Part shown: piece after piece, positions 1-64,000 of the stretch
Layout of the letters: every line of letters begins with the position of its first letter
Numbering within the stretch: position 1 is the stretch's first letter
DNA from: Hyphomicrobium sp. CS1GBMeth3
Lineage (GTDB): Bacteria; Pseudomonadota; Alphaproteobacteria; Rhizobiales; Hyphomicrobiaceae
Assembly (NCBI RefSeq): GCF_900117455.1
Contig: NZ_FPHO01000003.1
Span: 1,206,501-1,270,500 of the forward strand
Length of the DNA: 64,000 nucleotides
Reading direction: 5' to 3'
Translations under genes and position numbers: made by a program
The notes under the pieces: generated by a model
What the model saw: only the letters and a program-made list of their open reading frames with translations
What the model was told of the DNA's origin: nothing
Databases searched by the model: none

Positions 1-219
1 AAGAAAGTCTGGCATGGCCTCGTCAGGCTTCGGCGCTTCGGTTCCAGCACCTGTGGCACCCAAACGAGCAATCATGCGCTCAACCACATCCGCAAACTCG
101 GGGCTCAGGCGCCGCACGTCGGTGGCGAAGGCCGCAAGCCGATCCGGCAAGAGAGCGTCCATGTTGCGGCAGCGCTCGGTGCATGCTGCAAGCTCGTCGG
201 CGAGTACCTTTTCGGCCAT
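1..219 (-). CDS. Peroxiredoxin-like protein, N-terminal part only (cut by left edge)
   Basis: The reading frame starts with ATG at 219 and is open to base 1, giving 73 residues beginning MAEKVLADELAACTERC. It aligns in register with the N-terminus of the next gene upstream (253-1014): both have a helical lead, an RLAAFA/RLAAYA segment, then an MPDF(I/L) motif that opens the thioredoxin fold. The catalytic region lies outside the window, so peroxidatic competence cannot be judged. The two genes are tandem paralogues on the same strand, 33 bp apart, probably cotranscribed. Confidence 0.7.
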   Translation of the reverse strand, partial: MAEKVLADELAACTERCRNMDALLPDRLAAFATDVRRLSPEFADVVERMIARLGATGAGTEAPKPDEAMPDFL

Positions 220-252
220 GTCACACCAGCCCGCGGCTTGAGTGGAGGCAGT

Positions 253-1014
253 TTAACCGTCGCCGCCCTCGCCGTTAAGAGGGAGCGGCGGGTTCAACGG
301 AGATCCGTTGGCCGCTCGTACTGTCCTCAAGATCTCTTCGATTTCCATGCGCCGCCGAAAATCGGGATCTACGTGGCGGGCGAGAACGCGCTTATCTGGT
401 CCGACGATGAATGTTGCCGGCAACGGGACGAACCAGCCGTCGGCACCCTGATAAGTTTCCAGGTGATGGCCGCGCCCTTGCATCAGCCCCTTGATGCGAT
501 CGCCCAGCCATAGCACCAGCCCCAGGGAGAGCGCATAGCCGTTCTCGACATCGGTCAGGACGTGTAGCTGGTCGAAAGCGGCCGCGCGCAACTTGCCCGC
601 GAACTCCTGCCGATCCGGGATGATGGAGACGACCTCTGTTCCGGTGGCCTCAAGCTCGGCGTGATGCTCGGCGATGGTTCTGAGCTCGATCTTGCAGAAG
701 GGACACCAGTGGCCGCGATTGAAACTGATCACGGCCGGGCCGCGTTTGATTACGTCATCCAGGGCCAGAAGCCGACCGGATTTGCTTGGCAAGATGAAGT
801 CGGGCATCACCTCACCGACCGCCGGAGCCGTGGTACCGATCTCACCCGCCAGAAGTCGGGCGACGAGGGCGTCGTAAGCTTCGGCGAATGGGAAGCTGAG
901 CTCGCGCAGCTTCTCGGCGTAGGCGGCAAGCCGCTCGTTGAGCGGCGCCTCCATCACGCAGATGTCCTCAAAGGTCTCAGCGAGGGTTCTTGCTTGTTTC
1001 AAGTCTATCCCCAA
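253..1014 (-). CDS. Peroxiredoxin-like (AhpC/TSA superfamily) protein
   Basis: 253 residues. An N-terminal helical lead of about 65 residues is followed by a thioredoxin fold starting at MPDFILPSKSG. The active-site segment is NRGHWCPFC, a CxxC-type site as in the peroxiredoxin-like AhpC/TSA group rather than the classic PxxxTxxC. A late cis-Pro segment (LPATFIVGPDKRVL) and the terminal VDPDFRRRMEIEEIL fit the same fold. It probably reduces peroxides or disulfides in the cytoplasm, since no signal peptide is seen. The start used is TTG at 1014, because the neighbouring paralogue conserves the residues between it and the first ATG. The physiological electron donor cannot be told from the sequence. 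Confidence 0.75.
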   Translation of the reverse strand: MGIDLKQARTLAETFEDICVMEAPLNERLAAYAEKLRELSFPFAEAYDALVARLLAGEIGTTAPAVGEVMPDFILPSKSGRLLALDDVIKRGPAVISFNRGHWCPFCKIELRTIAEHHAELEATGTEVVSIIPDRQEFAGKLRAAAFDQLHVLTDVENGYALSLGLVLWLGDRIKGLMQGRGHHLETYQGADGWFVPLPATFIVGPDKRVLARHVDPDFRRRMEIEEILRTVRAANGSPLNPPLPLNGEGGDG

Positions 1015-1040
1015 CGTTCGCCGCCCCGGCGAGGGGAGGT

Positions 1041-1342
1041 CTATTGTTCTCGTCGACGCAGCGCGCCGGGCAAGCTGCAGTCCGTGCCGAGAGCATAATC
1101 GAGCGAGAACCGGCCGGCACCGTATTTCATTAGGTAGAGCAGAGTCACAGCCCAGACGCCATGCGTGTCAAAGGCATTGGGGAAGACAAAGATCTCGATG
1201 ACCAGCGTCATTAGGAGAAGAACCGTCGCCGCAAAGCGGGTCAGAAAGCCCGACCAGAGTAGCAGCGGCATAGTAAGCTCGGTCGCGGTCGCCAGGCGCC
1301 GGCGAGGGCTGCGGCCGAAACAGTCTTAACGGCAGAGGACAT
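1041..1342 (-). pseudogene. DoxX C-terminal remnant with the head of a possible BufA1 (DUF2282) gene
   Basis: A frame that opens only after a TAA near 1321 encodes a DoxX-like C-terminal half: LATATELTMPLLLWSGF, then TRFAATVLLLMTLVIEIFVF, then a THGVWAVTLLYLMKYG helix and SLDYALG. The N-terminal half of DoxX is missing. In another frame just upstream, ATG at 1342 with a GGGAGA SD site starts MSSAVKTVSAAALAGAW, which resembles the signal peptide of DUF2282/BufA1 proteins, and then runs into unrelated sequence. Bufferin operons usually run bufA1-bufB-bufC-doxX, so one deletion joining the head of the first gene to the tail of the last would explain this. The DoxX tail is clear; the BufA1 head is only suggestive. 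Confidence 0.5.
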
Positions 1343-1773
1343 AAGTGATCTCCCGAATGAGGAACGGGGTGCGAGCCCGGATGAACAGAGGGATGTACGC
1401 GGGCGCAATCGTTGGATTTCGCCCTGGTGTTGATCATGCTCGGGAAATCGGGGGAGGTGAAATGCCGGTTCGGTCTCGTTTCTATAGCGCCCAGCTATGA
1501 GACCAATCCCAGTCGGATGAGGCGCGAGAGGCGCATGGCAACCTCCCCCGGCTGTGCTTCCTGCGAACGAAGAGTGCTGGGTTCAGTTATTCAGGCCGTT
1601 GCGGCGCGAACTGGGCCACGCGGCCCGTCCGCAACCAAAGCTGAAAGCTGACATTGCGAATGGTGGCGATAGAAATCGCGGGCCTAATTGGTTGCGCCAG
1701 CGCCACGGCCTCGGGGACCTAGTTCATGTGCCACCCATGGCTCACAATAATCGATTCACCCCCAAGCGCGACT
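1343..1773. other. Intergenic stretch without a recognisable gene
   Basis: About 430 bp between two gene remnants. Only short, unconvincing frames are present on either strand, without a good SD site or recognisable domain. It is probably decayed sequence, in keeping with the truncated genes on both sides. Confidence 0.4.
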
Positions 1774-1866
1774 CTACCTCCAGCCCCCACCCACATAGCG
1801 CCTCGCAATGGCGAAGCCGATGCCACTGGCCGCGCCCGTGACCGGTGCGACTTTGCCGTTGAGCAT
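1774..1866 (-). pseudogene. Short-chain dehydrogenase N-terminal remnant
   Basis: ATG at 1866 starts MLNGKVAPVTGAASGIGFAI and stops at a TAG after only 30 residues. The TGxxxGIG cofactor-binding motif of the SDR Rossmann fold is intact (TGAASGIG), but the other roughly 220 residues of an SDR, including the YxxxK catalytic pair, are absent. I read it as a truncated gene. It lies immediately downstream of the cyclic-nucleotide-binding protein gene and on the same strand. Confidence 0.6.
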
Positions 1867-1904
1867 CAGGGCTGCAGCTCCGGAATTGATCGCGCAGGCA
1901 CCGA

Positions 1905-2957
1905 TCAGGCGGCGGTAAAGCGGTACGTGCAGTCGTACCGGCCAGCGTCACCAAGCTCCTTGAGGTCAGTTGCCACCTTGCACTTGACGCCCGACTCCTC
2001 GGCGATCCCCTCGAAAAAAGGCGTGAGCTCTGGCCAGGTCAGGTGCTGCTCGATGTCGAGCCTCTTAGCGATCCGGTCATAACGCGAGACACCAAAAACG
2101 TGGACCACAGTGTCCTCCGGCAGGTACTCGAGGACATGAAAATTGTACTCTGGCGACGCCGAATGCACCGCAGTGATGAACACGACGGCTAGGGCGCGGC
2201 AATCGTTGGGAAGAGCGATTCCGGTCTCGATCGCTTCCCGCGTCTTGAGCCGGCCCAGCTCGCGGAAAACGCGCCTGGAAAGCTTGTCAACCTCACCCCA
2301 GCCGAACTGCTCACCGACATTCTTCAGCATCAGTCCATAGAACGCCGCAGTAACGTTCGATAGCCGAAGGGTCATCTCCTCGGCGCTGGCGGGAAACGAC
2401 TTGTCCAAGAGATAGGCCTTGATCTCCTCATCAGGATACGCGTCCTCGGAGCGGAGGGTCTGCATCTCACTGTAGATCTTGCGTCCTGTGATGGACATCA
2501 CGGCGGCGCTGAACTCATGGACACGCGATGTGAGACGCCGGATTGTGCCGGCCTGCTGGCGCAGCACGGCCTGTGCGACTGAGGGCTCGGTGCTTAGAAG
2601 CTCACGAAAAACTGCGGCTGGAAGCGCCGCGACCAGGCAATCTGTTTGCGCCTCGACGCTGGCTGATCTCGGACCCCGATCGATCGCCGCAAGCTCGCCG
2701 AACGTGTCTCCTGGTGTCAAATCGCGAAAGCTCACCACGTGACCGGCTTGCGAGTAGAGAAGGACGCGCGCACGCCCTTCAACGACGAAAAAAACGTCGT
2801 CTGACTCCTTGAGGTATTCGACTATCACCTGCTTAGGATCGTAGGTTCGCCAGGAGCAACGGCCTTCAATTGATCGCAGGGTAGGTGCCGGAAGACTTGC
2901 AAAGATGGCAATCCCTGAAAGGGATCGGTCCGACTGTCTGGATTCCGAGGCTGCCAT
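1905..2957 (-). CDS. Cyclic-nucleotide-binding protein with a non-HTH C-terminal domain
   Basis: 350 residues. Residues about 15-130 form a CRP/Fnr-type cyclic-nucleotide-binding domain. The phosphate-binding cassette is well kept: GDTFGELAAIDRGPRSASV (83-101), with the FGEL glutamate for the ribose and the R-S-A element for the cyclic phosphate. A helix like the CRP dimer helix follows (about 125-150). No winged-helix DNA-binding domain follows; instead about 200 residues resemble, weakly, the L-2-amino-thiazoline-4-carboxylate hydrolase-like family (FYGLMLKNVGEQFGWGE, and a terminal DCTYRF). It is therefore probably an effector or enzyme controlled by cAMP/cGMP, not a transcription factor. 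It follows the patatin gene on the same strand, and a nucleotide cyclase gene is nearby at 7522-8637. Confidence 0.7.
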   Translation of the reverse strand: MAASESRQSDRSLSGIAIFASLPAPTLRSIEGRCSWRTYDPKQVIVEYLKESDDVFFVVEGRARVLLYSQAGHVVSFRDLTPGDTFGELAAIDRGPRSASVEAQTDCLVAALPAAVFRELLSTEPSVAQAVLRQQAGTIRRLTSRVHEFSAAVMSITGRKIYSEMQTLRSEDAYPDEEIKAYLLDKSFPASAEEMTLRLSNVTAAFYGLMLKNVGEQFGWGEVDKLSRRVFRELGRLKTREAIETGIALPNDCRALAVVFITAVHSASPEYNFHVLEYLPEDTVVHVFGVSRYDRIAKRLDIEQHLTWPELTPFFEGIAEESGVKCKVATDLKELGDAGRYDCTYRFTAA

Positions 2958-3048
2958 GACTGGCCCCCATCGAATATCTCCGTGCTAATTTTTATCCTAT
3001 GTCGGGGCGACGCGCACCACTTGTCTGAAGAATAACGCAAAAAAATTC

Positions 3049-4080
3049 TCAAAGAAAGCGCTCTTCTATGGACACAGACGACTGCCTCCCAAGCTTATCA
3101 AAGTGCTGTCTCAGAAACGCATCGCCGCGGCTGCGCCCAAGCTCGAAAAGCCAGCTTAAAAAATCCCACTCGACGTTGAGCTTGCTGGACACGCCAAGAC
3201 GCCGCATCTCGTCTTCAGAGTCGACGCAGTGGATGAACATCTTCTTGAGGCGCCCGTCGTCATCGAAACCCTCGTCAACGAGCCTGGTGACGAAGGCGAT
3301 CGCCCGCATCTCGCGCAGCAGACTGGAATTGAAGCTCAGCGTATTTATGCGATCGAGAATCGCTTGAGCGCTGCGCGGGACCTCATCGATCGTAATTGGA
3401 TTGATCATCACGATGACAACGTCGCGCGACTCGCAATTGTAAATGAGGGGAAAGATCGGCGGGTTCCCCATGAACCCTCCGTCCCAATAATGCTCTCCGT
3501 CGATTTCGACCGCTTGGAATACCGACGGCAAGCAGGCGGATGCCAACACGGCGTCGGCCGAAAGCTCGTTGCGCTCAAAAATCCGCAGACGGTTTGTCTT
3601 CAAGTTGGTGGCACATATGAAAAGCTTCACGGAGCGAGACTGGCGCAAGGCCTCGAAATCGATCAGCTCATTCAGGATGTTCCGGAGAGGATGATAGTTC
3701 GTCGGATTCCACTGGTAAGGAGACAACATGCGCGAGAGCGCGTCCATGATGTTCCAGGCCAGTGAAAAGTCCATGCTGCCCGGATGAGCAAGCCGATCGA
3801 GCCAGGATGGCTGCATGAGAGAGAACGCCCCAGTCATCGATACGGCTTCCCAGAAACGGCGGAGCGCGGCGCGCGCTTCCCTATTGCCGCCGCGAACCAG
3901 CCCCGAGGCCATCACCGCCGCGTTCATCGCTCCCGCGCTGGTGCCCACAATGCCCTCAACCATAATCCGCTCATCCTCGAGCAGGCGGTCTAGCACCCCC
4001 CAGGCGAATGCCCCGTGAGACCCACCGCCCTGAAGCGCAAGGTTGACGAGTCGTTTATCGGAGGGTGAGCAATCTTCCAT
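3049..4080 (-). CDS. Patatin-like phospholipase (RssA/NTE family)
   Basis: 343 residues. The patatin catalytic set is complete: oxyanion-hole loop GGGSHGAF (18-25), nucleophile Ser48 in GTSAG, and the dyad aspartate Asp200 in DGGFMGNPP. It should hydrolyse acyl esters of phospholipids or lysophospholipids. No signal peptide or transmembrane helix is seen, so it is cytoplasmic or membrane-peripheral. The next gene on the same strand (2957-1905) carries a cyclic-nucleotide-binding domain. In eukaryotic neuropathy target esterase and some bacterial homologues the two modules sit in one chain, so the pair may act together here; that link is inference. Confidence 0.88.
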   Translation of the reverse strand: MEDCSPSDKRLVNLALQGGGSHGAFAWGVLDRLLEDERIMVEGIVGTSAGAMNAAVMASGLVRGGNREARAALRRFWEAVSMTGAFSLMQPSWLDRLAHPGSMDFSLAWNIMDALSRMLSPYQWNPTNYHPLRNILNELIDFEALRQSRSVKLFICATNLKTNRLRIFERNELSADAVLASACLPSVFQAVEIDGEHYWDGGFMGNPPIFPLIYNCESRDVVIVMINPITIDEVPRSAQAILDRINTLSFNSSLLREMRAIAFVTRLVDEGFDDDGRLKKMFIHCVDSEDEMRRLGVSSKLNVEWDFLSWLFELGRSRGDAFLRQHFDKLGRQSSVSIEERFL

Positions 4081-4507
4081 GGCCTATAAGCAGTTACCAT
4101 ATAACTCCAAAGAGCCAGCCGACCCGAGCAGCGGCGGCGCCAAGTCGAAAACGAAAAACATTTGTTACGCATGGTGGCAACTGTTATTCAAATAAGAAAA
4201 AGCGGTGGTTGCTTTCGGATTAGCGGTCACGATCTCGGCTTGCGGACGCGATGCGCGCTGACGGGATATCGCTAAGTTTGTCACGCTATACAATTGCGTG
4301 AAAAGCGAGCGGATCGAAGTCATGAAACAGTGGCTGGACAATTGTCGATTGAGGCCGCTTATCCCCGAAATGGGATCAAATCCGCGCCACCTTTTGCAGG
4401 CTGGAACGCGTGGCAGACTCGAGGAATGAGTTATCATATCCGTGCCATGTCAATGTGAGGCCCTGAAGCTTTGTCGTGATTGAGATTGCGTTCGTTGGAG
4501 TGGCGCA
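4081..4507. other. Divergent promoter region between patatin and histidine kinase genes
   Basis: 427 bp between the patatin gene (minus) and the sensor kinase gene (plus). The base composition is more AT-rich than the flanks. Promoters for both units should lie here, but I could not fix a convincing -35/-10 pair or palindrome. A 90-codon minus-strand frame at 4165-4437 lacks an SD site and any recognisable domain, so I do not call it a gene. Confidence 0.4.
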
Positions 4508-7132
4508 ATGTCAGGCCAGAGTGAGAGTACGGGAATATTCGCAGCGCTTGGTCTGGGTAAGCGTAAAACGGTTACGGACGGACCCGGCGGCTCCATGGCA
4601 GACATAGGCGTACCGCATGCCCGTCTGCAACACATGCTCTCCGCCAGCCCTGCTGTGATTTATACCACGCGCGCCACAGGGGATTGCGCGTGTACCTTCG
4701 TCAGCGACAATCTTCGCACCGTGATCGGATACTCACCCGACGAAATGACGAGGGATCCGAAGCACTGGCCCGCCAATCTCCATCCGCAGGACGCTGGCCA
4801 AGTCTTCGACAAGGTAGCGGCGTTGATCGAGCGCGGGGGTGGTTCCGTCGACTACCGTTTCCGCCACAAGGACGGGCATTACATCTGGATCCAAGACAGC
4901 TTCAGAGTCACGTACGACGAGACCGGAAACCCGCTGGAGCTGGTCGGAGCCTGGACAGACATATCCGAGCGCAAGATGGCGCAGGATCTGCTTCAGAAGT
5001 CCTACGCCGAGATGGAAAAGCGTGTCGAGGAGCGGACGGAAGAGCTCAAGGATCGCCAGCAGCGGCTGGCCCATGTGCTCACCGTCAGCCCCGCGATCAC
5101 ATATGTCACCAAGGCGACCGGGGATTTTGCGTGCACATTTGCAAGCGCAAGCTCGCAACAGATCATGGGATATCAGCCGGAGGAAATGCTCGCCGAGCCA
5201 AACTTCTGGATGAGCCACTTGCACCCTCAGGATGCGCCACGGGTGCTGACTGAGTTCGCCCGTCTCGTTTCGCAGGGCGGCGGAAACCTGGAGTATCGAT
5301 TTCTGCACAAAGGGGGCTACTATCGATGGTTCCAGGATACGTTCCAGGTACTCAGAGGCGAAGACGGCAACCCATCTGAGATCGTGGGCTCATGGGCGGA
5401 CATTACCCATCGCAAGCTCGCCGAGGCCGTTCACGAGCTCTATGCGGCGAGCCTGGAGCGAAGCTCCCCGATGCCGCTCAAGAAGCTCGACAGCATCCTC
5501 GAGTCGGGACGAGAAGTGCTCCGCCTTGACAGGCTGAGCATCCTGCGTGCCTGTCCGCAACAACAGTGGCTCCAGGCCACGGCCGCCACCGGAACGGAGG
5601 AGCCGCTGGAGGAAATCCGCGTTCCCATAGGACCGGAAGGTGGCGGCCTGGCACAGGCCTACCTGACCAAGGAAACGATCGTTAGCGACGGATCCACACC
5701 CATTCCCGAATTGCTGCGCCTGAAGCCACCTTACGATCAAATAAAGTCGCTTCGCTCCAGCGTTTTCGCCATTGTGCCGCTCATTGTGCAAGGTCAGGCG
5801 GTCGGGGTTCTGGCGGCTGACCGAACGAGCAACCGAGTGCCCTTCGAGGCGTCCACGTTGGAATCCTTGAGGGGGTTGGCCACCCAGGCCGCGATAGCGC
5901 TGGAGCACGCCCGGCTGTACGCGGCTGCCCAACCGGTTATCAGCCGCTCGCTCCACCTTTCTGAGGTCTATCCCGCATTCGCGCGAGCTGTGAAAGCGCT
6001 ACTTCCCTACGATCGGATCGGCGTTGTCGTGCCCCAAGGCTCCTCTCTGGTCATGGCTTTGTCGGTTGCCGAGCCGCCGCTTGCCAGCTGGCAAGGACAA
6101 GTCTGGGAGAACATCGAAGGCACTGCGGTGGAATGGGTGTTGGAGAACGCCCGACCACTTGTCGTGAAGGACCTCTCCGCGCAACAGAGCTTCGCCGATT
6201 CTGCGTTCGTTGCCGCAGAAGGCATTCGATCAAGCCTCTTGATGCCCCTGCAGGCTGGCGGCGTGACGGTCGGAGTGTTCTTCTTGGACAGCCTGACTTT
6301 GGGTGCCTACACGGAGGAGGATGTTGCGCTTGTCGATCCCGTGGCCCAACAGCTCGCTCTTGCCATCGACAACACGCGGCTGTTCCAGGATATCGAGGAG
6401 AAAGGCCGCCAGCTCGAGCTCGCGAACAAGCACAAGTCGCAGTTCCTCGCCAACATGAGCCACGAGCTCAGAACGCCTATGAACGCGATCCTCGGTTATT
6501 CCGAGCTCATCCTGGATAACCTCTACGGTGACGTTCCAGAAAAGGTCCGAGAGGTCCTGCTTCGGATCGACAAGAACGGACGCCATCTCCTCGGACTGAT
6601 CAACGATGTCCTTGACCTGTCCAAGATCGAGGCTGGCTCGATCAAGCTGTCCTGTTCCGATTTCTCAATAAATGAGGCGGTCCAGGCCGCCGTGTCAGCC
6701 GTCGGTTCGCTCGCGATGGAAAAGAAGCTAGAGCTCAAGACAGAGGTGCCGTCGACGCTTCCTAAAGCCCGAGGCGATGAGCGGCGCACCACTCAGGTGC
6801 TGCTCAATCTGCTTGGAAATGCCATCAAGTTCACTGATGGGGGAGAAGTTCGTCTAAAAGTCTCGGTTGCGGATGACATGTTCCATTTTTCCGTCGCAGA
6901 TACTGGACCTGGGATCGCGCCTGAGGAGCAAAAAAAAATCTTCGAGGAGTTCCATCAGGCTGACAACGCACGTGTCTCAAAAAAGGGCGGAACCGGACTT
7001 GGCCTGGCAATCTCCAGACGCATCGTCGAGCTGCAAGGTGGGTGCATCTGGGTCGACTCGACGCCGGGCAAGGGCTCCACATTTTTGTTCACATTGCCAG
7101 TCCATGTCGAGCCACGCAGGGAGGCGACATGA
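4508..7132 (+). CDS. PAS-PAS-GAF-GAF sensor histidine kinase
   Basis: 874 residues, soluble, without transmembrane segments. Order: PAS with PAC tail (about 35-158, ending WTDISERK), a short coiled coil (about 160-185), a second closely similar PAS-PAC (about 187-300, ending WADITHRK), two GAF domains (about 320-470 and 480-630), HisKA with phospho-acceptor His652 in NMSHELRTPMNAILGY, and a HATPase_c domain with N, G1 (DTGPGIAPEE) and G2 (GTGLGLAI) boxes. The two PAS domains look like a recent internal duplication (both keep HPQDA, YRF and WIQD/WFQD elements). It starts at ATG 4508 with GGAG 8 nt upstream. Its stop overlaps the start of the response regulator at 7129 by 4 nt, indicating a matched pair. 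Confidence 0.9.
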   Translation: MSGQSESTGIFAALGLGKRKTVTDGPGGSMADIGVPHARLQHMLSASPAVIYTTRATGDCACTFVSDNLRTVIGYSPDEMTRDPKHWPANLHPQDAGQVFDKVAALIERGGGSVDYRFRHKDGHYIWIQDSFRVTYDETGNPLELVGAWTDISERKMAQDLLQKSYAEMEKRVEERTEELKDRQQRLAHVLTVSPAITYVTKATGDFACTFASASSQQIMGYQPEEMLAEPNFWMSHLHPQDAPRVLTEFARLVSQGGGNLEYRFLHKGGYYRWFQDTFQVLRGEDGNPSEIVGSWADITHRKLAEAVHELYAASLERSSPMPLKKLDSILESGREVLRLDRLSILRACPQQQWLQATAATGTEEPLEEIRVPIGPEGGGLAQAYLTKETIVSDGSTPIPELLRLKPPYDQIKSLRSSVFAIVPLIVQGQAVGVLAADRTSNRVPFEASTLESLRGLATQAAIALEHARLYAAAQPVISRSLHLSEVYPAFARAVKALLPYDRIGVVVPQGSSLVMALSVAEPPLASWQGQVWENIEGTAVEWVLENARPLVVKDLSAQQSFADSAFVAAEGIRSSLLMPLQAGGVTVGVFFLDSLTLGAYTEEDVALVDPVAQQLALAIDNTRLFQDIEEKGRQLELANKHKSQFLANMSHELRTPMNAILGYSELILDNLYGDVPEKVREVLLRIDKNGRHLLGLINDVLDLSKIEAGSIKLSCSDFSINEAVQAAVSAVGSLAMEKKLELKTEVPSTLPKARGDERRTTQVLLNLLGNAIKFTDGGEVRLKVSVADDMFHFSVADTGPGIAPEEQKKIFEEFHQADNARVSKKGGTGLGLAISRRIVELQGGCIWVDSTPGKGSTFLFTLPVHVEPRREAT

Positions 7133-7494
7133 GCAGGCGCATCCTCATCGTGGAGGATCATGAGGACAACCGGCGCATCTTGCGCGACCTCCTCACAAGC
7201 GCGGGCTTCGAGCTCATCGAGGCGGTGAATGGAATCGAGGGCGTCGCAGCGGCCGACGAGCACCGTCCGGACCTCATTCTCATGGATATTCAGCTGCCGA
7301 TCATCGACGGATACGAGGCGGCGCGGCGGATCAAGGCAATTCAGGAGCTCCGCCCTATCCCAATCATCGCCGTCACGTCATTTGCGCTCAGTGGCGACGA
7401 TACAATGGCGTATGAGGCAGGCTGCGTTGCCTACATCACAAAGCCGTTCAGCCCGCGCAGTCTCCTGGCGACGATCCAGAAGCATCTTTCCTGA
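7129..7494 (+). CDS. Single-domain (CheY/DivK-like) response regulator
   Basis: 121 residues, receiver domain only. The acidic pair is in IVEDHEDN, the phospho-acceptor Asp in LILMDIQLP, the conserved Thr/Ser in AVTSFA and the Lys in ITKPF. There is no output domain, so it must act through protein contact or phosphotransfer. Start ATG 7129 overlaps the kinase stop (ATGA) and has GGGAGG upstream. It is probably the direct partner of the kinase at 4508-7132, perhaps passing the signal on to the receiver-cyclase that follows. Confidence 0.9.
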   Translation: MSRRILIVEDHEDNRRILRDLLTSAGFELIEAVNGIEGVAAADEHRPDLILMDIQLPIIDGYEAARRIKAIQELRPIPIIAVTSFALSGDDTMAYEAGCVAYITKPFSPRSLLATIQKHLS

Positions 7495-7521
7495 CCCGAT
7501 ATTCGCAGGGAGGACTGACAT

Positions 7522-8637
7522 GTGAGCCCGCCCGCACGCATCCTCATCGCCGACGATAATCCGGACAATCTCGAGATTTTCCGAACACGTCTTGCCGCTC
7601 ACGGCTACGAGGTCGTAACTGCCACGGACGGAGAGCAGGCGCTCGAGATAGCACGGGAAACACATCCGGACTTGGTCCTTCTCGACGTGATGATGCCGAA
7701 GATGGATGGCGTCGATGTATGCCGGCATCTTAGATCTGACACTGCTCTTCCATTCATGCCGATCATCATGTTGACGGCAAAATCAGCCACACAGGATGTC
7801 GTCGCCGCCCTCGATGCCGGAGCCGACGAATACCTGACAAAGCCCGTGGATCACGGAGCACTGGTGGCCCGAGTAAAGTCGATGCTACGCATCAAGGGGC
7901 TGACCGACACTGTGCGCGAGCAGAGTGCCAAGCTCGCCGAATGGAACGCGACGCTTGAGCGCCGGGTCGAGGAGCAGCTACGTCAACTCGAGACGTTTTC
8001 CCAGCTGAAGCGATTCTTCTCGCCGCAGCTCGCCGACGCGATTCTGGCCGGCGGAGCCGCTGATCCGCTCGCCACCCACCGGCGCGAGGTCGTCGTGGTG
8101 TTTCTCGACTTGCGCGGATTCACTGCTTTTGCAGAGAGCGCGGAGCCCGAGGAGGTTATGAGCGTCCTGCGCGAATATCACGCTGCCATGGGCAAGCTGA
8201 TCCACGAATATGAGGGGACGCTCGAGCGGTTCACCGGAGACGGCATGATGATCTTCTTCAATGATCCGGTCGTCATTCCCAATCCAACAGAGCGAGCCAT
8301 TCGCATGGCCTTGGCCATGCGGGAGCGTGTGGTCAGCCTCACCGAGTCATGGCGCAAGCATGAGCATGATCTCGCGCTCGGCATAGGGATTGCCAAGGGC
8401 TACGCTACTATCGGCGCCATCGGTTTCGAGGACCGCATGGACTATGGCGCGATCGGCACGGTGACCAATCTTGCCGCCCGCCTCTGCGGCGAAGCCAAGG
8501 GCGGACAAATCTTGACCAGCCGCAAAACTCTAAGCGATGTCGAGCACCTGGTCGACGCCGAACCCGTGGGCGAACTGCATCTCAAGGGTTTTGCGAGGCC
8601 TGTGACAGCATTCAATATTAATGCCGTGAAAGGTTGA
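7522..8637 (+). CDS. Response regulator with class III nucleotide cyclase output
   Basis: 371 residues, GTG start at 7522 preceded by GGGAGG. Residues 5-120 are a receiver domain (ADDNPDN acidic pair, Asp in LVLLDVMMP, Lys in LTKPVD). A coiled coil (about 130-165) leads to a class III adenylate/guanylate cyclase domain (about 185-340). Metal-binding aspartates are in VFLDLRGFT and FTGDGMMIFF, and the transition-state Asn/Arg pair in TNLAARL. The usual purine-selecting lysine before GDG is arginine (ERFTGDG), so cAMP versus cGMP cannot be settled by eye. As the last gene of the kinase-regulator unit it would make a cyclic nucleotide under phosphorelay control. A protein with an intact cyclic-nucleotide pocket is encoded 5 kb away. 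Confidence 0.88.
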   Translation: MSPPARILIADDNPDNLEIFRTRLAAHGYEVVTATDGEQALEIARETHPDLVLLDVMMPKMDGVDVCRHLRSDTALPFMPIIMLTAKSATQDVVAALDAGADEYLTKPVDHGALVARVKSMLRIKGLTDTVREQSAKLAEWNATLERRVEEQLRQLETFSQLKRFFSPQLADAILAGGAADPLATHRREVVVVFLDLRGFTAFAESAEPEEVMSVLREYHAAMGKLIHEYEGTLERFTGDGMMIFFNDPVVIPNPTERAIRMALAMRERVVSLTESWRKHEHDLALGIGIAKGYATIGAIGFEDRMDYGAIGTVTNLAARLCGEAKGGQILTSRKTLSDVEHLVDAEPVGELHLKGFARPVTAFNINAVKG

Positions 8638-8878
8638 GAGTGCCTTCTGCATTACCAGAGATGATTGCTCGTGCCTCATCGCTCGTGGACCACCGTGCTG
8701 CGTACGCTATGCGCTGCCCACCGGCATAGCCGCAGCCGGGAAAGTCTGTGCTTGCGACACGCACTCTGATGTCCACTTCCTCAGCTTCTCAAGAGATGCG
8801 AGCGCTGCTGCGATCAGCGTGGATTGCAGGGACTGCCGGGGCATTAATTTAATATTCTGCCTGAGTTGCATCGTCTGT

Positions 8879-9754
8879 CTATTTTCTGCGCGGGCGAGGC
8901 CGCCGGCCAGCAAGCTTCTCGCGCAAGATCGACCAGAGGCCGTTCAGCGCAGCCCTGAGTGCGACCGCATCATCCGCGAGCACGCGGCACCAAAGACCTG
9001 CGCTCCCCGGAAGCTGAGACACCCCCGCGTAAATCCCGCGCGCATCTGCAAGCACCTGTCTCAGATCCCGTTCGAACGGAGCGAGACGGCCATCGGGCGC
9101 CACGGCAAGAAAAGTGCCCTGCACGCGATACCGCCCGGTGATGCCGGGAATCCTCTCGGACACCACGGCCCCCGTGACGCTGTAGCGATCGCGCACGACA
9201 CACCCGCGTCCGTCGACGTCGATCGATGTGTCCGATACGAAGCGCGAAAACGGCCGCTCAGTGCCCTGCGGATCATGCAGAAGAAAGGAATCCACAAGAA
9301 CGGCGAGGCCTGTCGGATCGATGCTGAGGTGAACGTCTGATGAGAGCGACGAACCGGAAAACAGGATCAAAGGATCCGATATCATCTCCAGCCACGCGTT
9401 CGCTCCGACCCGAAGCGTCGTCTCCAAGCGGGCGGAATCGCCGGCCATCGTATGAACGATCGTCGATGCCTGCGTCGTCACATGAACGCGGCTGTCCGCA
9501 TCCGCGGAAATGTCGAGGTGCAGGCGATCGTTCTCGTAAATGCCACCCGCACACGATTGCAGGTAGAGACTCGCCATGCCGTCGGGATCTCCTTCGACCA
9601 TGAAGGGGCGGCAGATATGAAAGGGATACGCCACATGCTGTCTGCGAAGAAATGTGCGACCCGCGGGCGAACTCGCGAAATGGAGCCTGGCACACCGTTC
9701 TCCACTCGCAAAATCGGCGCAACTCTCCGGAAAAACGGAACCGTCGGCGGCCAT
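8879..9754 (-). CDS. ureD: Urease accessory protein UreD
   Basis: 291 residues. It shows the UreD/UreH pattern: ARLHFASSPAGRTFLRRQHVAYP at the N-terminus, the QSCAGGIYENDRL segment, TTQASTIVH and ARLETTLRVGANAWLEMI. UreD binds the urease apoprotein together with UreF and UreG and forms part of the route by which nickel reaches the active site. It is the last gene of the urease operon, beginning 3 nt after the ureG stop. A run of arginine and lysine at the C-terminus is typical of family ends and not obviously functional. Confidence 0.9.
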   Translation of the reverse strand: MAADGSVFPESCADFASGERCARLHFASSPAGRTFLRRQHVAYPFHICRPFMVEGDPDGMASLYLQSCAGGIYENDRLHLDISADADSRVHVTTQASTIVHTMAGDSARLETTLRVGANAWLEMISDPLILFSGSSLSSDVHLSIDPTGLAVLVDSFLLHDPQGTERPFSRFVSDTSIDVDGRGCVVRDRYSVTGAVVSERIPGITGRYRVQGTFLAVAPDGRLAPFERDLRQVLADARGIYAGVSQLPGSAGLWCRVLADDAVALRAALNGLWSILREKLAGRRPRPRRK

Positions 9755-9756
9755 GA

Positions 9757-10401
9757 TCAGCTCCGAAACAGCACAGCGTCCGCGATGTGATCGAGCACGG
9801 CGTCGACACCGTCTCCGGTCGCGCAGTTGGTCACGAGCACGGCGCGATCGCTCCTGACAGCACGCGCCTCTTCGACCATGCGATCAAGATCGACACGGAC
9901 GTAAGGGGCGAGATCCGCTTTATTGATCACCAGAAGATCGCATTGCAGGACGCCAAGCCCGCGCTTGCGCGGAATGTCGTCGCCACCCGCCACATCGATG
10001 ACAAAGAGCCAGTGATCAACCAGATCGAGAGAGAATGACGATGCCAAGTTGTCGCCGCCGCTTTCGATCAACACGAGCTCTGCGCCCGGGAACTCGAGTT
10101 GCAGCTCATCAGCCGCTTGCATATTGAGGCTCGGATCTTCACGGATCGCCGTATGCGGACAGGCCCCCGTCTCCACGGCGACAACGCGGGCCGGATCGAT
10201 GAGACCGCTGCGTTTCAGGCGCTCGGCATCTTCGCGCGTCACGAGATCGTTGGTGATGACCACGAGGTCGATGCCTCGCTCAATCACACGCGGAATGAGC
10301 TGCTCGACCAGCGCTGTCTTGCCGGAGCCCACGGGACCGCCGATGCCGACGCGCGCCGCCCCGATCGATTTTGCTGGAGACGCTGGGGACGGCACGGTCA
10401 T
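9757..10401 (-). CDS. ureG: Urease accessory GTPase UreG
   Basis: 214 residues. SIMIBI-class GTPase with P-loop GGPVGSGKT, the CPH metal-binding motif (TGACPHTAI) that binds nickel between two protomers, the ESGGDNL switch element, and NKADL for guanine recognition. UreG carries Ni2+ and couples GTP hydrolysis to its insertion into urease. The start overlaps the ureC stop by 4 nt. The N-terminus is short and lacks the His-rich stretch found in some UreG proteins. Confidence 0.95.
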
Positions 10402-12110
10402 CGCATCATGTACCGCTGCGAGAGCGGCACCTTCCTTGCTGGCTGGCAGGTTGCGAGATCTCCGTCGACAAAGACGTCGAACGTCTGCGGGTTAACGGTG
10501 ATCGTCGGACAGGCGTCGTTGCGCAACATGTCCGCCTTGCCGAGCTTGCGCGTGTTCCTGACGGGCAGCAGCCTTTTTGTGAGGTCGAGCTTGCCGGAAA
10601 CACCCGCATCGACCGCAGCCTGAGACACGAAGTTGACGCCGAGCGCCTTCTTGGCTTCTCCGAACGCGCCCCACTGCGGACGCATCGCCAGCGGCTCGCA
10701 CGTCATCAGCGATGCCGCGCTGTCGCCCATCGCCGACCAGACGATGAATCCGCTCTTGATCACCAACTCGGGCTTGATGCCGAAGAAGCCCGGGCGCCAA
10801 AGCACGATATCGCCGAGCTTCCCCGCTTCCAGCGAACCCACATGATCCGCGATACCGAACGTGATGGCCGCGTTGATCGTGTATTTTGCGATGTACCGAA
10901 GGATGCGCTGATTGTCGCCGATACGGCTCGTCTCCTCCGAAAAACGCCCGCGCTGGTCTTTCATTTTGGAGGCAAGCTGCCACGTCCGGCATATCACCTC
11001 GTTGATCCGCCCCATGCCTTGACTGTCGGAGCCGAGCATCGAGATGGCACCGATATCGTGAAGCACATCCTCGGCAGCGATCGTCTGCGCGCGAATGCGG
11101 CTCTCGGCAAACGCGACGTCCTCCGGCACCTTGGGATTGAGGTGATGACACACCATGATCATGTCGAGGTGCTCATCGAACGTGTTGATGGTGTAGGGGT
11201 TGGTCGGATTCGTCGACGACGGCAGACAATATTGCTCGCCAGCAACGCGGATAATGTCGGGCGCGTGCCCACCGCCGGCCCCTTCGGTGTGATACATATG
11301 GATCGTGCGATTCTTGATGGCCGCGAGCGTATCTTCCAGAAAGCCGCTCTCGTTCAGTGTGTCGGTATGGATCTGCACCTGCACATCGTAGTCGTCGGCC
11401 ACCGACAGGCACGTGTCGATGGTAGCAGGCATCGTGCCCCAGTCCTCGTGCAGCTTGAGCCCCATCACGCCGCCCGCAATCTGATCGACGATCGAAGCGG
11501 GTTTCGAGGTATTGCCTCGGCCCAGGAAGCCGAAATTGAGCGGCCAGGCTTCCGAGGCCTGCAGCATCTTCCCGACATTCCAGGCACCGCCGCAATCGAT
11601 GCCGACGGTAATCGGACCAAGAGAACCGCCAATCATAGTCGTGATACCGCTCGCGAGCGCATGCTCGCACAGCTGCGCACTGTCGAAGTGCACGTGAACG
11701 TCAATACCGCCGGGTGTGGCGATCAAACCTTCCGCATCACGGACAGTCGTAGCCGCTCCGCAGATCAGATCCGGGTGCACGTTGTCCATGATCGCAGGGT
11801 TGCCGGCCTTACCGATGCCGACAATCCGGCCCTCCTTGATCCCGATGTCTCCTTTGACGATCCCAAGGACAGGATCGATCACGACAGCGTTGGAAATGAG
11901 CATGTCGAGAGAACCCGCCGCACTATCGAGGCCAGGGACAAGCCCAAGTCCGTCGCGCAACGTCTTGCCGCCGCCGTGCAGGCATTCGTCGCCATAGACG
12001 GCATAATCGTGCTCGATCTCGGCGACGAGGGACGTATCGCCGAGGCGCACCGCATCTCCGGTCGTAGGACCGTAAAGCGTGGCGTATTCGCGGCGCGTCA
12101 TCTTGGCCAT
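10398..12110 (-). CDS. ureC: Urease alpha subunit UreC
   Basis: 570 residues, full length. All nickel ligands are visible: His139 and His141 (GGIDVHVHF), the carbamylated Lys219 ([10 protein letters not shown]), His248 and His274, and the aspartate in [10 protein letters not shown]. The mobile-flap Cys321-His322 is in MVCHHL. It hydrolyses urea to ammonia and carbamate. The sequence is a divergent urease: the segment after HVHF reads [13 protein letters not shown] rather than the usual ICPQQ-type sequence. Such second-type ureases, with a fused gamma-beta subunit, occur in Brucella (ure-2) and methylotrophs. A 585-codon antisense frame over this gene is a composition shadow. Confidence 0.96.
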
Positions 12111-12114
12111 CGCA

Positions 12115-12816
12115 TTACGCTCCCTTGAAGCCGCGGTCGCGAGCGCGTTGAAGCGCGGAGGCTTTCGTCTCGGGCCGCCGAGAAAAGCCGTCCGTCAGAT
12201 TGTTGAGGCCATAAAGCTCTCCGGTGCCGCCGAAGGCAGCCAGCTCAACCTGTTTGGTCTCGCCGGGCTCGAAACGCACCGCCGTGCCAGCCGGAATGTC
12301 GAGATGGAATCCGAACGCAGCAGAACGATCGAAATCGAGCGCCTTGTTCGCTTCAAAGAAGTGATAGTGACTACCGATCTGGATCGGGCGGTCTCCGGTA
12401 TTCGTGACACGCAGTGTTGCCTTTGCCCGCCCGGCATTGAGCTCGATCTCGCCCTCCGCTGGAATGATCTCGCCCGGGGCGATCATGTCCGCGGCGGCAA
12501 TCGCCTTCTGTCCCGGACGGATGGGGTCGTGGACCGTGACGAGCTTCGTCCCATCCGGAAACGTCGCCTCGACCTGAATGATGGTCATGAGATCGGCCAC
12601 ACCCGGCATGACGTCGTCGGTTGTGAGAATGGTCGAGCCGAAACCGATGAGGTCGGCAACGCTGCGCCCGTCCCGCGCACCCTCGAGAATCTCATCGGCA
12701 ATGATCGCCGTTGCCTCTGGATGATTGAGAAGCTTCCCGCGCTGCCGCCTGCGACGCGCGAGCTCTGCTGCCGTGTAGATGGTAAGACGCTCGTATTCCG
12801 TGGGTGTAAGAAGCAT
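12115..12816 (-). CDS. ureAB: Fused urease gamma-beta subunit
   Basis: 233 residues. Residues 1-100 match the gamma subunit ([23 protein letters not shown], then [21 protein letters not shown] and VMPGVADLM). Residues about 105-210 match the beta subunit ([54 protein letters not shown]). Most ureases have separate ureA and ureB; a fused polypeptide is known in Helicobacter and in second-type proteobacterial ureases. It ends 4 nt before the ureC start, so the structural subunits are translationally coupled. Confidence 0.94.
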
Positions 12817-12831
12817 TGCTGTCCTTTTGGC

Positions 12832-13509
12832 TCAGCTTGCGAAGAGTCGGCCTGACTGTTCCTCGTGGCGCATGATGGCGATCTCGGCCTGTGGAACATA
12901 GGCGAAGGCCTCCTGCGGATCACGGGCAGACGTTTCGAGAAGAACCGCGATATCGGGCAGAACCGAAGAAAGCACCTTCTGGGCGTCAATCGCACCAAGC
13001 ACGCCGAGTCGAACTGCAGCGCTAACAGTCCCGACACAGACGCCATAAGCCGACATCGCCTGCCCGATGCCCGGCGAAAGTCCGGCGCGTACAAACAGCA
13101 ATCCCTGCACGACTGGCACGTGCCCGTGAGCGCGCTTCGAGCGAATGGCACGCTGGTATTCGGCTGCGCCCGGCGTCCCGAGCCGTTCGTGCACCGCCAG
13201 CAGTGAGCGACCAGCCCGCGCCGATGCCTCTCTCTGCTCGCGCACCAGCGTCAGACTTTCAACGTCCCGATCGAGATTATAGGCGCACGCATCTCTGGCC
13301 CTCATCGCCGCCACAACGAAAGGCCGATCGAACGTATCCCATCGCCGCAGTGTCTGGCCCCGCAGAAACGCTTCGGCGGTGGCCGCGTCACGCACGATGC
13401 CGTCGGCTACCAGGGTCTCGAGGCCCCACGAGAAAGCGATCGCACCACTTGGAAAGAACGAATCTCCGTATCGCAACGCGCTTAGCAGCTCCGACCAACC
13501 ACCGATCAT
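12832..13509 (-). CDS. ureF: Urease accessory protein UreF
   Basis: 225 residues, all-helical UreF family. Recognisable landmarks are YGDSFFPSGAIAFSWGLETLV near the N-terminus and the HGHVPVVQGLLFVRAGLSP segment. UreF bridges UreD and UreG during nickel delivery and is thought to gate GTP hydrolysis. The start overlaps the ureE stop by 4 nt (ATGA). Gene order E-F-AB-C-G-D keeps all accessory proteins in one transcript. Confidence 0.9.
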   Translation of the reverse strand: MIGGWSELLSALRYGDSFFPSGAIAFSWGLETLVADGIVRDAATAEAFLRGQTLRRWDTFDRPFVVAAMRARDACAYNLDRDVESLTLVREQREASARAGRSLLAVHERLGTPGAAEYQRAIRSKRAHGHVPVVQGLLFVRAGLSPGIGQAMSAYGVCVGTVSAAVRLGVLGAIDAQKVLSSVLPDIAVLLETSARDPQEAFAYVPQAEIAIMRHEEQSGRLFAS

Positions 13510-13958
13510 GTGGCGTCGTCCACCAGATGGACGGATCCGCGATCAATGAGGTGCTGCAAGCGGTCAACAATAGTGCGCGGTTCTGCGCCCGCTGCGATGC
13601 AAAGCCTCGGCCCGTCGAAGCGCACGGTCCAATGCATGTTGCCGGCGAAGTAGCCAAGCTCAAGGGCAGCGGCCGCATCGCGAACTCCGAATTCGAGCCA
13701 GCGCTCAGGCTCCGCCCGCACGACGATGGCTCGATCCTCGGTGAGCATGAGAACGGCGCCGTCGAAGAGGCGCTCCGCGCGAGGCAGGGTGATCGCGCAC
13801 TGAGACCCGCGATCCGTGACCGACAAAAGACGTCGCCGGCCGAAGTCGGCGGTCTTCATCAGTATCCACTCGACCCTACCGTCATGATCGAGCTTATGCA
13901 GCCGATCTGCCAGATCGATATCCTTCGAGTTTCCGATGATCGTATCGAGCGCAATCAT
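13506..13958 (-). CDS. ureE: Urease accessory nickel metallochaperone UreE
   Basis: 150 residues from ATG 13958, chosen because GAGG lies 6 nt upstream; an upstream ATG at 13982 would add eight residues. The UreE metal-binding motif is present (YFAGNMHW, equivalent to the GNRH loop). The C-terminal His-rich tail seen in Klebsiella UreE is absent, so it should bind only the interface nickel. It is the first gene of the urease operon, and the promoter should lie in the roughly 100 bp before it or further upstream at the porin. Confidence 0.85.
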   Translation of the reverse strand: MIALDTIIGNSKDIDLADRLHKLDHDGRVEWILMKTADFGRRRLLSVTDRGSQCAITLPRAERLFDGAVLMLTEDRAIVVRAEPERWLEFGVRDAAAALELGYFAGNMHWTVRFDGPRLCIAAGAEPRTIVDRLQHLIDRGSVHLVDDAT

Positions 13959-14062
13959 TCGCATCCTCAACGCAACGCGCACCGATCTTTAGGCTCTTGA
14001 GACCGGCACCCCTCTCGGCGAGCGCCGGACACCTGCCGGCATTCGCCAAGAGGCCCCGCTTT

Positions 14063-14851
14063 TTACGGCAGCTTGCTAAGAGACGTGTCGAACGAGAGGC
14101 TGATCAGGAAGCGGTCACCACACGAGTCGCGCTGACCGATGAACGCGGCGCATTCGCTATCGGACATATCGGCGCCGGTGTAGCGCAGGTCGAGCGTCAT
14201 GGCCTTGTACGTCAGGCCGAAGCCGGCGTTCCAATATACGTAGTCGGGCGCAAAGTCGTCGCTGACCCACTGCTTGCCGAGTTCGGCCGACACATACGAG
14301 CCGACGCCCTGCGGCAGGCCAAAGTCCGGCAACGCCAGTCGGCCAAACAGCGAGGAGTGCGTGCCGTCTATGCCGTTGTAGCCGATGAAAGAACTCGTCC
14401 AGAAAACGTTGGCGCCGACCGTAAGATCGTCCGAGACAGCATATTTCGCGATGCCGTAGACCTTCCAGAAATCGAGCTCGTGACCCGGATTCTCTCCGAG
14501 ATAGTCGATGTAGACGTACCCAGCGTCGAGCGAGAGGCGGTCAAACGTACGACGGATGCCGCCGTAGTAATCGAACTCGGCGTAGGGATCAGTGCCTTGG
14601 AAGTCCACGTTCGAGGACCAGACGCCGGCATAAAGACCGTTCTTGAGCGTGAGCTCGACATAGCCTTGCAGAGCTGGGCGGTCCCGCGTCTGCGAAACGC
14701 TGCGCAAATTGTATTCGTTTGCGATCTTCGTTCCGAACGAGATGTCGAAGGGCAGCGGAGCGGGCGGAGACGGATCGCTGGCGGCTGCGGGCGAGGCGAC
14801 GGCGCTCAATGCGAGAACGCCAGCCATGAAGGACAGTTTGATCGAGGACAT
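14063..14851 (-). CDS. TorF-family outer-membrane porin
   Basis: 262 residues. A clear signal peptide (MSSIKLSFMAGVLALSAVA then SPAAA) precedes alternating beta strands with many aromatic residues, as in the TorF-family putative porins (for example GLYAGVWSSNVDF, YAEFDYYGGIRRTF). The C-terminal FLISLSFDTSL strand fits a barrel end. Its place between an amide/urea ABC transporter unit and urease resembles Methylophilus FmdC, an outer-membrane porin for short-chain amides and urea, so entry of such compounds is a reasonable guess. It has its own upstream regulatory cluster (14876-14922). Confidence 0.75.
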   Translation of the reverse strand: MSSIKLSFMAGVLALSAVASPAAASDPSPPAPLPFDISFGTKIANEYNLRSVSQTRDRPALQGYVELTLKNGLYAGVWSSNVDFQGTDPYAEFDYYGGIRRTFDRLSLDAGYVYIDYLGENPGHELDFWKVYGIAKYAVSDDLTVGANVFWTSSFIGYNGIDGTHSSLFGRLALPDFGLPQGVGSYVSAELGKQWVSDDFAPDYVYWNAGFGLTYKAMTLDLRYTGADMSDSECAAFIGQRDSCGDRFLISLSFDTSLSKLP

Positions 14852-14875
14852 GATTGGTCAAAAACCCCTGTTCCG

Positions 14876-14922
14876 AGACTAAGAACTTTAGTCTAGATGA
14901 GATTCTAGAGTCTATATCTAGA
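14876..14922 (-). promoter_or_regulatory. TCTAGA cluster and inverted repeat upstream of porin gene
   Basis: Three TCTAGA hexamers at 14892, 14904 and 14917 lie within 31 bp, 40-70 bp before the porin start. An inverted repeat AGACTAA/TTAGTCT (14876-14882 and 14888-14894) overlaps the first. CTAG is rare in GC-rich alphaproteobacterial DNA, so this cluster stands out. The 12-mer TCTAGATGAGAT at 14892 recurs with one change at 25432, in the region between the transporter and regulator genes. It is probably a regulator-binding array; the NarL-type regulator at 25679 is a natural candidate. Confidence 0.5.
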
Positions 14923-15020
14923 CAAAGTATCTCGATATAGGAATTCGCAGCTAGCTGTTGCGGCTATAACCCACTGCGTGGTTTGTGTGCAGCACGGGGC
15001 CTCTTTGCCCCTCTTGGCGC

Positions 15021-15311
15021 TCAGCAGCCGGGCATCCTCTTGAAGAGGAAAATACTGGCGCCCCGCGTCGCGCTTTCTGCGACCGGCACGTGCAGCTGCT
15101 CCGTCAGGTATCGGAAGACGATATGGGCGGCGTTCGGCGACAGCGCGGGCTTCCAGACCCAAATGTCCCGCTCGCGGTCTACGCCTTCGCGCTCGAACAT
15201 CGCGGTTTGAGCGTCGACCGCACAGCCGACACACCATTCTTCGGGGCGTCCGCCAAACTCCTTGATGTAGCTCAGGAGCTCGAACTTGATCTGCTGCGGG
15301 CTGAAGACCAT
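15021..15311 (-). CDS. Small CxxC protein of unknown function in the dimethylformamidase operon
   Basis: 96 residues; I do not recognise the family. A CxxC pair lies at Cys27 and Cys30 (EEWCVGC), and the chain ends in a further cysteine (RMPGC). It is charged and soluble, with no signal peptide. It begins 6 nt after the stop of the Sel1-repeat gene and is the last gene of the block that starts with the amide transporter. The CxxC pair would suit metal or redox chemistry, and its neighbour at 16022-17116 also carries a new cysteine set, so a role in maturing the iron enzyme dimethylformamidase is possible but unproven. Confidence 0.6.
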   Translation of the reverse strand: MVFSPQQIKFELLSYIKEFGGRPEEWCVGCAVDAQTAMFEREGVDRERDIWVWKPALSPNAAHIVFRYLTEQLHVPVAESATRGASIFLFKRMPGC

Positions 15312-15317
15312 CGCGCG

Positions 15318-16016
15318 TCACGCCGGCTTGGGGTGAAGGCGAGCGTGGCTCGACGCGTCCGGTGTGCGCGAGCGCCAAGCCTCCACCGCCGCGGCGCCTC
15401 GGCACTTTTCGTCCGCGGACATCTGGGAGACGATCGCCTCGAGCGCACTTAACGCAGTTCCAACTCCGTGCTGCGCGGCGAGTGACAGCCAGACATAGGC
15501 TTCGACGCGATCCTGCTTCACGCCGATGCCGTTGGCGTAAAAATATCCGAGCCGCGCTTGCGAGGGGTAGTGGCCCGCTTCTGCAGCCACACGATACCAC
15601 TTGACTGCAAGCTCCTGATTGCCAGGAATCCCTTCGCCTTTCGAGTACAGCGTCGCGAGATTGTATTGCGCAAACAGATCGCCCTGCTCGGACGCCTTGG
15701 TCAGCCAGATGACCCCCTCGGCCTCATCGCGCGGCGCGCCCTGCCCCATCGCGAGCATCGCGCCGAGATTTGTTTGCGCCAGCACGTTTCCCGCCTCCGC
15801 GCTCTCGCGATAGAGCTCGACAGCCTTCGACAGCGACGCTGCGACGCCCTCGCCATTGGCATACATGGCGGCAAGCCAAGCTTTGGCATCAACGTCACCC
15901 TGCTCGGCCAGCTCGCAGAACAATCCGAACGCTTCGACGAATTCGCCACGTGCGTAAACCTCGACCGCATCGGAGAGCGCGGATGTTGCGTCGACGGTCA
16001 AATTCAAAGAGAGCAT
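15318..16016 (-). CDS. Sel1-repeat (TPR-like) protein
   Basis: 232 residues from ATG 16016, which has GGAGG about 9 nt upstream; an upstream start would overlap the preceding gene. At least four Sel1-like repeats are visible between residues about 40 and 195 (AKAWLAAMYANGEGVAASLSKAVELY, AQTNLGAMLAMGQG, AQYNLATLYSKGEG, SQARLGYFYANGIG). Such solenoids bind partner proteins. No signal peptide is evident. The gene is 5 nt downstream of the Rieske-like gene and 6 nt upstream of the CxxC protein, so it probably works with them, perhaps as a scaffold for enzyme assembly. Confidence 0.8.
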   Translation of the reverse strand: MLSLNLTVDATSALSDAVEVYARGEFVEAFGLFCELAEQGDVDAKAWLAAMYANGEGVAASLSKAVELYRESAEAGNVLAQTNLGAMLAMGQGAPRDEAEGVIWLTKASEQGDLFAQYNLATLYSKGEGIPGNQELAVKWYRVAAEAGHYPSQARLGYFYANGIGVKQDRVEAYVWLSLAAQHGVGTALSALEAIVSQMSADEKCRGAAAVEAWRSRTPDASSHARLHPKPA

Positions 16017-16021
16017 CTCGG

Positions 16022-17116
16022 TCAACCTCCGGCGTGCTGAAAGATGGGCTGCGGAAAATGTCCGTTCGACACCTGCACCGCCCGGCGGGCGAGCAAGCGC
16101 TGCATCCACAGTCCTTGAGGACTGGCTTGCAGCGGAAGCGCAGCGCCTTTGGTCTCAGGACGAAAGTTCGTCCCCCAACGCACCGTCGCGTGATGATCTG
16201 CTGCCGCATTCGCCGCGCGACGCCCGATCTCCCGGGACCAGAAGGCGGAAGAGGTTTCGCCCGCCGTCCCGTAGACGAAGTAGCGGCAAAGCGTTTGGCC
16301 GATCGCCGTGTGCTGCAGGACGATGGCGCAAGTCACGCGCTCCGCGCGGATCAGAACGAGATTGGGAAACAACCAGGCGACGTCAGCCGACCGCCCGTCG
16401 ACAGAGCTGCGAGCGAGGAGCCACGACCCATCGTCGCTTTCGGACATCGTTTCGCCCGCCGCGAGGTGCTGGCCAAGAAGCTTCCAGTTCGCAGGAAATT
16501 CCAGTTTTCCCGCTGCTGCGCGGTGCGCCGAACCTTCGAAAAAGCGCCCCGCTCGATTGAGCTCCGCCAACGCCACGCCGTTCGGAACCGGCTGGAGATC
16601 GAGATTGACGAAGATAAGCGGACCGAAGGTATCGGCATGAGCCGTCAGCAACCGCTCCGGCCGGAGGCCGAGATACTGTTGCATCTCGGGCGTATCGTCG
16701 CCGAGGTCGCGTGCGGGAATGGCATCGCGATCCCGGCTGTAGCCGCACGACGTAAAAGAACATTTGGTCTTCTTGCCCGTCTGGCATTGCTGCGGAATCG
16801 CACGGCAGCCGCCGTGCTGCGCTTTGTTGAAGCGCGCTTTGAACGCACCGCCTACGCGTTGCACATGGATGCCGTGGATACCGACGGTAAACGGCAGAAG
16901 GTCTCCCTCTTCGGCAATCTCATCCGAGCAGCCGACGGCTGTCCAATCCCGCGTCCAGATCATCTCGTCTTCAAGCAGACTGAATTGGAGTGAGCGGAAT
17001 GCAGTTGGCGGCAATACACGAGCCTCGCCAAAGCTGCCAAGTGCTTTGGCATAGAAATCGATGCTCGAAAGATCCTGGCCTTCGTCATAGAAGCCGAGAT
17101 CGGGCCGATGAAGCAT
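16022..17116 (-). CDS. Rieske-oxygenase-like protein with lost Rieske ligands and a new cysteine set
   Basis: 364 residues, frame intact. The layout follows ring-hydroxylating oxygenase alpha subunits: an N-terminal WTRDWTAVGCSDEIAEEGD segment, a Rieske-like region, an FGPLIFVNLD strand, then FPANWKLLGQHLA. The standard CxH...CxxH iron-sulfur motif is broken: the first cysteine is Ala99, its histidine partner remains (His101), and the second histidine is replaced. Instead four cysteines appear at 104, 111, 119 and 124. The mononuclear-iron histidines that normally follow NWK are also absent. It is thus unlikely to be an oxygenase, but may bind another metal. It lies between dmfA2 and the Sel1-repeat gene on the same strand, suggesting an accessory role to dimethylformamidase. 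Confidence 0.65.
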   Translation of the reverse strand: MLHRPDLGFYDEGQDLSSIDFYAKALGSFGEARVLPPTAFRSLQFSLLEDEMIWTRDWTAVGCSDEIAEEGDLLPFTVGIHGIHVQRVGGAFKARFNKAQHGGCRAIPQQCQTGKKTKCSFTSCGYSRDRDAIPARDLGDDTPEMQQYLGLRPERLLTAHADTFGPLIFVNLDLQPVPNGVALAELNRAGRFFEGSAHRAAAGKLEFPANWKLLGQHLAAGETMSESDDGSWLLARSSVDGRSADVAWLFPNLVLIRAERVTCAIVLQHTAIGQTLCRYFVYGTAGETSSAFWSREIGRRAANAAADHHATVRWGTNFRPETKGAALPLQASPQGLWMQRLLARRAVQVSNGHFPQPIFQHAGG

Positions 17117-17163
17117 ACGAGCGATCCCCTATTCCAAGCTGCCAATTGGCACGTCCGACGGGA

Positions 17164-17195
17164 ATGGTGCCCACGGAGAGATCCGTGGGCACCAT
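17164..17195 (-). terminator. Strong stem-loop downstream of dmfA2
   Basis: A perfect 13-bp stem (ATGGTGCCCACGG at 17164-17176, complement at 17183-17195) with a 6-nt loop follows the dmfA2 stop on the minus strand. No U-run follows it, so it may be a leaky terminator or a 3'-end stabiliser that makes dimethylformamidase mRNA more abundant than the downstream Rieske-like, Sel1 and CxxC genes. Confidence 0.55.
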
Positions 17196-17210
17196 CGTGG
17201 GACCCCGCCT

Positions 17211-19610
17211 TCAGCTTTGAGAGGCAAGGGCCGGGGATTCGTAATCCGCGCGTCCGCGATGCTTGACCGCATCCGCCGGCGGAGGCGGCAGCGGGCCGTC
17301 CTTCGAGAAGCGATCGAGAACGTTTTTCACGAGGCGCGATACGTTGTTCTGGCCGTTGTTCCACGGCAGAGAGCCGCAGAAAGCGATCGACGAGAACGCG
17401 AAGCACGCACCGCCATTCGGCGTCTCGTGGAAGGCAACATCGCCACGTACGCGTGGATGCGTGGTGCCGTCGAGGCCCTGCTGGTTGAAGCCGAAGTCCT
17501 CCATGACGAGGAGATAGGCTTCCGTGTGCCGTCCGGCCGACGTCGCCACCGCAAGCGTGTGCGGCGGTGAGCCGAGCGTGACATCGACGATGTCGAGTTC
17601 GAGGCCCGCGCAACCGCCGCCGACAAGACCGAAGTTGCCAATCGGCTCGTCATAGGTGATGCCCTCGAAAGCCCAGGCCACGCGAGGATCAAGGCTGTCC
17701 GGAGTGCGGCTGTAGTAGGTCGAGACGTCGAAGCCTTCGTTCGTCATGCCGACGCCCGCGACCGAGTAGAGCGATCGACCGCGGTAGCGCCACATGCCAC
17801 CAAGCTCACCGGTGCCCTGGTGGTAGTACTCGCCCGGCTCCGCGCGCCAGGTGCGGATGCCGGACTCGCAACGGCGCATCTCCGTGACGACACCACGGCC
17901 GAGCTTGTCGTAAGCCGGATGGAAGGAGTGGACCCAGTACCAGGCGTCCGCACCCATGTACATCAGGCGTCCGCCGCGCTGCGTGTAGTTGTGCAGCGCG
18001 TCCAGCTGCGTGCCCGAATTATGCTCCGGGTGCGAGCCGGTGATGATGACGTTGTAGTTCTCGAGTCGCGCAAGCCCGTCATACGTGACGTCCTCGTCGG
18101 TGATGACATCATACTCGTAGCCCATCGTCTCCAGCCAGTAGATCAGATGGAGATCGGCGGGATACTGCCACGGCGCCTGCGCGAGGAAGTGATCGTATTT
18201 CGGCCGGATCGAGAGGATCGGACGCAGCCGCGATGAGAGGCAAATGCCCGAACCGTCGGTGTGCGTGTCGTAGATCGAGCCGCCATACTCGCGATGCTCG
18301 GCCAGGAACATGTTCTGGTGCTGCATGATCGGCACGCGGTAGACGAACAGCTCCGCGCCGCCAGCGTTGCACGCCACATGCTCGTTGGCATACGCCATGT
18401 AGCTGATGGTCGGCACCATGACGGCGATCTTGGATTGCTCCTGGCCGATTTTCGGAACGACCCAGAACGGGATGTAATCCTCATCGCCTTCTGTGGTCGT
18501 GAGCTTCAGCGCGTAGAAGCGGCTCTTGATACCGTCGGCCGGAACGTCCCACTCGACATCGACCTCCCAGCGGGCATTGTCGACATCGTCGTCATGGAAG
18601 TGGATCGCGCCGTATTCCTTCTTCGCATACTTCCAATCGAAGTTCTGACCGCACCAGTTATAGCCCGTCAGAGCACGTGTCGGACAATTGACCAACTGAG
18701 CGTCGAAGCGATACGGCCCGTTGTCTTTGGCCGTGATGGTGTCGATGCCATCCCAGAAATCCCACGCGGCGACGATGGCTTCAGACAGCGCACCTGTCGG
18801 ACCGGAGTTGCGACGCTCGGTCAGACCCGGCTGTGCACCACCCTTCATCTGCTCGATCTCGAAGCGATTGAGAGCCTTGTTGCAGATACGCGGACTATCG
18901 ATCTTGCCGTTGTATTTGCCGGTGAACCACACACCTGCGGGCAGCGAGGACTTGCCCAGTGGATCGTCGTCGATCTTGTCGACGTAGGCCGCGAGCGCGA
19001 CGGGAGCAGCGGTGTTAATGACCTTGGTGTTGATCGCGGTCTTGACCGGCTCGATCACGGGATCAAGCGCGTAGACGATCTGCGGCTCATGGTAGAGCAC
19101 CACTTCACCCGTTGCAGCATCGAAGCTCGCGGCGACGAAATGCCAGGCGTGGTCGCGGATCGGAACGCCGGTCGTAATCTTGTGCTCGTTGATGCGCAGC
19201 TCGACGAAGCCCTCTTCGCTGATGAAGAGGCCGTAACCTTTTCCGTTCATCCACTTGGTCACAAGCCCCTGGGCGCCGTGCTTCCAGTAGCGCGGGTGTG
19301 TCTTCGGCGTTGTCGGCCAGATCCAGCATTGAAGCGTGAAGCTATCGACGTGGAGCTGCGGAGCGTCCGCGACGTACCCGTATGATCCGCCATGAATGAT
19401 CTGCTTGCGGCCCTTGTAGACGCCAGCCACCGTCGCATCGATCGGCTTCTCGATGAAGCCCGGGCCGCGAGGGTTGGTGTCGCCGTGGATCATCTGAACG
19501 ACCTCGGCCTTGAATTCCGACGGGCCATCGCAATTGATGTAGAATTTGATCTTATCGCCGGGGTGAACGCCAAACTTGTCCGCGTATCCCGTAAGCCTCA
19601 TGGCACACAT
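17211..19610 (-). CDS. dmfA2: N,N-dimethylformamidase large subunit
   Basis: 799 residues. Residues about 80-230 form a concanavalin/LamG-like domain (VDSFTLQCWIWPTTP, GLVTKWMNGKGYGLFISEEG), followed by the large C-terminal domain special to dimethylformamidase (MVPTISYMAYANEH, YWLETMGYEYDVITDEDVTY, ITGSHPEHNSGTQLDAL, GEYYHQGTGELGGMWRYRG). The Paracoccus enzyme is a mononuclear iron amidohydrolase with a two-tyrosine, one-carboxylate site, and tyrosine- and glutamate-rich segments of that kind are kept here. It hydrolyses dimethylformamide to dimethylamine and formate, both growth substrates for a methylotroph. Start ATG 19610 with GGAG 6 nt upstream. The small subunit gene lies 130 bp upstream and an ABC transporter before that. 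The true substrate could be another formamide. Confidence 0.85.
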   Translation of the reverse strand: MCAMRLTGYADKFGVHPGDKIKFYINCDGPSEFKAEVVQMIHGDTNPRGPGFIEKPIDATVAGVYKGRKQIIHGGSYGYVADAPQLHVDSFTLQCWIWPTTPKTHPRYWKHGAQGLVTKWMNGKGYGLFISEEGFVELRINEHKITTGVPIRDHAWHFVAASFDAATGEVVLYHEPQIVYALDPVIEPVKTAINTKVINTAAPVALAAYVDKIDDDPLGKSSLPAGVWFTGKYNGKIDSPRICNKALNRFEIEQMKGGAQPGLTERRNSGPTGALSEAIVAAWDFWDGIDTITAKDNGPYRFDAQLVNCPTRALTGYNWCGQNFDWKYAKKEYGAIHFHDDDVDNARWEVDVEWDVPADGIKSRFYALKLTTTEGDEDYIPFWVVPKIGQEQSKIAVMVPTISYMAYANEHVACNAGGAELFVYRVPIMQHQNMFLAEHREYGGSIYDTHTDGSGICLSSRLRPILSIRPKYDHFLAQAPWQYPADLHLIYWLETMGYEYDVITDEDVTYDGLARLENYNVIITGSHPEHNSGTQLDALHNYTQRGGRLMYMGADAWYWVHSFHPAYDKLGRGVVTEMRRCESGIRTWRAEPGEYYHQGTGELGGMWRYRGRSLYSVAGVGMTNEGFDVSTYYSRTPDSLDPRVAWAFEGITYDEPIGNFGLVGGGCAGLELDIVDVTLGSPPHTLAVATSAGRHTEAYLLVMEDFGFNQQGLDGTTHPRVRGDVAFHETPNGGACFAFSSIAFCGSLPWNNGQNNVSRLVKNVLDRFSKDGPLPPPPADAVKHRGRADYESPALASQS

Positions 19611-19740
19611 GGTAGTCTCCGATTTTGTAAGGCTCCCCGCGCACAGCCTCGCCGTTCACGTCCCCGAGCGAAGACGTGGCAGGGATTTTTCTCATTGTTG
19701 AACCGGGGCGCCCGCGCGCCCTAGCCTTGGCCGAGCGAGA

Positions 19741-20181
19741 TCAGGTCACCGGCCAATTGTCGTCCCGGCGCTTCCATCCATCATGGTAGTGCTCGGGCAT
19801 GCCGGCCGTTTCGGGCAGCTCGTCCAGACGCATCAAAAAGATGTCGTGCTGGATCTCCTGCTCGTCCGTGTAGACCTTGTCGTTGACGAACACGGGCGGC
19901 ACGCCGCGGATTCCGGAAAGACGCCCGATGCGCCACTCCTTGTCGACCTTGGTGCAGATGACGATGAGTTTGCCCTTCGGCGACTCGCCTCGCATACGCA
20001 GCAGCACACGACGCAACAGCGGATATTCGTGAACGCCGCCGCTTAAGACCGTGGTATCGCCAGGCGTCTCGCACTTCAGCACCGAAAACCCGGCGACGCC
20101 CTTCATGGACTCGACGCATTCCCAGTGCTGGCGGATGAGCTCTTCCCGCTCCGGCGTACCTTTTTTCGGAATTGAGATCAT
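19741..20181 (-). CDS. dmfA1: N,N-dimethylformamidase small subunit
   Basis: 146 residues from ATG 20181, supported by GGAGG about 4 nt upstream. The pattern GKLIVICTKVDKEWRIGRL followed by a VYTDEQEIQHDIFLMRLDEL helix corresponds to the small-subunit pattern (strand, EW..R, then acidic helix with FL.R). The length is close to the roughly 130 residues known. In characterised enzymes small and large subunits form an (alpha-beta) assembly. It stands directly before dmfA2, as expected. A CACGTC/GACGTG hairpin lies in the gap between the two genes. Confidence 0.75.
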   Translation of the reverse strand: MISIPKKGTPEREELIRQHWECVESMKGVAGFSVLKCETPGDTTVLSGGVHEYPLLRRVLLRMRGESPKGKLIVICTKVDKEWRIGRLSGIRGVPPVFVNDKVYTDEQEIQHDIFLMRLDELPETAGMPEHYHDGWKRRDDNWPVT

Positions 20182-20280
20182 TCGTCCTCCGTATGTTTGC
20201 GCTCGAGCTCGTATCAACTCCTGCTGCACTCACCGGCTCGAGCAATCCCGAACGAGTGCCGTTCCCTGCCGCCCCGCTCC

Positions 20281-20985
20281 CTAGATCGTCATGTGCCGCT
20301 CAACGAGTTCGTCAGTCATTTCCGAGATGGGGCCGCGAGCGACGACGCGACCGTTATCAACCATCACGAACGCATCTCCGAGCTTTCGCGCGACCTTGAT
20401 ATGCTGCTCCGTCAGGATCAGGCTGATGCCGAGATCCCGGTTCAGCATCTTCAGGATCTCGCCGATCTCGTGCACGATGTTCGGCTGAATGCCTTCGGTC
20501 GGCTCGTCGAGGAGGAGAATCTGCGGATCGACCGCAAGGGCCCGCGCGATGGCAAGCTGCTGCTTCTGGCCGCCTGATAGCAAGCCAGCGCGTCGATCAA
20601 GGTTCTCGCGGAGATACGGAAAGATCCTGAGACATATGTCTGGAATCTCCGATACGTTATCGGTGCGCGCGAACGTGCCGAGCAGGATATTCTCCCGCAC
20701 CGTGAAGTCGGAGAGAATGCCGCGTCCCTGCGGCACGTAGCCGAGGCCGTAGGTGGCGCGGACGTGTGTCGGCTTGCCTACGAGCTCGTTGCCGTTGATG
20801 CTGATCGCGCCGGTCGACCTGTCGGTGAGGCCCATGATGGTGCGCATCAGCGTCGTCTTGCCGACACCGTTGCGGCCCAGAACGCAAACGCACTGGCCAT
20901 TCTTGAGCTCGAAGGAGAAGTCCCTGAGGATCGGGGTCGCGCCGTAATACGACGTGACGTTCTTGAGTTCCAGAAGGGTGCTCAT
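20281..20985 (-). CDS. urtE: Urea/short-chain amide ABC transporter ATPase UrtE
   Basis: 234 residues. LivF-like ABC ATPase with Walker A GRNGVGKTT, Q-loop region LGYVPQGRGI, signature LLSGGQKQQLAIARAL and Walker B ILLLDEPTEGIQP. Its start overlaps the urtD stop by 4 nt. It energises uptake through UrtB and UrtC in the inner membrane. The next gene on the strand is dmfA1, 100 bp on. Confidence 0.88.
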   Translation of the reverse strand: MSTLLELKNVTSYYGATPILRDFSFELKNGQCVCVLGRNGVGKTTLMRTIMGLTDRSTGAISINGNELVGKPTHVRATYGLGYVPQGRGILSDFTVRENILLGTFARTDNVSEIPDICLRIFPYLRENLDRRAGLLSGGQKQQLAIARALAVDPQILLLDEPTEGIQPNIVHEIGEILKMLNRDLGISLILTEQHIKVARKLGDAFVMVDNGRVVARGPISEMTDELVERHMTI

Positions 20986-21728
20986 GCCGCCTCCTGCTCG
21001 CCGAGATAAACATCGCGCACGCGCGGGTTCGCTTCGATCGCCGCGATACTCCCTTGAGCCAACAGCGCGCCCATATGCATAACGGTCACGACATCGGCGA
21101 TCTCACGCACGAAACCCATGTCGTGCTCGACGACGATCAACGTTGTCGTCTTCCGAAGCTCTTTGAAGACGCGCGCGGTCTTCTCTATCTCCTCTTCCGT
21201 CATGCCGGCGATCGGCTCGTCCATGAGCATGAGACGCGGCTCCTGCATCAGCACCATGCCGATCTCCAGCCATTGCGTTTCACCGTGCGACAGAATTCCG
21301 GCTCGGATGTCGAGACGCTCGGTGAGGCCAGCGATCGTCGCAACCTCGCCAAGCTTCTCCTTGAGCCCGGCCCGGCGAAACTTGAACATGTTCCACAGCG
21401 GATTTGTCTCTCGGCTGTAGGCGACCTCGAGGTTCTGCCTCACCGTCATGTCGCGAAGCACCGCCGGAACCTGGAACTTGCGCCCGATGCCGGCGCGCGC
21501 AATGAGATGCTCCTCCAGCCCCGTGATATCGGTTGAGGCGAACAGGATTTGGCCGGAGGTCGGCTTCACACGGCCCGTGATGAGGTCGATCGTTGTCGTC
21601 TTGCCGGCACCGTTCGGACCGACAAGACAGCAGATCGTCCCCTCATCAACGCTCATGCTGAAATCGTTGATCACCTTGGTGGCGTCGAAGCTCTTCGACA
21701 GGTTATGGATTTCGAGAAGCCCACTCAT
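20982..21728 (-). CDS. urtD: Urea/short-chain amide ABC transporter ATPase UrtD
   Basis: 248 residues from ATG 21728, which overlaps the urtC stop (ATGA). LivG-like ATPase with Walker A GPNGAGKTT, IGRKFQVPAVLRDMTVRQNLEVA typical of the UrtD branch, signature SHGETQWLEIGMVL (the LSHG variant also typical of UrtD), Walker B LMLMDEPIAGM and EHDMGF. The LSHGxxQWLEI form separates it from amino-acid LivG proteins and supports urea or amide as substrate. Confidence 0.88.
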   Translation of the reverse strand: MSGLLEIHNLSKSFDATKVINDFSMSVDEGTICCLVGPNGAGKTTTIDLITGRVKPTSGQILFASTDITGLEEHLIARAGIGRKFQVPAVLRDMTVRQNLEVAYSRETNPLWNMFKFRRAGLKEKLGEVATIAGLTERLDIRAGILSHGETQWLEIGMVLMQEPRLMLMDEPIAGMTEEEIEKTARVFKELRKTTTLIVVEHDMGFVREIADVVTVMHMGALLAQGSIAAIEANPRVRDVYLGEQEAA

Positions 21729-22846
21729 CGGTATGCCCCCTTCTGCTCGGCGGACACGGGCGCGACAGCGCCATAGCCCTTTCGCATTGCGCCAATCTTC
21801 GAGCTCAACAACCCGAGACCAAGCTCGACGAGGCTCGCGAGACCATTGGGAAGGAAGCGCACGACGACGATGAAGAAGCCGCCCAGAAGCAGCAGCCAGG
21901 TCGAGAGAAACGCGTCGCCGAGGTAGCTCTGCGCGCCCTGGATGATGAAGGCACCGATCATCGCGCCAAGCAGCGAGAGACGTCCGCCGATCGCTGCCCA
22001 GATCACCATGGAGATGCTGAAGCCGACATCGAGCTGCGCCGGCGACACATACTGGACAAGCAGAACCCAGCAACAGCCCGCGACCGCGGCGATCAGGCCC
22101 GAGATCGTATAGATCATGGTCTCGTAGCCGGCGACGTTGTAGCCAAGGAAGCGCACACGCTCGCTATCGTCGCGGATAGCCTGCGTGACCAATCCGAAGG
22201 AGCTTTGCGTGATAAGCTTCGCGAGCACGGTCGCCGCGCAAAGGCAGAGAAACACGATCCAGTATGCCGCCGGGCTGTAGGGATCGACTTCGTAGCCCGC
22301 AATCTGAAATGCGGACGGAGGCGTCAAGCCGTTGGCGCCACCCGTGTACGGCTGCTGGTCGAGAACGATCGTGTAGAACGCCGACAGCATGGCCAACGTC
22401 ATGATGGTGAAGAACACGCCCGACACTCGCGCGCGGAACATGGTCCCGCCGAAGAGCGCGCAAAAAAAGGTCGGAACGGCAACCGCAAGGAAGAGGCCGG
22501 CTGCGGTATTCTGAAACGGCATCCAGAGAAACGGCAGGCTGTCGAGGCCGTTGTTCAACATGAACGGCGGGATCGGATTCGAGTCCGTCTGCATCTGCAT
22601 CTGCATGGTCATTGCCATGCCGTAAGCGCCAAGCCCGAAGGCAATGCCTTGCCCAAGATTGAGGATGCCGCCGAAGCCCCAGCACAGGCTGATCGACAAT
22701 GCGAGCATGCCGAAGACGCCGTAGGTTGCCAGCTGATTGAGCAGGAAGGCATCCTCGACCATGAGCGGGATAGCTCCGATCGCAACGAAGAATGCCGTGT
22801 AGGTCAGCCACTGCGCCGTCTTGTTGTGGTAGATGTTGTCCATCAC
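21725..22846 (-). CDS. urtC: Urea/short-chain amide ABC transporter permease UrtC
   Basis: 373 residues, about ten hydrophobic segments, LivM-like. UrtC features include SLCWGFGGILNLGQGIAFGLGAY and the later TISGLIAAVAGCCWV and WAAIGGRLSLLGAMIGAF segments (EAA-like loop). Longer than amino-acid LivM proteins, as is usual for UrtC. It lies between urtB (34 bp upstream) and urtD (4-nt overlap). Confidence 0.88.
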   Translation of the reverse strand: MMDNIYHNKTAQWLTYTAFFVAIGAIPLMVEDAFLLNQLATYGVFGMLALSISLCWGFGGILNLGQGIAFGLGAYGMAMTMQMQMQTDSNPIPPFMLNNGLDSLPFLWMPFQNTAAGLFLAVAVPTFFCALFGGTMFRARVSGVFFTIMTLAMLSAFYTIVLDQQPYTGGANGLTPPSAFQIAGYEVDPYSPAAYWIVFLCLCAATVLAKLITQSSFGLVTQAIRDDSERVRFLGYNVAGYETMIYTISGLIAAVAGCCWVLLVQYVSPAQLDVGFSISMVIWAAIGGRLSLLGAMIGAFIIQGAQSYLGDAFLSTWLLLLGGFFIVVVRFLPNGLASLVELGLGLLSSKIGAMRKGYGAVAPVSAEQKGAYR

Positions 22847-22880
22847 GTAGTGGCCCCTCGATCGTGTCGCGTTATTCGTT

Positions 22881-23756
22881 TCATCGTCTCACGCCCCCTT
22901 GCGCGAAGAGACCCTGCGGCCTGAACCTCAGGAACACGACGATCAACACGAAGATGATGAAGCGCGCGAAGGTATCGTTGGTGAACGACGCGAACACGGA
23001 TTGCAGCTCGCCGGTCACGCCACTCGCCACGACAGTGCCCGCCAGAGACCCACCGCCGACGACCACCATCAGGAAGGCCTGCACCACGTAACTCAGACCC
23101 ATGGTCGGCAGCACGATTGCGAGCACGCCGAAGAGAGAGCCGGCAATACCGGCCAATCCGGCGCCGAGCGCGAAGGTCATCATGTAAATTCGATCGGAGT
23201 TGATCCCGAATGAGGCGGCCATCTCCTTGTTCTGCACGACAGCGCGCAGCTGAACGCCAAACCGCGTTTTGTAGAAAAGAAACCACAGCGCGAGCACCAG
23301 AAGGGCCGTGACGAGCAATATGAAGATCCGGAACGTGGATATCGACACCGGCCCGATCTCGATATTGCTCGAGAAAATCGCGGGCGCCGCAATGAACTTC
23401 GGGTCGCTACCGAAAATCAGCCGCACACCCTGCATCAGCACGAGCGAGACGCCATAGGTTGCGAGCAGCGTATCGAGCGGACGATTGTAGAGATATCGAA
23501 TGAGCCCACGCTCGATCGCGAGTCCGACCAGCGCTACGATCACGAACGATGCAGGAATGCAGAGAAGAAAGGGTAGCCCAAGGTAGGCCTGCAGCATGAA
23601 GGTGCTGTAGGCGCCGAGCATGATGAACTCGCCATGCGCCATGTTGATCACGCCGGCGGTGCCGTAGATGATTGTCAGACCGAGCGCCGCTATGAGCCAG
23701 ATGCTGGCGATGCTGATACCGAGGATGAGCGCATTCGGAAGCGAACCTAGATCCAT
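22881..23756 (-). CDS. urtB: Urea/short-chain amide ABC transporter permease UrtB
   Basis: 291 residues from ATG 23756, supported by AAGGA 9 nt upstream; an upstream start at 23798 would add fourteen basic residues. LivH-like permease with about eight membrane segments, the GTAGVINMAHGEFIMLGAY motif near the N-terminus and MVVVGGGSLAGTVVASGV near the C-terminus. It partners UrtC in the membrane channel. A stem-loop separates it from urtA, giving room for the binding protein to be made in excess. Confidence 0.87.
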   Translation of the reverse strand: MDLGSLPNALILGISIASIWLIAALGLTIIYGTAGVINMAHGEFIMLGAYSTFMLQAYLGLPFLLCIPASFVIVALVGLAIERGLIRYLYNRPLDTLLATYGVSLVLMQGVRLIFGSDPKFIAAPAIFSSNIEIGPVSISTFRIFILLVTALLVLALWFLFYKTRFGVQLRAVVQNKEMAASFGINSDRIYMMTFALGAGLAGIAGSLFGVLAIVLPTMGLSYVVQAFLMVVVGGGSLAGTVVASGVTGELQSVFASFTNDTFARFIIFVLIVVFLRFRPQGLFAQGGVRR

Positions 23757-23847
23757 TGCAATTTTTTCCTTGCGGACAGAGCGCAGTCGGCCGCTCATCC
23801 GCCACCCTCGGCAGAGTCTGCATTCAGCTCGGCTCAGCTCGATGGAA

Positions 23848-23880
23848 CGGGGCCTGCAGTGCCAGGCGGCGCAGGCCCCG
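23848..23880 (-). terminator. Intercistronic stem-loop between urtA and urtB
   Basis: A 10-bp stem (CGGGGCCTGC at 23848-23857 with its complement at 23871-23880) and 13-nt loop follow the urtA stop. No U-tract follows. Such hairpins commonly trap 3' degradation and partly stop transcription, raising binding-protein mRNA over permease mRNA. Confidence 0.5.
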
Positions 23881-23888
23881 CTGCGTTG

Positions 23889-25196
23889 TCAGATGACGTT
23901 CGTGCGGACCTTGCCGTCAGAGGCCTTCAAGCCATCCTTCGTGCAAGTGCCGATGTCGGGATAAATCGAGTAGGGATCCGGAGCGACGTGCTCTTCGGCG
24001 GACTTCACGATCTTGAAGGTGCCGTCGGCCTGGCACTGGCCGATCTTCGGCTTCAGCCAGGTGTTGAAGTTGTTCTCGTCGATCCAGATCAGCCCTTCGG
24101 GAGACACCGCATCCTCGATGCGAATGCCGCCAGAGTGATCACGAATGGCGCGCGGCGTGACGTTCTCGACACCCACGGCGGCCGCAGCTTTCTCCAGGCC
24201 GGCCTTGAAGACGTAAGCCGAGAGGTACGTCTCTTCCATGTTGTAGTGTGTCGTGCCGTTCTTGCCGTACTTGCTCTTGAGGAAGCCCTCGACAAACTTC
24301 TGGTTTGTGGGATTGTCCAGCGTCTGGAAGTACGGCGCTGAGAGGAAATGCCCCGCTCCGAATTCTGCGCCCATCGCGCGGGTCTCGATCTCGCCAGTGG
24401 TGAGCGACGCGATCGGCATCGAGTCCACCTTGAAGCCTTCCTGCTTGAACTGCTTATGGAACGCGATATCCGACGCTCCGACGACCGTCGAGAAGATGAA
24501 GTCGGGCTTGGTGTCGCGGATTTTGTTCAGAACTGGCCCGAACTCGGAGCTGCCGAGCGGGATGTATTCCTCGCCGAGCAGTTCGCCGCCGGCCTGCTCG
24601 AGCCAGATCTTGGCGTTCTTGTTCGATTCCTTCGGCCACACGTAGTTGGAGCCGACGAAGAAAACCTTCTTGCCGAACTTCTCCACCATGAAGGGGATCA
24701 GGTCTTTCGAATGCTGGTTGGCAAGCGGACCGGTGCAGATGGTGTTCTGCGTGCACTCGGCGCCTTCGTAGCAGGTCGGATAGTACAGCAGATGATTGCG
24801 CTGCATCACCGTCGGCAGGATGGCCTTCCGGCTGGCCGACGTGTAGCAGCCAAAGAGGGCAATGACCTTCTCGCGAAGGATGAGCTCCTTGGCCTTATCC
24901 GTATAGACATTGAAGTCCGACTTTGCATCGACGATGACCGGCTCGACCGGCACACCGTTGATCCCGCCGTTCGCGTTGATCTCGTCGAAGGCGTACTGGA
25001 GCACCAGGGTGGAATCTTCCTCCGGCACAGCAAGCGCGCCGGTAAGAGAGAACAGCAGGCCGACCTTGATAGGCTCGCCCTTCTTGAGGGTCGCTCCCCA
25101 GGCCTCCTTGGAGGTCGGCAGCCACAGGTGAGGCATGCCGACTGCGGCAGATACGGCCAGAGTCGTCTTGAGAACCTTTCGGCGGGTGAAGTCCAT
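23889..25196 (-). CDS. urtA: Urea/short-chain amide ABC transporter substrate-binding protein UrtA
   Basis: 435 residues from ATG 25196. The N-terminus MDFTRRKVLKTTLAVSAAVG is a twin-arginine export signal. The mature part is a type I periplasmic-binding fold: VGLLFSLTGALAVPEEDS, FDEINANGGINGVPVEP, LFGCYTSASRKAILPTVM and YPTCYEGAECTQNT, the segments that mark the UrtA/FmdD group rather than leucine-binding proteins. It should deliver urea or short amides (possibly formamide or dimethylformamide) to UrtBC. The operon continues through urtBCDE to the dimethylformamidase genes, which favours amides; urease further on favours urea. Both may be carried. Confidence 0.87.
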   Translation of the reverse strand: MDFTRRKVLKTTLAVSAAVGMPHLWLPTSKEAWGATLKKGEPIKVGLLFSLTGALAVPEEDSTLVLQYAFDEINANGGINGVPVEPVIVDAKSDFNVYTDKAKELILREKVIALFGCYTSASRKAILPTVMQRNHLLYYPTCYEGAECTQNTICTGPLANQHSKDLIPFMVEKFGKKVFFVGSNYVWPKESNKNAKIWLEQAGGELLGEEYIPLGSSEFGPVLNKIRDTKPDFIFSTVVGASDIAFHKQFKQEGFKVDSMPIASLTTGEIETRAMGAEFGAGHFLSAPYFQTLDNPTNQKFVEGFLKSKYGKNGTTHYNMEETYLSAYVFKAGLEKAAAAVGVENVTPRAIRDHSGGIRIEDAVSPEGLIWIDENNFNTWLKPKIGQCQADGTFKIVKSAEEHVAPDPYSIYPDIGTCTKDGLKASDGKVRTNVI

Positions 25197-25678
25197 GTTG
25201 GTCAGGTCTCCCGGATGCGGAAGGGAGCGTATCGTTGCGACACGCGGCGCTAGATATTTATGCAAGGCCACACACCTCACGTCTAGACGTTTGCGTATAT
25301 TGCGACGCAGCGTCAATCGATTTTTTTGCCCAGGAGGAAAATTTATTGAGCGCCGCGAGGCACTGCTAAATTGCAGTGCAAGCGCAGCTTTTTATGCGTG
25401 CAACATGCCGCAACGAAGGGCATAATAGGTATCTAGATGAAATGCCTCGTTTAACGCGCAGCGTATGTCCGGCTGTGAACCCAACGGATGATGGATAGCA
25501 GCGAAAGTTACAATGTACCCTACATCTGGATGCCGTATCAGGCGGCGTCCCCGCCTCCAGAAGCGCAAGCGAAATGTGAATAAGACGTGTATCGCAGGAA
25601 CAGAATCAAAAATGTCGCTAGACGTAACGCATACGACAGCGCGCGTAGGGCGGTCCGAAGGGGACTGGCAGGTGAGGG
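25197..25678. promoter_or_regulatory. Divergent control region between urtA and response regulator, with CTAGA motifs
   Basis: 482 bp without a credible gene. It holds CTAGA motifs at 25250, 25283 (inside the 12-bp palindrome ACGTCTAGACGT, 25279-25290), 25433 (TCTAGATGAAAT at 25432-25443) and 25620. The copy at 25432 matches the porin-promoter copy at 14892 in 11 of 12 positions. The region is AT-richer than its surroundings and should contain promoters for both the transporter/dimethylformamidase unit and the sensory genes. Confidence 0.5.
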
Positions 25679-26335
25679 ATGAAGATCATTATCGCAGATG
25701 ACCATTGGGTGGTCAGGCAATCCCTCAAGCACGTTGTGCGAAGACTGGACCAAACGCTTGAGACTTACGAGGCGGAAACCTTCGGCGAACTCACGCAGCT
25801 GCTGGAGGAGCATCCGGACGTCAGTCTCATCCTGCTGGATCTGGTGATGCCGGGGTTCGAGGAGCTTGGCGGCCTGAGCGCATTGCGGACGAAGTTTCCC
25901 GACGTTCCGGTCGTTGTCGTGTCCGTGCACGAGGATGTCGACCACGTCATCCGCGCCGTAGAGCAGGGCGTCATCGGCTACATCCCAAAGTCGGCAGACG
26001 GTGCCGAGGTTGAACGCGCACTCGAGCGCGTGCTTGCGGGTGAGGTTTCATTTCCGCGCAGGATCATCGAGCGCTCCTCCGCGCCACCGGCTCGCAAGAA
26101 GGAGGCACCCAGCGATCGCGATCTCGACAAGCTCACCGAGCGAGAGCGTGACGTGCTGGCGTTGCTCGGCAGCGGGGCATCTGTGAAAAACATCGCCGAA
26201 CGGCTTGGGCTGAGCAGCCAAACCGTTCGTATTCATCTTGGAAATGCGATGAAGAAGCTGAACATTCAGGACCGGTCAGGCGCTGTCCATTACGCGATCA
26301 CGCACTTCGGCCGAACCACTGATGCCGCTAACTGA
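25679..26335 (+). CDS. NarL/LuxR-type response regulator
   Basis: 218 residues. Receiver domain (IIADDHWVV acidic pair, Asp in LILLDLVMPG, Lys in YIPKSAD) joined by a linker to a LuxR-type helix-turn-helix (LTERERDVLALLGSGASVKNIA, LGLSSQTVRIHLGNAMKKL). It should bind DNA when phosphorylated. Its 3' end overlaps the hybrid kinase gene by 14 nt, and it is divergent from urtA, so regulation of the amide/urea block is the obvious role. The CTAGA repeats before urtA and the porin are candidate sites. Confidence 0.9.
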   Translation: MKIIIADDHWVVRQSLKHVVRRLDQTLETYEAETFGELTQLLEEHPDVSLILLDLVMPGFEELGGLSALRTKFPDVPVVVVSVHEDVDHVIRAVEQGVIGYIPKSADGAEVERALERVLAGEVSFPRRIIERSSAPPARKKEAPSDRDLDKLTERERDVLALLGSGASVKNIAERLGLSSQTVRIHLGNAMKKLNIQDRSGAVHYAITHFGRTTDAAN

Positions 26336-27899
26336 CAACAGCAGTGCTCCGCGTGCGAGCGATCCTATAACTGATGTTGTATGGGCCGGGCTGGATGTCG
26401 TCGACAACGGCATCCTCATCTGGTCGAGTGATCGGCAGCTGATTTACATCAACGAAGGCTTTCGTCGGAACTGCGACCTGCCGGTCACGCTCGGCATGCA
26501 GTACGACGACTATATCGCCGCGCTCGCCTATTCGAGCGAGTGGGTGATTCCAGGAACACCCGAGGACTGGGCGCGCGAGAAGATCGCGGATTTCGCGGCA
26601 ATCAAGGATGCCGACTACCAGCTGGCAACTGGTCATTTCATGCATGTTGCGCAGCGGCCGATCCCAACAACCGGCGGCATGGTCGTCATCTTCACCGATG
26701 TCACGGCGGTGAAACGCAATGAACGGGAGCTGCGCGAGGCGAAAGAGGCGGCGGAAGCGACCGATGAAGCAAAATCACGCTTCCTCAGAGCGGCGAACCA
26801 CGATCTTCGTCAGCCGCTCGCGTCACTGAAAATCCTGATCTACAATTGCCTCCGCGAAGAGGACGAGGAGCAAAGAGTCGAAACGCTCCACGCGATGAGC
26901 GTGGCAACCTCGATCATGGAAGACCTCCTCGGTGCTCTGCTTCAGATCGGTCAGCTCGATGCTGGACGGATCCAGCCACGCATCACGTCCTTCCAGCTCG
27001 CGGATCTCTTTGAGCGCCTGCAAATCCAGTTCGGTCATCAGGCGCAGTCGAAAGGTATTCGACTTAGGTTCGTAACCCCGAACAAAACCGTATCGACAGA
27101 TCGCGCGCTGCTGGAACGCATCCTCAGCAATTTTGTCGCGAACGCCATCCGCTTCACGGAGGTGGGTGGAGTTCTGGTCGGTTGCCGCAAGGATGGCCGG
27201 GGGCTGCGAATAGAGGTGGTCGACACCGGACGCGGCATCAAGGAAGAGCATCGAGAGCGCGTCTTCGACGAGTTCTATCGCGTGGCGGACGAGAACCGCG
27301 CACAGAAGAAGGGACTCGGGCTCGGGCTCAATATCGTGCGCCGGTTGGCAGAGCTGCTGGAGCATCCGATCAAGTTGCGCTCTCGGTTCGGCAAGGGCTC
27401 GGCCTTCTCTGTATGGGTTCCGCTCGGAAACATTTGGCATAGTGATACTGGTTTCGCGGCTGACATCAGCGAAGCCGTGGCAGGCGAATTTGCGGGAACG
27501 CCGGTGCTGCTCGTCGAGGACGACGAGATCCTGCGCGAATCCATGGTCCGGCTGCTGCGCCGCTGGGGCGTTGACGTACACGCCGCCGCCAATGAAGAAG
27601 AAGCATTGGCGCTCGTTTCAGAGGCTGGCGTCACCCCGAAAGTCATTATCGCCGATTTCAATCTTCAGGCCCGCACAGGTCTCGACGTCATAAATGCGAT
27701 ACGGGCCGCGGTGGGAGACGATGTTCCTGCGCTCGTTGTGACTGCGGACGCGGAACCAAAAGTGATAAGCGGCATCCGCGACGCTGGCGTCCCGGTTTTG
27801 ATCAAGCCCGTCAGCCCACCGCGCCTCAGAGTGCTGATGCATAAACTGCTCTTCGAGCCCAACCATTCCGATGCAACGGATAACCAAAGACCTGAGTGA
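26322..27899 (+). CDS. Soluble PAS hybrid histidine kinase
   Basis: 525 residues, no transmembrane helix. A PAS-type sensory domain (about 15-130) precedes HisKA with His160 (FLRAANHDLRQPLASL), HATPase_c (NAIRFTEVGG, VDTGRGIKEEH, GLGLGLNIV) and a C-terminal receiver (about 395-515: LLVEDDEILRES, VIIADFNLQA, LIKPVSP). The NHDLRQPL form of the H-box is common among PAS_7-type hybrid kinases. It overlaps the regulator gene and is followed 15 nt later by a signal-less periplasmic-binding-fold protein, suggesting that the input is delivered by that protein in the cytoplasm. Confidence 0.9.
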   Translation: MPLTDNSSAPRASDPITDVVWAGLDVVDNGILIWSSDRQLIYINEGFRRNCDLPVTLGMQYDDYIAALAYSSEWVIPGTPEDWAREKIADFAAIKDADYQLATGHFMHVAQRPIPTTGGMVVIFTDVTAVKRNERELREAKEAAEATDEAKSRFLRAANHDLRQPLASLKILIYNCLREEDEEQRVETLHAMSVATSIMEDLLGALLQIGQLDAGRIQPRITSFQLADLFERLQIQFGHQAQSKGIRLRFVTPNKTVSTDRALLERILSNFVANAIRFTEVGGVLVGCRKDGRGLRIEVVDTGRGIKEEHRERVFDEFYRVADENRAQKKGLGLGLNIVRRLAELLEHPIKLRSRFGKGSAFSVWVPLGNIWHSDTGFAADISEAVAGEFAGTPVLLVEDDEILRESMVRLLRRWGVDVHAAANEEEALALVSEAGVTPKVIIADFNLQARTGLDVINAIRAAVGDDVPALVVTADAEPKVISGIRDAGVPVLIKPVSPPRLRVLMHKLLFEPNHSDATDNQRPE

Positions 27900-27914
27900 A
27901 GGACAAAGCCTCGC

Positions 27915-29183
27915 GTGAGTGACCGTACGAAACCTGTGCCGATCGGCAGCATGATTCCGCTTACCGGCCCGTCGGCCGCAGATGGCGCAGAATTCAGGAA
28001 CGGCATCGTCCTCGCCTGCGAGGAGATCAACGCCCGCGGCGGTCTCCTCGGTCGTCCCATTCAACCGATCTTTGCGGACACATGTCGCCAAACAGCCAAT
28101 GAAGTCGTTGCCGCTGCCCGATGGCTGATCGAGAAACACGAAGTTCACGCCATCGTAAATGGCTACAACATCGGCGCACAGAACTCAGAGTATGAGCCGA
28201 TCGCCGACGCCGGCATCATCTACGTCCATGCCAACACACTGCTTCAGCACCACGACACGGTGATGAGCGATCCAGACCGCTATTTCGGCTGCTTTATGGC
28301 TGACCCTGCGGATTACTGGTACGGACCAGGGTTCATAAAATTCCTGTCTTGGCTGCGAGACAGCGGGCAGTGGACGCCGAGCTCGGATCGTCTCGCGATT
28401 ATTTCCGGGTCGACGCCTTACAGCATCGTCATCGCCAATGCCATGGCGAAGGCAGCAAGCAGCTTCGGCTGGAATGTCTGCTTCGGCCCAAGGATCGTGC
28501 AAACCCCGACCAGCCAATGGCGGGACGTGATCGAGGAAGTGCGAGCCACCAACCCGGCCGTGCTCGCCAACACCCATTTTTACGCCGGCGACCTCGCACA
28601 CTTTCAACGGCAGTTCGTCGCAAAGCCCATAGACTGCCTCGTCTATCTTCAATACGGCGCCGTGCACCGCACCTTCATCGACATCGCACAGGAAGCAAGC
28701 GTGGGCGTCATCGTCTCGTCTGTCATCGGCCTCCTGCGCGATGAGATGGGCAAGCGGTTCGAGGCGCGCTACGTAGCCCGGTTCGGAGCAGGCTCCACGC
28801 CGACGATCGGCTGCCAAACCTATAGCAATTTGCACCACTATGCGGTTGGCGCCGCGATGGCCGGAGGATCGGGGCCGCCCGGAGATTTCGAGCAGAACAA
28901 GAAAGTAGCGTTTGCGCTCAAGGGAATGATCTATCGCACGGTTCACGGCACAATCCGTTATCATCCCGATTGGCAGGCAGTCGTGCCTTACCCCGTCGTG
29001 ACGCGCGATCCATCGCTCGGCATGCCGCACATCTTTTACCAGATCCAGGATTTCCGCGAGCCGCTGTCGATGATCGCTCCCGAGCCTTACAATACGGAGC
29101 GTTTCATCTATCCGCCATGGATGAGCAATCGCACCGCTGCACCCAAGCCCACAGCAAACCCGCGCGGACTGACGGGCTTGTAA
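27915..29183 (+). CDS. Cytosolic periplasmic-binding-fold sensor (AmiC/UrtA-like)
   Basis: 422 residues, GTG start at 27915 with AAGGA upstream. Type I periplasmic-binding fold related to amide/urea-binding proteins: PIGSMIPLTGPSAADGAEF, CEEINARGGLLGRPIQP and a two-lobe pattern throughout. It has no signal peptide (MSDRTKPVPIG leads directly into the first strand), so it should stay in the cytoplasm. The precedent is AmiC of Pseudomonas aeruginosa, which senses amides and controls AmiR, or NegR-like partners of kinases. Here it would sense amide or urea and modulate the hybrid kinase. Ligand identity is inference from context. Confidence 0.8.
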   Translation: MSDRTKPVPIGSMIPLTGPSAADGAEFRNGIVLACEEINARGGLLGRPIQPIFADTCRQTANEVVAAARWLIEKHEVHAIVNGYNIGAQNSEYEPIADAGIIYVHANTLLQHHDTVMSDPDRYFGCFMADPADYWYGPGFIKFLSWLRDSGQWTPSSDRLAIISGSTPYSIVIANAMAKAASSFGWNVCFGPRIVQTPTSQWRDVIEEVRATNPAVLANTHFYAGDLAHFQRQFVAKPIDCLVYLQYGAVHRTFIDIAQEASVGVIVSSVIGLLRDEMGKRFEARYVARFGAGSTPTIGCQTYSNLHHYAVGAAMAGGSGPPGDFEQNKKVAFALKGMIYRTVHGTIRYHPDWQAVVPYPVVTRDPSLGMPHIFYQIQDFREPLSMIAPEPYNTERFIYPPWMSNRTAAPKPTANPRGLTGL

Positions 29184-29402
29184 AGCTGAGCCGATCGTAA
29201 AAGGAACAGCTTACTTCAAGCGGCTTTCTAACCGCGCGTTGCTTCGTAAGTAACGACAGCCTTTGACCTGTCGCTTCGTGCCGCCACGCTTCCGATTTCG
29301 TTCTGTTGTTCTGCACGATACAAGTGAGCGAGCATCAATCTGATGGCGAACGGCAACCGCTCAATCACAAATGAGTTTGGATTTCGATGATGGCGCAAGG
29401 CG

Positions 29403-29600
29403 TCATTCCTCCTCGTCGAGAGCGCCAGGTTGGCGTTTCGAAGGCGCCGCACGGCCTATCCGGTCCGGAACTTCGTTTTTATCGGGCGCCTCCTGCCGCG
29501 TCGGGTCCAGGTCCGTATTATCATTGTCAAAACGGCGGCTGATTGCGCGCTTACCGTGCTCCACCCGGAACGCGTGCTCAGGACTTTTCGTGTTTGGCAT
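29403..29600 (-). CDS. Small hydrophilic protein of unknown function
   Basis: 65 residues, very rich in charged residues and proline, without predicted membrane or secretion segments; likely disordered. I do not recognise it. The case for a real gene is the strong SD site AAGGAGG 5 nt before ATG 29600. It stands alone between the sensory trio and an acetyltransferase gene. The other flanks (29184-29402 and 29601-29744) show no gene. Confidence 0.5.
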   Translation of the reverse strand: MPNTKSPEHAFRVEHGKRAISRRFDNDNTDLDPTRQEAPDKNEVPDRIGRAAPSKRQPGALDEEE

Positions 29601-29744
29601 GGCATCCTCCTTTCCGCTGGGAACGGCGGCAAGAAGACAATGGTTCCGGAGTGCTCTTCATGATTTGCAGCGATCACGTGTTTACAGCACGCTGCCCACG
29701 CGGGCATGATCGCGAACGGCGCAAACAAAACGAATAGGTCATGA

Positions 29745-30047
29745 ATGACTGCAATATCGATCCGGAAGGAAACGACCTCTCATGGCGGCCGTTACGCCGC
29801 GACGGTCGAGGGCAAGGACGGCGAGGCGGAGCTGACCTTCACGGTTCGCGCGGCAGATGTGATCAGTGCCGATCACACCGAAGCCCCCGACACCCTGCGC
29901 GGAACTGGGGTTGCTCTGGCGCTCGTCGAACACCTGATCGCCGACGCGCGCGCCAAGGGATTCAAGGTTATCCCTCTGTGCCCGTATGTGCAGGCACAGT
30001 ACAAGAAGCACCCGGAGTGGAACGACGTGATCGCCAACCACGCGTAG
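29745..30047 (+). CDS. GNAT-like N-acetyltransferase (YidJ/COG2388 family)
   Basis: 100 residues. It matches the short single-domain GCN5-related family: AELTFTVRAADVISADHTEAPDTLRGTGVALALVEHLI with an R-G-T-G acetyl-CoA loop, then GFKVIPLCPYVQAQYKKHPEW, the characteristic CPY.....HPE end. Full-length for the family. The substrate is unknown. It is monocistronic and convergent with the panE2-like gene. Confidence 0.85.
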   Translation: MTAISIRKETTSHGGRYAATVEGKDGEAELTFTVRAADVISADHTEAPDTLRGTGVALALVEHLIADARAKGFKVIPLCPYVQAQYKKHPEWNDVIANHA

Positions 30048-30111
30048 AACATAACGACTGAGACTTTCCGCAATTCGCCGAACAGCGGATAGCCTCGCCC
30101 TCTTTACCCAC

Positions 30112-31137
30112 TCAGTGAACCGCGACTGCGCGGTCGTCGTCGAGCACAACCTCGGGAAACGTGGGATAGACGCCAGCAACACGCCCCATCTGCTGAGCAA
30201 GCGCCAGCACGACATCGATCGTCGGTGTCGGCGCTTCAACCAATCGGCCAATCTCCTGCACGACGGTGAGCAGCGCATCGAGCTCAAGCGCGCGCCCCTT
30301 CTCGAGATCCTGCAGCATGCTCGTGCGATGCGCGCCGACAGAGGCCGCACCGTTGATGCGCCGCTCGATGTTGACGCGGAAATGCACACCGATCCGCCGC
30401 GCAACGATCTCCGCTTCCTCCATCATCTGCCGTGCTACCGCGCGCGTGCCGGTGTCGGTCGCCACCACGTCGAGCGTCGCATGCGTCAGCGCTGAGATGG
30501 GATTGAAGCAGAGGTTGCCCCAGAGCTTCAGCCAGATGTCGTTTCGGATCTCGGGATAGATCGACGGCTTCAAGCCGCCGGCTTCGAACGCGTCGGCGAG
30601 CCGTTTCACGCGCGGCGTAACTTTCCGCGTCGGCTCACCGAGCCCATAGCGATCGCCGTAGATGTGCCTGACAACACCTGGCGACACGATTTCGGCCGCG
30701 GGATAGACCGTGCAGCCAACTACGCGTTCAGGCCCGATCGCCTTCCACTGCCGCCCACCCGGATCGACGCTCTCGAGCTGCAGGTTCGCGTACTGTCCTT
30801 CGAAGCCATAGAAGTACCACCACGGAATGCCGTTCTGCGCCGTGACGACGACGGTCTCCGGCCCGAGCAGCGGCTTCACCTGCTCGGCCGTTTCCCACGC
30901 CTGATGCGACTTCAGCGCAATGATCACGTAGTCCTGCGGCCCGAGATCGGAGGGATTGTCGGAAGCTGGCATACGCGCGATCTTGGTCTCGCCGCCGATC
31001 TCGAGCGTCAGGCCATTCTCGCGGATTGCCGCAAGGTGCGCGCCGCGCGCGATCAGCGACACATCCACGCCTGCGAGCTTCATGAGGACGCCGATATGCG
31101 CCCCGATGGCGCCCGCTCCGTAGATGCAGACTTTCAT
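30112..31137 (-). CDS. panE2: PanE/ApbA-family reductase, probable oxalyl-CoA reductase
   Basis: 341 residues. N-terminal Rossmann domain with GAGAIGAHIG, then the ketopantoate reductase C-terminal helical domain (KLWGNLCFNPISALTH, ELDALLTVVQEIGRL). Generic annotation would be 2-dehydropantoate 2-reductase. In Methylobacterium extorquens the PanE2 paralogue reduces oxalyl-CoA to glyoxylate with NADPH, the main route for oxalate assimilation. The placement here at the edge of an oxalate island, with a TGGTATACCA/TGGCATGCCA operator 30-50 bp upstream of the start, favours that role. GGGAGG precedes ATG 31137. A true pantothenate role cannot be excluded from sequence alone. Confidence 0.75.
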   Translation of the reverse strand: MKVCIYGAGAIGAHIGVLMKLAGVDVSLIARGAHLAAIRENGLTLEIGGETKIARMPASDNPSDLGPQDYVIIALKSHQAWETAEQVKPLLGPETVVVTAQNGIPWWYFYGFEGQYANLQLESVDPGGRQWKAIGPERVVGCTVYPAAEIVSPGVVRHIYGDRYGLGEPTRKVTPRVKRLADAFEAGGLKPSIYPEIRNDIWLKLWGNLCFNPISALTHATLDVVATDTGTRAVARQMMEEAEIVARRIGVHFRVNIERRINGAASVGAHRTSMLQDLEKGRALELDALLTVVQEIGRLVEAPTPTIDVVLALAQQMGRVAGVYPTFPEVVLDDDRAVAVH

Positions 31138-31165
31138 GGTGTCCTCCCGCGTTTTTCGTTTTCAG

Positions 31166-31189
31166 TGGTATACCAATTTTGGCATGCCA
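31166..31189 (-). promoter_or_regulatory. Probable GntR operator upstream of panE2 (double palindrome)
   Basis: Two palindromes, TGGTATACCA (31166-31175) and TGGCATGCCA (31180-31189), lie just before the panE2 start. Read on the minus strand they give TGGCAT and ATACCA with a longer spacer than the other operator copies in the island. The half-sites are identical to those, so the same GntR-type regulator probably binds. Confidence 0.6.
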
Positions 31190-31253
31190 CAGTCGAGCGG
31201 CAAAGTGTCTGATGGGCCAAGGCTTTCTCGCGACTGCGAAAAGTCTGCCCAGT

Positions 31254-32024
31254 TCAGGACAGCATCGCCATTCCAGCAAGCGGCGTCGAAGGCGCCGCCA
31301 TATCGCGCGCCGGAATCGGATCCGCGAAATAAGCCGCGCGACCCGCTTCGATAGCCTTGGCGAAAGCCTCGGCCATGGCCACCGGATCTCCGGCCTTTGC
31401 CACCGCAGTATTGAGAAGAATGCCGTCGTAGCCGAGCTCCATCGCAGCAGCCGCATGTGACGGCAGCCCGATCCCGGCGTCGACGATAAGCAGGATATCC
31501 GGAAAACGGTTGCGCAACACCCGCAGCGCGAATGGGTTGTTGAGACCACGCCCCGAACCGATCGGCGCGGCAAGCGGCATCAGCACTTGGCAACCGGCCA
31601 GAAGCAATCTCTCGGCAACACCCGGATCATCGGTCGTATACGGAAACACCTGGAAACCGTCTGAGGTAAGAATCCTCGCCGCTTCCACAAGCTGGAAAAC
31701 ATCCGGCTGGAGAAGATCGAAGTCGCTGATCACCTCGAGCTTGATCCAAGAGGTGCCGAAAACCTCACGCGCCATCTGCGCCGTCGTGACAGCCTCCTTG
31801 ACCGAGTAGCATCCGGCAGTGTTCGGTAACACGTTCACCCCAAGCCCTCGTACAATCGACCAGAATCTGTCGCCGGCGCGCGAGCGTGCGGATTCGCGTC
31901 TAAGCGATACCGTCACCACCTCCGCACCGGATGAGCGCACCGCATCAGCCAGCACTTGCGGCGACGGATACTGTGCCGTCCCGAGCAGTAGGCGTGACGC
32001 GAGCTTCGTCCCATAGACCTCCAT
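31254..32024 (-). CDS. thiG: Thiazole synthase ThiG
   Basis: 256 residues, TIM-barrel ThiG. Landmarks: [35 protein letters not shown], the Schiff-base lysine in [20 protein letters not shown] and the phosphate-binding [15 protein letters not shown] end. It makes the thiazole phosphate carboxylate part of thiamine from deoxyxylulose 5-phosphate, dehydroglycine and ThiS thiocarboxylate. It starts 2 nt after thiS ends. The usual RRES element reads SLRRES, as expected. Confidence 0.93.
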
Positions 32025-32025
32025 C

Positions 32026-32223
32026 TCAGCCTCCCTGCCGCGGTGCGAGCACTTCCAGCGCGTCGCCTGAGTTAAGAAGAAGCGTTCCCCGCTGCCGAGC
32101 CGGCACGAAGGTGCCGTTTACGGCCGTTGCGACCGCATCGTCCTGATAGCCAAGCTCACGCAGAACCTCCGCCAGGCTCTGGCTTTGCACCTCTTGCTCA
32201 GCGCCGTTCCAGATGATCGTCAT
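32026..32223 (-). CDS. thiS: Sulfur-carrier protein ThiS
   Basis: 65 residues, ubiquitin-like beta-grasp. The C-terminus is the required Gly-Gly (LAPRQGG), which is adenylated and thiocarboxylated to donate sulfur to ThiG. It sits between thiC and thiG, the standard order in alphaproteobacteria. Confidence 0.92.
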
Positions 32224-32228
32224 CGCCG

Positions 32229-35134
<2,906 letters not shown>

Positions 35135-35176
35135 GGTCTCCTCCTGGAGTGTTGCCGGTTCGGCAGAAGCAGATGA

Positions 35177-36307
35177 CTAGCGTGCTGCGGCGACGGCCTC
35201 CTTTGCCGCTGTCCACATGTCGGGGCAGTCGATGATCGGGCATCCGAAATTTTCGAAGCGTGTACGCGCGAACGCCGCGTTGTTGCCGGCCAGCCGCACG
35301 ACCGTCGGCAGCGAGCGCCCGGTGCGGCGCATGGCAATGCCGAGACCGTCGGCGATGGTATCGCAGGGCTGCATGCCGCCGCCGTGTACGTTGATGAGCA
35401 GCGTGCGAACCTTCGGATTGTCGAGAATGAGCCCGAACCCGTGCGCGATATCGAGGCTGGTCGCGGTCGTGCGGATGTCCATGAAGTTCGCCGGCTGGCC
35501 TTTGGCCGCACGCACCATGTCGAGCGTGGCGAGGCCGAGGCCGGCGCCGTTTGCAGCGAGGCCGATGTCGCCATCGAGCCGCATGTAGTTGAGCTGATGG
35601 TGCTGCGCCTTGACCTCGATCTCGTCCTCGGCGCGGAGCGCGAGCAGCGTCGGCTGGCGAAACAGCGCGTTGTCGTCGACGGTGAGCCGGGCCCCCAGTG
35701 CCAGCATTCGACCATCGGGCAGGACGGCAAGCGGATCGACTTCGATGCGGGTCGCATCGAGAGCAACGAACGCACGCAGAAGCCCATCGACAAGATCCGC
35801 GAAGGCCGGAACCACGGTCTCCGGAATGGAGAGCTTAAGCGAGAGCTGCGCGATATCCTCCGCAGAGACGGCTTCGCCGGTCCCGAGAAACAACCGGCGT
35901 ACGCCAACCTCGCCCGCCACGATCGCATCCTTTGCCGAAAGCACGATGCCCCCAGCCGACGGATCGACAAAAAGATGAAGCGCGACGGAGCGCTCCGTGC
36001 TGATGGCAGCCTCCACCAAAACGCGCTTGATGGTCTGGCTCTGCGAGCGAGCCGGATCGATCTCGACCGTCTGTCCGAGAAGCTCGCGCGCCGTCCGGCC
36101 CGCTTCGTTCGGAGAGTTCACCAGATGCGCGCCCGTGAGACGCCCACGGCGTGCGCCAGGAACCTGTGCTTTGACGACAAAGCGCGATGCATCGAGACCG
36201 GCCGCAATAGCGTGCGCTTGCTCCGGTGTGATCGCGACGCCCCAGTCAGGTGAGGCCAGTCCGAAATCCGACAGGATCTGCTTCGTTTGAAACTCGTGGA
36301 GCTGCAT
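35177..36307 (-). CDS. SucC-like acyl-CoA synthetase beta subunit (divergent ATP-grasp)
   Basis: 376 residues from ATG 36307 (GGAG upstream). The ATP-grasp and ligase-CoA layout is kept: MQLHEFQTKQILSDFGL, VVKAQV, ANGAGLGLATLDMV and NVHGGGMQPCDTIADGL. The nucleotide-binding GGRGK loop, almost invariant in SucC, reads PGARRGRLTG, and the NIFGG element is NVHGG. These changes may alter nucleotide or acid preference. It is upstream of, and surely paired with, the SucD-like subunit. Both stand between frc1 and the thiamine operon. Confidence 0.7.
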   Translation of the reverse strand: MQLHEFQTKQILSDFGLASPDWGVAITPEQAHAIAAGLDASRFVVKAQVPGARRGRLTGAHLVNSPNEAGRTARELLGQTVEIDPARSQSQTIKRVLVEAAISTERSVALHLFVDPSAGGIVLSAKDAIVAGEVGVRRLFLGTGEAVSAEDIAQLSLKLSIPETVVPAFADLVDGLLRAFVALDATRIEVDPLAVLPDGRMLALGARLTVDDNALFRQPTLLALRAEDEIEVKAQHHQLNYMRLDGDIGLAANGAGLGLATLDMVRAAKGQPANFMDIRTTATSLDIAHGFGLILDNPKVRTLLINVHGGGMQPCDTIADGLGIAMRRTGRSLPTVVRLAGNNAAFARTRFENFGCPIIDCPDMWTAAKEAVAAAR

Positions 36308-36397
36308 GTGCGTCTCCTGTTGAGCTCGAGTCATACGACCGAAGAGGCGGCGGAGATTGGGAAGAGCAATCCCCGCCGCCGAGGCTTGCGGCGGGAA

Positions 36398-37672
36398 TTA
36401 CTCAGCGGCTAGGGGAACCTTTTCGCCGAGAGCACCGCTTGCCTGAACCTCACGAAGTCCCTGCGCGTCGAGCCCAAGCACATCGCGCAGGATCTCTTCC
36501 GTATGCTCGCCAAGCAGCGGCGAGCGCGTCACCTCTGTCGGGCTGTCCGAAAGTTTGATGGGATTGCCGACCGAGAGGTATGTCCCTCGCACCGGATGAT
36601 CCACCTCGACGACGGTTCCGCTGTCGCGCAGCGATTGATCCTCGGCAATCTCCTTCATCGACAGGATCGGGCCACAAGGAATGTCGTATTCCGTGAGGAT
36701 GTCCATCGCCTCGAACTTGGTCTTGGTCTTGGTCCATACCTCGATGGTCGCGAAAATGTCGTTGAGCCTCGGGAGGCGCGCCGCCGCCGTCGCGTAGTCG
36801 GGATCGGTGATCCACTCTTCCTTGCCGATCACCTTGCAGATCGCGCCCCATACAGGCGCCTGCGTGATGAAGTAGATGTACGCGTTGGGATCCGTCTCCC
36901 AGCCCTTGCACTTGAGGATCGAGCCCGGTTGCCCGCCGCCCGAGGCGTTGCCCGCGCGCGGAACGGTTTCGCCGAACGTGCCGTTTGGATACTGCGGATA
37001 CTCGGTGAGCGGGCCCTTCGTGATCCGCTGCTGGTCACGCAGCTTGACGCGGCAGAGGTTGAGCACGCCGTCCTGCATGGCTGCATCCACGCGCTGGCCA
37101 CGCCCCGTCACCGTACGCTGATAGAGCGCCGTGACGATGCCCAGCGCCAGATGAAGACCGGTGCCCGAGTCGCCGATCTGCGCGCCCGTCACAACCGGAG
37201 GCCCATCTTCGAAGCCTGTCGTTGACGCCGCGCCGCCCGCGCATTGCGCCACGTTCTCGTAAACCTTGTAGTCCTGATAGGGTCCCGGTCCGAACCCTTT
37301 GATGGACGCAACGATCATGCGCGGATTGAGTTCTTGAATGCGCGACCAGGAAAAGCCCATGCGATCAAGCGCACCGGGGGCGAAGTTCTCGACCAGCACG
37401 TCGCAGGATTTGATCAGCGCTTCGAGGACAGCCTTACCGGTAGGGTTCTTCGTGTCGAGAGTGATCGACCGCTTGTTGTGATTCAGCATCGTGAAGTAGA
37501 GGCTGTCGGCGTCCGGCACGTCGCGCAGCTGTGTGCGTGTCACATCGCCGATACCCGGCTTCTCCACCTTGATGACGTCGGCGCCGAACCAGGCCAGAAG
37601 CTGCGTGCAGGTGGGCCCCGATTGGACGTGCGTGAAATCCAGGATGCGGATCCCCTCTAGCGCCTTCCCCAT
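36398..37672 (-). CDS. frc: Formyl-CoA:oxalate CoA-transferase, paralogue 1
   Basis: 424 residues from ATG 37672, with GAGGAGG upstream. Class III CoA-transferase closely resembling Oxalobacter Frc: [20 protein letters not shown], nucleophile Asp168 in IGDSGTGLH, and [18 protein letters not shown]. The active-site glycine loop reads [10 protein letters not shown], where the second paralogue has the standard [10 protein letters not shown]; a one-residue deletion shifts the aspartate from 169 to 168. It should move CoA between formyl-CoA and oxalate, though these differences may mean another acceptor. It heads the unit frc-sucC-like-sucD-like, with an operator at 37940. Confidence 0.85.
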
Positions 37673-37939
37673 CGATGTTTCCTCCTCGAGTATTTTTTGT
37701 TTGTTGCGTTCGGCAGGGATCAATGTCTGCGTCCGGTCATGTTCATAGGGCAGCCACCTCGGATCCCGGGCACCCGCCGCGGTCGCTTAACGTCGCGATG
37801 CCTAACCGTCCTGCGGCGAGCGATCCCATTGGTCTGCATTCCTTCGTCTGCGCCCCATACCGTCGGTGCGACGGGGCAGCCCGAATGCCCAACCACCGCG
37901 TGCGCAAGAGCCGAGCACATCTGCGACATACATCAACTC

Positions 37940-37956
37940 TGGCATACCAAATACCA
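37940..37956. promoter_or_regulatory. GntR-type operator, copy upstream of frc paralogue 1
   Basis: The 17-mer TGGCATACCAAATACCA fits TGGCAT-N5-ATACCA exactly and continues with GTATGTC, a tail partly shared with the copy before the antiporter gene. It lies in the divergent region between the frc unit (minus) and a 54-residue gene (plus). Confidence 0.65.
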
Positions 37957-38069
37957 GTATGTCAATTGAAGATGTGACATTCAGCCACGCTCATTTTGCG
38001 CATGAGAACCCGCGAGTTATGCGCTTTTCGCATCGCTGCAATGCGGTAGGAAATCTGGTCACACGCGTC

Positions 38070-38086
38070 TGGCATGCTAGATACCA
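38070..38086. promoter_or_regulatory. GntR-type operator, copy upstream of the 54-residue gene
   Basis: TGGCATGCTAGATACCA matches TGGCAT-N5-ATACCA exactly, 57 bp before the small gene at 38143. The flanking TC before the core is shared with the other copies. Confidence 0.65.
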
Positions 38087-38142
38087 GCACATGAGCAGCC
38101 CGCGCCATGGGGCGCCGAGGCCGAAATCAAAGGAGACGAATG

Positions 38143-38307
38143 ATGAGCACCGCCACTTTGCTGCGCCGCACCTCAGGCCACGAAACCCAGGACGGCTTTA
38201 CGTGGAGTGCGCTCTTCGCCGCCCTGTCGGCAAGGTTGGGGGAGATTTACAGCCGCAAAGGCTCCAAGGAGCCGAAGCGCCTGTCCTGGCTGTACTTCTC
38301 AGCCTGA
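38143..38307 (+). CDS. Small protein of unknown function in the oxalate regulon
   Basis: 54 residues from ATG 38143, with AGGAG 7 nt upstream. I do not recognise it. The middle has a short amphipathic aromatic segment (GFTWSALFAALSARLGEIY) followed by a basic stretch and an aromatic end (LSWLYFSA). A perfect operator lies 57 bp upstream and an 11-bp stem-loop follows the stop, so it forms a complete small transcription unit, presumably induced with the oxalate genes. Confidence 0.55.
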   Translation: MSTATLLRRTSGHETQDGFTWSALFAALSARLGEIYSRKGSKEPKRLSWLYFSA

Positions 38308-38319
38308 ACCACGCGATTG

Positions 38320-38349
38320 AAGGCCGCCTTTTCCACCGAAGGCGGCCTT
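38320..38349 (+). terminator. Stem-loop after the 54-residue gene
   Basis: AAGGCCGCCTT at 38320-38330 pairs perfectly with AAGGCGGCCTT at 38339-38349 over an 8-nt loop. The U-run after it is poor, so termination may be incomplete. Confidence 0.6.
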
Positions 38350-38640
38350 AAGTTACTGATGAAAAGACATTTCCCGGAAAAGTTTCGACAACACACGCAC
38401 GCAATCTCTCCATTCGGACGACGACCACAGTGGCCTAGCTCAACCCCCTCCAACCCGGACGGAAGGGCACCGGTGAATTATTTTCAATTTTTTTTCGTCC
38501 CCTCCGGCTAGCGCTCGCCTGCGACAAATTATCATTGTATTTGAAAACCCTGGCGGCATCTGACGATGCGGGCTGAACGGTCAAATCTGGCCGTTTGGAG
38601 CGCTCCCAAGCCCGTCATGACGGAATTCTGACTTGCCATC

Positions 38641-38657
38641 TGGCATTCAATATACCA
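38641..38657. promoter_or_regulatory. GntR-type operator upstream of the oxalate/formate antiporter gene
   Basis: TGGCATTCAATATACCA fits TGGCAT-N5-ATACCA exactly and is followed by GGATGTC. It ends 93 bp before the start of the antiporter gene at 38750. Confidence 0.65.
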
Positions 38658-38749
38658 GGATGTCGCGGTTAAATCTTTGTAGAAAGGGCGAGCCCAGAGG
38701 GAATCGTCACTCCTCTGAACGAATCGCTCGAACGAAGGAGGGACGGTCA

Positions 38750-40081
38750 ATGTCGGCCACTATCGGTGCACCCGCAGAGGTGCAAGGGCACCCCCCATCA
38801 AGCCGCTGGATACAGCTCATCGTCGGCGTCGCTTGTATGGTCGCGGCATCCAACATCCAGTATTCCTGGACACTCTTCGTACCTGAAATCCAACAGGCTC
38901 ACGGCTGGACCCGCGCCGCGATCCAGACTGCATTCACGATCTTCGTCGTGGTCCAGACGTGGGGCACCCCGATTGTCGGACACTTCGTAGATAAGTACGG
39001 CCCACGCACCGTCGTGCTCATCGGCGGTCTCTTCGTCGGCGTCGCCTGGGTCGTCAATTCTTATGCAACGACCCTCACCGGTTTCTACGTCGGCTCCATT
39101 CTGGGTGGCATCGGCGTCGGCGCGGTTTACGCGACCTGCATCAATAACGCACTCAAGTGGTTCCCGGATCGTCGCGGTCTCGCAGCGGGCCTGACGGCAG
39201 CGGGATATGGCTCCGGCACGATCGTTACGATCATCCCGATCGCAAACATGATCAAGAGCAGCGGCTATCAGGACGCTTTCTTCACCTTTGGCCTGATCCA
39301 GGGCCTTGCGATCCTCCTTGTTGCTGGCTTCCTCCGGGCACCGAAAGAAGGGGAGACGGTCTATTCCGACCAGGTCATGCAGTCGCGTCGTGACTATACG
39401 CTCGGCGAGGCACTGCGCACCCCGGTCTTCTGGGTCATGCTGGCCATGTTCACCGGAACGGTGACTGGTGGACTGATGGCAGTCGCACAGCTCGGCGTGA
39501 TCGCCCAGGATCTCGGCGTCCGCGAAATGCCAGTCAACGTCTACTTCTTCACCATGGCTGCACTGCCGCTCGCGCTCATGGCCGACCGCGTCATGAACGG
39601 AATCTCGCGGCCACTGTTCGGATGGATCTCCGACCATATCGGCCGCGAGAGGACGATGTTTATCGCCTTTATGATCGAGGGCATCGGCATCCTCGCGCTC
39701 GGCACCTTCGGCCACAACCCGTGGGCATTCGTGATCCTCTCAGGCATCGTCTTCCTGGCCTGGGGCGAGGTGTACAGCCTCTTCAGCGCCACGGCCGGCG
39801 ACGCGTTCGGCACCAAGCACATCGGCAAGATCTACGGCGTTCTCTACTGCGCCAAAGGAATTGCCGCACTGCTCGTACCTCTCGGCAACCTACTCATGGA
39901 AGCCACAGGAACCTGGTCGACCGTGCTTTATATGATGGGCGCCATGGATATCACCGCGGCCCTCACCGCCGTCTTCATCCTGAGGCCGTTGCTCCGCCGC
40001 CACCATGCTCAGAATGGCGTCGTTCTCGACCATCGAGGAAAAATGGTGATGAGCGGCCAATTGGCGACTGCACAACGATAA
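38750..40081 (+). CDS. oxlT: Oxalate/formate antiporter (OxlT-like, major facilitator family)
   Basis: 443 residues from ATG 38750, with AAGGAGG upstream. Twelve hydrophobic segments of the MFS type: WIQLIVGVACMVAASNIQYSW, VQTWGTPIVGHFVDKYGPR (the inter-helix 2-3 motif), and AALPLALMADRVMNGISRP. The overall pattern is that of OxlT-type oxalate:formate exchangers: oxalate enters and formate leaves, and the pair of intracellular oxalate decarboxylation and exchange can also drive a proton gradient. It is flanked by an operator upstream and a terminator downstream. Confidence 0.85.
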   Translation: MSATIGAPAEVQGHPPSSRWIQLIVGVACMVAASNIQYSWTLFVPEIQQAHGWTRAAIQTAFTIFVVVQTWGTPIVGHFVDKYGPRTVVLIGGLFVGVAWVVNSYATTLTGFYVGSILGGIGVGAVYATCINNALKWFPDRRGLAAGLTAAGYGSGTIVTIIPIANMIKSSGYQDAFFTFGLIQGLAILLVAGFLRAPKEGETVYSDQVMQSRRDYTLGEALRTPVFWVMLAMFTGTVTGGLMAVAQLGVIAQDLGVREMPVNVYFFTMAALPLALMADRVMNGISRPLFGWISDHIGRERTMFIAFMIEGIGILALGTFGHNPWAFVILSGIVFLAWGEVYSLFSATAGDAFGTKHIGKIYGVLYCAKGIAALLVPLGNLLMEATGTWSTVLYMMGAMDITAALTAVFILRPLLRRHHAQNGVVLDHRGKMVMSGQLATAQR

Positions 40082-40106
40082 GCCGACAGTCCCCTGTCTG
40101 CTCGGA

Positions 40107-40145
40107 AGCCTGGGGCGGCGCAGCAACGTCGCCCCAGGCTATTTT
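40107..40145 (+). terminator. Rho-independent terminator after the antiporter gene
   Basis: AGCCTGGGGCG (40107-40117) pairs with CGCCCCAGGCT (40130-40140) and is followed by ATTTT. The position 26 nt after the antiporter stop is standard. Confidence 0.8.
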
Positions 40146-40206
40146 GTCGGGATTCCGAGCCTCCGTGCGCAATAACCGTCGGCCGTGGTGGGAAAAACCT
40201 CGCCTA

Positions 40207-40223
40207 TGGTCTATAGTATGCCA
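40207..40223. promoter_or_regulatory. GntR-type operator upstream of the first GntR gene
   Basis: TGGTCTATAGTATGCCA; on the other strand TGGCATACTATAGACCA, one mismatch from TGGCAT-N5-ATACCA. It lies 35 bp before the GntR gene start at 40258, pointing to self-regulation. Confidence 0.6.
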
Positions 40224-40257
40224 GAGAACAAATCCGACGCCATTGGGAGACAAATAC

Positions 40258-40998
40258 GTGGCTGACAATTCCCAAGCCCAAGCACGCTGGCCGGTTGGCG
40301 AGGCAACGACCCCGGACCTCGTCCTGAAACCCTTTGCGCCCGAGGAAACATACAAGACCAAGGCCTACAATGCGCTGAAGCGCGCCATCATCAACATGGA
40401 CATCTACAGCTCGTCCGAACCGGCATGGATCGACGAGCGCCAACTGTCCGAGCGCCTCGGCGTGAGCCGTACGCCGGTCCGCGAAGCGATCGCCATGCTG
40501 GAGCAGCAGGGCTTCGTGAAGTCGGTGCCCCGCCGCGGCATCATGGTCGTCAAGAAGACGAAGCGCGAAGTCATCGAGATGATCCAGGTGTGGGCGGCTC
40601 TTGAGGGCATGGCAGCCCGCCTCGTCACGCTACGCGCGAGCGACGTCGACATCGCGCGCCTGCGAGCGCTCTTCAAAGAGTTCAACGAGAAGCACAAACC
40701 CGAGGACCACGTTAGCGAGTACTCGGCCGCCAACATCCGCTTCCATCAGACGATCATCGAGCTGACGGGATCAGCGCTTCTCGCCGAAATGACGGAGAAC
40801 CTTCTGCTGCATGTTCGTGGCATCCGCCAGATCACGATCGGACGTGACGACCGCGCCAAGCGGTCGATCCAGGATCACCTCAAGATCATAGAGGCGATCG
40901 AAAAGCGCGACACGGAGCTCGCCGAAAAGCTGGCCCGCGATCATACGCTGGGCCTCGCCACCTACGTCGATGAGCACAGCGAAGGCATCTTTGACTGA
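40258..40998 (+). CDS. GntR-family (FCD) transcriptional regulator 1
   Basis: 246 residues, GTG start at 40258 with GGGAG 9 nt upstream. The N-terminal winged helix reads AYNALKRAIINMDIY ... LSERLGVSRTPVREAIAMLEQQGFV, and the FCD ligand-binding domain follows, with metal-binding histidines likely in IRFHQTI and LLLHVRGIR and in QDHLKIIEA. The FCD pocket usually binds small carboxylic acids, so oxalate or glyoxylate are good candidate ligands. It is a close paralogue of the regulator at 44905-45591. Confidence 0.88.
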   Translation: MADNSQAQARWPVGEATTPDLVLKPFAPEETYKTKAYNALKRAIINMDIYSSSEPAWIDERQLSERLGVSRTPVREAIAMLEQQGFVKSVPRRGIMVVKKTKREVIEMIQVWAALEGMAARLVTLRASDVDIARLRALFKEFNEKHKPEDHVSEYSAANIRFHQTIIELTGSALLAEMTENLLLHVRGIRQITIGRDDRAKRSIQDHLKIIEAIEKRDTELAEKLARDHTLGLATYVDEHSEGIFD

Positions 40999-41070
40999 CT
41001 CTCGTAGTTCCGCAGTAGGCAGCGCGCCAGGTTCCACTGGGAGTCCGGCGCGTTTTGCATATCGATGCTC

Positions 41071-41577
41071 TCAGCCTCGATCTGCCGCTCGCACAGGACA
41101 TCCCGTCGCTTCGCCACGCATAACAGTAGTTGGCACCGAAGCGACCGCGGCATTGGCTGTGCGCTCGAGCTCCGCAATCCGCTTGCGCTGTGCACGGTCC
41201 CTTTCGAAACGCCGCGTATCGTCACGGATGACCGCCGCGATCCCCGAGACCTTGCCATCCGGTGCATGCAGCAGCGCCACCGTGAACGCGATCGAGAACG
41301 AGCGGCCCGCTTTGTCGATAGCCGGCACCTGCAGCACCTCGGTGCCATAGCGGGTGACGCCGGTCTCCATGGTCACGCTATAGCCATCCCAGTGCCGCTC
41401 GCGCAGGCGCTCGGGGATCATGATGTCGAGCGACTGGCCGAGCGCCTCGGCCTCCGTGTAGCCGAACAGACGTTCCGCCGCCTTATTCCATAACGTGATG
41501 ATGCCATCGACGTCGCTGACGACGACCGCATCGCCCATCGCTGAGACCAGCGCATCGAGATCGACAGTCGTTTTCAT
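41071..41577 (-). CDS. Single PAS-domain protein
   Basis: 168 residues. One PAS domain (about 10-125: MGDAVVVSDVDGIITLWNKAA, RLFGYTEAEALGQSLDIMIP, ending AVIRDDTRRFERD) and a short helical tail. There is no output domain, so it must act through partners. The sequence is typical of heme- or flavin-less PAS sensors seen beside formyl-CoA transferase genes. GAGGAGG precedes the start. A terminator lies between it and frc paralogue 2, so expression may depend on read-through or its own promoter. Confidence 0.8.
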   Translation of the reverse strand: MKTTVDLDALVSAMGDAVVVSDVDGIITLWNKAAERLFGYTEAEALGQSLDIMIPERLRERHWDGYSVTMETGVTRYGTEVLQVPAIDKAGRSFSIAFTVALLHAPDGKVSGIAAVIRDDTRRFERDRAQRKRIAELERTANAAVASVPTTVMRGEATGCPVRAADRG

Positions 41578-41605
41578 ATCGGACCTCCTCGAAAATCCGA
41601 GCCAG

Positions 41606-41633
41606 AAAAAAAGGCGACGCCTTGCGGCGTCGC
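41606..41633 (-). terminator. Rho-independent terminator downstream of frc paralogue 2
   Basis: On the minus strand GCGACGCC, loop GCAA, GGCGTCGC are followed by C and seven T. It closes the GntR-oxc-frc unit. Confidence 0.85.
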
Positions 41634-41664
41634 GAGGTACCCCAGGGGAGGAATCGACTAGGGG

Positions 41665-42915
41665 TTAAACTGCTTGCGCCGCGTGGAGCTGCTGAATGCG
41701 GTCCTTGGTGTAGCCGAGCTCCGCCAGCACCTCTTCCGTGTGCTCGCCGAGCAGCGGAGAACCAGTGATCTCGACCTGCATATCCGAGAACTTGATCGGG
41801 CTTCCAACCGTCAAATATTTGCCGCGGACCTTGTGGTCGACCTCGGCAATGGTGCCGCTCGCGCGCAGCGACGGATCGTTCGCCAGCTCCTTCATCGACA
41901 GCACCGGCGCGCACGGGATGTCGTGCTTGCGGAGGATGTCAACCGCTTCGAACTTGGTCTTGTCTGCGAGCCAGGCTTCGATCGTTTCGAAGATCTCCAC
42001 AATGTGCGGCTGGCGCGCCTTTGCCGTCGTGTACGCCGGATCGGTCTTCCACTCGGGCTTTCCGATAGCATCGCAGATCGGCTCCCAGGCATGACCCTGG
42101 ATCGTGAAGTAGATGTAGGCGTTGGGATCCGTCTCCCATCCCTTGCACTTCAGAATCCAGCCCGGCTGACCGCCGCCGCCCGCATTGCCGCCGCGCGGCA
42201 CGACATCGGAGAACGAGCCGTGCGGAAACTGCGGATACTCCTCGAGGTGGCCGACGCGATCCAGACGCTGCTGGTCGCGCAGCTTGACGCGGCAAAGGTT
42301 CAAGACGCTGTCCTGCATCGAGACGGCCACTTTCTGGCCCTTGCCCGTCTGATCACGTTGACGAAGCGCCGTGAGAATGCCGATCGCGAGATGCATGCCG
42401 GTGTTGCTGTCGCCGAGCGCGGCGGCGCTGATGACCGGCGGACCGTCCCAGAAACCGGTGGTGGATGCGGCACCGCCAGCGCACTGCGCGACGTTCTCGT
42501 AGACCTTGAGATCGTCGTAGTGGTGACCGTCCGAGAAGCCCTTCACCGAGGCGAGGATCATCTTCGGATTGAGCTCGAGAATGCGCTGCCAGGTGAAGCC
42601 CATGCGATCGAGTGCCCCGGGTCCGAAGTTCTCCACCATCACGTCCGACACACGGATCAGCTTCTCGAGCACCTCCTTGCCCTCGGGCTTCTTGGTGTCG
42701 AGCGTCAGCGAGCGCTTGTTGGAGTTCAGCATCGTGAAGTAGAGCGCGTCCGCTTCCGGAATATCGCGAAGCTGGTTGCGCGTCACGTCGCCGGAACCGG
42801 GACGCTCGACCTTGATCACGTCCGCGCCGTACCAGGCGAGAAGTTGGGTGCAGGCCGGTCCCGCTTGCACGTGCGTGAAGTCGATGATCTTGATGCCATC
42901 GAGTGCTTTGGTCAT
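41665..42915 (-). CDS. frc: Formyl-CoA:oxalate CoA-transferase, paralogue 2
   Basis: 416 residues. It matches Oxalobacter formyl-CoA transferase residue for residue at the catalytic points: HVQAGP (Gln17), nucleophile Asp169 in [28 protein letters not shown] and the glycine loop [10 protein letters not shown]. It forms oxalyl-CoA and formate from formyl-CoA and oxalate, closing the cycle with oxalyl-CoA decarboxylase encoded just upstream (53 bp). I take this copy, rather than paralogue 1, to be the canonical enzyme. Confidence 0.95.
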
Positions 42916-42967
42916 GGATACAAGTCTCCTTGTGGGCAGGTTTCTTTGAGATCGCGTGTCGATCGGA

Positions 42968-44869
42968 TTATTTTTTCTTGAGAGCGCTTTGCGGGTTGAG
43001 GTTGCCGATGCGGCCGCTTTCCGTACCGGCTGCCGGATCGATCACCGCGTTGATGAGAGTGGGCTTGCCGCTGCTCAGGGCTTCGTCGACAGCACGCTTC
43101 AGCTCGTTAGGAGTTGTCACGCTCACGCCGACGCCGCCGAACGCTTCCATCATCTTGTCGTAGCGCGAGCCCTTGACGAACACGGTCGTGCCCGGGTCGC
43201 GCCCCGTCGGATCGGCATCAGTGCCGCGGTAGATGCCGTCGTTGTTGAAGATGACGATGCAGACCGGCAGGTTGTAACGGCAGATGGTTTCGACCTCCAT
43301 GCCGCAGAAGCCGAACGCGCTGTCGCCCTCGACCGCGAGCACCGGCTTGCCGGTCTCGATGGCAGCCGCGACCGCAAAGCCGAGCCCGACGCCCATGACA
43401 CCCCATGTGCCGACATCGAGACGCTTACGCGGTTGGTACATGTCGATGACGCCGCGCGCGAGATCGAGCGTGTTTGCGCCTTCGTTGACGAGGATGGCGT
43501 CGGGACGCTCCTTGATGACCTGCTTCAGCGGCGCCAGCGCCGAATGGAAATCCATCGGCACCTTCGGCTGCGAGAGCTTCTTCGCCATCTTGGCGATATT
43601 GTCGTCCTTCTTGGCCTTGATGCCGTCGACCCATTCGGAAGGCGCCTTCCAAGAGCCGTCGATGCCCTCGAGAAGCGCCGTCACGCACGATCCGATATCG
43701 CCCACGAGCGGAGCGGCAATCTCGATGTTCGAGTCCATCTCGCGCGGCTCGATGTCGATCTGGATGAACTTCTGCGTGCCTGGCGCCCCCCAGGTCTTGC
43801 CCTTGCCGTGCGAGAGCAGCCAGTTGAGACGCGCGCCGACGAGCATCACCACGTCAGCTTCCTTGAGCACCTTGGAGCGGGCCGCACCCGCGCACAGCGG
43901 GTGCGTGTCCGGGAGGAGGCCCTTCGCCATGCTCATCGGTAGGAACGGAATGCCGCTCTTCTCGACGAGATCACGCACCGCGTCGTCGGCCTGCGCGTAA
44001 GCCGCGCCCTTGCCGAAGATGATCAGCGGACGCTTGGCGCCCTTCAGCAGATCGAGCGCGCGCTTCACGGCATCCTTGCCCGGAATTTGCACCGGCGCAG
44101 GATCGATGACTTTGACGAGCGACGTCTTGCCCTTCACCACATCGATAGTCTGCGCGAAGAGCTTGGCCGGCAGATCGAGATAGACGCCACCCGGACGCCC
44201 GGAGACAGCAGCGCGGATCGCGCGCGCCACACCGATACCGATGTCTTCGGCATGGAGAACACGGAACGCCGCCTTACAGAGCGGCTTGGCGATGGCGAGC
44301 TGATCCATCTCCTCGTAGTCGCCCTGCTGCAGATCGACGATCTCGCGCTCGGACGAGCCGGAGATCAGGATCATCGGGAAGCAGTTGGTCGTCGCGTTCG
44401 CGAGCGCAGTGAGGCCGTTGAGGAAGCCCGGAGCCGACACCGTCAGGCAGATGCCTGGCTTGCCGGTGAGAAAGCCGGCGATCGCCGCCGCATTGCCGGC
44501 ATTCTGCTCATGCCGGAACGATACGACGCGCAATCCTTCCGCCTGAGCCATCCGGCCAAGATCGGTGATCGGGATACCGGGCAGGCCGTAGATGGTCTCG
44601 ATGCCGTTGAGCTTCAGCGCGTCGATGACGAGGTGAAAGCCGTCGGTCAACTCGGGCTCCTCGGACGCCGTTGCGCGCACTCCAAGCGGATACGTTGCCG
44701 GTACGAACGCCGGAACCGGGCCATCCGCAGTAGGATTGCGGATGCCGAGCGGATAGGACGCCGCCGGAAGCGAGCTAGGCACGATGCGTGCTGCGGGTGC
44801 CGCGACCGGCGCCGTCTGAGCGGGCGCCTGCTCGGGTGGTGTCGACACTTTTTTTGCAAAGAAATTCAC
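42968..44869 (-). CDS. oxc: Oxalyl-CoA decarboxylase with N-terminal extension
   Basis: 633 residues; GTG at 44869 with GGGAGG 7 nt upstream is the best start. From residue about 74 ([17 protein letters not shown]) it follows the thiamine-diphosphate family: catalytic Glu121 in [38 protein letters not shown], and the ThDP/Mg motif [19 protein letters not shown]...NND. It decarboxylates oxalyl-CoA to formyl-CoA. The first roughly 73 residues are extra compared with the usual 560-570: a Pro/Ala-rich tract with a repeated YPLGIR (39-44) and YPLGVR (60-65). It is not an obvious signal peptide. The gene lies between the second GntR gene and frc paralogue 2. Confidence 0.93.
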
Positions 44870-44904
44870 GGGTGAGCCTCCCAAAAGTATGTTTGTATTT
44901 CGAG

Positions 44905-45591
44905 CTAGTTGAGGTCGACATTGCGGGCGACGTGCTCGCACAGTTTCAACGTGTGCTCGCGCACGAGACGCTCGGCCCGTTCGCCGTCGCGTTTTTCGAG
45001 CGCGGCAACGATCTGACAGTGATCGTCGATGGAGCGGCGCGCACGGTCGCGATCACCGATCGTGCGGTGGCGAATGGCGCGTACATGAAAGAACAGACCG
45101 TCGGTGATCTCACCGATCAGCGGATTGCCGCCGGCCTTGATGATCGCCTGATGAAATTGAATGTTGGCGTCCGAGTAGGCGCCCATGTCGGCGAGCACAT
45201 CGTTCTGGGCGTACGGGTCGACGAGACGATGCAGCGCCTTGATCTCAGCCTCGCTCGCGACCTCCGTCGCGAGACGCGCAGCCATGCTTTCCAGTGTCGC
45301 CCAGACCGTGATCATGTCGAGAATCTCGGCCTTGGTCTTGCGCACGATGAAGATGCCACGCCGGGCAACGATCTTGACCAGACGCTCCCTGTCGAGCTGC
45401 GCGAGCGCCTCGCGCAGCGGCGTGCGCGAGACGCCGAAGCGGGCGGAGAGATCACGCTCGTCGAAGCGGAGTTGCGCGTCGGGCGCGTAGATGTCCATGC
45501 GCACAATCGCGGCCTTCAACGCATCGTAGGCCCGCGCCTTGAGGCTGACAGGGCCATCGATCGGGCCGATATTTGTGCGGGTGTCTTGCAT
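44905..45591 (-). CDS. GntR-family (FCD) transcriptional regulator 2
   Basis: 228 residues from ATG 45591; the longer upstream frame would run through the operator, so the shorter start is preferred. Winged helix [15 protein letters not shown] ... [25 protein letters not shown] and an FCD domain ([35 protein letters not shown]). It shares most DNA-recognition residues with GntR 1 (GVSRTP(V/L)REA), so both may bind the same operator. It heads the oxc-frc unit, so it probably controls its own transcript. Confidence 0.88.
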
Positions 45592-45618
45592 GAGCGAAGC
45601 CGTTCCCGTCCGTCCATC

Positions 45619-45635
45619 TGGCATGCCACATACCA
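45619..45635. promoter_or_regulatory. GntR-type operator upstream of GntR 2-oxc-frc
   Basis: TGGCATGCCACATACCA matches TGGCAT-N5-ATACCA exactly and is followed by TATGCCAGA, adding another inverted half-site. It is 28 bp before the GntR 2 start. Confidence 0.65.
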
Positions 45636-45964
45636 TATGCCAGATTGACGCACGACGCAAGCGCTCAGCAATGCCCAACCGCAATCAATCAAGAATTGAA
45701 ATAAGAACCTGACATAGCAACTTTTTTTGGGATTTTCTCACGACGCGCGCCCACAATCGGACGGGTTTGGGAGAAAAATTCGCACCAGCATCCCGGCGAT
45801 CAGAACATAAGTGAGGCCCGTTGCTGCAGCAGTGGCTGTGGCATCCGAGGCAGATTCCCAACTTTGGCTGCGACTCGACTGTAATCTTGGCAAGCCGCCG
45901 AAAAATTCGGCAGCCGCTGGTGATCGCCCACGTCAGAACGCTGGAAACAACGGCGAATTTCGCT

Positions 45965-45980
45965 TGGCACGTCTCATGCA
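45965..45980 (+). promoter_or_regulatory. Sigma-54 (-24/-12) promoter of the guanidine operon
   Basis: TGGCACGTCTCATGCA has the GG-N10-GC core of RpoN promoters, with a perfect TGGCAC -24 box and ATGCA at -12. The expected transcript start, about 12 nt after the GC, is near 45991, roughly 10 nt before the riboswitch begins. This fits nitrogen control by NtrC. An upstream GCACC at about 45782 could be an NtrC half-site, but that is weak. Confidence 0.7.
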
Positions 45981-45999
45981 GAACAATCCCGTATAACGC

Positions 46000-46102
46000 C
46001 TCTAGGGTTCCGGTCGCTCAGCGATGCTGGTCCGAGAGAGGCTCTCTCGCCCACGCCGCGCGCCTGGGCGAAGCCACGGCGGGATAAAAGCCCGGGAGAC
46101 CT
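46000..46102 (+). promoter_or_regulatory. Guanidine-I (ykkC) riboswitch
   Basis: The conserved blocks occur in order: CTAGGGTTCCGG (from 46002), CTGGTCCGAGAGAGG, then CCACGGCGGGATAAAAG and CCCGGGAGACC, ending about 46102. These define the guanidine-binding aptamer. It precedes a transporter and carboxylase operon of the kind guanidine-I riboswitches switch on when guanidine is bound. About 115 nt separate the aptamer from the first start codon, which would hold the expression platform. Confidence 0.93.
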
Positions 46103-46219
46103 ACACCGCAGGGAGTTTCGGCTCTCGAACGGAAGGCCTCCTCGCGTGCGTTCTGCGCCATCCGTCCGTGTCGACCCCCCTTGCGAACGACAGTCAGTGG
46201 TCAGCACGAGGGGTTTTTC

Positions 46220-47284
46220 ATGAACCGGTCCGTCTCCAAGGTCATTCGTTGTGCCATCGCGGCTGCGGCGAGCATCGCGCTCACGCTGCCCGCGGCGCAC
46301 GCAGCGGAGAAAAAGGATTTCAAAGTCGCCTGGTCGATCTACGTCGGTTGGATGCCCTGGGGCTACGCCGCCGATTCCGGCATCGTGAAAAAGTGGGCCG
46401 ACAAGTATGGCATCAACATCGAGGTCAAGCAGTTCAACGACTACGTCGAGAGCATCAACCAGTACACAGCCGGCGCCTTCGACGCCGTGACGCTGACCAA
46501 CATGGACGCAGTTTCCATTCCGGCCGCGGGTGGTGTCGATACGACGGTCGTCATCACCGGCAGCACCTCGAACGGCAACGATTCCATCATCCTCAAGGAG
46601 AAGGACAAGCTCGAGGATATTAAAGGTCAGACCGTCAACCTGGTCGAGTTCTCAGTCTCGCACTATCTGCTTGCACGCGGCCTCGAGAGCATCGGTCTTG
46701 CCGAGAAGGACGTGAAAGTCGTCAACACCTCCGACGCCGACTTGGCATCGGCCTACAAGACGCCGGACGTAACTGCCGTCGTCACCTGGAAACCGATCGC
46801 TTCGAGCATCCTCGAGAATCCTGACGCCAAGTTGGTCTACGACACATCGAAGATTCCGGGCGAGGTCATGGACCTGCTCGTCGCCAACACAGAAGTACTG
46901 AAAGACAATCCCAACTTCGGCAAGGCGCTGGTTGGCATCTGGTACGACACCATGAAGGCGATGAGCGACGGAACGGCCGCCAAGGAAGCCATGGCCAAGG
47001 CTTCTGGCACCGACCTCAAGGGCTATGAGGAGCAGCTCGCCACGACCCAGCTCTTCTCCGATCCGAAGGCCGCCGTGGCATTCGCGACCAGCCCCGAGGT
47101 CAAGACCACGTCAGAGAAGGTTTCGACCTTCCTGTTCGATAAGGCACTGCTCGGCAAGGACGCCAAAACCGCAGGCGCCATCGGCATCGAGTTCGCGGAC
47201 AAGAGCGTCTTTGGCGACAAGGACAACATCAAGTTCCGATTCGACGCCACCTACATGCAGGCCGCAGCCGACGGTAAGCTCTGA
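46220..47284 (+). CDS. Guanidine operon ABC transporter substrate-binding protein (NitT/TauT type)
   Basis: 354 residues from ATG 46220 (GAGGGG upstream). Sec signal peptide (basic MNRSVSKVIR, hydrophobic core, cut after HAA). The mature protein is a type II periplasmic-binding fold of the NitT/TauT family: FKVAWSIYVGWMPWGYAADSGIVKKWADKYG, VKQFNDYVESINQYTAGAFDAVTLTNMD. It should bind guanidine, or a closely related compound, for uptake. Riboswitch control and the gene order support this over urea. Confidence 0.85.
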   Translation: MNRSVSKVIRCAIAAAASIALTLPAAHAAEKKDFKVAWSIYVGWMPWGYAADSGIVKKWADKYGINIEVKQFNDYVESINQYTAGAFDAVTLTNMDAVSIPAAGGVDTTVVITGSTSNGNDSIILKEKDKLEDIKGQTVNLVEFSVSHYLLARGLESIGLAEKDVKVVNTSDADLASAYKTPDVTAVVTWKPIASSILENPDAKLVYDTSKIPGEVMDLLVANTEVLKDNPNFGKALVGIWYDTMKAMSDGTAAKEAMAKASGTDLKGYEEQLATTQLFSDPKAAVAFATSPEVKTTSEKVSTFLFDKALLGKDAKTAGAIGIEFADKSVFGDKDNIKFRFDATYMQAAADGKL

Positions 47285-47336
47285 GCTTCGCCCCAAGGCT
47301 CACAAACAAAACTGACGGCAAGGCCGCGAGGACACG

Positions 47337-48155
47337 ATGCGTCTGTTGAACTTGAAGCCCGACAGAACCTGGACCATCGCGCTCGCGGCCTTGCCGTTCC
47401 TGGCCCTTCTCATCGCATACGTCATGAGCTCGGCCGCACGTCTGGCCGAGAACCCGAACGACAAGCTTCTGCCGAGCCTGAGCGCCATGGGCGAGGCCGT
47501 CAAACACATGGCCTTCCAAGCCGATGTCCGCACCGGCGCCTACCTGATGTTGAACGACACGCTGTCGAGCATGTATCTCTTGCTCGTAGCCCTTGCCATA
47601 TCGACCCTGATCGCCCTCGTATTCGGCCTCTTGATCGGGCTGCTGCCGGTCATGAACGCCACCTTCGGGCCGGTCGTTGCAGTGGCCTCCATGGTGCCAC
47701 CGCTCGCGCTGCTGCCGATCCTGTTCATCATCATGGGGCTCGGCGATGCCTCCAAGATCGCGCTGATCGTCATCGGCACTTCGCTGAAACTCATCCGCGA
47801 TGTGGCGCTCCGCGTGCAGGATCTTCCGCGCGAGCAGCTCATCAAGGCGCAGACGCTCGGCGCGTCCACCTGGCAGATCGGCCTGCGCATCGTGCTGCCG
47901 CAGATGCTGCCGCGCCTGATCGATTCCGTACGCCTCGAGCTGGGTCCCGCCTGGTTGTTCCTCATCGCCGCCGAAGCCATCGCCTCAGACTCCGGTCTCG
48001 GCTACCGCATCTTCCTCGTGAGGCGCTATCTCGCAATGGATGTCATCATCCCATACGTCATCTGGATCACGCTGCTCGCATTCCTGATGGATCTCGCTCT
48101 GCGTCTTCTGCAGCAAAAGGCATTCCCCTGGTTCTCGGGAGCGCGCACGGCATGA
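47337..48155 (+). CDS. Guanidine operon ABC transporter permease
   Basis: 272 residues with six membrane segments of the NitT/TauT permease type; the EAA-like loop is LIKAQTLGASTWQIGLRIVLPQMLP. It forms the inner-membrane channel fed by the preceding binding protein. Its stop overlaps the ATPase start by 4 nt. Confidence 0.88.
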   Translation: MRLLNLKPDRTWTIALAALPFLALLIAYVMSSAARLAENPNDKLLPSLSAMGEAVKHMAFQADVRTGAYLMLNDTLSSMYLLLVALAISTLIALVFGLLIGLLPVMNATFGPVVAVASMVPPLALLPILFIIMGLGDASKIALIVIGTSLKLIRDVALRVQDLPREQLIKAQTLGASTWQIGLRIVLPQMLPRLIDSVRLELGPAWLFLIAAEAIASDSGLGYRIFLVRRYLAMDVIIPYVIWITLLAFLMDLALRLLQQKAFPWFSGARTA

Positions 48156-48994
48156 CGTCCATCGTCTTCGACAAGGTTTGGAAGGAGTACGGCGATCACG
48201 TCGTGCTCGAGCGGATCGAGCTCGAGATCGCCTCGCGGTCGTTCTTGGCCCTCGTCGGCCCTTCGGGCTGCGGCAAGACGACGTTTCTTCGCATGCTGCT
48301 CGGCGAGGAGAAGCCGACACGTGGGAAGATCCTCATCGACGGCGCGCCGCTCAAGGCCGAGCCGGACGCCGATCGTGGCGTCGTCTTCCAGCGCTATTCC
48401 GTGTTTCCGCACCTGACCGTGCTCCACAATGTCATGATCGGTCGCGAGTTCGAGCGCTCGTGCTTCTTCGGCAAGCTGTTCGGCTCGTCGCGCCGCGAAG
48501 CCGAAGTCGAGGCGCGGCAGCTGCTCGATGCTGTCGGCTTGAAGGGCCATGAGGACAAGTACCCCGCTGCCCTTTCAGGCGGCATGCAGCAGCGTCTTGC
48601 GCTCGCACAAGCGATCAACCGTAAGCCGAAAATCCTGCTTCTCGACGAGCCGTTCGGCGCGCTCGACCCCGGCATTCGCGCCGACATCCACGTGCTGATC
48701 CGCCAGATCTGGAACGAGAACAACCTCACCATCGTGATGGTCACTCACGATCTCTCGGAAGCGTTCCGGCTCGGCACCCGTGTCATCGCCTTCGAGCGGC
48801 CGCGCAATCGCCCCGAGGAACTCGAGCGCTACGGCGCGACCCTTGGCGAGGTCGGCGCCAACGTCGTCGCGGCGGCATCCGGCGCCAGCGTCACCCGCGA
48901 TTTCGAGGTCTGGCCCAAGAAAACGGTGCAGCCTTTGCCGGGCGCTGATCCGGCGAAGCCGTTGGCGCTCAACGGCAGCGGACCGCCGAACTAG
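48152..48994 (+). CDS. Guanidine operon ABC transporter ATPase
   Basis: 280 residues. Walker A GPSGCGKTT, signature ALSGGMQQRLALAQAI, Walker B ILLLDEPFGALDPG and the MVTHDLSEAF switch histidine. The C-terminal 60 residues beyond the ATPase core include RPRNRPEELERYGATLGEV, an extension commonly seen in ATPases of these urea-carboxylase-linked transporters. A longer upstream frame on the same strand is not used. Confidence 0.9.
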   Translation: MTSIVFDKVWKEYGDHVVLERIELEIASRSFLALVGPSGCGKTTFLRMLLGEEKPTRGKILIDGAPLKAEPDADRGVVFQRYSVFPHLTVLHNVMIGREFERSCFFGKLFGSSRREAEVEARQLLDAVGLKGHEDKYPAALSGGMQQRLALAQAINRKPKILLLDEPFGALDPGIRADIHVLIRQIWNENNLTIVMVTHDLSEAFRLGTRVIAFERPRNRPEELERYGATLGEVGANVVAAASGASVTRDFEVWPKKTVQPLPGADPAKPLALNGSGPPN

Positions 48995-49097
48995 CGCCGC
49001 CGATATCCGCCGGGGACGACCCCGCGCGGCTTCTTTCACCCGGGACGGCCCGGACTCACCAAGCGGGGGACGACACCCCGCAGAGAGGAGCAGCGAC

Positions 49098-49820
49098 GTG
49101 AGTCTATTGATCTACAGCGATGTCCTGCCGGGTGGAAAGCACTGGTCCCTGACCATGCGTCGCAACCACCGGCTTCGTCTCACCGACCTCGACGGCGGCG
49201 CCAACGTCGGCATGCTGTTCTACAATCCGGTGAACCTGCTCGAGCGCTACAACGCGCCCGACACGTTGAAGTGCCAGCACACCTTCAAGCTGACCACGGG
49301 CCACTGCCTCTATTCCGACATGGGCCGCATTTTTTGCGCCATCGTCTCGGACACCGCCGGTTGGCATGACACCGTATGCGGCGCGAGCACGAAGGCAATG
49401 GTCAAGGCCCGTTGGGGGGAGGCGGCGTACCAGACGCACCGCAACGACTGGTACCAGAATGGCCGCGACAGCTTCCTGATCGAAGCCGCGAAATACGGCA
49501 TGAGCCGGCGCGATCTCGCGGCCAACGTCAACTGGTTCAGCAAGGTCGCGACTGACGAGAGCGGCACGCTCGCCTTCGACGCATCGGCCGCAAAGCCCGG
49601 CGCCGATGTCGAGCTGCGCTTCGAGATGGATACGCTGGTGCTCTTCCACACCTGCCCACACCCGCTCGACCCGAGCCCGACCTACCCACGCAAATCCGTG
49701 CGCTTCGAGATCCTCGAAGGCGCACCCGCCGCCGCCGATGACGCCTGCCGCCTCTCCGCGCCCGAGAACAGCCGCGGCTACGAGAACAACCGGATCTTCC
49801 ACGCCGGTTGTAGCTGCTGA
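49098..49820 (+). CDS. cgdB: DUF1989 protein, carboxyguanidine deiminase subunit (urea carboxylase-associated protein 2)
   Basis: 240 residues, GTG start 49098 with AGGAG 8 nt upstream. DUF1989 family: [27 protein letters not shown]... pattern, the metal-site region [29 protein letters not shown], and the [10 protein letters not shown] end. In guanidine-degrading bacteria two such proteins form the deiminase that converts carboxyguanidine to allophanate and ammonia. Assignment of subunit letter is by position and may be reversed. It ends 13 bp before the second DUF1989 gene. Confidence 0.85.
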
Positions 49821-49833
49821 GGAGAGCGCGACA

Positions 49834-50481
49834 ATGATCAAGGAAAGCACGCTCGCTCCTGCCGCAGCGGCACATCGCGAGACCGTCCTCGCCGGCGACT
49901 ACTGGATGCACGTCGTAAAGCGCGGCGAGACGCTGCGCATCGTCGACCTCGAAGGTAATCAGGCCGCCGACACGCTCTTCTTTAACGCCGACGATCCCTA
50001 CGAGCGCTACTCGGCCACCGACACCATCCGCGAGCAAGGAAACGTCTACCTCGGCCCCGGCTCCATCCTGTTGTCCGACCTCTGCCGCCCGTTGATGACC
50101 ATAACCGCCGACACCGTCGGCCGCCACGACACGCTCGGCGGCGCCTGCGCGACGGAAAGCAACACGGTCCGCTACGCGCTCGAAAAGAAGAGCATGCACG
50201 CCTGCCGCGACAGCTTCTTGCTCGGCGTCATCGAGAACGAGCAGTATGGGCTCTCGAAGCGGGACATCGCGCACAACATCAACTTCTTCATGAACGTGCC
50301 AGTGACGCCCGACGGCGGTCTGACGTTCGCCGATGGCGTCTCCGCGCCCGGCAAATACGTCGAGATGCGCGCCGAGATGGACGTCATCGTTCTCATCTCG
50401 AATTGCCCGCAACTGAACAACCCGTGCAATGCCTACAACCCGACGCCCATCGAGGTTCTGATCTGGCCGGAGGGCGCCTGA
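49834..50481 (+). CDS. cgdA: DUF1989 protein, carboxyguanidine deiminase subunit (urea carboxylase-associated protein 1)
   Basis: 215 residues. DUF1989 family: [22 protein letters not shown], then [32 protein letters not shown], with the conserved His and Cys of the metal site, and [19 protein letters not shown], which is the highly conserved CxxxxNPC element. It is a paralogue of the preceding gene and probably its partner. The carboxylase gene begins 1 nt after its stop. Subunit letter is uncertain. Confidence 0.87.
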
Positions 50482-50482
50482 C

Positions 50483-53400
50483 GTGTTCAAGAAAGTTCTG
50501 ATCGCCAACCGCGGCGCCATCGCCTGCCGCATCATTCGCACGCTCGACCGCATGGGTATCGCCAGCGTCGCCGTCTATTCGGATGCCGACCGTCACTCCA
50601 TGCACGTCGCGCAAGCGCGCGAGTCCGTCGCCATCGGCCCGGCACCCGCGGCACAAAGCTATCTCAATACCGATGCGATCCTCGCGGCCGCGAAAGCCAC
50701 CGGCGCCGAAGCCATTCATCCGGGCTATGGCTTTCTCTCCGAGAACCCAGACTTCGCCGAAGCCTGCGCGGCCGCCGGCATCGTCTTCATCGGCCCGAAG
50801 CCGGATCAGATGCGCGCCTTCGGCCTGAAGCACCGCGCCCGCGAGCTGGCCCTCGCGGCCGGCGTTCCGCTCGCGCCAGGCTCCGGCCTTATAAGCAGTC
50901 TCGCCGAAGCGGAAAGCGAGGCCGCGCGCATCGGCTACCCGGTAATGTTGAAGAGCACGGCAGGCGGCGGCGGAATCGGACTGCAGCTCGTCTCGTCGCA
51001 GTCGGAGCTTGCGCCGCTCTACGAGAGCGTCGAGCGCCTTGCACGCAACAACTTCAAGGATCCGGGCCTCTTTCTCGAGAAGTACGTCGCGCGTGGCCGC
51101 CACATCGAGGTGCAGATCTTCGGCGACGGCAAGGGCCGCGTCGTGGCCCTCGGCGAGCGCGACTGCTCGGCCCAGCGCCGCAATCAGAAAGTCATCGAGG
51201 AAACGCCCGCTCCGGGCCTTGCTGAAGAGACGCGCGCCGCGCTTTGGGAGACGGCGCGCCAGCTCGGCAAGTCCGTCAACTACGAAAGCGCCGGCACCGT
51301 CGAGTTCCTGTACGACAGCGACACGAGCGAGTTCTACTTCCTCGAGGTCAACACGCGCCTTCAGGTCGAGCACGGCGTGACCGAGGAGGTCACCGGCACG
51401 GACCTCGTCGAATGGATGGTCCGCCAGGCGGCCGGCGAAGCACTCCCGCTCGATCAAGACAGCATCACGCCCAGGGGCGCCTCGATCCAGGTTCGCCTTT
51501 ACGCCGAGAACCCCGGCCGCGACTTCCGCCCGAGCTCCGGGCAGCTCACGCACGTCGCCTGGCCGAAGACAGCGCGTATCGAGACCTGGGTCGAAAGTGG
51601 AGCCGAGATTTCACCATTCTACGATCCCATGCTGGCCAAGATCATCGTCACGGCGGAGACGCGCGAGCAAGCGCTCGCAAAGCTGCGCGACGCCCTCACT
51701 GCCACCGAGATCGGCGGTTTCGAGACCAACCTCGATTATCTGCGCCAACTGGCATCGTCCGAGATACTCGCCAATGGCGAGATGCTGACGCAAACGCTCG
51801 CGACGTTCCCTTATCACGCGCGCACCATCGACGTTTTGGCGCCAGGCACCCAGACCACGATCCAGGATTGGCCGGGCCGCACCGGATACTGGGCCGTCGG
51901 CGTGCCTCCGTCAGGGCCGATGGATCACCTGTCGTTCCGCCTCGCCAATCGCCTTGTCGGCAACGGGGAAGGCGCACCCGCACTCGAGATAACGCTCTCC
52001 GGGCCAACGCTCGAGTTCAACTGTGACACCGTCATCTGTATCGGAGGCGCAGAGATGACGGCCACCATCGCGGGTCGTCCAGTGCCGTTCTGGCAACCGG
52101 TCGCAGTCACGGCAGGCGAGGTCCTGAAGCTCGGCAGCGTGACCGAAGCAGGAACCCGTGCCTATCTCGCCGTGCGCGGCGGCTTCGACGCCCCGGCGTA
52201 CCTCGGCAGTCGCGCAACATTCACGCTCGGCAAATTCGGTGGCCACGGCGGCCGCGTCCTCTTGGCGGGCGACGTGCTGCATATCGCGAACGATAGCGCG
52301 CTCGCGACAGCCAGTGCCTCCGAGCCGCTCGCCTCGGCGCTCCGCCCGGAGCTGACCCGCGCTTGGGAGATCGGTGTCCTCTACGGTCCCCATGGCGCGC
52401 CAGACTTCTTCACCGACGACGACATCGCGACCTTCTTCTCCGCGCGATGGGAGGTTCACTACAATTCCAACCGCACCGGCGTGCGCCTGATCGGCCCGAA
52501 ACCGCAATGGGCGCGCGCCGACGGCGGCGAGGCCGGCCTGCACCCCAGCAACATTCACGACAACGCCTATGCCATCGGCGCCGTGGACTTCACTGGCGAC
52601 ATGCCGGTCATCCTGGGCCCGGACGGTCCATCACTCGGCGGATTCGTCTGCCCGGCAACCATCGTCCAGGCCGAGCTGTGGAAGCTCGGCCAGCTCCGGC
52701 CGGGCGACGAGGTGCGCTTCAAGCGGCTCTCTCCATCCGAGGCCCGCGCTCTCGAGCTGAAGCAGGATCGCGAGATCGCAACGATCGCGCCCGCAACCGC
52801 GTCGCTCGTTGAGGCCATCGAGCTCGGACCCGACGATTGCATCGTCGCCACGCGACCGGCATCCGGACCTCATCCCCGCGTGGTCTATCGACGTGCTGGC
52901 GACAAATATCTGCTTGTCGAATATGGGCCGCTCGTTCTCGATCTTGAGCTGCGCTTTCGTGTCCACGTGCTGATGACGCGGCTCGAGGCTCTGCGGCTTC
53001 CCGGCATCGTCGATCTGACACCCGGCATCCGCTCACTCCAGATCCACTACGACAGCCACATTCTCTCGCTCGCCGTCCTCCTCCAAGAGCTCACCCGCAT
53101 CGAGGACGAAATGGGCGACATCGGCGACATCGAGGTTCCAAGCCGCATCGTGCACATGCCGCTCTCATGGGACGACGCGGCAACGCAGCTCGCCATCCAG
53201 AAGTACATGCAGTCGGTACGCGCGGATGCACCCTGGTGCCCCTCGAACATCGAGTTCATCCGCCGCATCAACGGTCTCGACAGCGTCGATGATGTCAAAC
53301 GTATCGCCTTTGGCGCGAGCTATTTGGTGCTGGGCCTCGGCGACGTTTACCTCGGCGCGCCCGTCGCGACACCCGTGGACCCGCGCCATCGCCTGGTGAC

Positions 53401-54106
53401 CACCAAGTACAATCCCGCGCGCACCTGGACGCCCGAGAACGCCGTCGGCATCGGTGGTGCCTATCTCTGCATCTACGGCATGGAAGGTCCAGGCGGCTAT
53501 CAGTTCATCGGCCGCACGGCACAGGTCTGGAACACCTACCGCGTCACGCAGGAATTCGAGGACGACAAGCCCTGGCTCCTGCGCTTCTTTGACCAGATCC
53601 GCTTTTACCCGGTCTCGGCCGACGATCTGCTCTCATTTCGAGATGGGTTCCTGCAAGGCAAGGTCGGCCTCGAAATCGAACCGACGATTTTTAAGCTCGC
53701 CGATTATCGCCGCTTCCTTTCCGAGAACGCCGGAGAGATCGCGGCCGTAAAGGCGCGCCAGCAGGCTGCCTTCGAGGACGAGAGATCACGCTGGCAGGCG
53801 AGCGATCAATCCGGCGCAGCCATCAGTGACACCGTTTCGGACGATGCGGCAGAGGAACCCCTTGCCGAGAACGCCGTCGCGGTCGCAAGCCCCGTTCCAG
53901 GCGCAGTGTGGAAGGTGGAGGTGAATCAGGGAGCGCGCGTCAAGAAAGGCGACTTGCTGCTCGTCGTCGAGTCGATGAAGATGGAGATGGCCGTGCACGC
54001 ACCGTCTGACGGCATCATCGCCGAGATCCGCTGCGCCGAGGGCCGCGCCGTCTCGCTCGGGCAAACCCTCGTTGTGCTGGTCGACGAGACGACGGAGGCT
54101 GCCTAG
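50483..54106 (+). CDS. Biotin-dependent guanidine/urea carboxylase
   Basis: 1207 residues, GTG start. Biotin carboxylase (1-450: KVLIANRGAIACRIIRTLDRMG, KSTAGGGGIGL, EVNTRLQVEHGVTEEVTG), then the KipA- and KipI-like carboxyltransferase halves (about 455-770 and 780-1040: GRTGYWAVGVPPSGPMDHLSFRLAN, DSVDDVKRIAFGASYLVLGLGDVYLGAP), and a biotinyl domain with Lys1166 in VESMKMEMA. Enzymes in this operon type carboxylate guanidine rather than urea; the riboswitch and the two DUF1989 proteins point the same way. Start-stop spacing shows tight coupling to the neighbours. Confidence 0.92.
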   Translation: MFKKVLIANRGAIACRIIRTLDRMGIASVAVYSDADRHSMHVAQARESVAIGPAPAAQSYLNTDAILAAAKATGAEAIHPGYGFLSENPDFAEACAAAGIVFIGPKPDQMRAFGLKHRARELALAAGVPLAPGSGLISSLAEAESEAARIGYPVMLKSTAGGGGIGLQLVSSQSELAPLYESVERLARNNFKDPGLFLEKYVARGRHIEVQIFGDGKGRVVALGERDCSAQRRNQKVIEETPAPGLAEETRAALWETARQLGKSVNYESAGTVEFLYDSDTSEFYFLEVNTRLQVEHGVTEEVTGTDLVEWMVRQAAGEALPLDQDSITPRGASIQVRLYAENPGRDFRPSSGQLTHVAWPKTARIETWVESGAEISPFYDPMLAKIIVTAETREQALAKLRDALTATEIGGFETNLDYLRQLASSEILANGEMLTQTLATFPYHARTIDVLAPGTQTTIQDWPGRTGYWAVGVPPSGPMDHLSFRLANRLVGNGEGAPALEITLSGPTLEFNCDTVICIGGAEMTATIAGRPVPFWQPVAVTAGEVLKLGSVTEAGTRAYLAVRGGFDAPAYLGSRATFTLGKFGGHGGRVLLAGDVLHIANDSALATASASEPLASALRPELTRAWEIGVLYGPHGAPDFFTDDDIATFFSARWEVHYNSNRTGVRLIGPKPQWARADGGEAGLHPSNIHDNAYAIGAVDFTGDMPVILGPDGPSLGGFVCPATIVQAELWKLGQLRPGDEVRFKRLSPSEARALELKQDREIATIAPATASLVEAIELGPDDCIVATRPASGPHPRVVYRRAGDKYLLVEYGPLVLDLELRFRVHVLMTRLEALRLPGIVDLTPGIRSLQIHYDSHILSLAVLLQELTRIEDEMGDIGDIEVPSRIVHMPLSWDDAATQLAIQKYMQSVRADAPWCPSNIEFIRRINGLDSVDDVKRIAFGASYLVLGLGDVYLGAPVATPVDPRHRLVTTKYNPARTWTPENAVGIGGAYLCIYGMEGPGGYQFIGRTAQVWNTYRVTQEFEDDKPWLLRFFDQIRFYPVSADDLLSFRDGFLQGKVGLEIEPTIFKLADYRRFLSENAGEIAAVKARQQAAFEDERSRWQASDQSGAAISDTVSDDAAEEPLAENAVAVASPVPGAVWKVEVNQGARVKKGDLLLVVESMKMEMAVHAPSDGIIAEIRCAEGRAVSLGQTLVVLVDETTEAA

Positions 54107-55896
54107 TGACCACGCGTCTTGCCACACAATCCCTCGACATCGCAGCGCTCACCGATGGATACGCCTCAGGAAAGTTCACGCCCACCGACATCATCGAAGA
54201 AGTGTATCGGCGCATATCCGAAACAGGGGAGCGACCGGTCTGGATCTCGCTGGTGCCGAAAGAAGCGGCCCTTGCAAAAGCCCGCACTGCGCACGGCCCG
54301 CTCGCCGGCATCCCGTTCGCCATCAAGGATAACGTCGATGTCGCAGGCATTCCAACGACGTGCGCGTGTCCCGACTTCACCTACGTACCCGAGCGCTCCG
54401 CAACCGTCGTGGAGCAGCTCGAAGCCGCCGGCGCCATCGCCATCGGCAAGACCAACCTCGATCAGTTCGCGACCGGCCTCGTCGGCACGCGCTCGCCCTA
54501 CGGCATCCCTGCGAGCGTCTTCGACCCGGAGTACGTCTCCGGCGGCTCGAGCTCCGGCTCAGCCGTCGCTGTCGGCGCCGGCCTCGTCTCCTTCGCGCTC
54601 GGAACCGATACTGCCGGATCAGGCCGTGTGCCCGCCGCGTTCAACAACATCGTCGGCCTGAAGCCCACCAAGGGGCTGATCAGCGCGCGGGGTGTCGTTC
54701 CGGCCTGCCGCACGCAGGATACGGTCTCGATCTTCGCACTGACCGTCGCCGATGCCGCTCGAGCCGCAGCAAGCGCGGCAGGCTACGATTCCGACGAGCC
54801 CTATTCGCGGAAACCACCGCGCCCCTTCGCCGTCGAGCGCACGCCGGCCAAGCTGCGTATCGGCGTCCCCGCGACAGGTCTCGAATTCTTCGGCGACAAA
54901 GAAGCCGAACGCCTCTACCGCCTCAGCGTCGAGCACGCCGCAAACATCGCAGCCGAGATCGTCGCCTTCGATCTGACACCATTCCGGAAAGCGGCAAGCC
55001 TGCTCTACCAGGGACCTTGGGTCGCCGAGAGGCTTGCAGCCATTCGCGCCTTTGCCGAAGACAAGCCCGGCTCCCTGCATGAGGTCGTCGGCCAGATCAT
55101 CCTTGGCGCCGAAAAAATCTCGGCAGCCGATGCATTCGAGGGCCTTTACGCTCTAGCCGGCTTGACGCGCGAAGCCGAAGCCCAGTGGGAGGCCATGGAT
55201 GTCATGCTGCTCCCGACGGCGCCGACCACCTACAAGATCAGCGAAGTCCTGGCCGACCCCATTCGCCTCAACTCGAACCTCGGCCTCTACACGAACTTCG
55301 TCAACCTGATGGATCTCTCCGCGCTCGCCGTTCCCGCGGGCTTTCGCGACAACGGATTGCCATTCGGCGTCACATTGATCGGCCCCGCTTTTGCCGACGG
55401 ATGGCTGGCAACGATCGGCGACGCCCTGCACCGCCAATTGTCGGAGCTACGGCTCGGCGCCACAGGGGCCACGCTCAAAGCAACGCCGCCGGTCAGCTCC
55501 GCATCCGCCGGAGGCCGCATCTCGGTGGCAGTCGTCGGCGCGCATCTCTCGGGCCAGCCATTGAACGTGCAGCTCCGGGAGCGCAACGCACGGCTCGTCG
55601 CCACCACGCGCACGGCGGCGGGATATAGCTTCTATGCGCTCGCAGGCACCACGCCCGCCAAGCCCGGCCTCGTCTTCGATGGACAAGGCGCCGGCAACAT
55701 CGAGGTCGAGATCTGGGAGATGGACGAAGCCGCCTTCGGCTCGTTCGTCGCGCTTATCCCGCCGCCGCTCGGCATCGGCACCCTCACGCTGGCAGACGGC
55801 GGGCAGGTCAAAGGCTTCCTGTGCGAGCCGCACGGACTGGCTGACGCCACGGACATCACCGCCTTCGGCGGCTGGCGCTCTTGGCTCAGCCGTTAG
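54106..55896 (+). CDS. atzF: Allophanate hydrolase
   Basis: 596 residues, GTG start overlapping the carboxylase stop. Amidase-signature domain with Lys74 (FAIKDNVDV), the cis-serine in VSGGSSSGSAVAVG (146-158) and nucleophile Ser172 (GTDTAGSGRVPAAF). After residue about 465 a second domain of the AtzF type follows (ISVAVVGAHLSGQPLNVQL, LVATTRTAAGYSFYAL). It hydrolyses allophanate to ammonia and carbon dioxide, the last step of the guanidine pathway. Full length. Confidence 0.94.
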   Translation: MTTRLATQSLDIAALTDGYASGKFTPTDIIEEVYRRISETGERPVWISLVPKEAALAKARTAHGPLAGIPFAIKDNVDVAGIPTTCACPDFTYVPERSATVVEQLEAAGAIAIGKTNLDQFATGLVGTRSPYGIPASVFDPEYVSGGSSSGSAVAVGAGLVSFALGTDTAGSGRVPAAFNNIVGLKPTKGLISARGVVPACRTQDTVSIFALTVADAARAAASAAGYDSDEPYSRKPPRPFAVERTPAKLRIGVPATGLEFFGDKEAERLYRLSVEHAANIAAEIVAFDLTPFRKAASLLYQGPWVAERLAAIRAFAEDKPGSLHEVVGQIILGAEKISAADAFEGLYALAGLTREAEAQWEAMDVMLLPTAPTTYKISEVLADPIRLNSNLGLYTNFVNLMDLSALAVPAGFRDNGLPFGVTLIGPAFADGWLATIGDALHRQLSELRLGATGATLKATPPVSSASAGGRISVAVVGAHLSGQPLNVQLRERNARLVATTRTAAGYSFYALAGTTPAKPGLVFDGQGAGNIEVEIWEMDEAAFGSFVALIPPPLGIGTLTLADGGQVKGFLCEPHGLADATDITAFGGWRSWLSR

Positions 55897-55958
55897 CGCG
55901 CCGCATATCCGCAAATCGAGATAGAATGCCGTAAGGCTCTATCCCGACGGAGACCGGC

Positions 55959-56447
55959 ATGGAACTGCTACTGACACTGCTGACCTGGGCTTCGGCCCTA
56001 GGCTCCGCCCTGATCGCGGGTGTGTTTTTCGCCTTCTCCGCTTTCATCATGACCGCACTCGGCAACCGCCCCGCGGCCGAAGGCATTGCCGCCATGCAGG
56101 AAATCAACGTCGTCGTCGTGCGCTCGGGCTTCATCGCCGTGTTTGTCGCCACCGCAATCGCATCGGCCATTCTGGCGGTCTTCGCGTTGATAAGATGGGA
56201 CGATCCGCATTCCGGCTACTGGCTGGCTGGCGCCCTGCTCTATGTCCTCGGAACATTCGTCCTGACGATTGCCTGCAACGTTCCACTCAATGACCAGCTC
56301 GCCGCGGCCGATGCGGCAAGCCCGCAGGGCGCAAGCGTCTGGGCCACGTATCTGACGGATTGGACGTGGTGGAACACCGTGCGCACCGGAGCCTCCCTCG
56401 CCGCGACGGCCGCCTTCATACAGGCCATTCGCGTCGCCCCGGCCTGA
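55959..56447 (+). CDS. DUF1772 (anthrone oxygenase-like) membrane protein
   Basis: 162 residues with four membrane segments. DUF1772 features are GVFFAFSAFIMTAL in the first helix, ACNVPLNDQL after the third, and WTWWNTVRTGASLAATAAF in the last. Function is unknown in bacteria; fungal relatives act on polyketides. It follows the guanidine operon by 62 bp and may be a separate unit. Confidence 0.8.
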   Translation: MELLLTLLTWASALGSALIAGVFFAFSAFIMTALGNRPAAEGIAAMQEINVVVVRSGFIAVFVATAIASAILAVFALIRWDDPHSGYWLAGALLYVLGTFVLTIACNVPLNDQLAAADAASPQGASVWATYLTDWTWWNTVRTGASLAATAAFIQAIRVAPA

Positions 56448-56574
56448 TCAGCCGAACGGCCTCGGCACCACCACGCAAACTCCTGTCAGCGTCGCGTCAG
56501 TTTTCCCTTGCTATTGCCCGACTATCCCGATGAACTCGGGAAAAAGTCCTGACAAAGGAATCGACGGGGAAATC

Positions 56575-57510
56575 ATGCGTAGGGGAGCGTCGCCAGCGGC
56601 TCGCGTTGGCTCGTGGGGTGTCATGGTGGCGGCCAGCTGCGTCCTGGCTGAAAGCGCCATGGCCGGACCGGCCGTCGGCCAATTCGAAGTCAAAACACTG
56701 GACGCCGAGCCCGGCGAGATCGAATTTCAAAGCCAGAACGCGTATTCTTTTGGAAATCCGCGGCGCAAGACGATCACCGGCCCTGGCGGAGAGATCCAGG
56801 CCGACGACAACTCACTCCCCCGCCAGCGTCACGCTCTCGAGCTCGAGTTCGGCATCACAACATTCCTGAAAGGGCGTATCGGCGTCGAGTATGAAAAGGA
56901 GCGCCGCGAAGATCCCGCGTCGGTCCGCGCGGCCCAGGGCTACGAGGAGCTCAAGCTCGACGAATACGCCGCCGAACTGATCTGGGTCATGCTGCCCCGC
57001 AAGGGTGACGGCGTCGGGCTTGGCATTGTCGTCGAATACGAGGTCCCGGCCGAAAGCGGCGGCGCGCAGACGCTGATCGCGGGCCCGATTTTCGAATGGG
57101 CAAGCGGGCCATGGTCCCTGAGCCTCAACCCGACGCTCGTGCGCTTCTTCGGCGGCGAGCGGAACGAAGCTGGACGGCAGGACGAGAAGATCGATTTTGC
57201 CTATGCGAACCAGCTCAAGTACCGCTGGTCGCCTCATCTCGATTTCGCCATCGAAGCCTACGGCACCGTCGAGCGCATCGGCGGCCGTGGCGGCCGCAGC
57301 GATGAGTCGGCGCTATTTGGAGATTTCGACCAGCACCGCTTGGGCCCAATCATCTACTGGAATTTCACGCCCGAATTTGCCGACGCGCATCGTCACAAGG
57401 ATGACGATGACGACGAGCAATTGGTGAGCCTCGGCATCGGCGCACTGTTCGGCCTCAACGAGGACACGCCAGACACCACGCTGAAGCTCAGCATGGAAGT
57501 CGTGTTCTAA
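56575..57510 (+). CDS. Outer-membrane beta-barrel protein of unknown function
   Basis: 311 residues from ATG 56575; an in-frame ATG at 56530 would add fifteen hydrophilic residues. Signal peptide [20 protein letters not shown] with a cut after ESAMA. The mature chain has regular amphipathic strands ([48 protein letters not shown]) and ends in phenylalanine (LKLSMEVVF), the usual barrel signature. A DDDDDE acidic loop near residue 280 is notable. Its stop overlaps the serC stop by 4 nt (convergent). Transported compound unknown. Confidence 0.6.
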
Positions 57511-58682
57511 CGCTGCGAGCCAAGCTCGGCTTTACCGGCAGCGAACGCCCAATCGAGCCACGGGGTCAGCGCATCCAGATCAGTGGCTTCCACAGTCGCG
57601 CCGGTCCAGACGCGCAAGCCTGCCGGCGCATCGCGATAGGATCCGATGTCGAAAGCCACGCCTTCCGCATCGAGGCGCGCCACGAGCACCTTGACGAAGG
57701 CGGCTTGCGCGTCAGCCGGGAGCGCCAGAACATCCGGATCGACAACCTTAAGGCACACCGAAGTGTTCGAGCGCGTCGCCGGGTCGACGGCCAGATTTTC
57801 GACCCAGGGCGTCCGCTCGATCCAATCGAACAGCACGCCCGCATTGGCATCCGCCCGCGCCATCAGCCCCGAAAGCCCGCCGACGCTCTCGGCCCACGCG
57901 AGCGCATCGAGGTAGTCCTCGACGCAAAGCATCGACGGCGTGTTGATGGTCTCGCCCTCGAAGATCGCGGCGTCGAGGTTACCCTTCTTGACCAGCCGAA
58001 ACAGCTTCGGTAGCGGCCACGCGGGCATGTAGCTCTCAAGGCGGGCCACCGCCCGCGGGCTCAGGATCAGCACGCCGTGCGCCCCCTCTCCGCCGAGCAC
58101 CTTCTGCCAGGAATAGGTGACGACATCCGTCTTTGCCCAGTCGAGCGGCTGCGCGAAGATGGCGCTCGTCGCGTCGACCAGCGTCAGCCCCTCGCGGTCA
58201 TCGGGAATCCAGTTTCCGTCCGGCACGCGCACGCCTGACGTCGTGCCGTTCCACGTGAACACCACGTCGCGTGTAAAATCGACGAGATCGAGATCGGGCA
58301 GCGCGCCGTAATCGGCCTCCAGCACGCGCACATCGTCGAGCTTCAGATGCTTGACGATGTCCGTCACCCAGCCCTTGCCGAAACTCTCCCACGCCAGCAC
58401 GTCGACACCCCGTGCACCGAGCAGAGACCACAGCGCCGCTTCAAACGCGCCCGTATCCGAACCTGGCATAATGCCCACATAAAAGTTTCCCGGCACGCCC
58501 AGCATCGCGCGCGTGCGCACGATCGCCTCCTTGAGCCGCGCCTTTCCCTCTTTCGAGCGGTGCGAGCGACCGAGAAACGCCTCCGCGAGCGCATCCGGCG
58601 TCCATCCCGGCCGCTTCGAGCAGGGTCCCGACGAGAAGCGTGGATTGGCGGGCCGGCGCGTGGGCTTTTGAGGCATCGTCAT
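57507..58682 (-). CDS. serC: Phosphoserine aminotransferase SerC
   Basis: 391 residues from ATG 58682; GTG at 58721, directly after the serA stop, is possible. Fold type I PLP enzyme with the alphaproteobacterial SerC pattern: [32 protein letters not shown], the PLP lysine in [14 protein letters not shown], and [16 protein letters not shown]. It transaminates 3-phosphohydroxypyruvate to phosphoserine in serine synthesis, which in a serine-cycle methylotroph also feeds one-carbon assimilation. It follows serA on the same strand. Confidence 0.94.
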
Positions 58683-58721
58683 CAGTGGAACCCAATCGTT
58701 GGAATAGGCGTCGCCAAGCAC

Positions 58722-60320
58722 TTACAGCTCGAGCGCTACGGCCTTCGAGATCGCCGGTAGCGCCTGGACTTCCGACAGAACCGCCTGCGAGAGCGGGGCT
58801 GAAATGCTGATCAGTGCAATCGCATGCTCAGCGCCGCCGTTGCCGTCAACGCCCACATGCATGCGCGAGATGTTGACGCCCTCGCGCGCCAGGATGCCAC
58901 CGAGCGCCGCCACCACGCCCGGCTGATCCAGATGCTGCGTGAACAGAAAATGCCCCCTCGGCACCGTCTCGACGTCATAGCTGTCGATGCGCACCAATCG
59001 CGGCAGGCGCCCACCCAGCAGCGTGCCGGCCACCGTCGTCGTTACACCTTGCGTCACCGCGCTGACCTCGACCAGAGACACGTAATCACGCGCCTGCTCC
59101 GAACGCGCTTCGCGCACCTCGATCCCCTGCGCGGGCGCGAGATGCGCCGCGTTAACCCGGTTGACCGGCCCGGCAAGACGCGAGCTCAAGAGCCCCACTA
59201 ACGCCTCTGCCGTGATCGGGCGCGGATCGAGCTCGGCTACGGCGCCGAACAGGCGAACCACCAACTCGCTGATCGGCCCATCGCTGAGCGCGCATACCAG
59301 CCGACCCAGCGACTGCGCCAACTCCTGGTACGGCCGCATCCGGCTGAGCTGCTCGCTCGAAACACGCGGCAGATTGACCGCGGTCTCCGCCGCCCCCGTC
59401 GTCAGAAAGCGCGCGACGTCCTCGGCGATGCGCACGCTTACCGCCTGCTGCGCCTCGGCGGTCGACGCTCCGAGATGGGGCGTCAGCACCACACTCTCAA
59501 GCTTGAGGAGTGGCGACTCCTTGGGCGGCTCCTGAACGAACACATCGAGCGCTGCACCCGCCAGATGGCCTGACTCGAGTGCCGCAGCAAGCGCGGCCTC
59601 GTCGACAAGACCGCCTCTCGCGCAATTGATGAGACGCGCGCCCTTCTTCATGTGCGCGATGCTGTCGGCATCAATGAGATTGCGCGTCTTATCGATCAGC
59701 GGGCAATGCAGGCTGACGTAGTCCGCTTCCGCCACGAGCGCATCGAGATCGCGCGGCTCGGCGGCATTCTCGGCCATGATCTCGGGCGCAACGAACGGAT
59801 CGTGCGCCAATACGCGCATCTTGAGCCCCGCAGCGCGCACCGCGACGAGCCGGCCGATGGTGCCGAACCCGATGATGCCCAGCGTCTTGCCGGAAAGCTC
59901 AGAGCCCACATAGCGCGTGGGTTGCCAGGCGCCGCCACGCACCGAGCGATCTGCCTGCGGCAGATGACGCGACAGCGATAGCAGATGCGCGATCGTCAAC
60001 TCTGCCGTTGTGGTCGCGTTTGCGTCGGGCGTGTTGAACACCACAACACCGCGTTCCGTTGCCGCAGGCACGTCGATATTATCGACCCCGATACCGGCCC
60101 GCCCGATCACCTTGAGCGCAGCGCCGGCCGCAATAACCGGTGCCGTAACCCGCGTCTTCGAGCGCACGATCAGCGCGGCATAGCTCGGAATGCGCGCAAT
60201 AAGGCTCTCGGCATCGAGACCCGTCTCGACATCGATGGAAAACCCCGGGGTGCTTTCGAGAAGTTTGCGGCCGTCCTCGTGAATCGGATCGGCGATCAGC
60301 ACGCGAAAAGTCTCGCTCAT
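58722..60320 (-). CDS. serA: D-3-phosphoglycerate dehydrogenase SerA
   Basis: 532 residues from ATG 60320 (GAGGTTGATGGA upstream). D-2-hydroxyacid dehydrogenase: KVIGRAGIGVDNIDVPAATERG, NAD-binding GKTLGIIGFGTIGRLVA, catalytic Arg in INCARGGLVDE, and the HLGASTAEAQ His. A regulatory domain and a C-terminal ACT domain (GVVAALGGILAREGVNISRMHVG) follow, the long form of the enzyme. It oxidises 3-phosphoglycerate, the first step to serine. Confidence 0.95.
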   Translation of the reverse strand: MSETFRVLIADPIHEDGRKLLESTPGFSIDVETGLDAESLIARIPSYAALIVRSKTRVTAPVIAAGAALKVIGRAGIGVDNIDVPAATERGVVVFNTPDANATTTAELTIAHLLSLSRHLPQADRSVRGGAWQPTRYVGSELSGKTLGIIGFGTIGRLVAVRAAGLKMRVLAHDPFVAPEIMAENAAEPRDLDALVAEADYVSLHCPLIDKTRNLIDADSIAHMKKGARLINCARGGLVDEAALAAALESGHLAGAALDVFVQEPPKESPLLKLESVVLTPHLGASTAEAQQAVSVRIAEDVARFLTTGAAETAVNLPRVSSEQLSRMRPYQELAQSLGRLVCALSDGPISELVVRLFGAVAELDPRPITAEALVGLLSSRLAGPVNRVNAAHLAPAQGIEVREARSEQARDYVSLVEVSAVTQGVTTTVAGTLLGGRLPRLVRIDSYDVETVPRGHFLFTQHLDQPGVVAALGGILAREGVNISRMHVGVDGNGGAEHAIALISISAPLSQAVLSEVQALPAISKAVALEL

Positions 60321-60467
60321 TCCATCAACCTCACGATCTGTCCGCCCGCTGTTGTGGCGGCGTCCTAGGGCGAGGGCAACCACGAAATGGCCTCTTCGAC
60401 CAAAGCAGTGTCCGGAACCCGATGTTCTTCACGCTGTTGATGTTGAACTGGAGGAAAGGAGACAAAC

Positions 60468-60773
60468 ATGCCGCGAGGAGAAAAGAGCAAATACACGGCC
60501 AAGCAGGAGCGCAAAGCCGATCACATCGCCGAAGGCTACGAGAAGCGGGGCGTGGGCAAGAAGGAGGCCGAGCGCAGGGCCTGGGCGACAGTCAACAAGG
60601 ACGACGCCGGTGGCAAGGCTCCAGGCGGGTCGGGGCGCGGCAAGCGCACCGGCCGACCGGCAGCCCACAAGGGCGGCAGGCTCGGCGGCCGGGCATCGGC
60701 GTCGCGGCCAGCAGCCGCACGCTCCGCCTCGGCTCGCAAGACCGCAGCCACGCGCAGACGGCGCGGATCGTAG
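60468..60773 (+). CDS. Small basic protein (plasmid-stabilisation-like)
   Basis: 101 residues, AAGGAG SD before ATG 60468. The N-terminal half (GEKSKYTAKQERKADHIAEG, YEKRGVGKKEAERRAWATVNK) matches the small proteins annotated as plasmid stabilisation proteins in many alphaproteobacteria; the C-terminal half is a low-complexity Ala/Arg/Ser tail. Likely DNA- or RNA-associated. The label is historical and no real function is known. Confidence 0.75.
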   Translation: MPRGEKSKYTAKQERKADHIAEGYEKRGVGKKEAERRAWATVNKDDAGGKAPGGSGRGKRTGRPAAHKGGRLGGRASASRPAAARSASARKTAATRRRRGS

Positions 60774-60848
60774 CGTCGATGGTAGCGTCGCAATGGCACG
60801 GCAAGGTGCTCTGGCGCCCATGTGACCACCGGAGCACCGCCGCCCCGC

Positions 60849-61115
60849 TTAGCGACCCTTCAAAATCTCTCCTGTAGCGGGGTGAGCGCAAGCCTCGACC
60901 CGCACGCCCCCGTCTGTCGTTCCCTCGAATTCATAGGCCCCATCGTCAACCTCGATCTCGTGGATCTTGTAACCCTGCCCCTCGAGCTTCTTGATGACGT
61001 CGGGGATCGACAGCCACTGGTCGCGCGGCACATTGAGAGGGCCGTAATCGTCACAGGCCAGGGCGGGCGTGGCCACAGCAAGCGAGAGCGCCGTAGCAGC
61101 GAGCAGTTTCTTCAT
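60849..61115 (-). CDS. Secreted PepSY-like small protein
   Basis: 88 residues from ATG 61115. Signal peptide MKKLLAATALSLAVATPALA, then a PepSY_2-type domain (WLSIPDVIKKLEGQGYKIHEIEVDDGAYEFEG, ATGEILK). Such periplasmic domains are thought to inhibit proteases or sense envelope state. It is divergent from the PepSY-regulator-kinase operon at 61267. Confidence 0.8.
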   Translation of the reverse strand: MKKLLAATALSLAVATPALACDDYGPLNVPRDQWLSIPDVIKKLEGQGYKIHEIEVDDGAYEFEGTTDGGVRVEACAHPATGEILKGR

Positions 61116-61266
61116 CAGACCATCTCCGTTTATGTTGCAGGTTAGGTTACAGGCGGGTTCGGACGGCAATCACGCCCGGACACCGCATCCATGCACCGCG
61201 CCCGCTGACCCCCGGCTGATAGCCGTTGTCAGCGGTTTGTCAGCCCAACCGTGCACCTATCCGCCC

Positions 61267-61590
61267 ATGAAGACTGCATTTGCGACAAGACGTACTCTGC
61301 TGCTCGCGGCAGCCGGCCTCGTGCTGGCGGCAGCCCCCCTGCGCGCCGATGACGACGACCAGGAGATCGCGCGGCGGGCCCTGATGGAAGGTCGCATCCA
61401 ATCGCTTTCGAAGATCACAGAAATGGTCAAGCCGCACCTGCCGGGCAAGATCCTGGGCGTTGAGCTGGAGGTCGAGGACGACGGACGCATCGTTTACGAA
61501 TTCGACGTCATCGACTCGTCCGGCCGCCTGTGGGAGGTGGAGGTGGACGCCGCCACCGGCAAAATTCTGAAGATCGAGGACGACGACTGA
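61267..61590 (+). CDS. Secreted PepSY-domain protein of two-component operon
   Basis: 107 residues from ATG 61267. Signal peptide (MKTAFATRRTLLLAAAGLVL then AAAPLRA), an acidic DDDDQE start, and a PepSY domain (ITEMVKPHLPGKILGVELEVEDDGRIVYEFDVID, ATGKILKIEDDD). Its stop overlaps the regulator start (TGATG), so it is cotranscribed with the two-component pair and may act as a periplasmic input to the kinase. Confidence 0.85.
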   Translation: MKTAFATRRTLLLAAAGLVLAAAPLRADDDDQEIARRALMEGRIQSLSKITEMVKPHLPGKILGVELEVEDDGRIVYEFDVIDSSGRLWEVEVDAATGKILKIEDDD

Positions 61591-62255
61591 TGCGCATTCT
61601 CGTCGTCGAGGATGAGCCGGCGATTGCGGCCTCGGTCTCTGCCGCGCTCGCAGCGTCCGGCTATCAAACCCGCGTCGCAACCGACGGCGAGGAAGCCTGG
61701 TTCCTCGGCGACACCGAGGATTTCGATCTCGTCGTGCTCGACCTCGGTCTGCCGAAGATGGACGGCCTAGCGGTTCTGAAACGCTGGCGTGCCGCCGGCC
61801 ACCTGATGCCGGTCCTGATATTGACCGCACGCGGCGCTTGGCCGGAGCGCGTGGAAGGCATCGACGCCGGCGCCGACGACTACCTCGCCAAGCCCTTCCA
61901 GATCGAGGAGCTGATGGCCCGCGTGCGCGCCCTGATCCGCCGCGCGGCCGGGCAGGCCTCGCCCGTCCTCACGGCAGGCCCCATCTCCGTCGATACGCGA
62001 CAGATGCGAGTGACGGTCGACGGCATCAACATTGCCGTCTCTCCGCTCGAATACCGCCTCGTCGCCTACCTGCTGCACCACGCGGGACGCGTGATCCCGC
62101 CCGGGGAGCTGATCGAGCACCTCTACGGCGACGACGACGCACGCGATGCCAACGCGCTCGAAGCTATCATCACGCGCCTGCGCAAGAAACTCGGCCCCAA
62201 TGTCGTCGAGACCCGCCGCGGCTTCGGCTACCTGATCCCGACAGGCCCCGAATGA
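61590..62255 (+). CDS. OmpR/QseB-type response regulator
   Basis: 221 residues from ATG 61590. Receiver (LVVEDEPA, Asp in LVVLDLGLPKMDG, Lys in LAKPFQ) and a winged-helix DNA-binding domain (VSPLEYRLVAYLLHHAGRVIPPGELIEHLYG, NALEAIITRLRKKLGPNVVETRRGFGYL). It overlaps the kinase gene by 4 nt. The partner genes suggest control of envelope functions including the PepSY proteins. Confidence 0.93.
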   Translation: MRILVVEDEPAIAASVSAALAASGYQTRVATDGEEAWFLGDTEDFDLVVLDLGLPKMDGLAVLKRWRAAGHLMPVLILTARGAWPERVEGIDAGADDYLAKPFQIEELMARVRALIRRAAGQASPVLTAGPISVDTRQMRVTVDGINIAVSPLEYRLVAYLLHHAGRVIPPGELIEHLYGDDDARDANALEAIITRLRKKLGPNVVETRRGFGYLIPTGPE

Positions 62256-63628
62256 CATTCCGTTCGCTGCGTCTGAGACTATTGCTTGCGGGCGCCGTCT
62301 CGACAGCCATCGCACTGGCACTCGCAGGATACGGCCTTGCCGTCCTGTTCGAGCGCCATGTCGAGCGGCGCATCGACGCCGAGCTGATCGTCCACCTGAA
62401 CCAGCTCACCGCGCATCTTGAGCCTGCGGGAGAAGGTCGTCTGAGGCTGTCGACACCGCCCGCCGATCCGCGCTTCGAGGTCCCGCTCTCGGGCCTCTAC
62501 TGGCAGATCGTCGAAGAGCAGAATGGCTCCGTGCTGCGCTCTCGCTCGCTCTGGGATTCGGACTTAGCGCTGCCGCCCGAGCCTCACGTCGACGACGAGG
62601 TCCGACACTATCGCATCGCAGGCCCCGACAAGAAGGAGCTCTACCTCCTGCAGCGCCGCATCACGCTACCGCCGCGCATGGGCGGCGGCACGGCACGCAT
62701 TGCCGTCGCCTGGGATTCGGCCGAGATCATCACGGCGGTGCGCCAGTTCGCGGCCGACCTGACGCCGCTCCTGACCGTGCTCGGCGCATTGTTGCTCGCC
62801 GCGGCGTGGGTGCAGGTCACCATCGGCCTGCGGCCGTTGAACGCCGTCCGCACGCGGCTCGCCGCGATCCGTTCGGGCAAGAGCAAACGTCTCGGCGCAG
62901 AATTTCCCGAGGAAGTGCGCCCGCTCGCGCAGGAGATCGATGCCTTGATCGACGCGCGCGATGCCGAGTTGGCGCGCGCGAAAGCACGCGCCGGCGACCT
63001 CGCCCATGGATTGCGAACACCGCTGCAGGTACTGCAAACAGAAATCGAGCGGCTGGCCCGCGACGGACACGAGACGGCAGCCCTGCATCTCGCTACCGTG
63101 ACGCGCACCATGCAGCGCACCGTCGAGCGCGAGCTCGCGCGTGTCCGCCTCGCAGCGCCCCATCGCAATGCACAAGCTGACATCGCCTCGGCCGTCACCC
63201 AGGTGGTCCGCGTCGTGGAACGCATGCCGGAAGGAGAACGCCTGGATTGGATCGTCGACATTCCTGCGGGCCTCTCCGCCCCCATTGATCGCGATGATCT
63301 GGCCGAGGCATTGGGCAACCTGATCGAGAACGCCGCCCGCCACGCCCGCCACATGGTGACGGTGACGGGCAACACCACCGACGCTACCGTCACGCTATCC
63401 GTCGCCGACGACGGCCCCGGCATCCCCGCGGAGCAGCTGCCGGAGGTATTGCGCCGCGGCGGACGCCTTGACGAGCGCGGCTCGGGCGCCGGCCTCGGCT
63501 TGGCCATCGTGACCGACATCGTCGAATCCTGGGGCGGAACGCTGACCCTCGCCGAGGGCATCCCGGGCCTCATCGCCACTGTGCAATTTCCGGCCCAGAG
63601 CGATCGAGAGACGACAAGCGCGACCTGA
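62252..63628 (+). CDS. Membrane sensor histidine kinase (QseC/PhoQ-like)
   Basis: 458 residues from ATG 62252. Two membrane helices (about 10-30 and 165-185) enclose a periplasmic domain; then HAMP (GLRPLNAVRTRLAAIRSGKSKRL), HisKA with the His in GDLAHGLRTPLQVLQTE, and HATPase_c (GNLIENAARHA, VADDGPGIPAEQ, GAGLGLAIV). The AHGLRTPL H-box is typical of this subgroup. Probably senses an envelope signal together with the PepSY protein encoded in the same operon. Confidence 0.92.
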   Translation: MTFRSLRLRLLLAGAVSTAIALALAGYGLAVLFERHVERRIDAELIVHLNQLTAHLEPAGEGRLRLSTPPADPRFEVPLSGLYWQIVEEQNGSVLRSRSLWDSDLALPPEPHVDDEVRHYRIAGPDKKELYLLQRRITLPPRMGGGTARIAVAWDSAEIITAVRQFAADLTPLLTVLGALLLAAAWVQVTIGLRPLNAVRTRLAAIRSGKSKRLGAEFPEEVRPLAQEIDALIDARDAELARAKARAGDLAHGLRTPLQVLQTEIERLARDGHETAALHLATVTRTMQRTVERELARVRLAAPHRNAQADIASAVTQVVRVVERMPEGERLDWIVDIPAGLSAPIDRDDLAEALGNLIENAARHARHMVTVTGNTTDATVTLSVADDGPGIPAEQLPEVLRRGGRLDERGSGAGLGLAIVTDIVESWGGTLTLAEGIPGLIATVQFPAQSDRETTSAT

Positions 63629-63750
63629 CAAAACACCGACAATCGCAGTCAGACCGCCGTCAGCAGCAAAGCTTTAACACTGATCTCATTCGCGGCGCCC
63701 CAAAGGGACACTCCGCGGGCAGATTTGAACCGACTATTACGGAGATGACC

Positions 63751-64000
63751 ATGACCAAGACGATGCTGACCCTCGCACTTGCAGCCCTGATCTCCGGCGC
63801 GGCCGCGACCGGCGCCTATGCCGACGATCGTCCCGCCACGGCCGCCGAGCAGTCCGAGATCAGCGCCATTCTGAACGCCGCCGGCTTCAGCTCCTGGAAG
63901 AAGATCGAGTTCGACACCGACGACAACAAGTTCGAGGTTGACGATGCGCGCCACTCCGATGGCCGCGTCTACGACGTCGACATCCGCGACGGAAAGATCA
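63751..64000 (+). CDS. Secreted PepSY-like protein, N-terminal part (cut by right edge)
   Basis: ATG at 63751 (GGAG 6 nt upstream) starts a signal peptide (MTKTMLTLALAALISGAAAT then GAYA) and a PepSY_2-like region (ILNAAGFSSWKKIEFDTDDNKFEVDD). The frame is open at the right edge. It is the third PepSY-type gene around the two-component pair and could be a target of the regulator. Confidence 0.75.
   Translation, partial: MTKTMLTLALAALISGAAATGAYADDRPATAAEQSEISAILNAAGFSSWKKIEFDTDDNKFEVDDARHSDGRVYDVDIRDGKI

Follow-up and report, generated by a model that had tools for sequence, protein, structure and literature searches.

X is a protein with the predicted fold of a Rieske oxygenase that lacks the ligands of both metal sites of that family and features a near-invariant set of four cysteines and one histidine in a single loop. 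The gene adjoins those of one branch of dimethylformamidase (DMFase)-like iron amidohydrolases, and X is tentatively explained as a dedicated metal-handling assembly factor for that branch. The window is the full 64,000-nucleotide stretch of DNA, in which X is one open reading frame (ORF) (Table 1). If this explanation is true, X would be a Rieske oxygenase that has been stripped of both sets of metal-site ligands and that holds a different ligand set. The annotated DMFase family falls into two branches, one that is proven and one that has accessory genes of its own. Many of the genera named in the locus listing as carrying the X-type branch are presumably methylotrophs. The tyrosine-carboxylate iron site of DMFase is called unique by its discoverers in a passage of PMC7686228.

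Table 1. Positions in the window of X, its operon, and a nearby urease gene.
Feature	Position	Strand	Remarks
Urease alpha	10398-12110	-	about 4 kb from the operon
Y, conserved small protein of 96 aa	15021..15311	-	in 79/80 loci and on pAMI5
Sel1-repeat protein	15318..16016	-	ATG 5 nt past the X stop; match downstream of X on the same strand in 79/80 loci
X, Rieske-oxygenase-fold protein	16022..17116	-	364 aa; intact ORF
Near-invariant loop of X, codons of residues 97-130	16727..16828	-	NxAQHGGCRxxPxQCxxGxxTxCSFTSCGYSRD; from column and motif counts
Intercistronic hairpin	17164..17195	-	14-bp stem, TCTC loop; between the dmfA2 stop and the X start
dmfA2-like large subunit	17211..19610	-	PF20254, E 2.6e-85; Y407, Y447, E529, H527; branch-specific D555, H530
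dmfA1-like small subunit	19741..20181	-	146 aa from ATG; branch-specific insert HxxCxxSMxGVxGxxxLxCxxxGDTT
urtE-like ABC ATPase	20281..20985	-	TIGR03410, above cut-off
urtD-like ABC ATPase	20982..21734	-	TIGR03411, above cut-off
urtC-like permease	21725..22846	-	TIGR03408, above cut-off
urtB-like permease	22881..23798	-	TIGR03409, above cut-off
urtA-like substrate-binding protein	23889..25316	-	TIGR03407, 334.5 bits, below the cut-off of 492.75

The structure model of X features a Rieske domain and a catalytic domain, and the predicted oxygenase fold spans residues 11-352. The Rieske center of CntA is ligated by Cys86, His88, Cys106, and His109, and its catalytic iron is ligated by His208, His213, and Asp323, as given in a section of PMC7948474. 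A profile alignment places the four Rieske ligands of CntA at A99, H101, C119, and T122 of X, respectively; one cysteine and one histidine are lost, and H101 and C119 are retained in place. This alignment confirms the statement of an earlier note on this DNA that the CxH/CxxH motif is lost, with Ala99 replacing the first cysteine and the second histidine gone. The CxH...CxxH ligand set that holds the [2Fe-2S] cluster of Rieske oxygenase alpha subunits is thus absent from X. Residue 99 was considered as a ligand and rejected; it is Ala (183) or Val (3) in the 186 listed proteins that have the core motif and His in loci L052 and L073, where the Cys4/His set is kept as seen by eye, and it is never Cys. 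Residue 122 of the same 186 proteins is Thr in 180, Leu in 4, Ala in 1, and Ser in 1. Past residue 190, E206 (96/104) alone among the Asp, Glu, His, Cys, and Tyr positions is conserved in more than 70% of the 104 aligned sequences, and no His or Asp reaches that level. The catalytic-iron ligands are therefore gone from X, which bears out the earlier claim that the iron histidines are missing, and no 2-His-1-carboxylate site like that of CntA is found in the 104 sequences. By fold and sequence, X is judged to be a descendant of the Rieske oxygenases that has been stripped of the ligands of both ancestral metal sites. It is not classed as a Rieske oxygenase because the two defining features of that class, the cluster ligands and the catalytic iron, both fail. 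Several relatives of X are named "ring-hydroxylating oxygenase subunit alpha" in databases and the X of plasmid pAMI5 is named biphenyl 2,3-dioxygenase; these oxygenase names are misleading. It is highly improbable that X retains a Rieske-type [2Fe-2S] cluster on swapped ligands together with some remaining oxygenase-like activity toward the amide or its product. The fold, H101, and C119 are kept, but the 104 sequences have no conserved catalytic-iron ligand and no dedicated reductase is found among the recurrent neighbors examined.

The earlier note proposed that homologues be searched for the four cysteines and for a position beside dmfA1A2, and the search gave both. C104, C111, C119, and C124 are found in 187/187 homologues listed over two protein searches, one of which listed 120 of 691 (186 by pattern and P0237 by eye), and X adjoins dmfA1A2 in all of the best 80 of 108 confirmed loci. 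H101 is found in 186/187 of the listed homologues and is replaced by Gln in P0237, a metagenome sequence. The Cys4/His set is also present in 78/78 locus ORFs recovered by the motif AQHGG, and inspection by eye showed it in L052, L073, and Paracoccus pAMI5, all of which are without that motif. A sequencing error or a pseudogene is excluded by the presence of the four cysteines in every listed relative, and the frame is intact, as the earlier note had held. In the alignment of 104 sequences, 18/35 columns are invariant at residues 96-130 versus 3/184 at residues 181-364. H81 and H84 are invariant in 104/104 sequences, and the flanking residues Q100, G102, G103, R105, P108, Q110, S127, and D129 are invariant as well. 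To judge by these columns, it is the loop of X that selection holds rather than the old catalytic domain. The description of the Cys/His cluster as standing in place of the Rieske motif is correct for C104, C111, and C124, which are the only cysteines at non-Rieske positions, and is not correct for H101 and C119, which are retained Rieske positions. A cysteine at the C104 position is also found in an ordinary oxygenase (L118, CxHRGC...CxxH), so this residue is not new by itself.

The Cys4/His set could also be a structural zinc site that stabilizes a protein-protein interface, with X as a third structural subunit or holder of the enzyme, which is quite unlikely. The loss of the old catalytic site agrees with such a role, as does the correlation between X and dmfA2 distances over 76 loci (Pearson 0.85, Spearman 0.66), although shared ancestry alone gives such values; the median identities over these loci are 42% for X and 78% for dmfA2. 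The invariant flanking residues, however, seem to be more than a structural zinc needs, and the hairpin that precedes X also speaks against a structural subunit. There are also features of the loop that weigh against a role of X in metal-center assembly. Residues 101-150 of the X model are of low confidence, with pLDDT blocks of 65-78, so the predicted ligands may not meet; an absent metal is a possible reason for the low confidence. The model has no predicted strand of at least 3 residues between residues 97 and 157. The loss of His101 in P0237 weighs in the same direction, as does the position of C111, which in an unaltered Rieske hairpin would presumably sit far from the cluster.

In the Paracoccus DMFase the iron is ligated by Tyr399, Tyr440, and Glu521, His519 is essential, and Phe693 limits the substrate size, according to passages of PMC7686228. 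The Tyr-Tyr-Glu iron ligands and the catalytic histidine are kept in 82/82 large-subunit rows of the branch that adjoins X and in 29/29 others, where the window's gene makes up two of the branch rows (window and L085) and L086/L087 may repeat L063/L033. The iron ligands of dmfA2 are thus unchanged relative to enzymes without X, which weighs against an assembly factor. The Asn547 position is Asp in 82/82 branch rows, versus Asn in 28/29 others and Asp in 1, and Glu521 is followed by His in 82/82 branch rows (Y522H) versus Tyr in 29/29 others. Phe693 is kept in 82/82 branch rows and the position is Phe in 4/29 others; its retention throughout the branch favors a small substrate. Small subunits of the branch feature a longer C-terminal tail and an insert with a pair of cysteines. 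Of the loci with a dmfA1 match, 77/77 have both insert cysteines (74 identified by pattern; L025, L036, and L037 by eye). The insert is missing from 20/20 distant small subunits, which are those of pAMI2, pLVM1, and the 18 of 27 further loci with a recognizable candidate. The X-linked enzyme is, on sequence grounds, a divergent DMFase-like branch and not the characterized DMFase, and its members are perhaps not DMFases at all. The earlier term dimethylformamidase operon holds in that DMFase-like dmfA1A2 genes adjoin X; it does not hold in that these genes belong to a divergent branch, the window's dmfA2 being 37% identical to pAMI2 DmfA2. A more specific proposal, in which X builds or delivers a metal center that involves the 2-Tyr-1-Glu site and the small-subunit Cys pair, and the enzyme has a chemistry other than DMF hydrolysis and a small urea-like or amide substrate, is somewhat unlikely.

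X is 36-67% identical across the best 80 of the 108 confirmed loci, which make up the locus survey. A dmfA2 match (75-92% identity) is located upstream of X on the same strand in 80/80 of these loci, and the distance from dmfA2 to the X match has a median of 84 nt and ranges from 22 to 773 (81 loci). The large subunits of the X-bearing branch are 69-92% identical to that of the window. Two genome samples were searched, both of which include the window's genome. A DMFA2-like gene (E 1e-3) is found in 46 of the 289 genomes sampled from the class, in 3 of them at 75% identity or above, and X with E <1e-130 is found in exactly the same 3 genomes as the branch dmfA2. The X matches in 12 other genomes of this sample are weak, from 1e-21 to 1e-25, and the one inspected (L118) is an ordinary oxygenase. 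The sample from the order consists of 199 genomes, of which 41 contain a DMFA2-like gene (E 1e-50), 12 at 77% identity or above, and X (E <1e-50) is found in exactly the same 12 genomes as the branch dmfA2. X is absent from the 43 (of 289) and 29 (of 199) genomes that have only distant DMFase-like enzymes, as judged near the distant dmfA2 genes on loci of ~5 kb and by genome-wide searches (E 1e-20 and E 1e-50). A dmfA2 tree was built from 71 large subunits, and one branch with an SH-aLRT of 100 separates the 34 that have X from the 37 that lack it; this tree was made by a quick search with about a quarter of loci L002-L081, has SH-aLRT as its only support, and features long branches among the distant rows. 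Chance linkage of X to dmfA1A2 is ruled out by the locus survey, both genome samples, and the dmfA2 tree. The idea that all dimethylformamidase systems include X is ruled out by pAMI2, pLVM1, and both genome samples. Selection for a new role, which the earlier note had suggested, is strongly supported by the near-invariant residue set, the linkage to the branch in every locus seen, and the single split in the dmfA2 tree. Its proposal of a maturation or iron-delivery role is a fair hypothesis and would be plausible for X in this branch.

The operon consists of genes for a urea-type ABC transporter, dmfA1, and dmfA2, all upstream of X, followed by the Sel1 gene and Y. The transporter was assigned by NCBIfam cut-offs, which UrtB, UrtC, UrtD, and UrtE pass and UrtA does not; the UrtA-like protein below its cut-off may indicate a urea-like substrate other than urea. 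Transporter ATPase matches are found in 67/80 loci and binding-protein matches in 65/80, the matches being partly weaker and some contigs ending early. In the Mesorhizobium loci L014 and L016, permease and binding-protein matches that are ~58-63% identical to those of the window are located on the strand opposite dmfA1A2-X. A urease alpha (ureC) match is found near 18/80 related loci within the flanks examined, and together with the AmiS/UreI gene of pAMI5 it points tentatively to a small amide or a urea-like compound as the substrate. The flanks of 5/81 loci feature a sarcosine oxidase alpha-like protein (e.g. L078 12396-15380) and those of 4/81 a formyl transferase with an ACT domain (e.g. 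L074 10485-11342), neighbors that would fit a methylated C1 substrate at those loci. Clusters of neighbor ORFs were named from position, other searches, and 10 Pfam scans, and they still contain some antisense frames. The model of Y is confident, with a pLDDT of 93.5, and S4, Q6, Q7, E11, K17, W26, G29, W51, and K54 are invariant in 53 aligned sequences; no convincing fold match to Y was found with the predicted structure.

The neighborhood bears on a further explanation, in which X is a redox partner whose rebuilt Fe-S or iron center feeds electrons to the branch enzyme or sets its oxidation state. The target would be the DMFase-like iron site or the small-subunit Cys pair, and the enzyme would carry out redox or redox-gated chemistry, not plain hydrolysis. 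Rieske domains carry electrons, His101 and Cys119 are still at true Rieske ligand positions, the Cys pair and an extra conserved histidine of the large subunit are specific to the branch, and most of the evidence is common to this explanation and to an assembly factor. However, no dedicated reductase or ferredoxin is found near X among the neighbors that recur in at least 4 of 81 loci (ORFs of at least 70 aa), and the hairpin may reduce the amount of X. The sole Fe-S/flavin protein among the recurrent neighbors is the sarcosine oxidase alpha-like protein of 5/81 loci. A redox partner is a possible but doubtful identity for X.

A perfect stem of at least 10 bp is found in 69/80 gaps between dmfA2 and X versus 25/400 dinucleotide shuffles, and in 7/77 gaps between dmfA1 and dmfA2 versus 11/385 shuffles. 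The arm sequences differ among the 12 loci compared; the recurrence of the hairpin is structural. Intra-operon hairpins often set unequal expression of genes, and a hairpin before X fits an accessory protein that is needed in smaller amounts. The hairpin is also compatible with X as a stoichiometric or regulatory partner, which weighs against an assembly factor. A regulatory partner could be a sensor whose cluster responds to iron, oxygen, or redox state and which adjusts the enzyme accordingly. Redox sensing is common among Cys-rich clusters, and genes for regulators sometimes follow those for the enzyme, as X does, but the fold fills residues 11-352 and there is no room for a DNA-binding or signaling domain, which makes a sensor improbable. 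In the preferred explanation of X as an assembly factor, the Cys4/His set would bind iron, an Fe-S cluster, or another metal, and the oxygenase-like body would dock on apo-DmfA1A2, perhaps helped by the Sel1 protein and Y. X would then load or repair a metal center, possibly one that uses the branch-specific Cys pair of the small subunit, and would act substoichiometrically, consistent with the hairpin in the dmfA2-X gap.

The open PMC literature, subscription papers lying outside the search, holds no description of X or of an association between dimethylformamidase and a Rieske protein. Paracoccus aminophilus carries both kinds of system, a proven DMFase on pAMI2 and an X-type locus on pAMI5. 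P. aminophilus needs pAMI2 for DMF use, and passages of PMC4543880 report the dmfA1-dmfA2 locus of pAMI5 as not linked to DMF utilization. The pAMI5 locus is the same system as that of the window, with a dmfA2 that is 69% identical and with X and Y present. It differs from the window in that Y starts inside the end of X with no Sel1 gene between them, and in that an AmiS/UreI-family transporter gene follows Y and no Urt genes are found in the stretch examined. In a neighborhood comparison, X and Y are not found beside dmfA1A2 of pAMI2 or beside the DMFase-like genes of pLVM1 from Methylobacterium sp. DM1, a strain that a passage of PMC11381386 cites as a DMFase-bearing DMF degrader. A hypothetical gene of ~263 aa is located downstream of the large subunit in the pAMI2 and pLVM1 clusters (L083 5258-6046 and L084 8890-9681). 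The Paracoccus sp. strain DMF enzyme produced recombinantly in E. coli has kinetics like those of the native enzyme, according to a part of PMC7686228. Because the canonical enzyme is native-like from E. coli and the canonical cluster is without X, X is not a general requirement of dimethylformamidases, and the notion that it is must be dropped. The DmfA1A2 enzymes of Paracoccus sp. strain DMF (PDB 6LVB) and pAMI2 have the 2-Tyr-1-Glu ligands, His519, and Phe693 in common with the window's branch; unlike DmfA1A2 of pAMI2, the branch has the Cys-pair insert in the small subunit, N547D, Y522H, and the attached X, Sel1, and Y genes. Compared with the Rieske alpha subunits CntA, stachydrine demethylase, and BphA1, X is without the first Rieske cysteine, the second Rieske histidine, and the His-His-Asp site, and it has four conserved cysteines, three of them outside the Rieske positions, and a gene that is linked to an amidohydrolase-like enzyme. 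Nitrile hydratase activators are accessory genes beside the subunits of a metal hydrolase. By analogy, X may be likened to these activators and metallochaperones, since it is likewise an accessory gene that adjoins the subunit genes of an amide or nitrile metal hydrolase.
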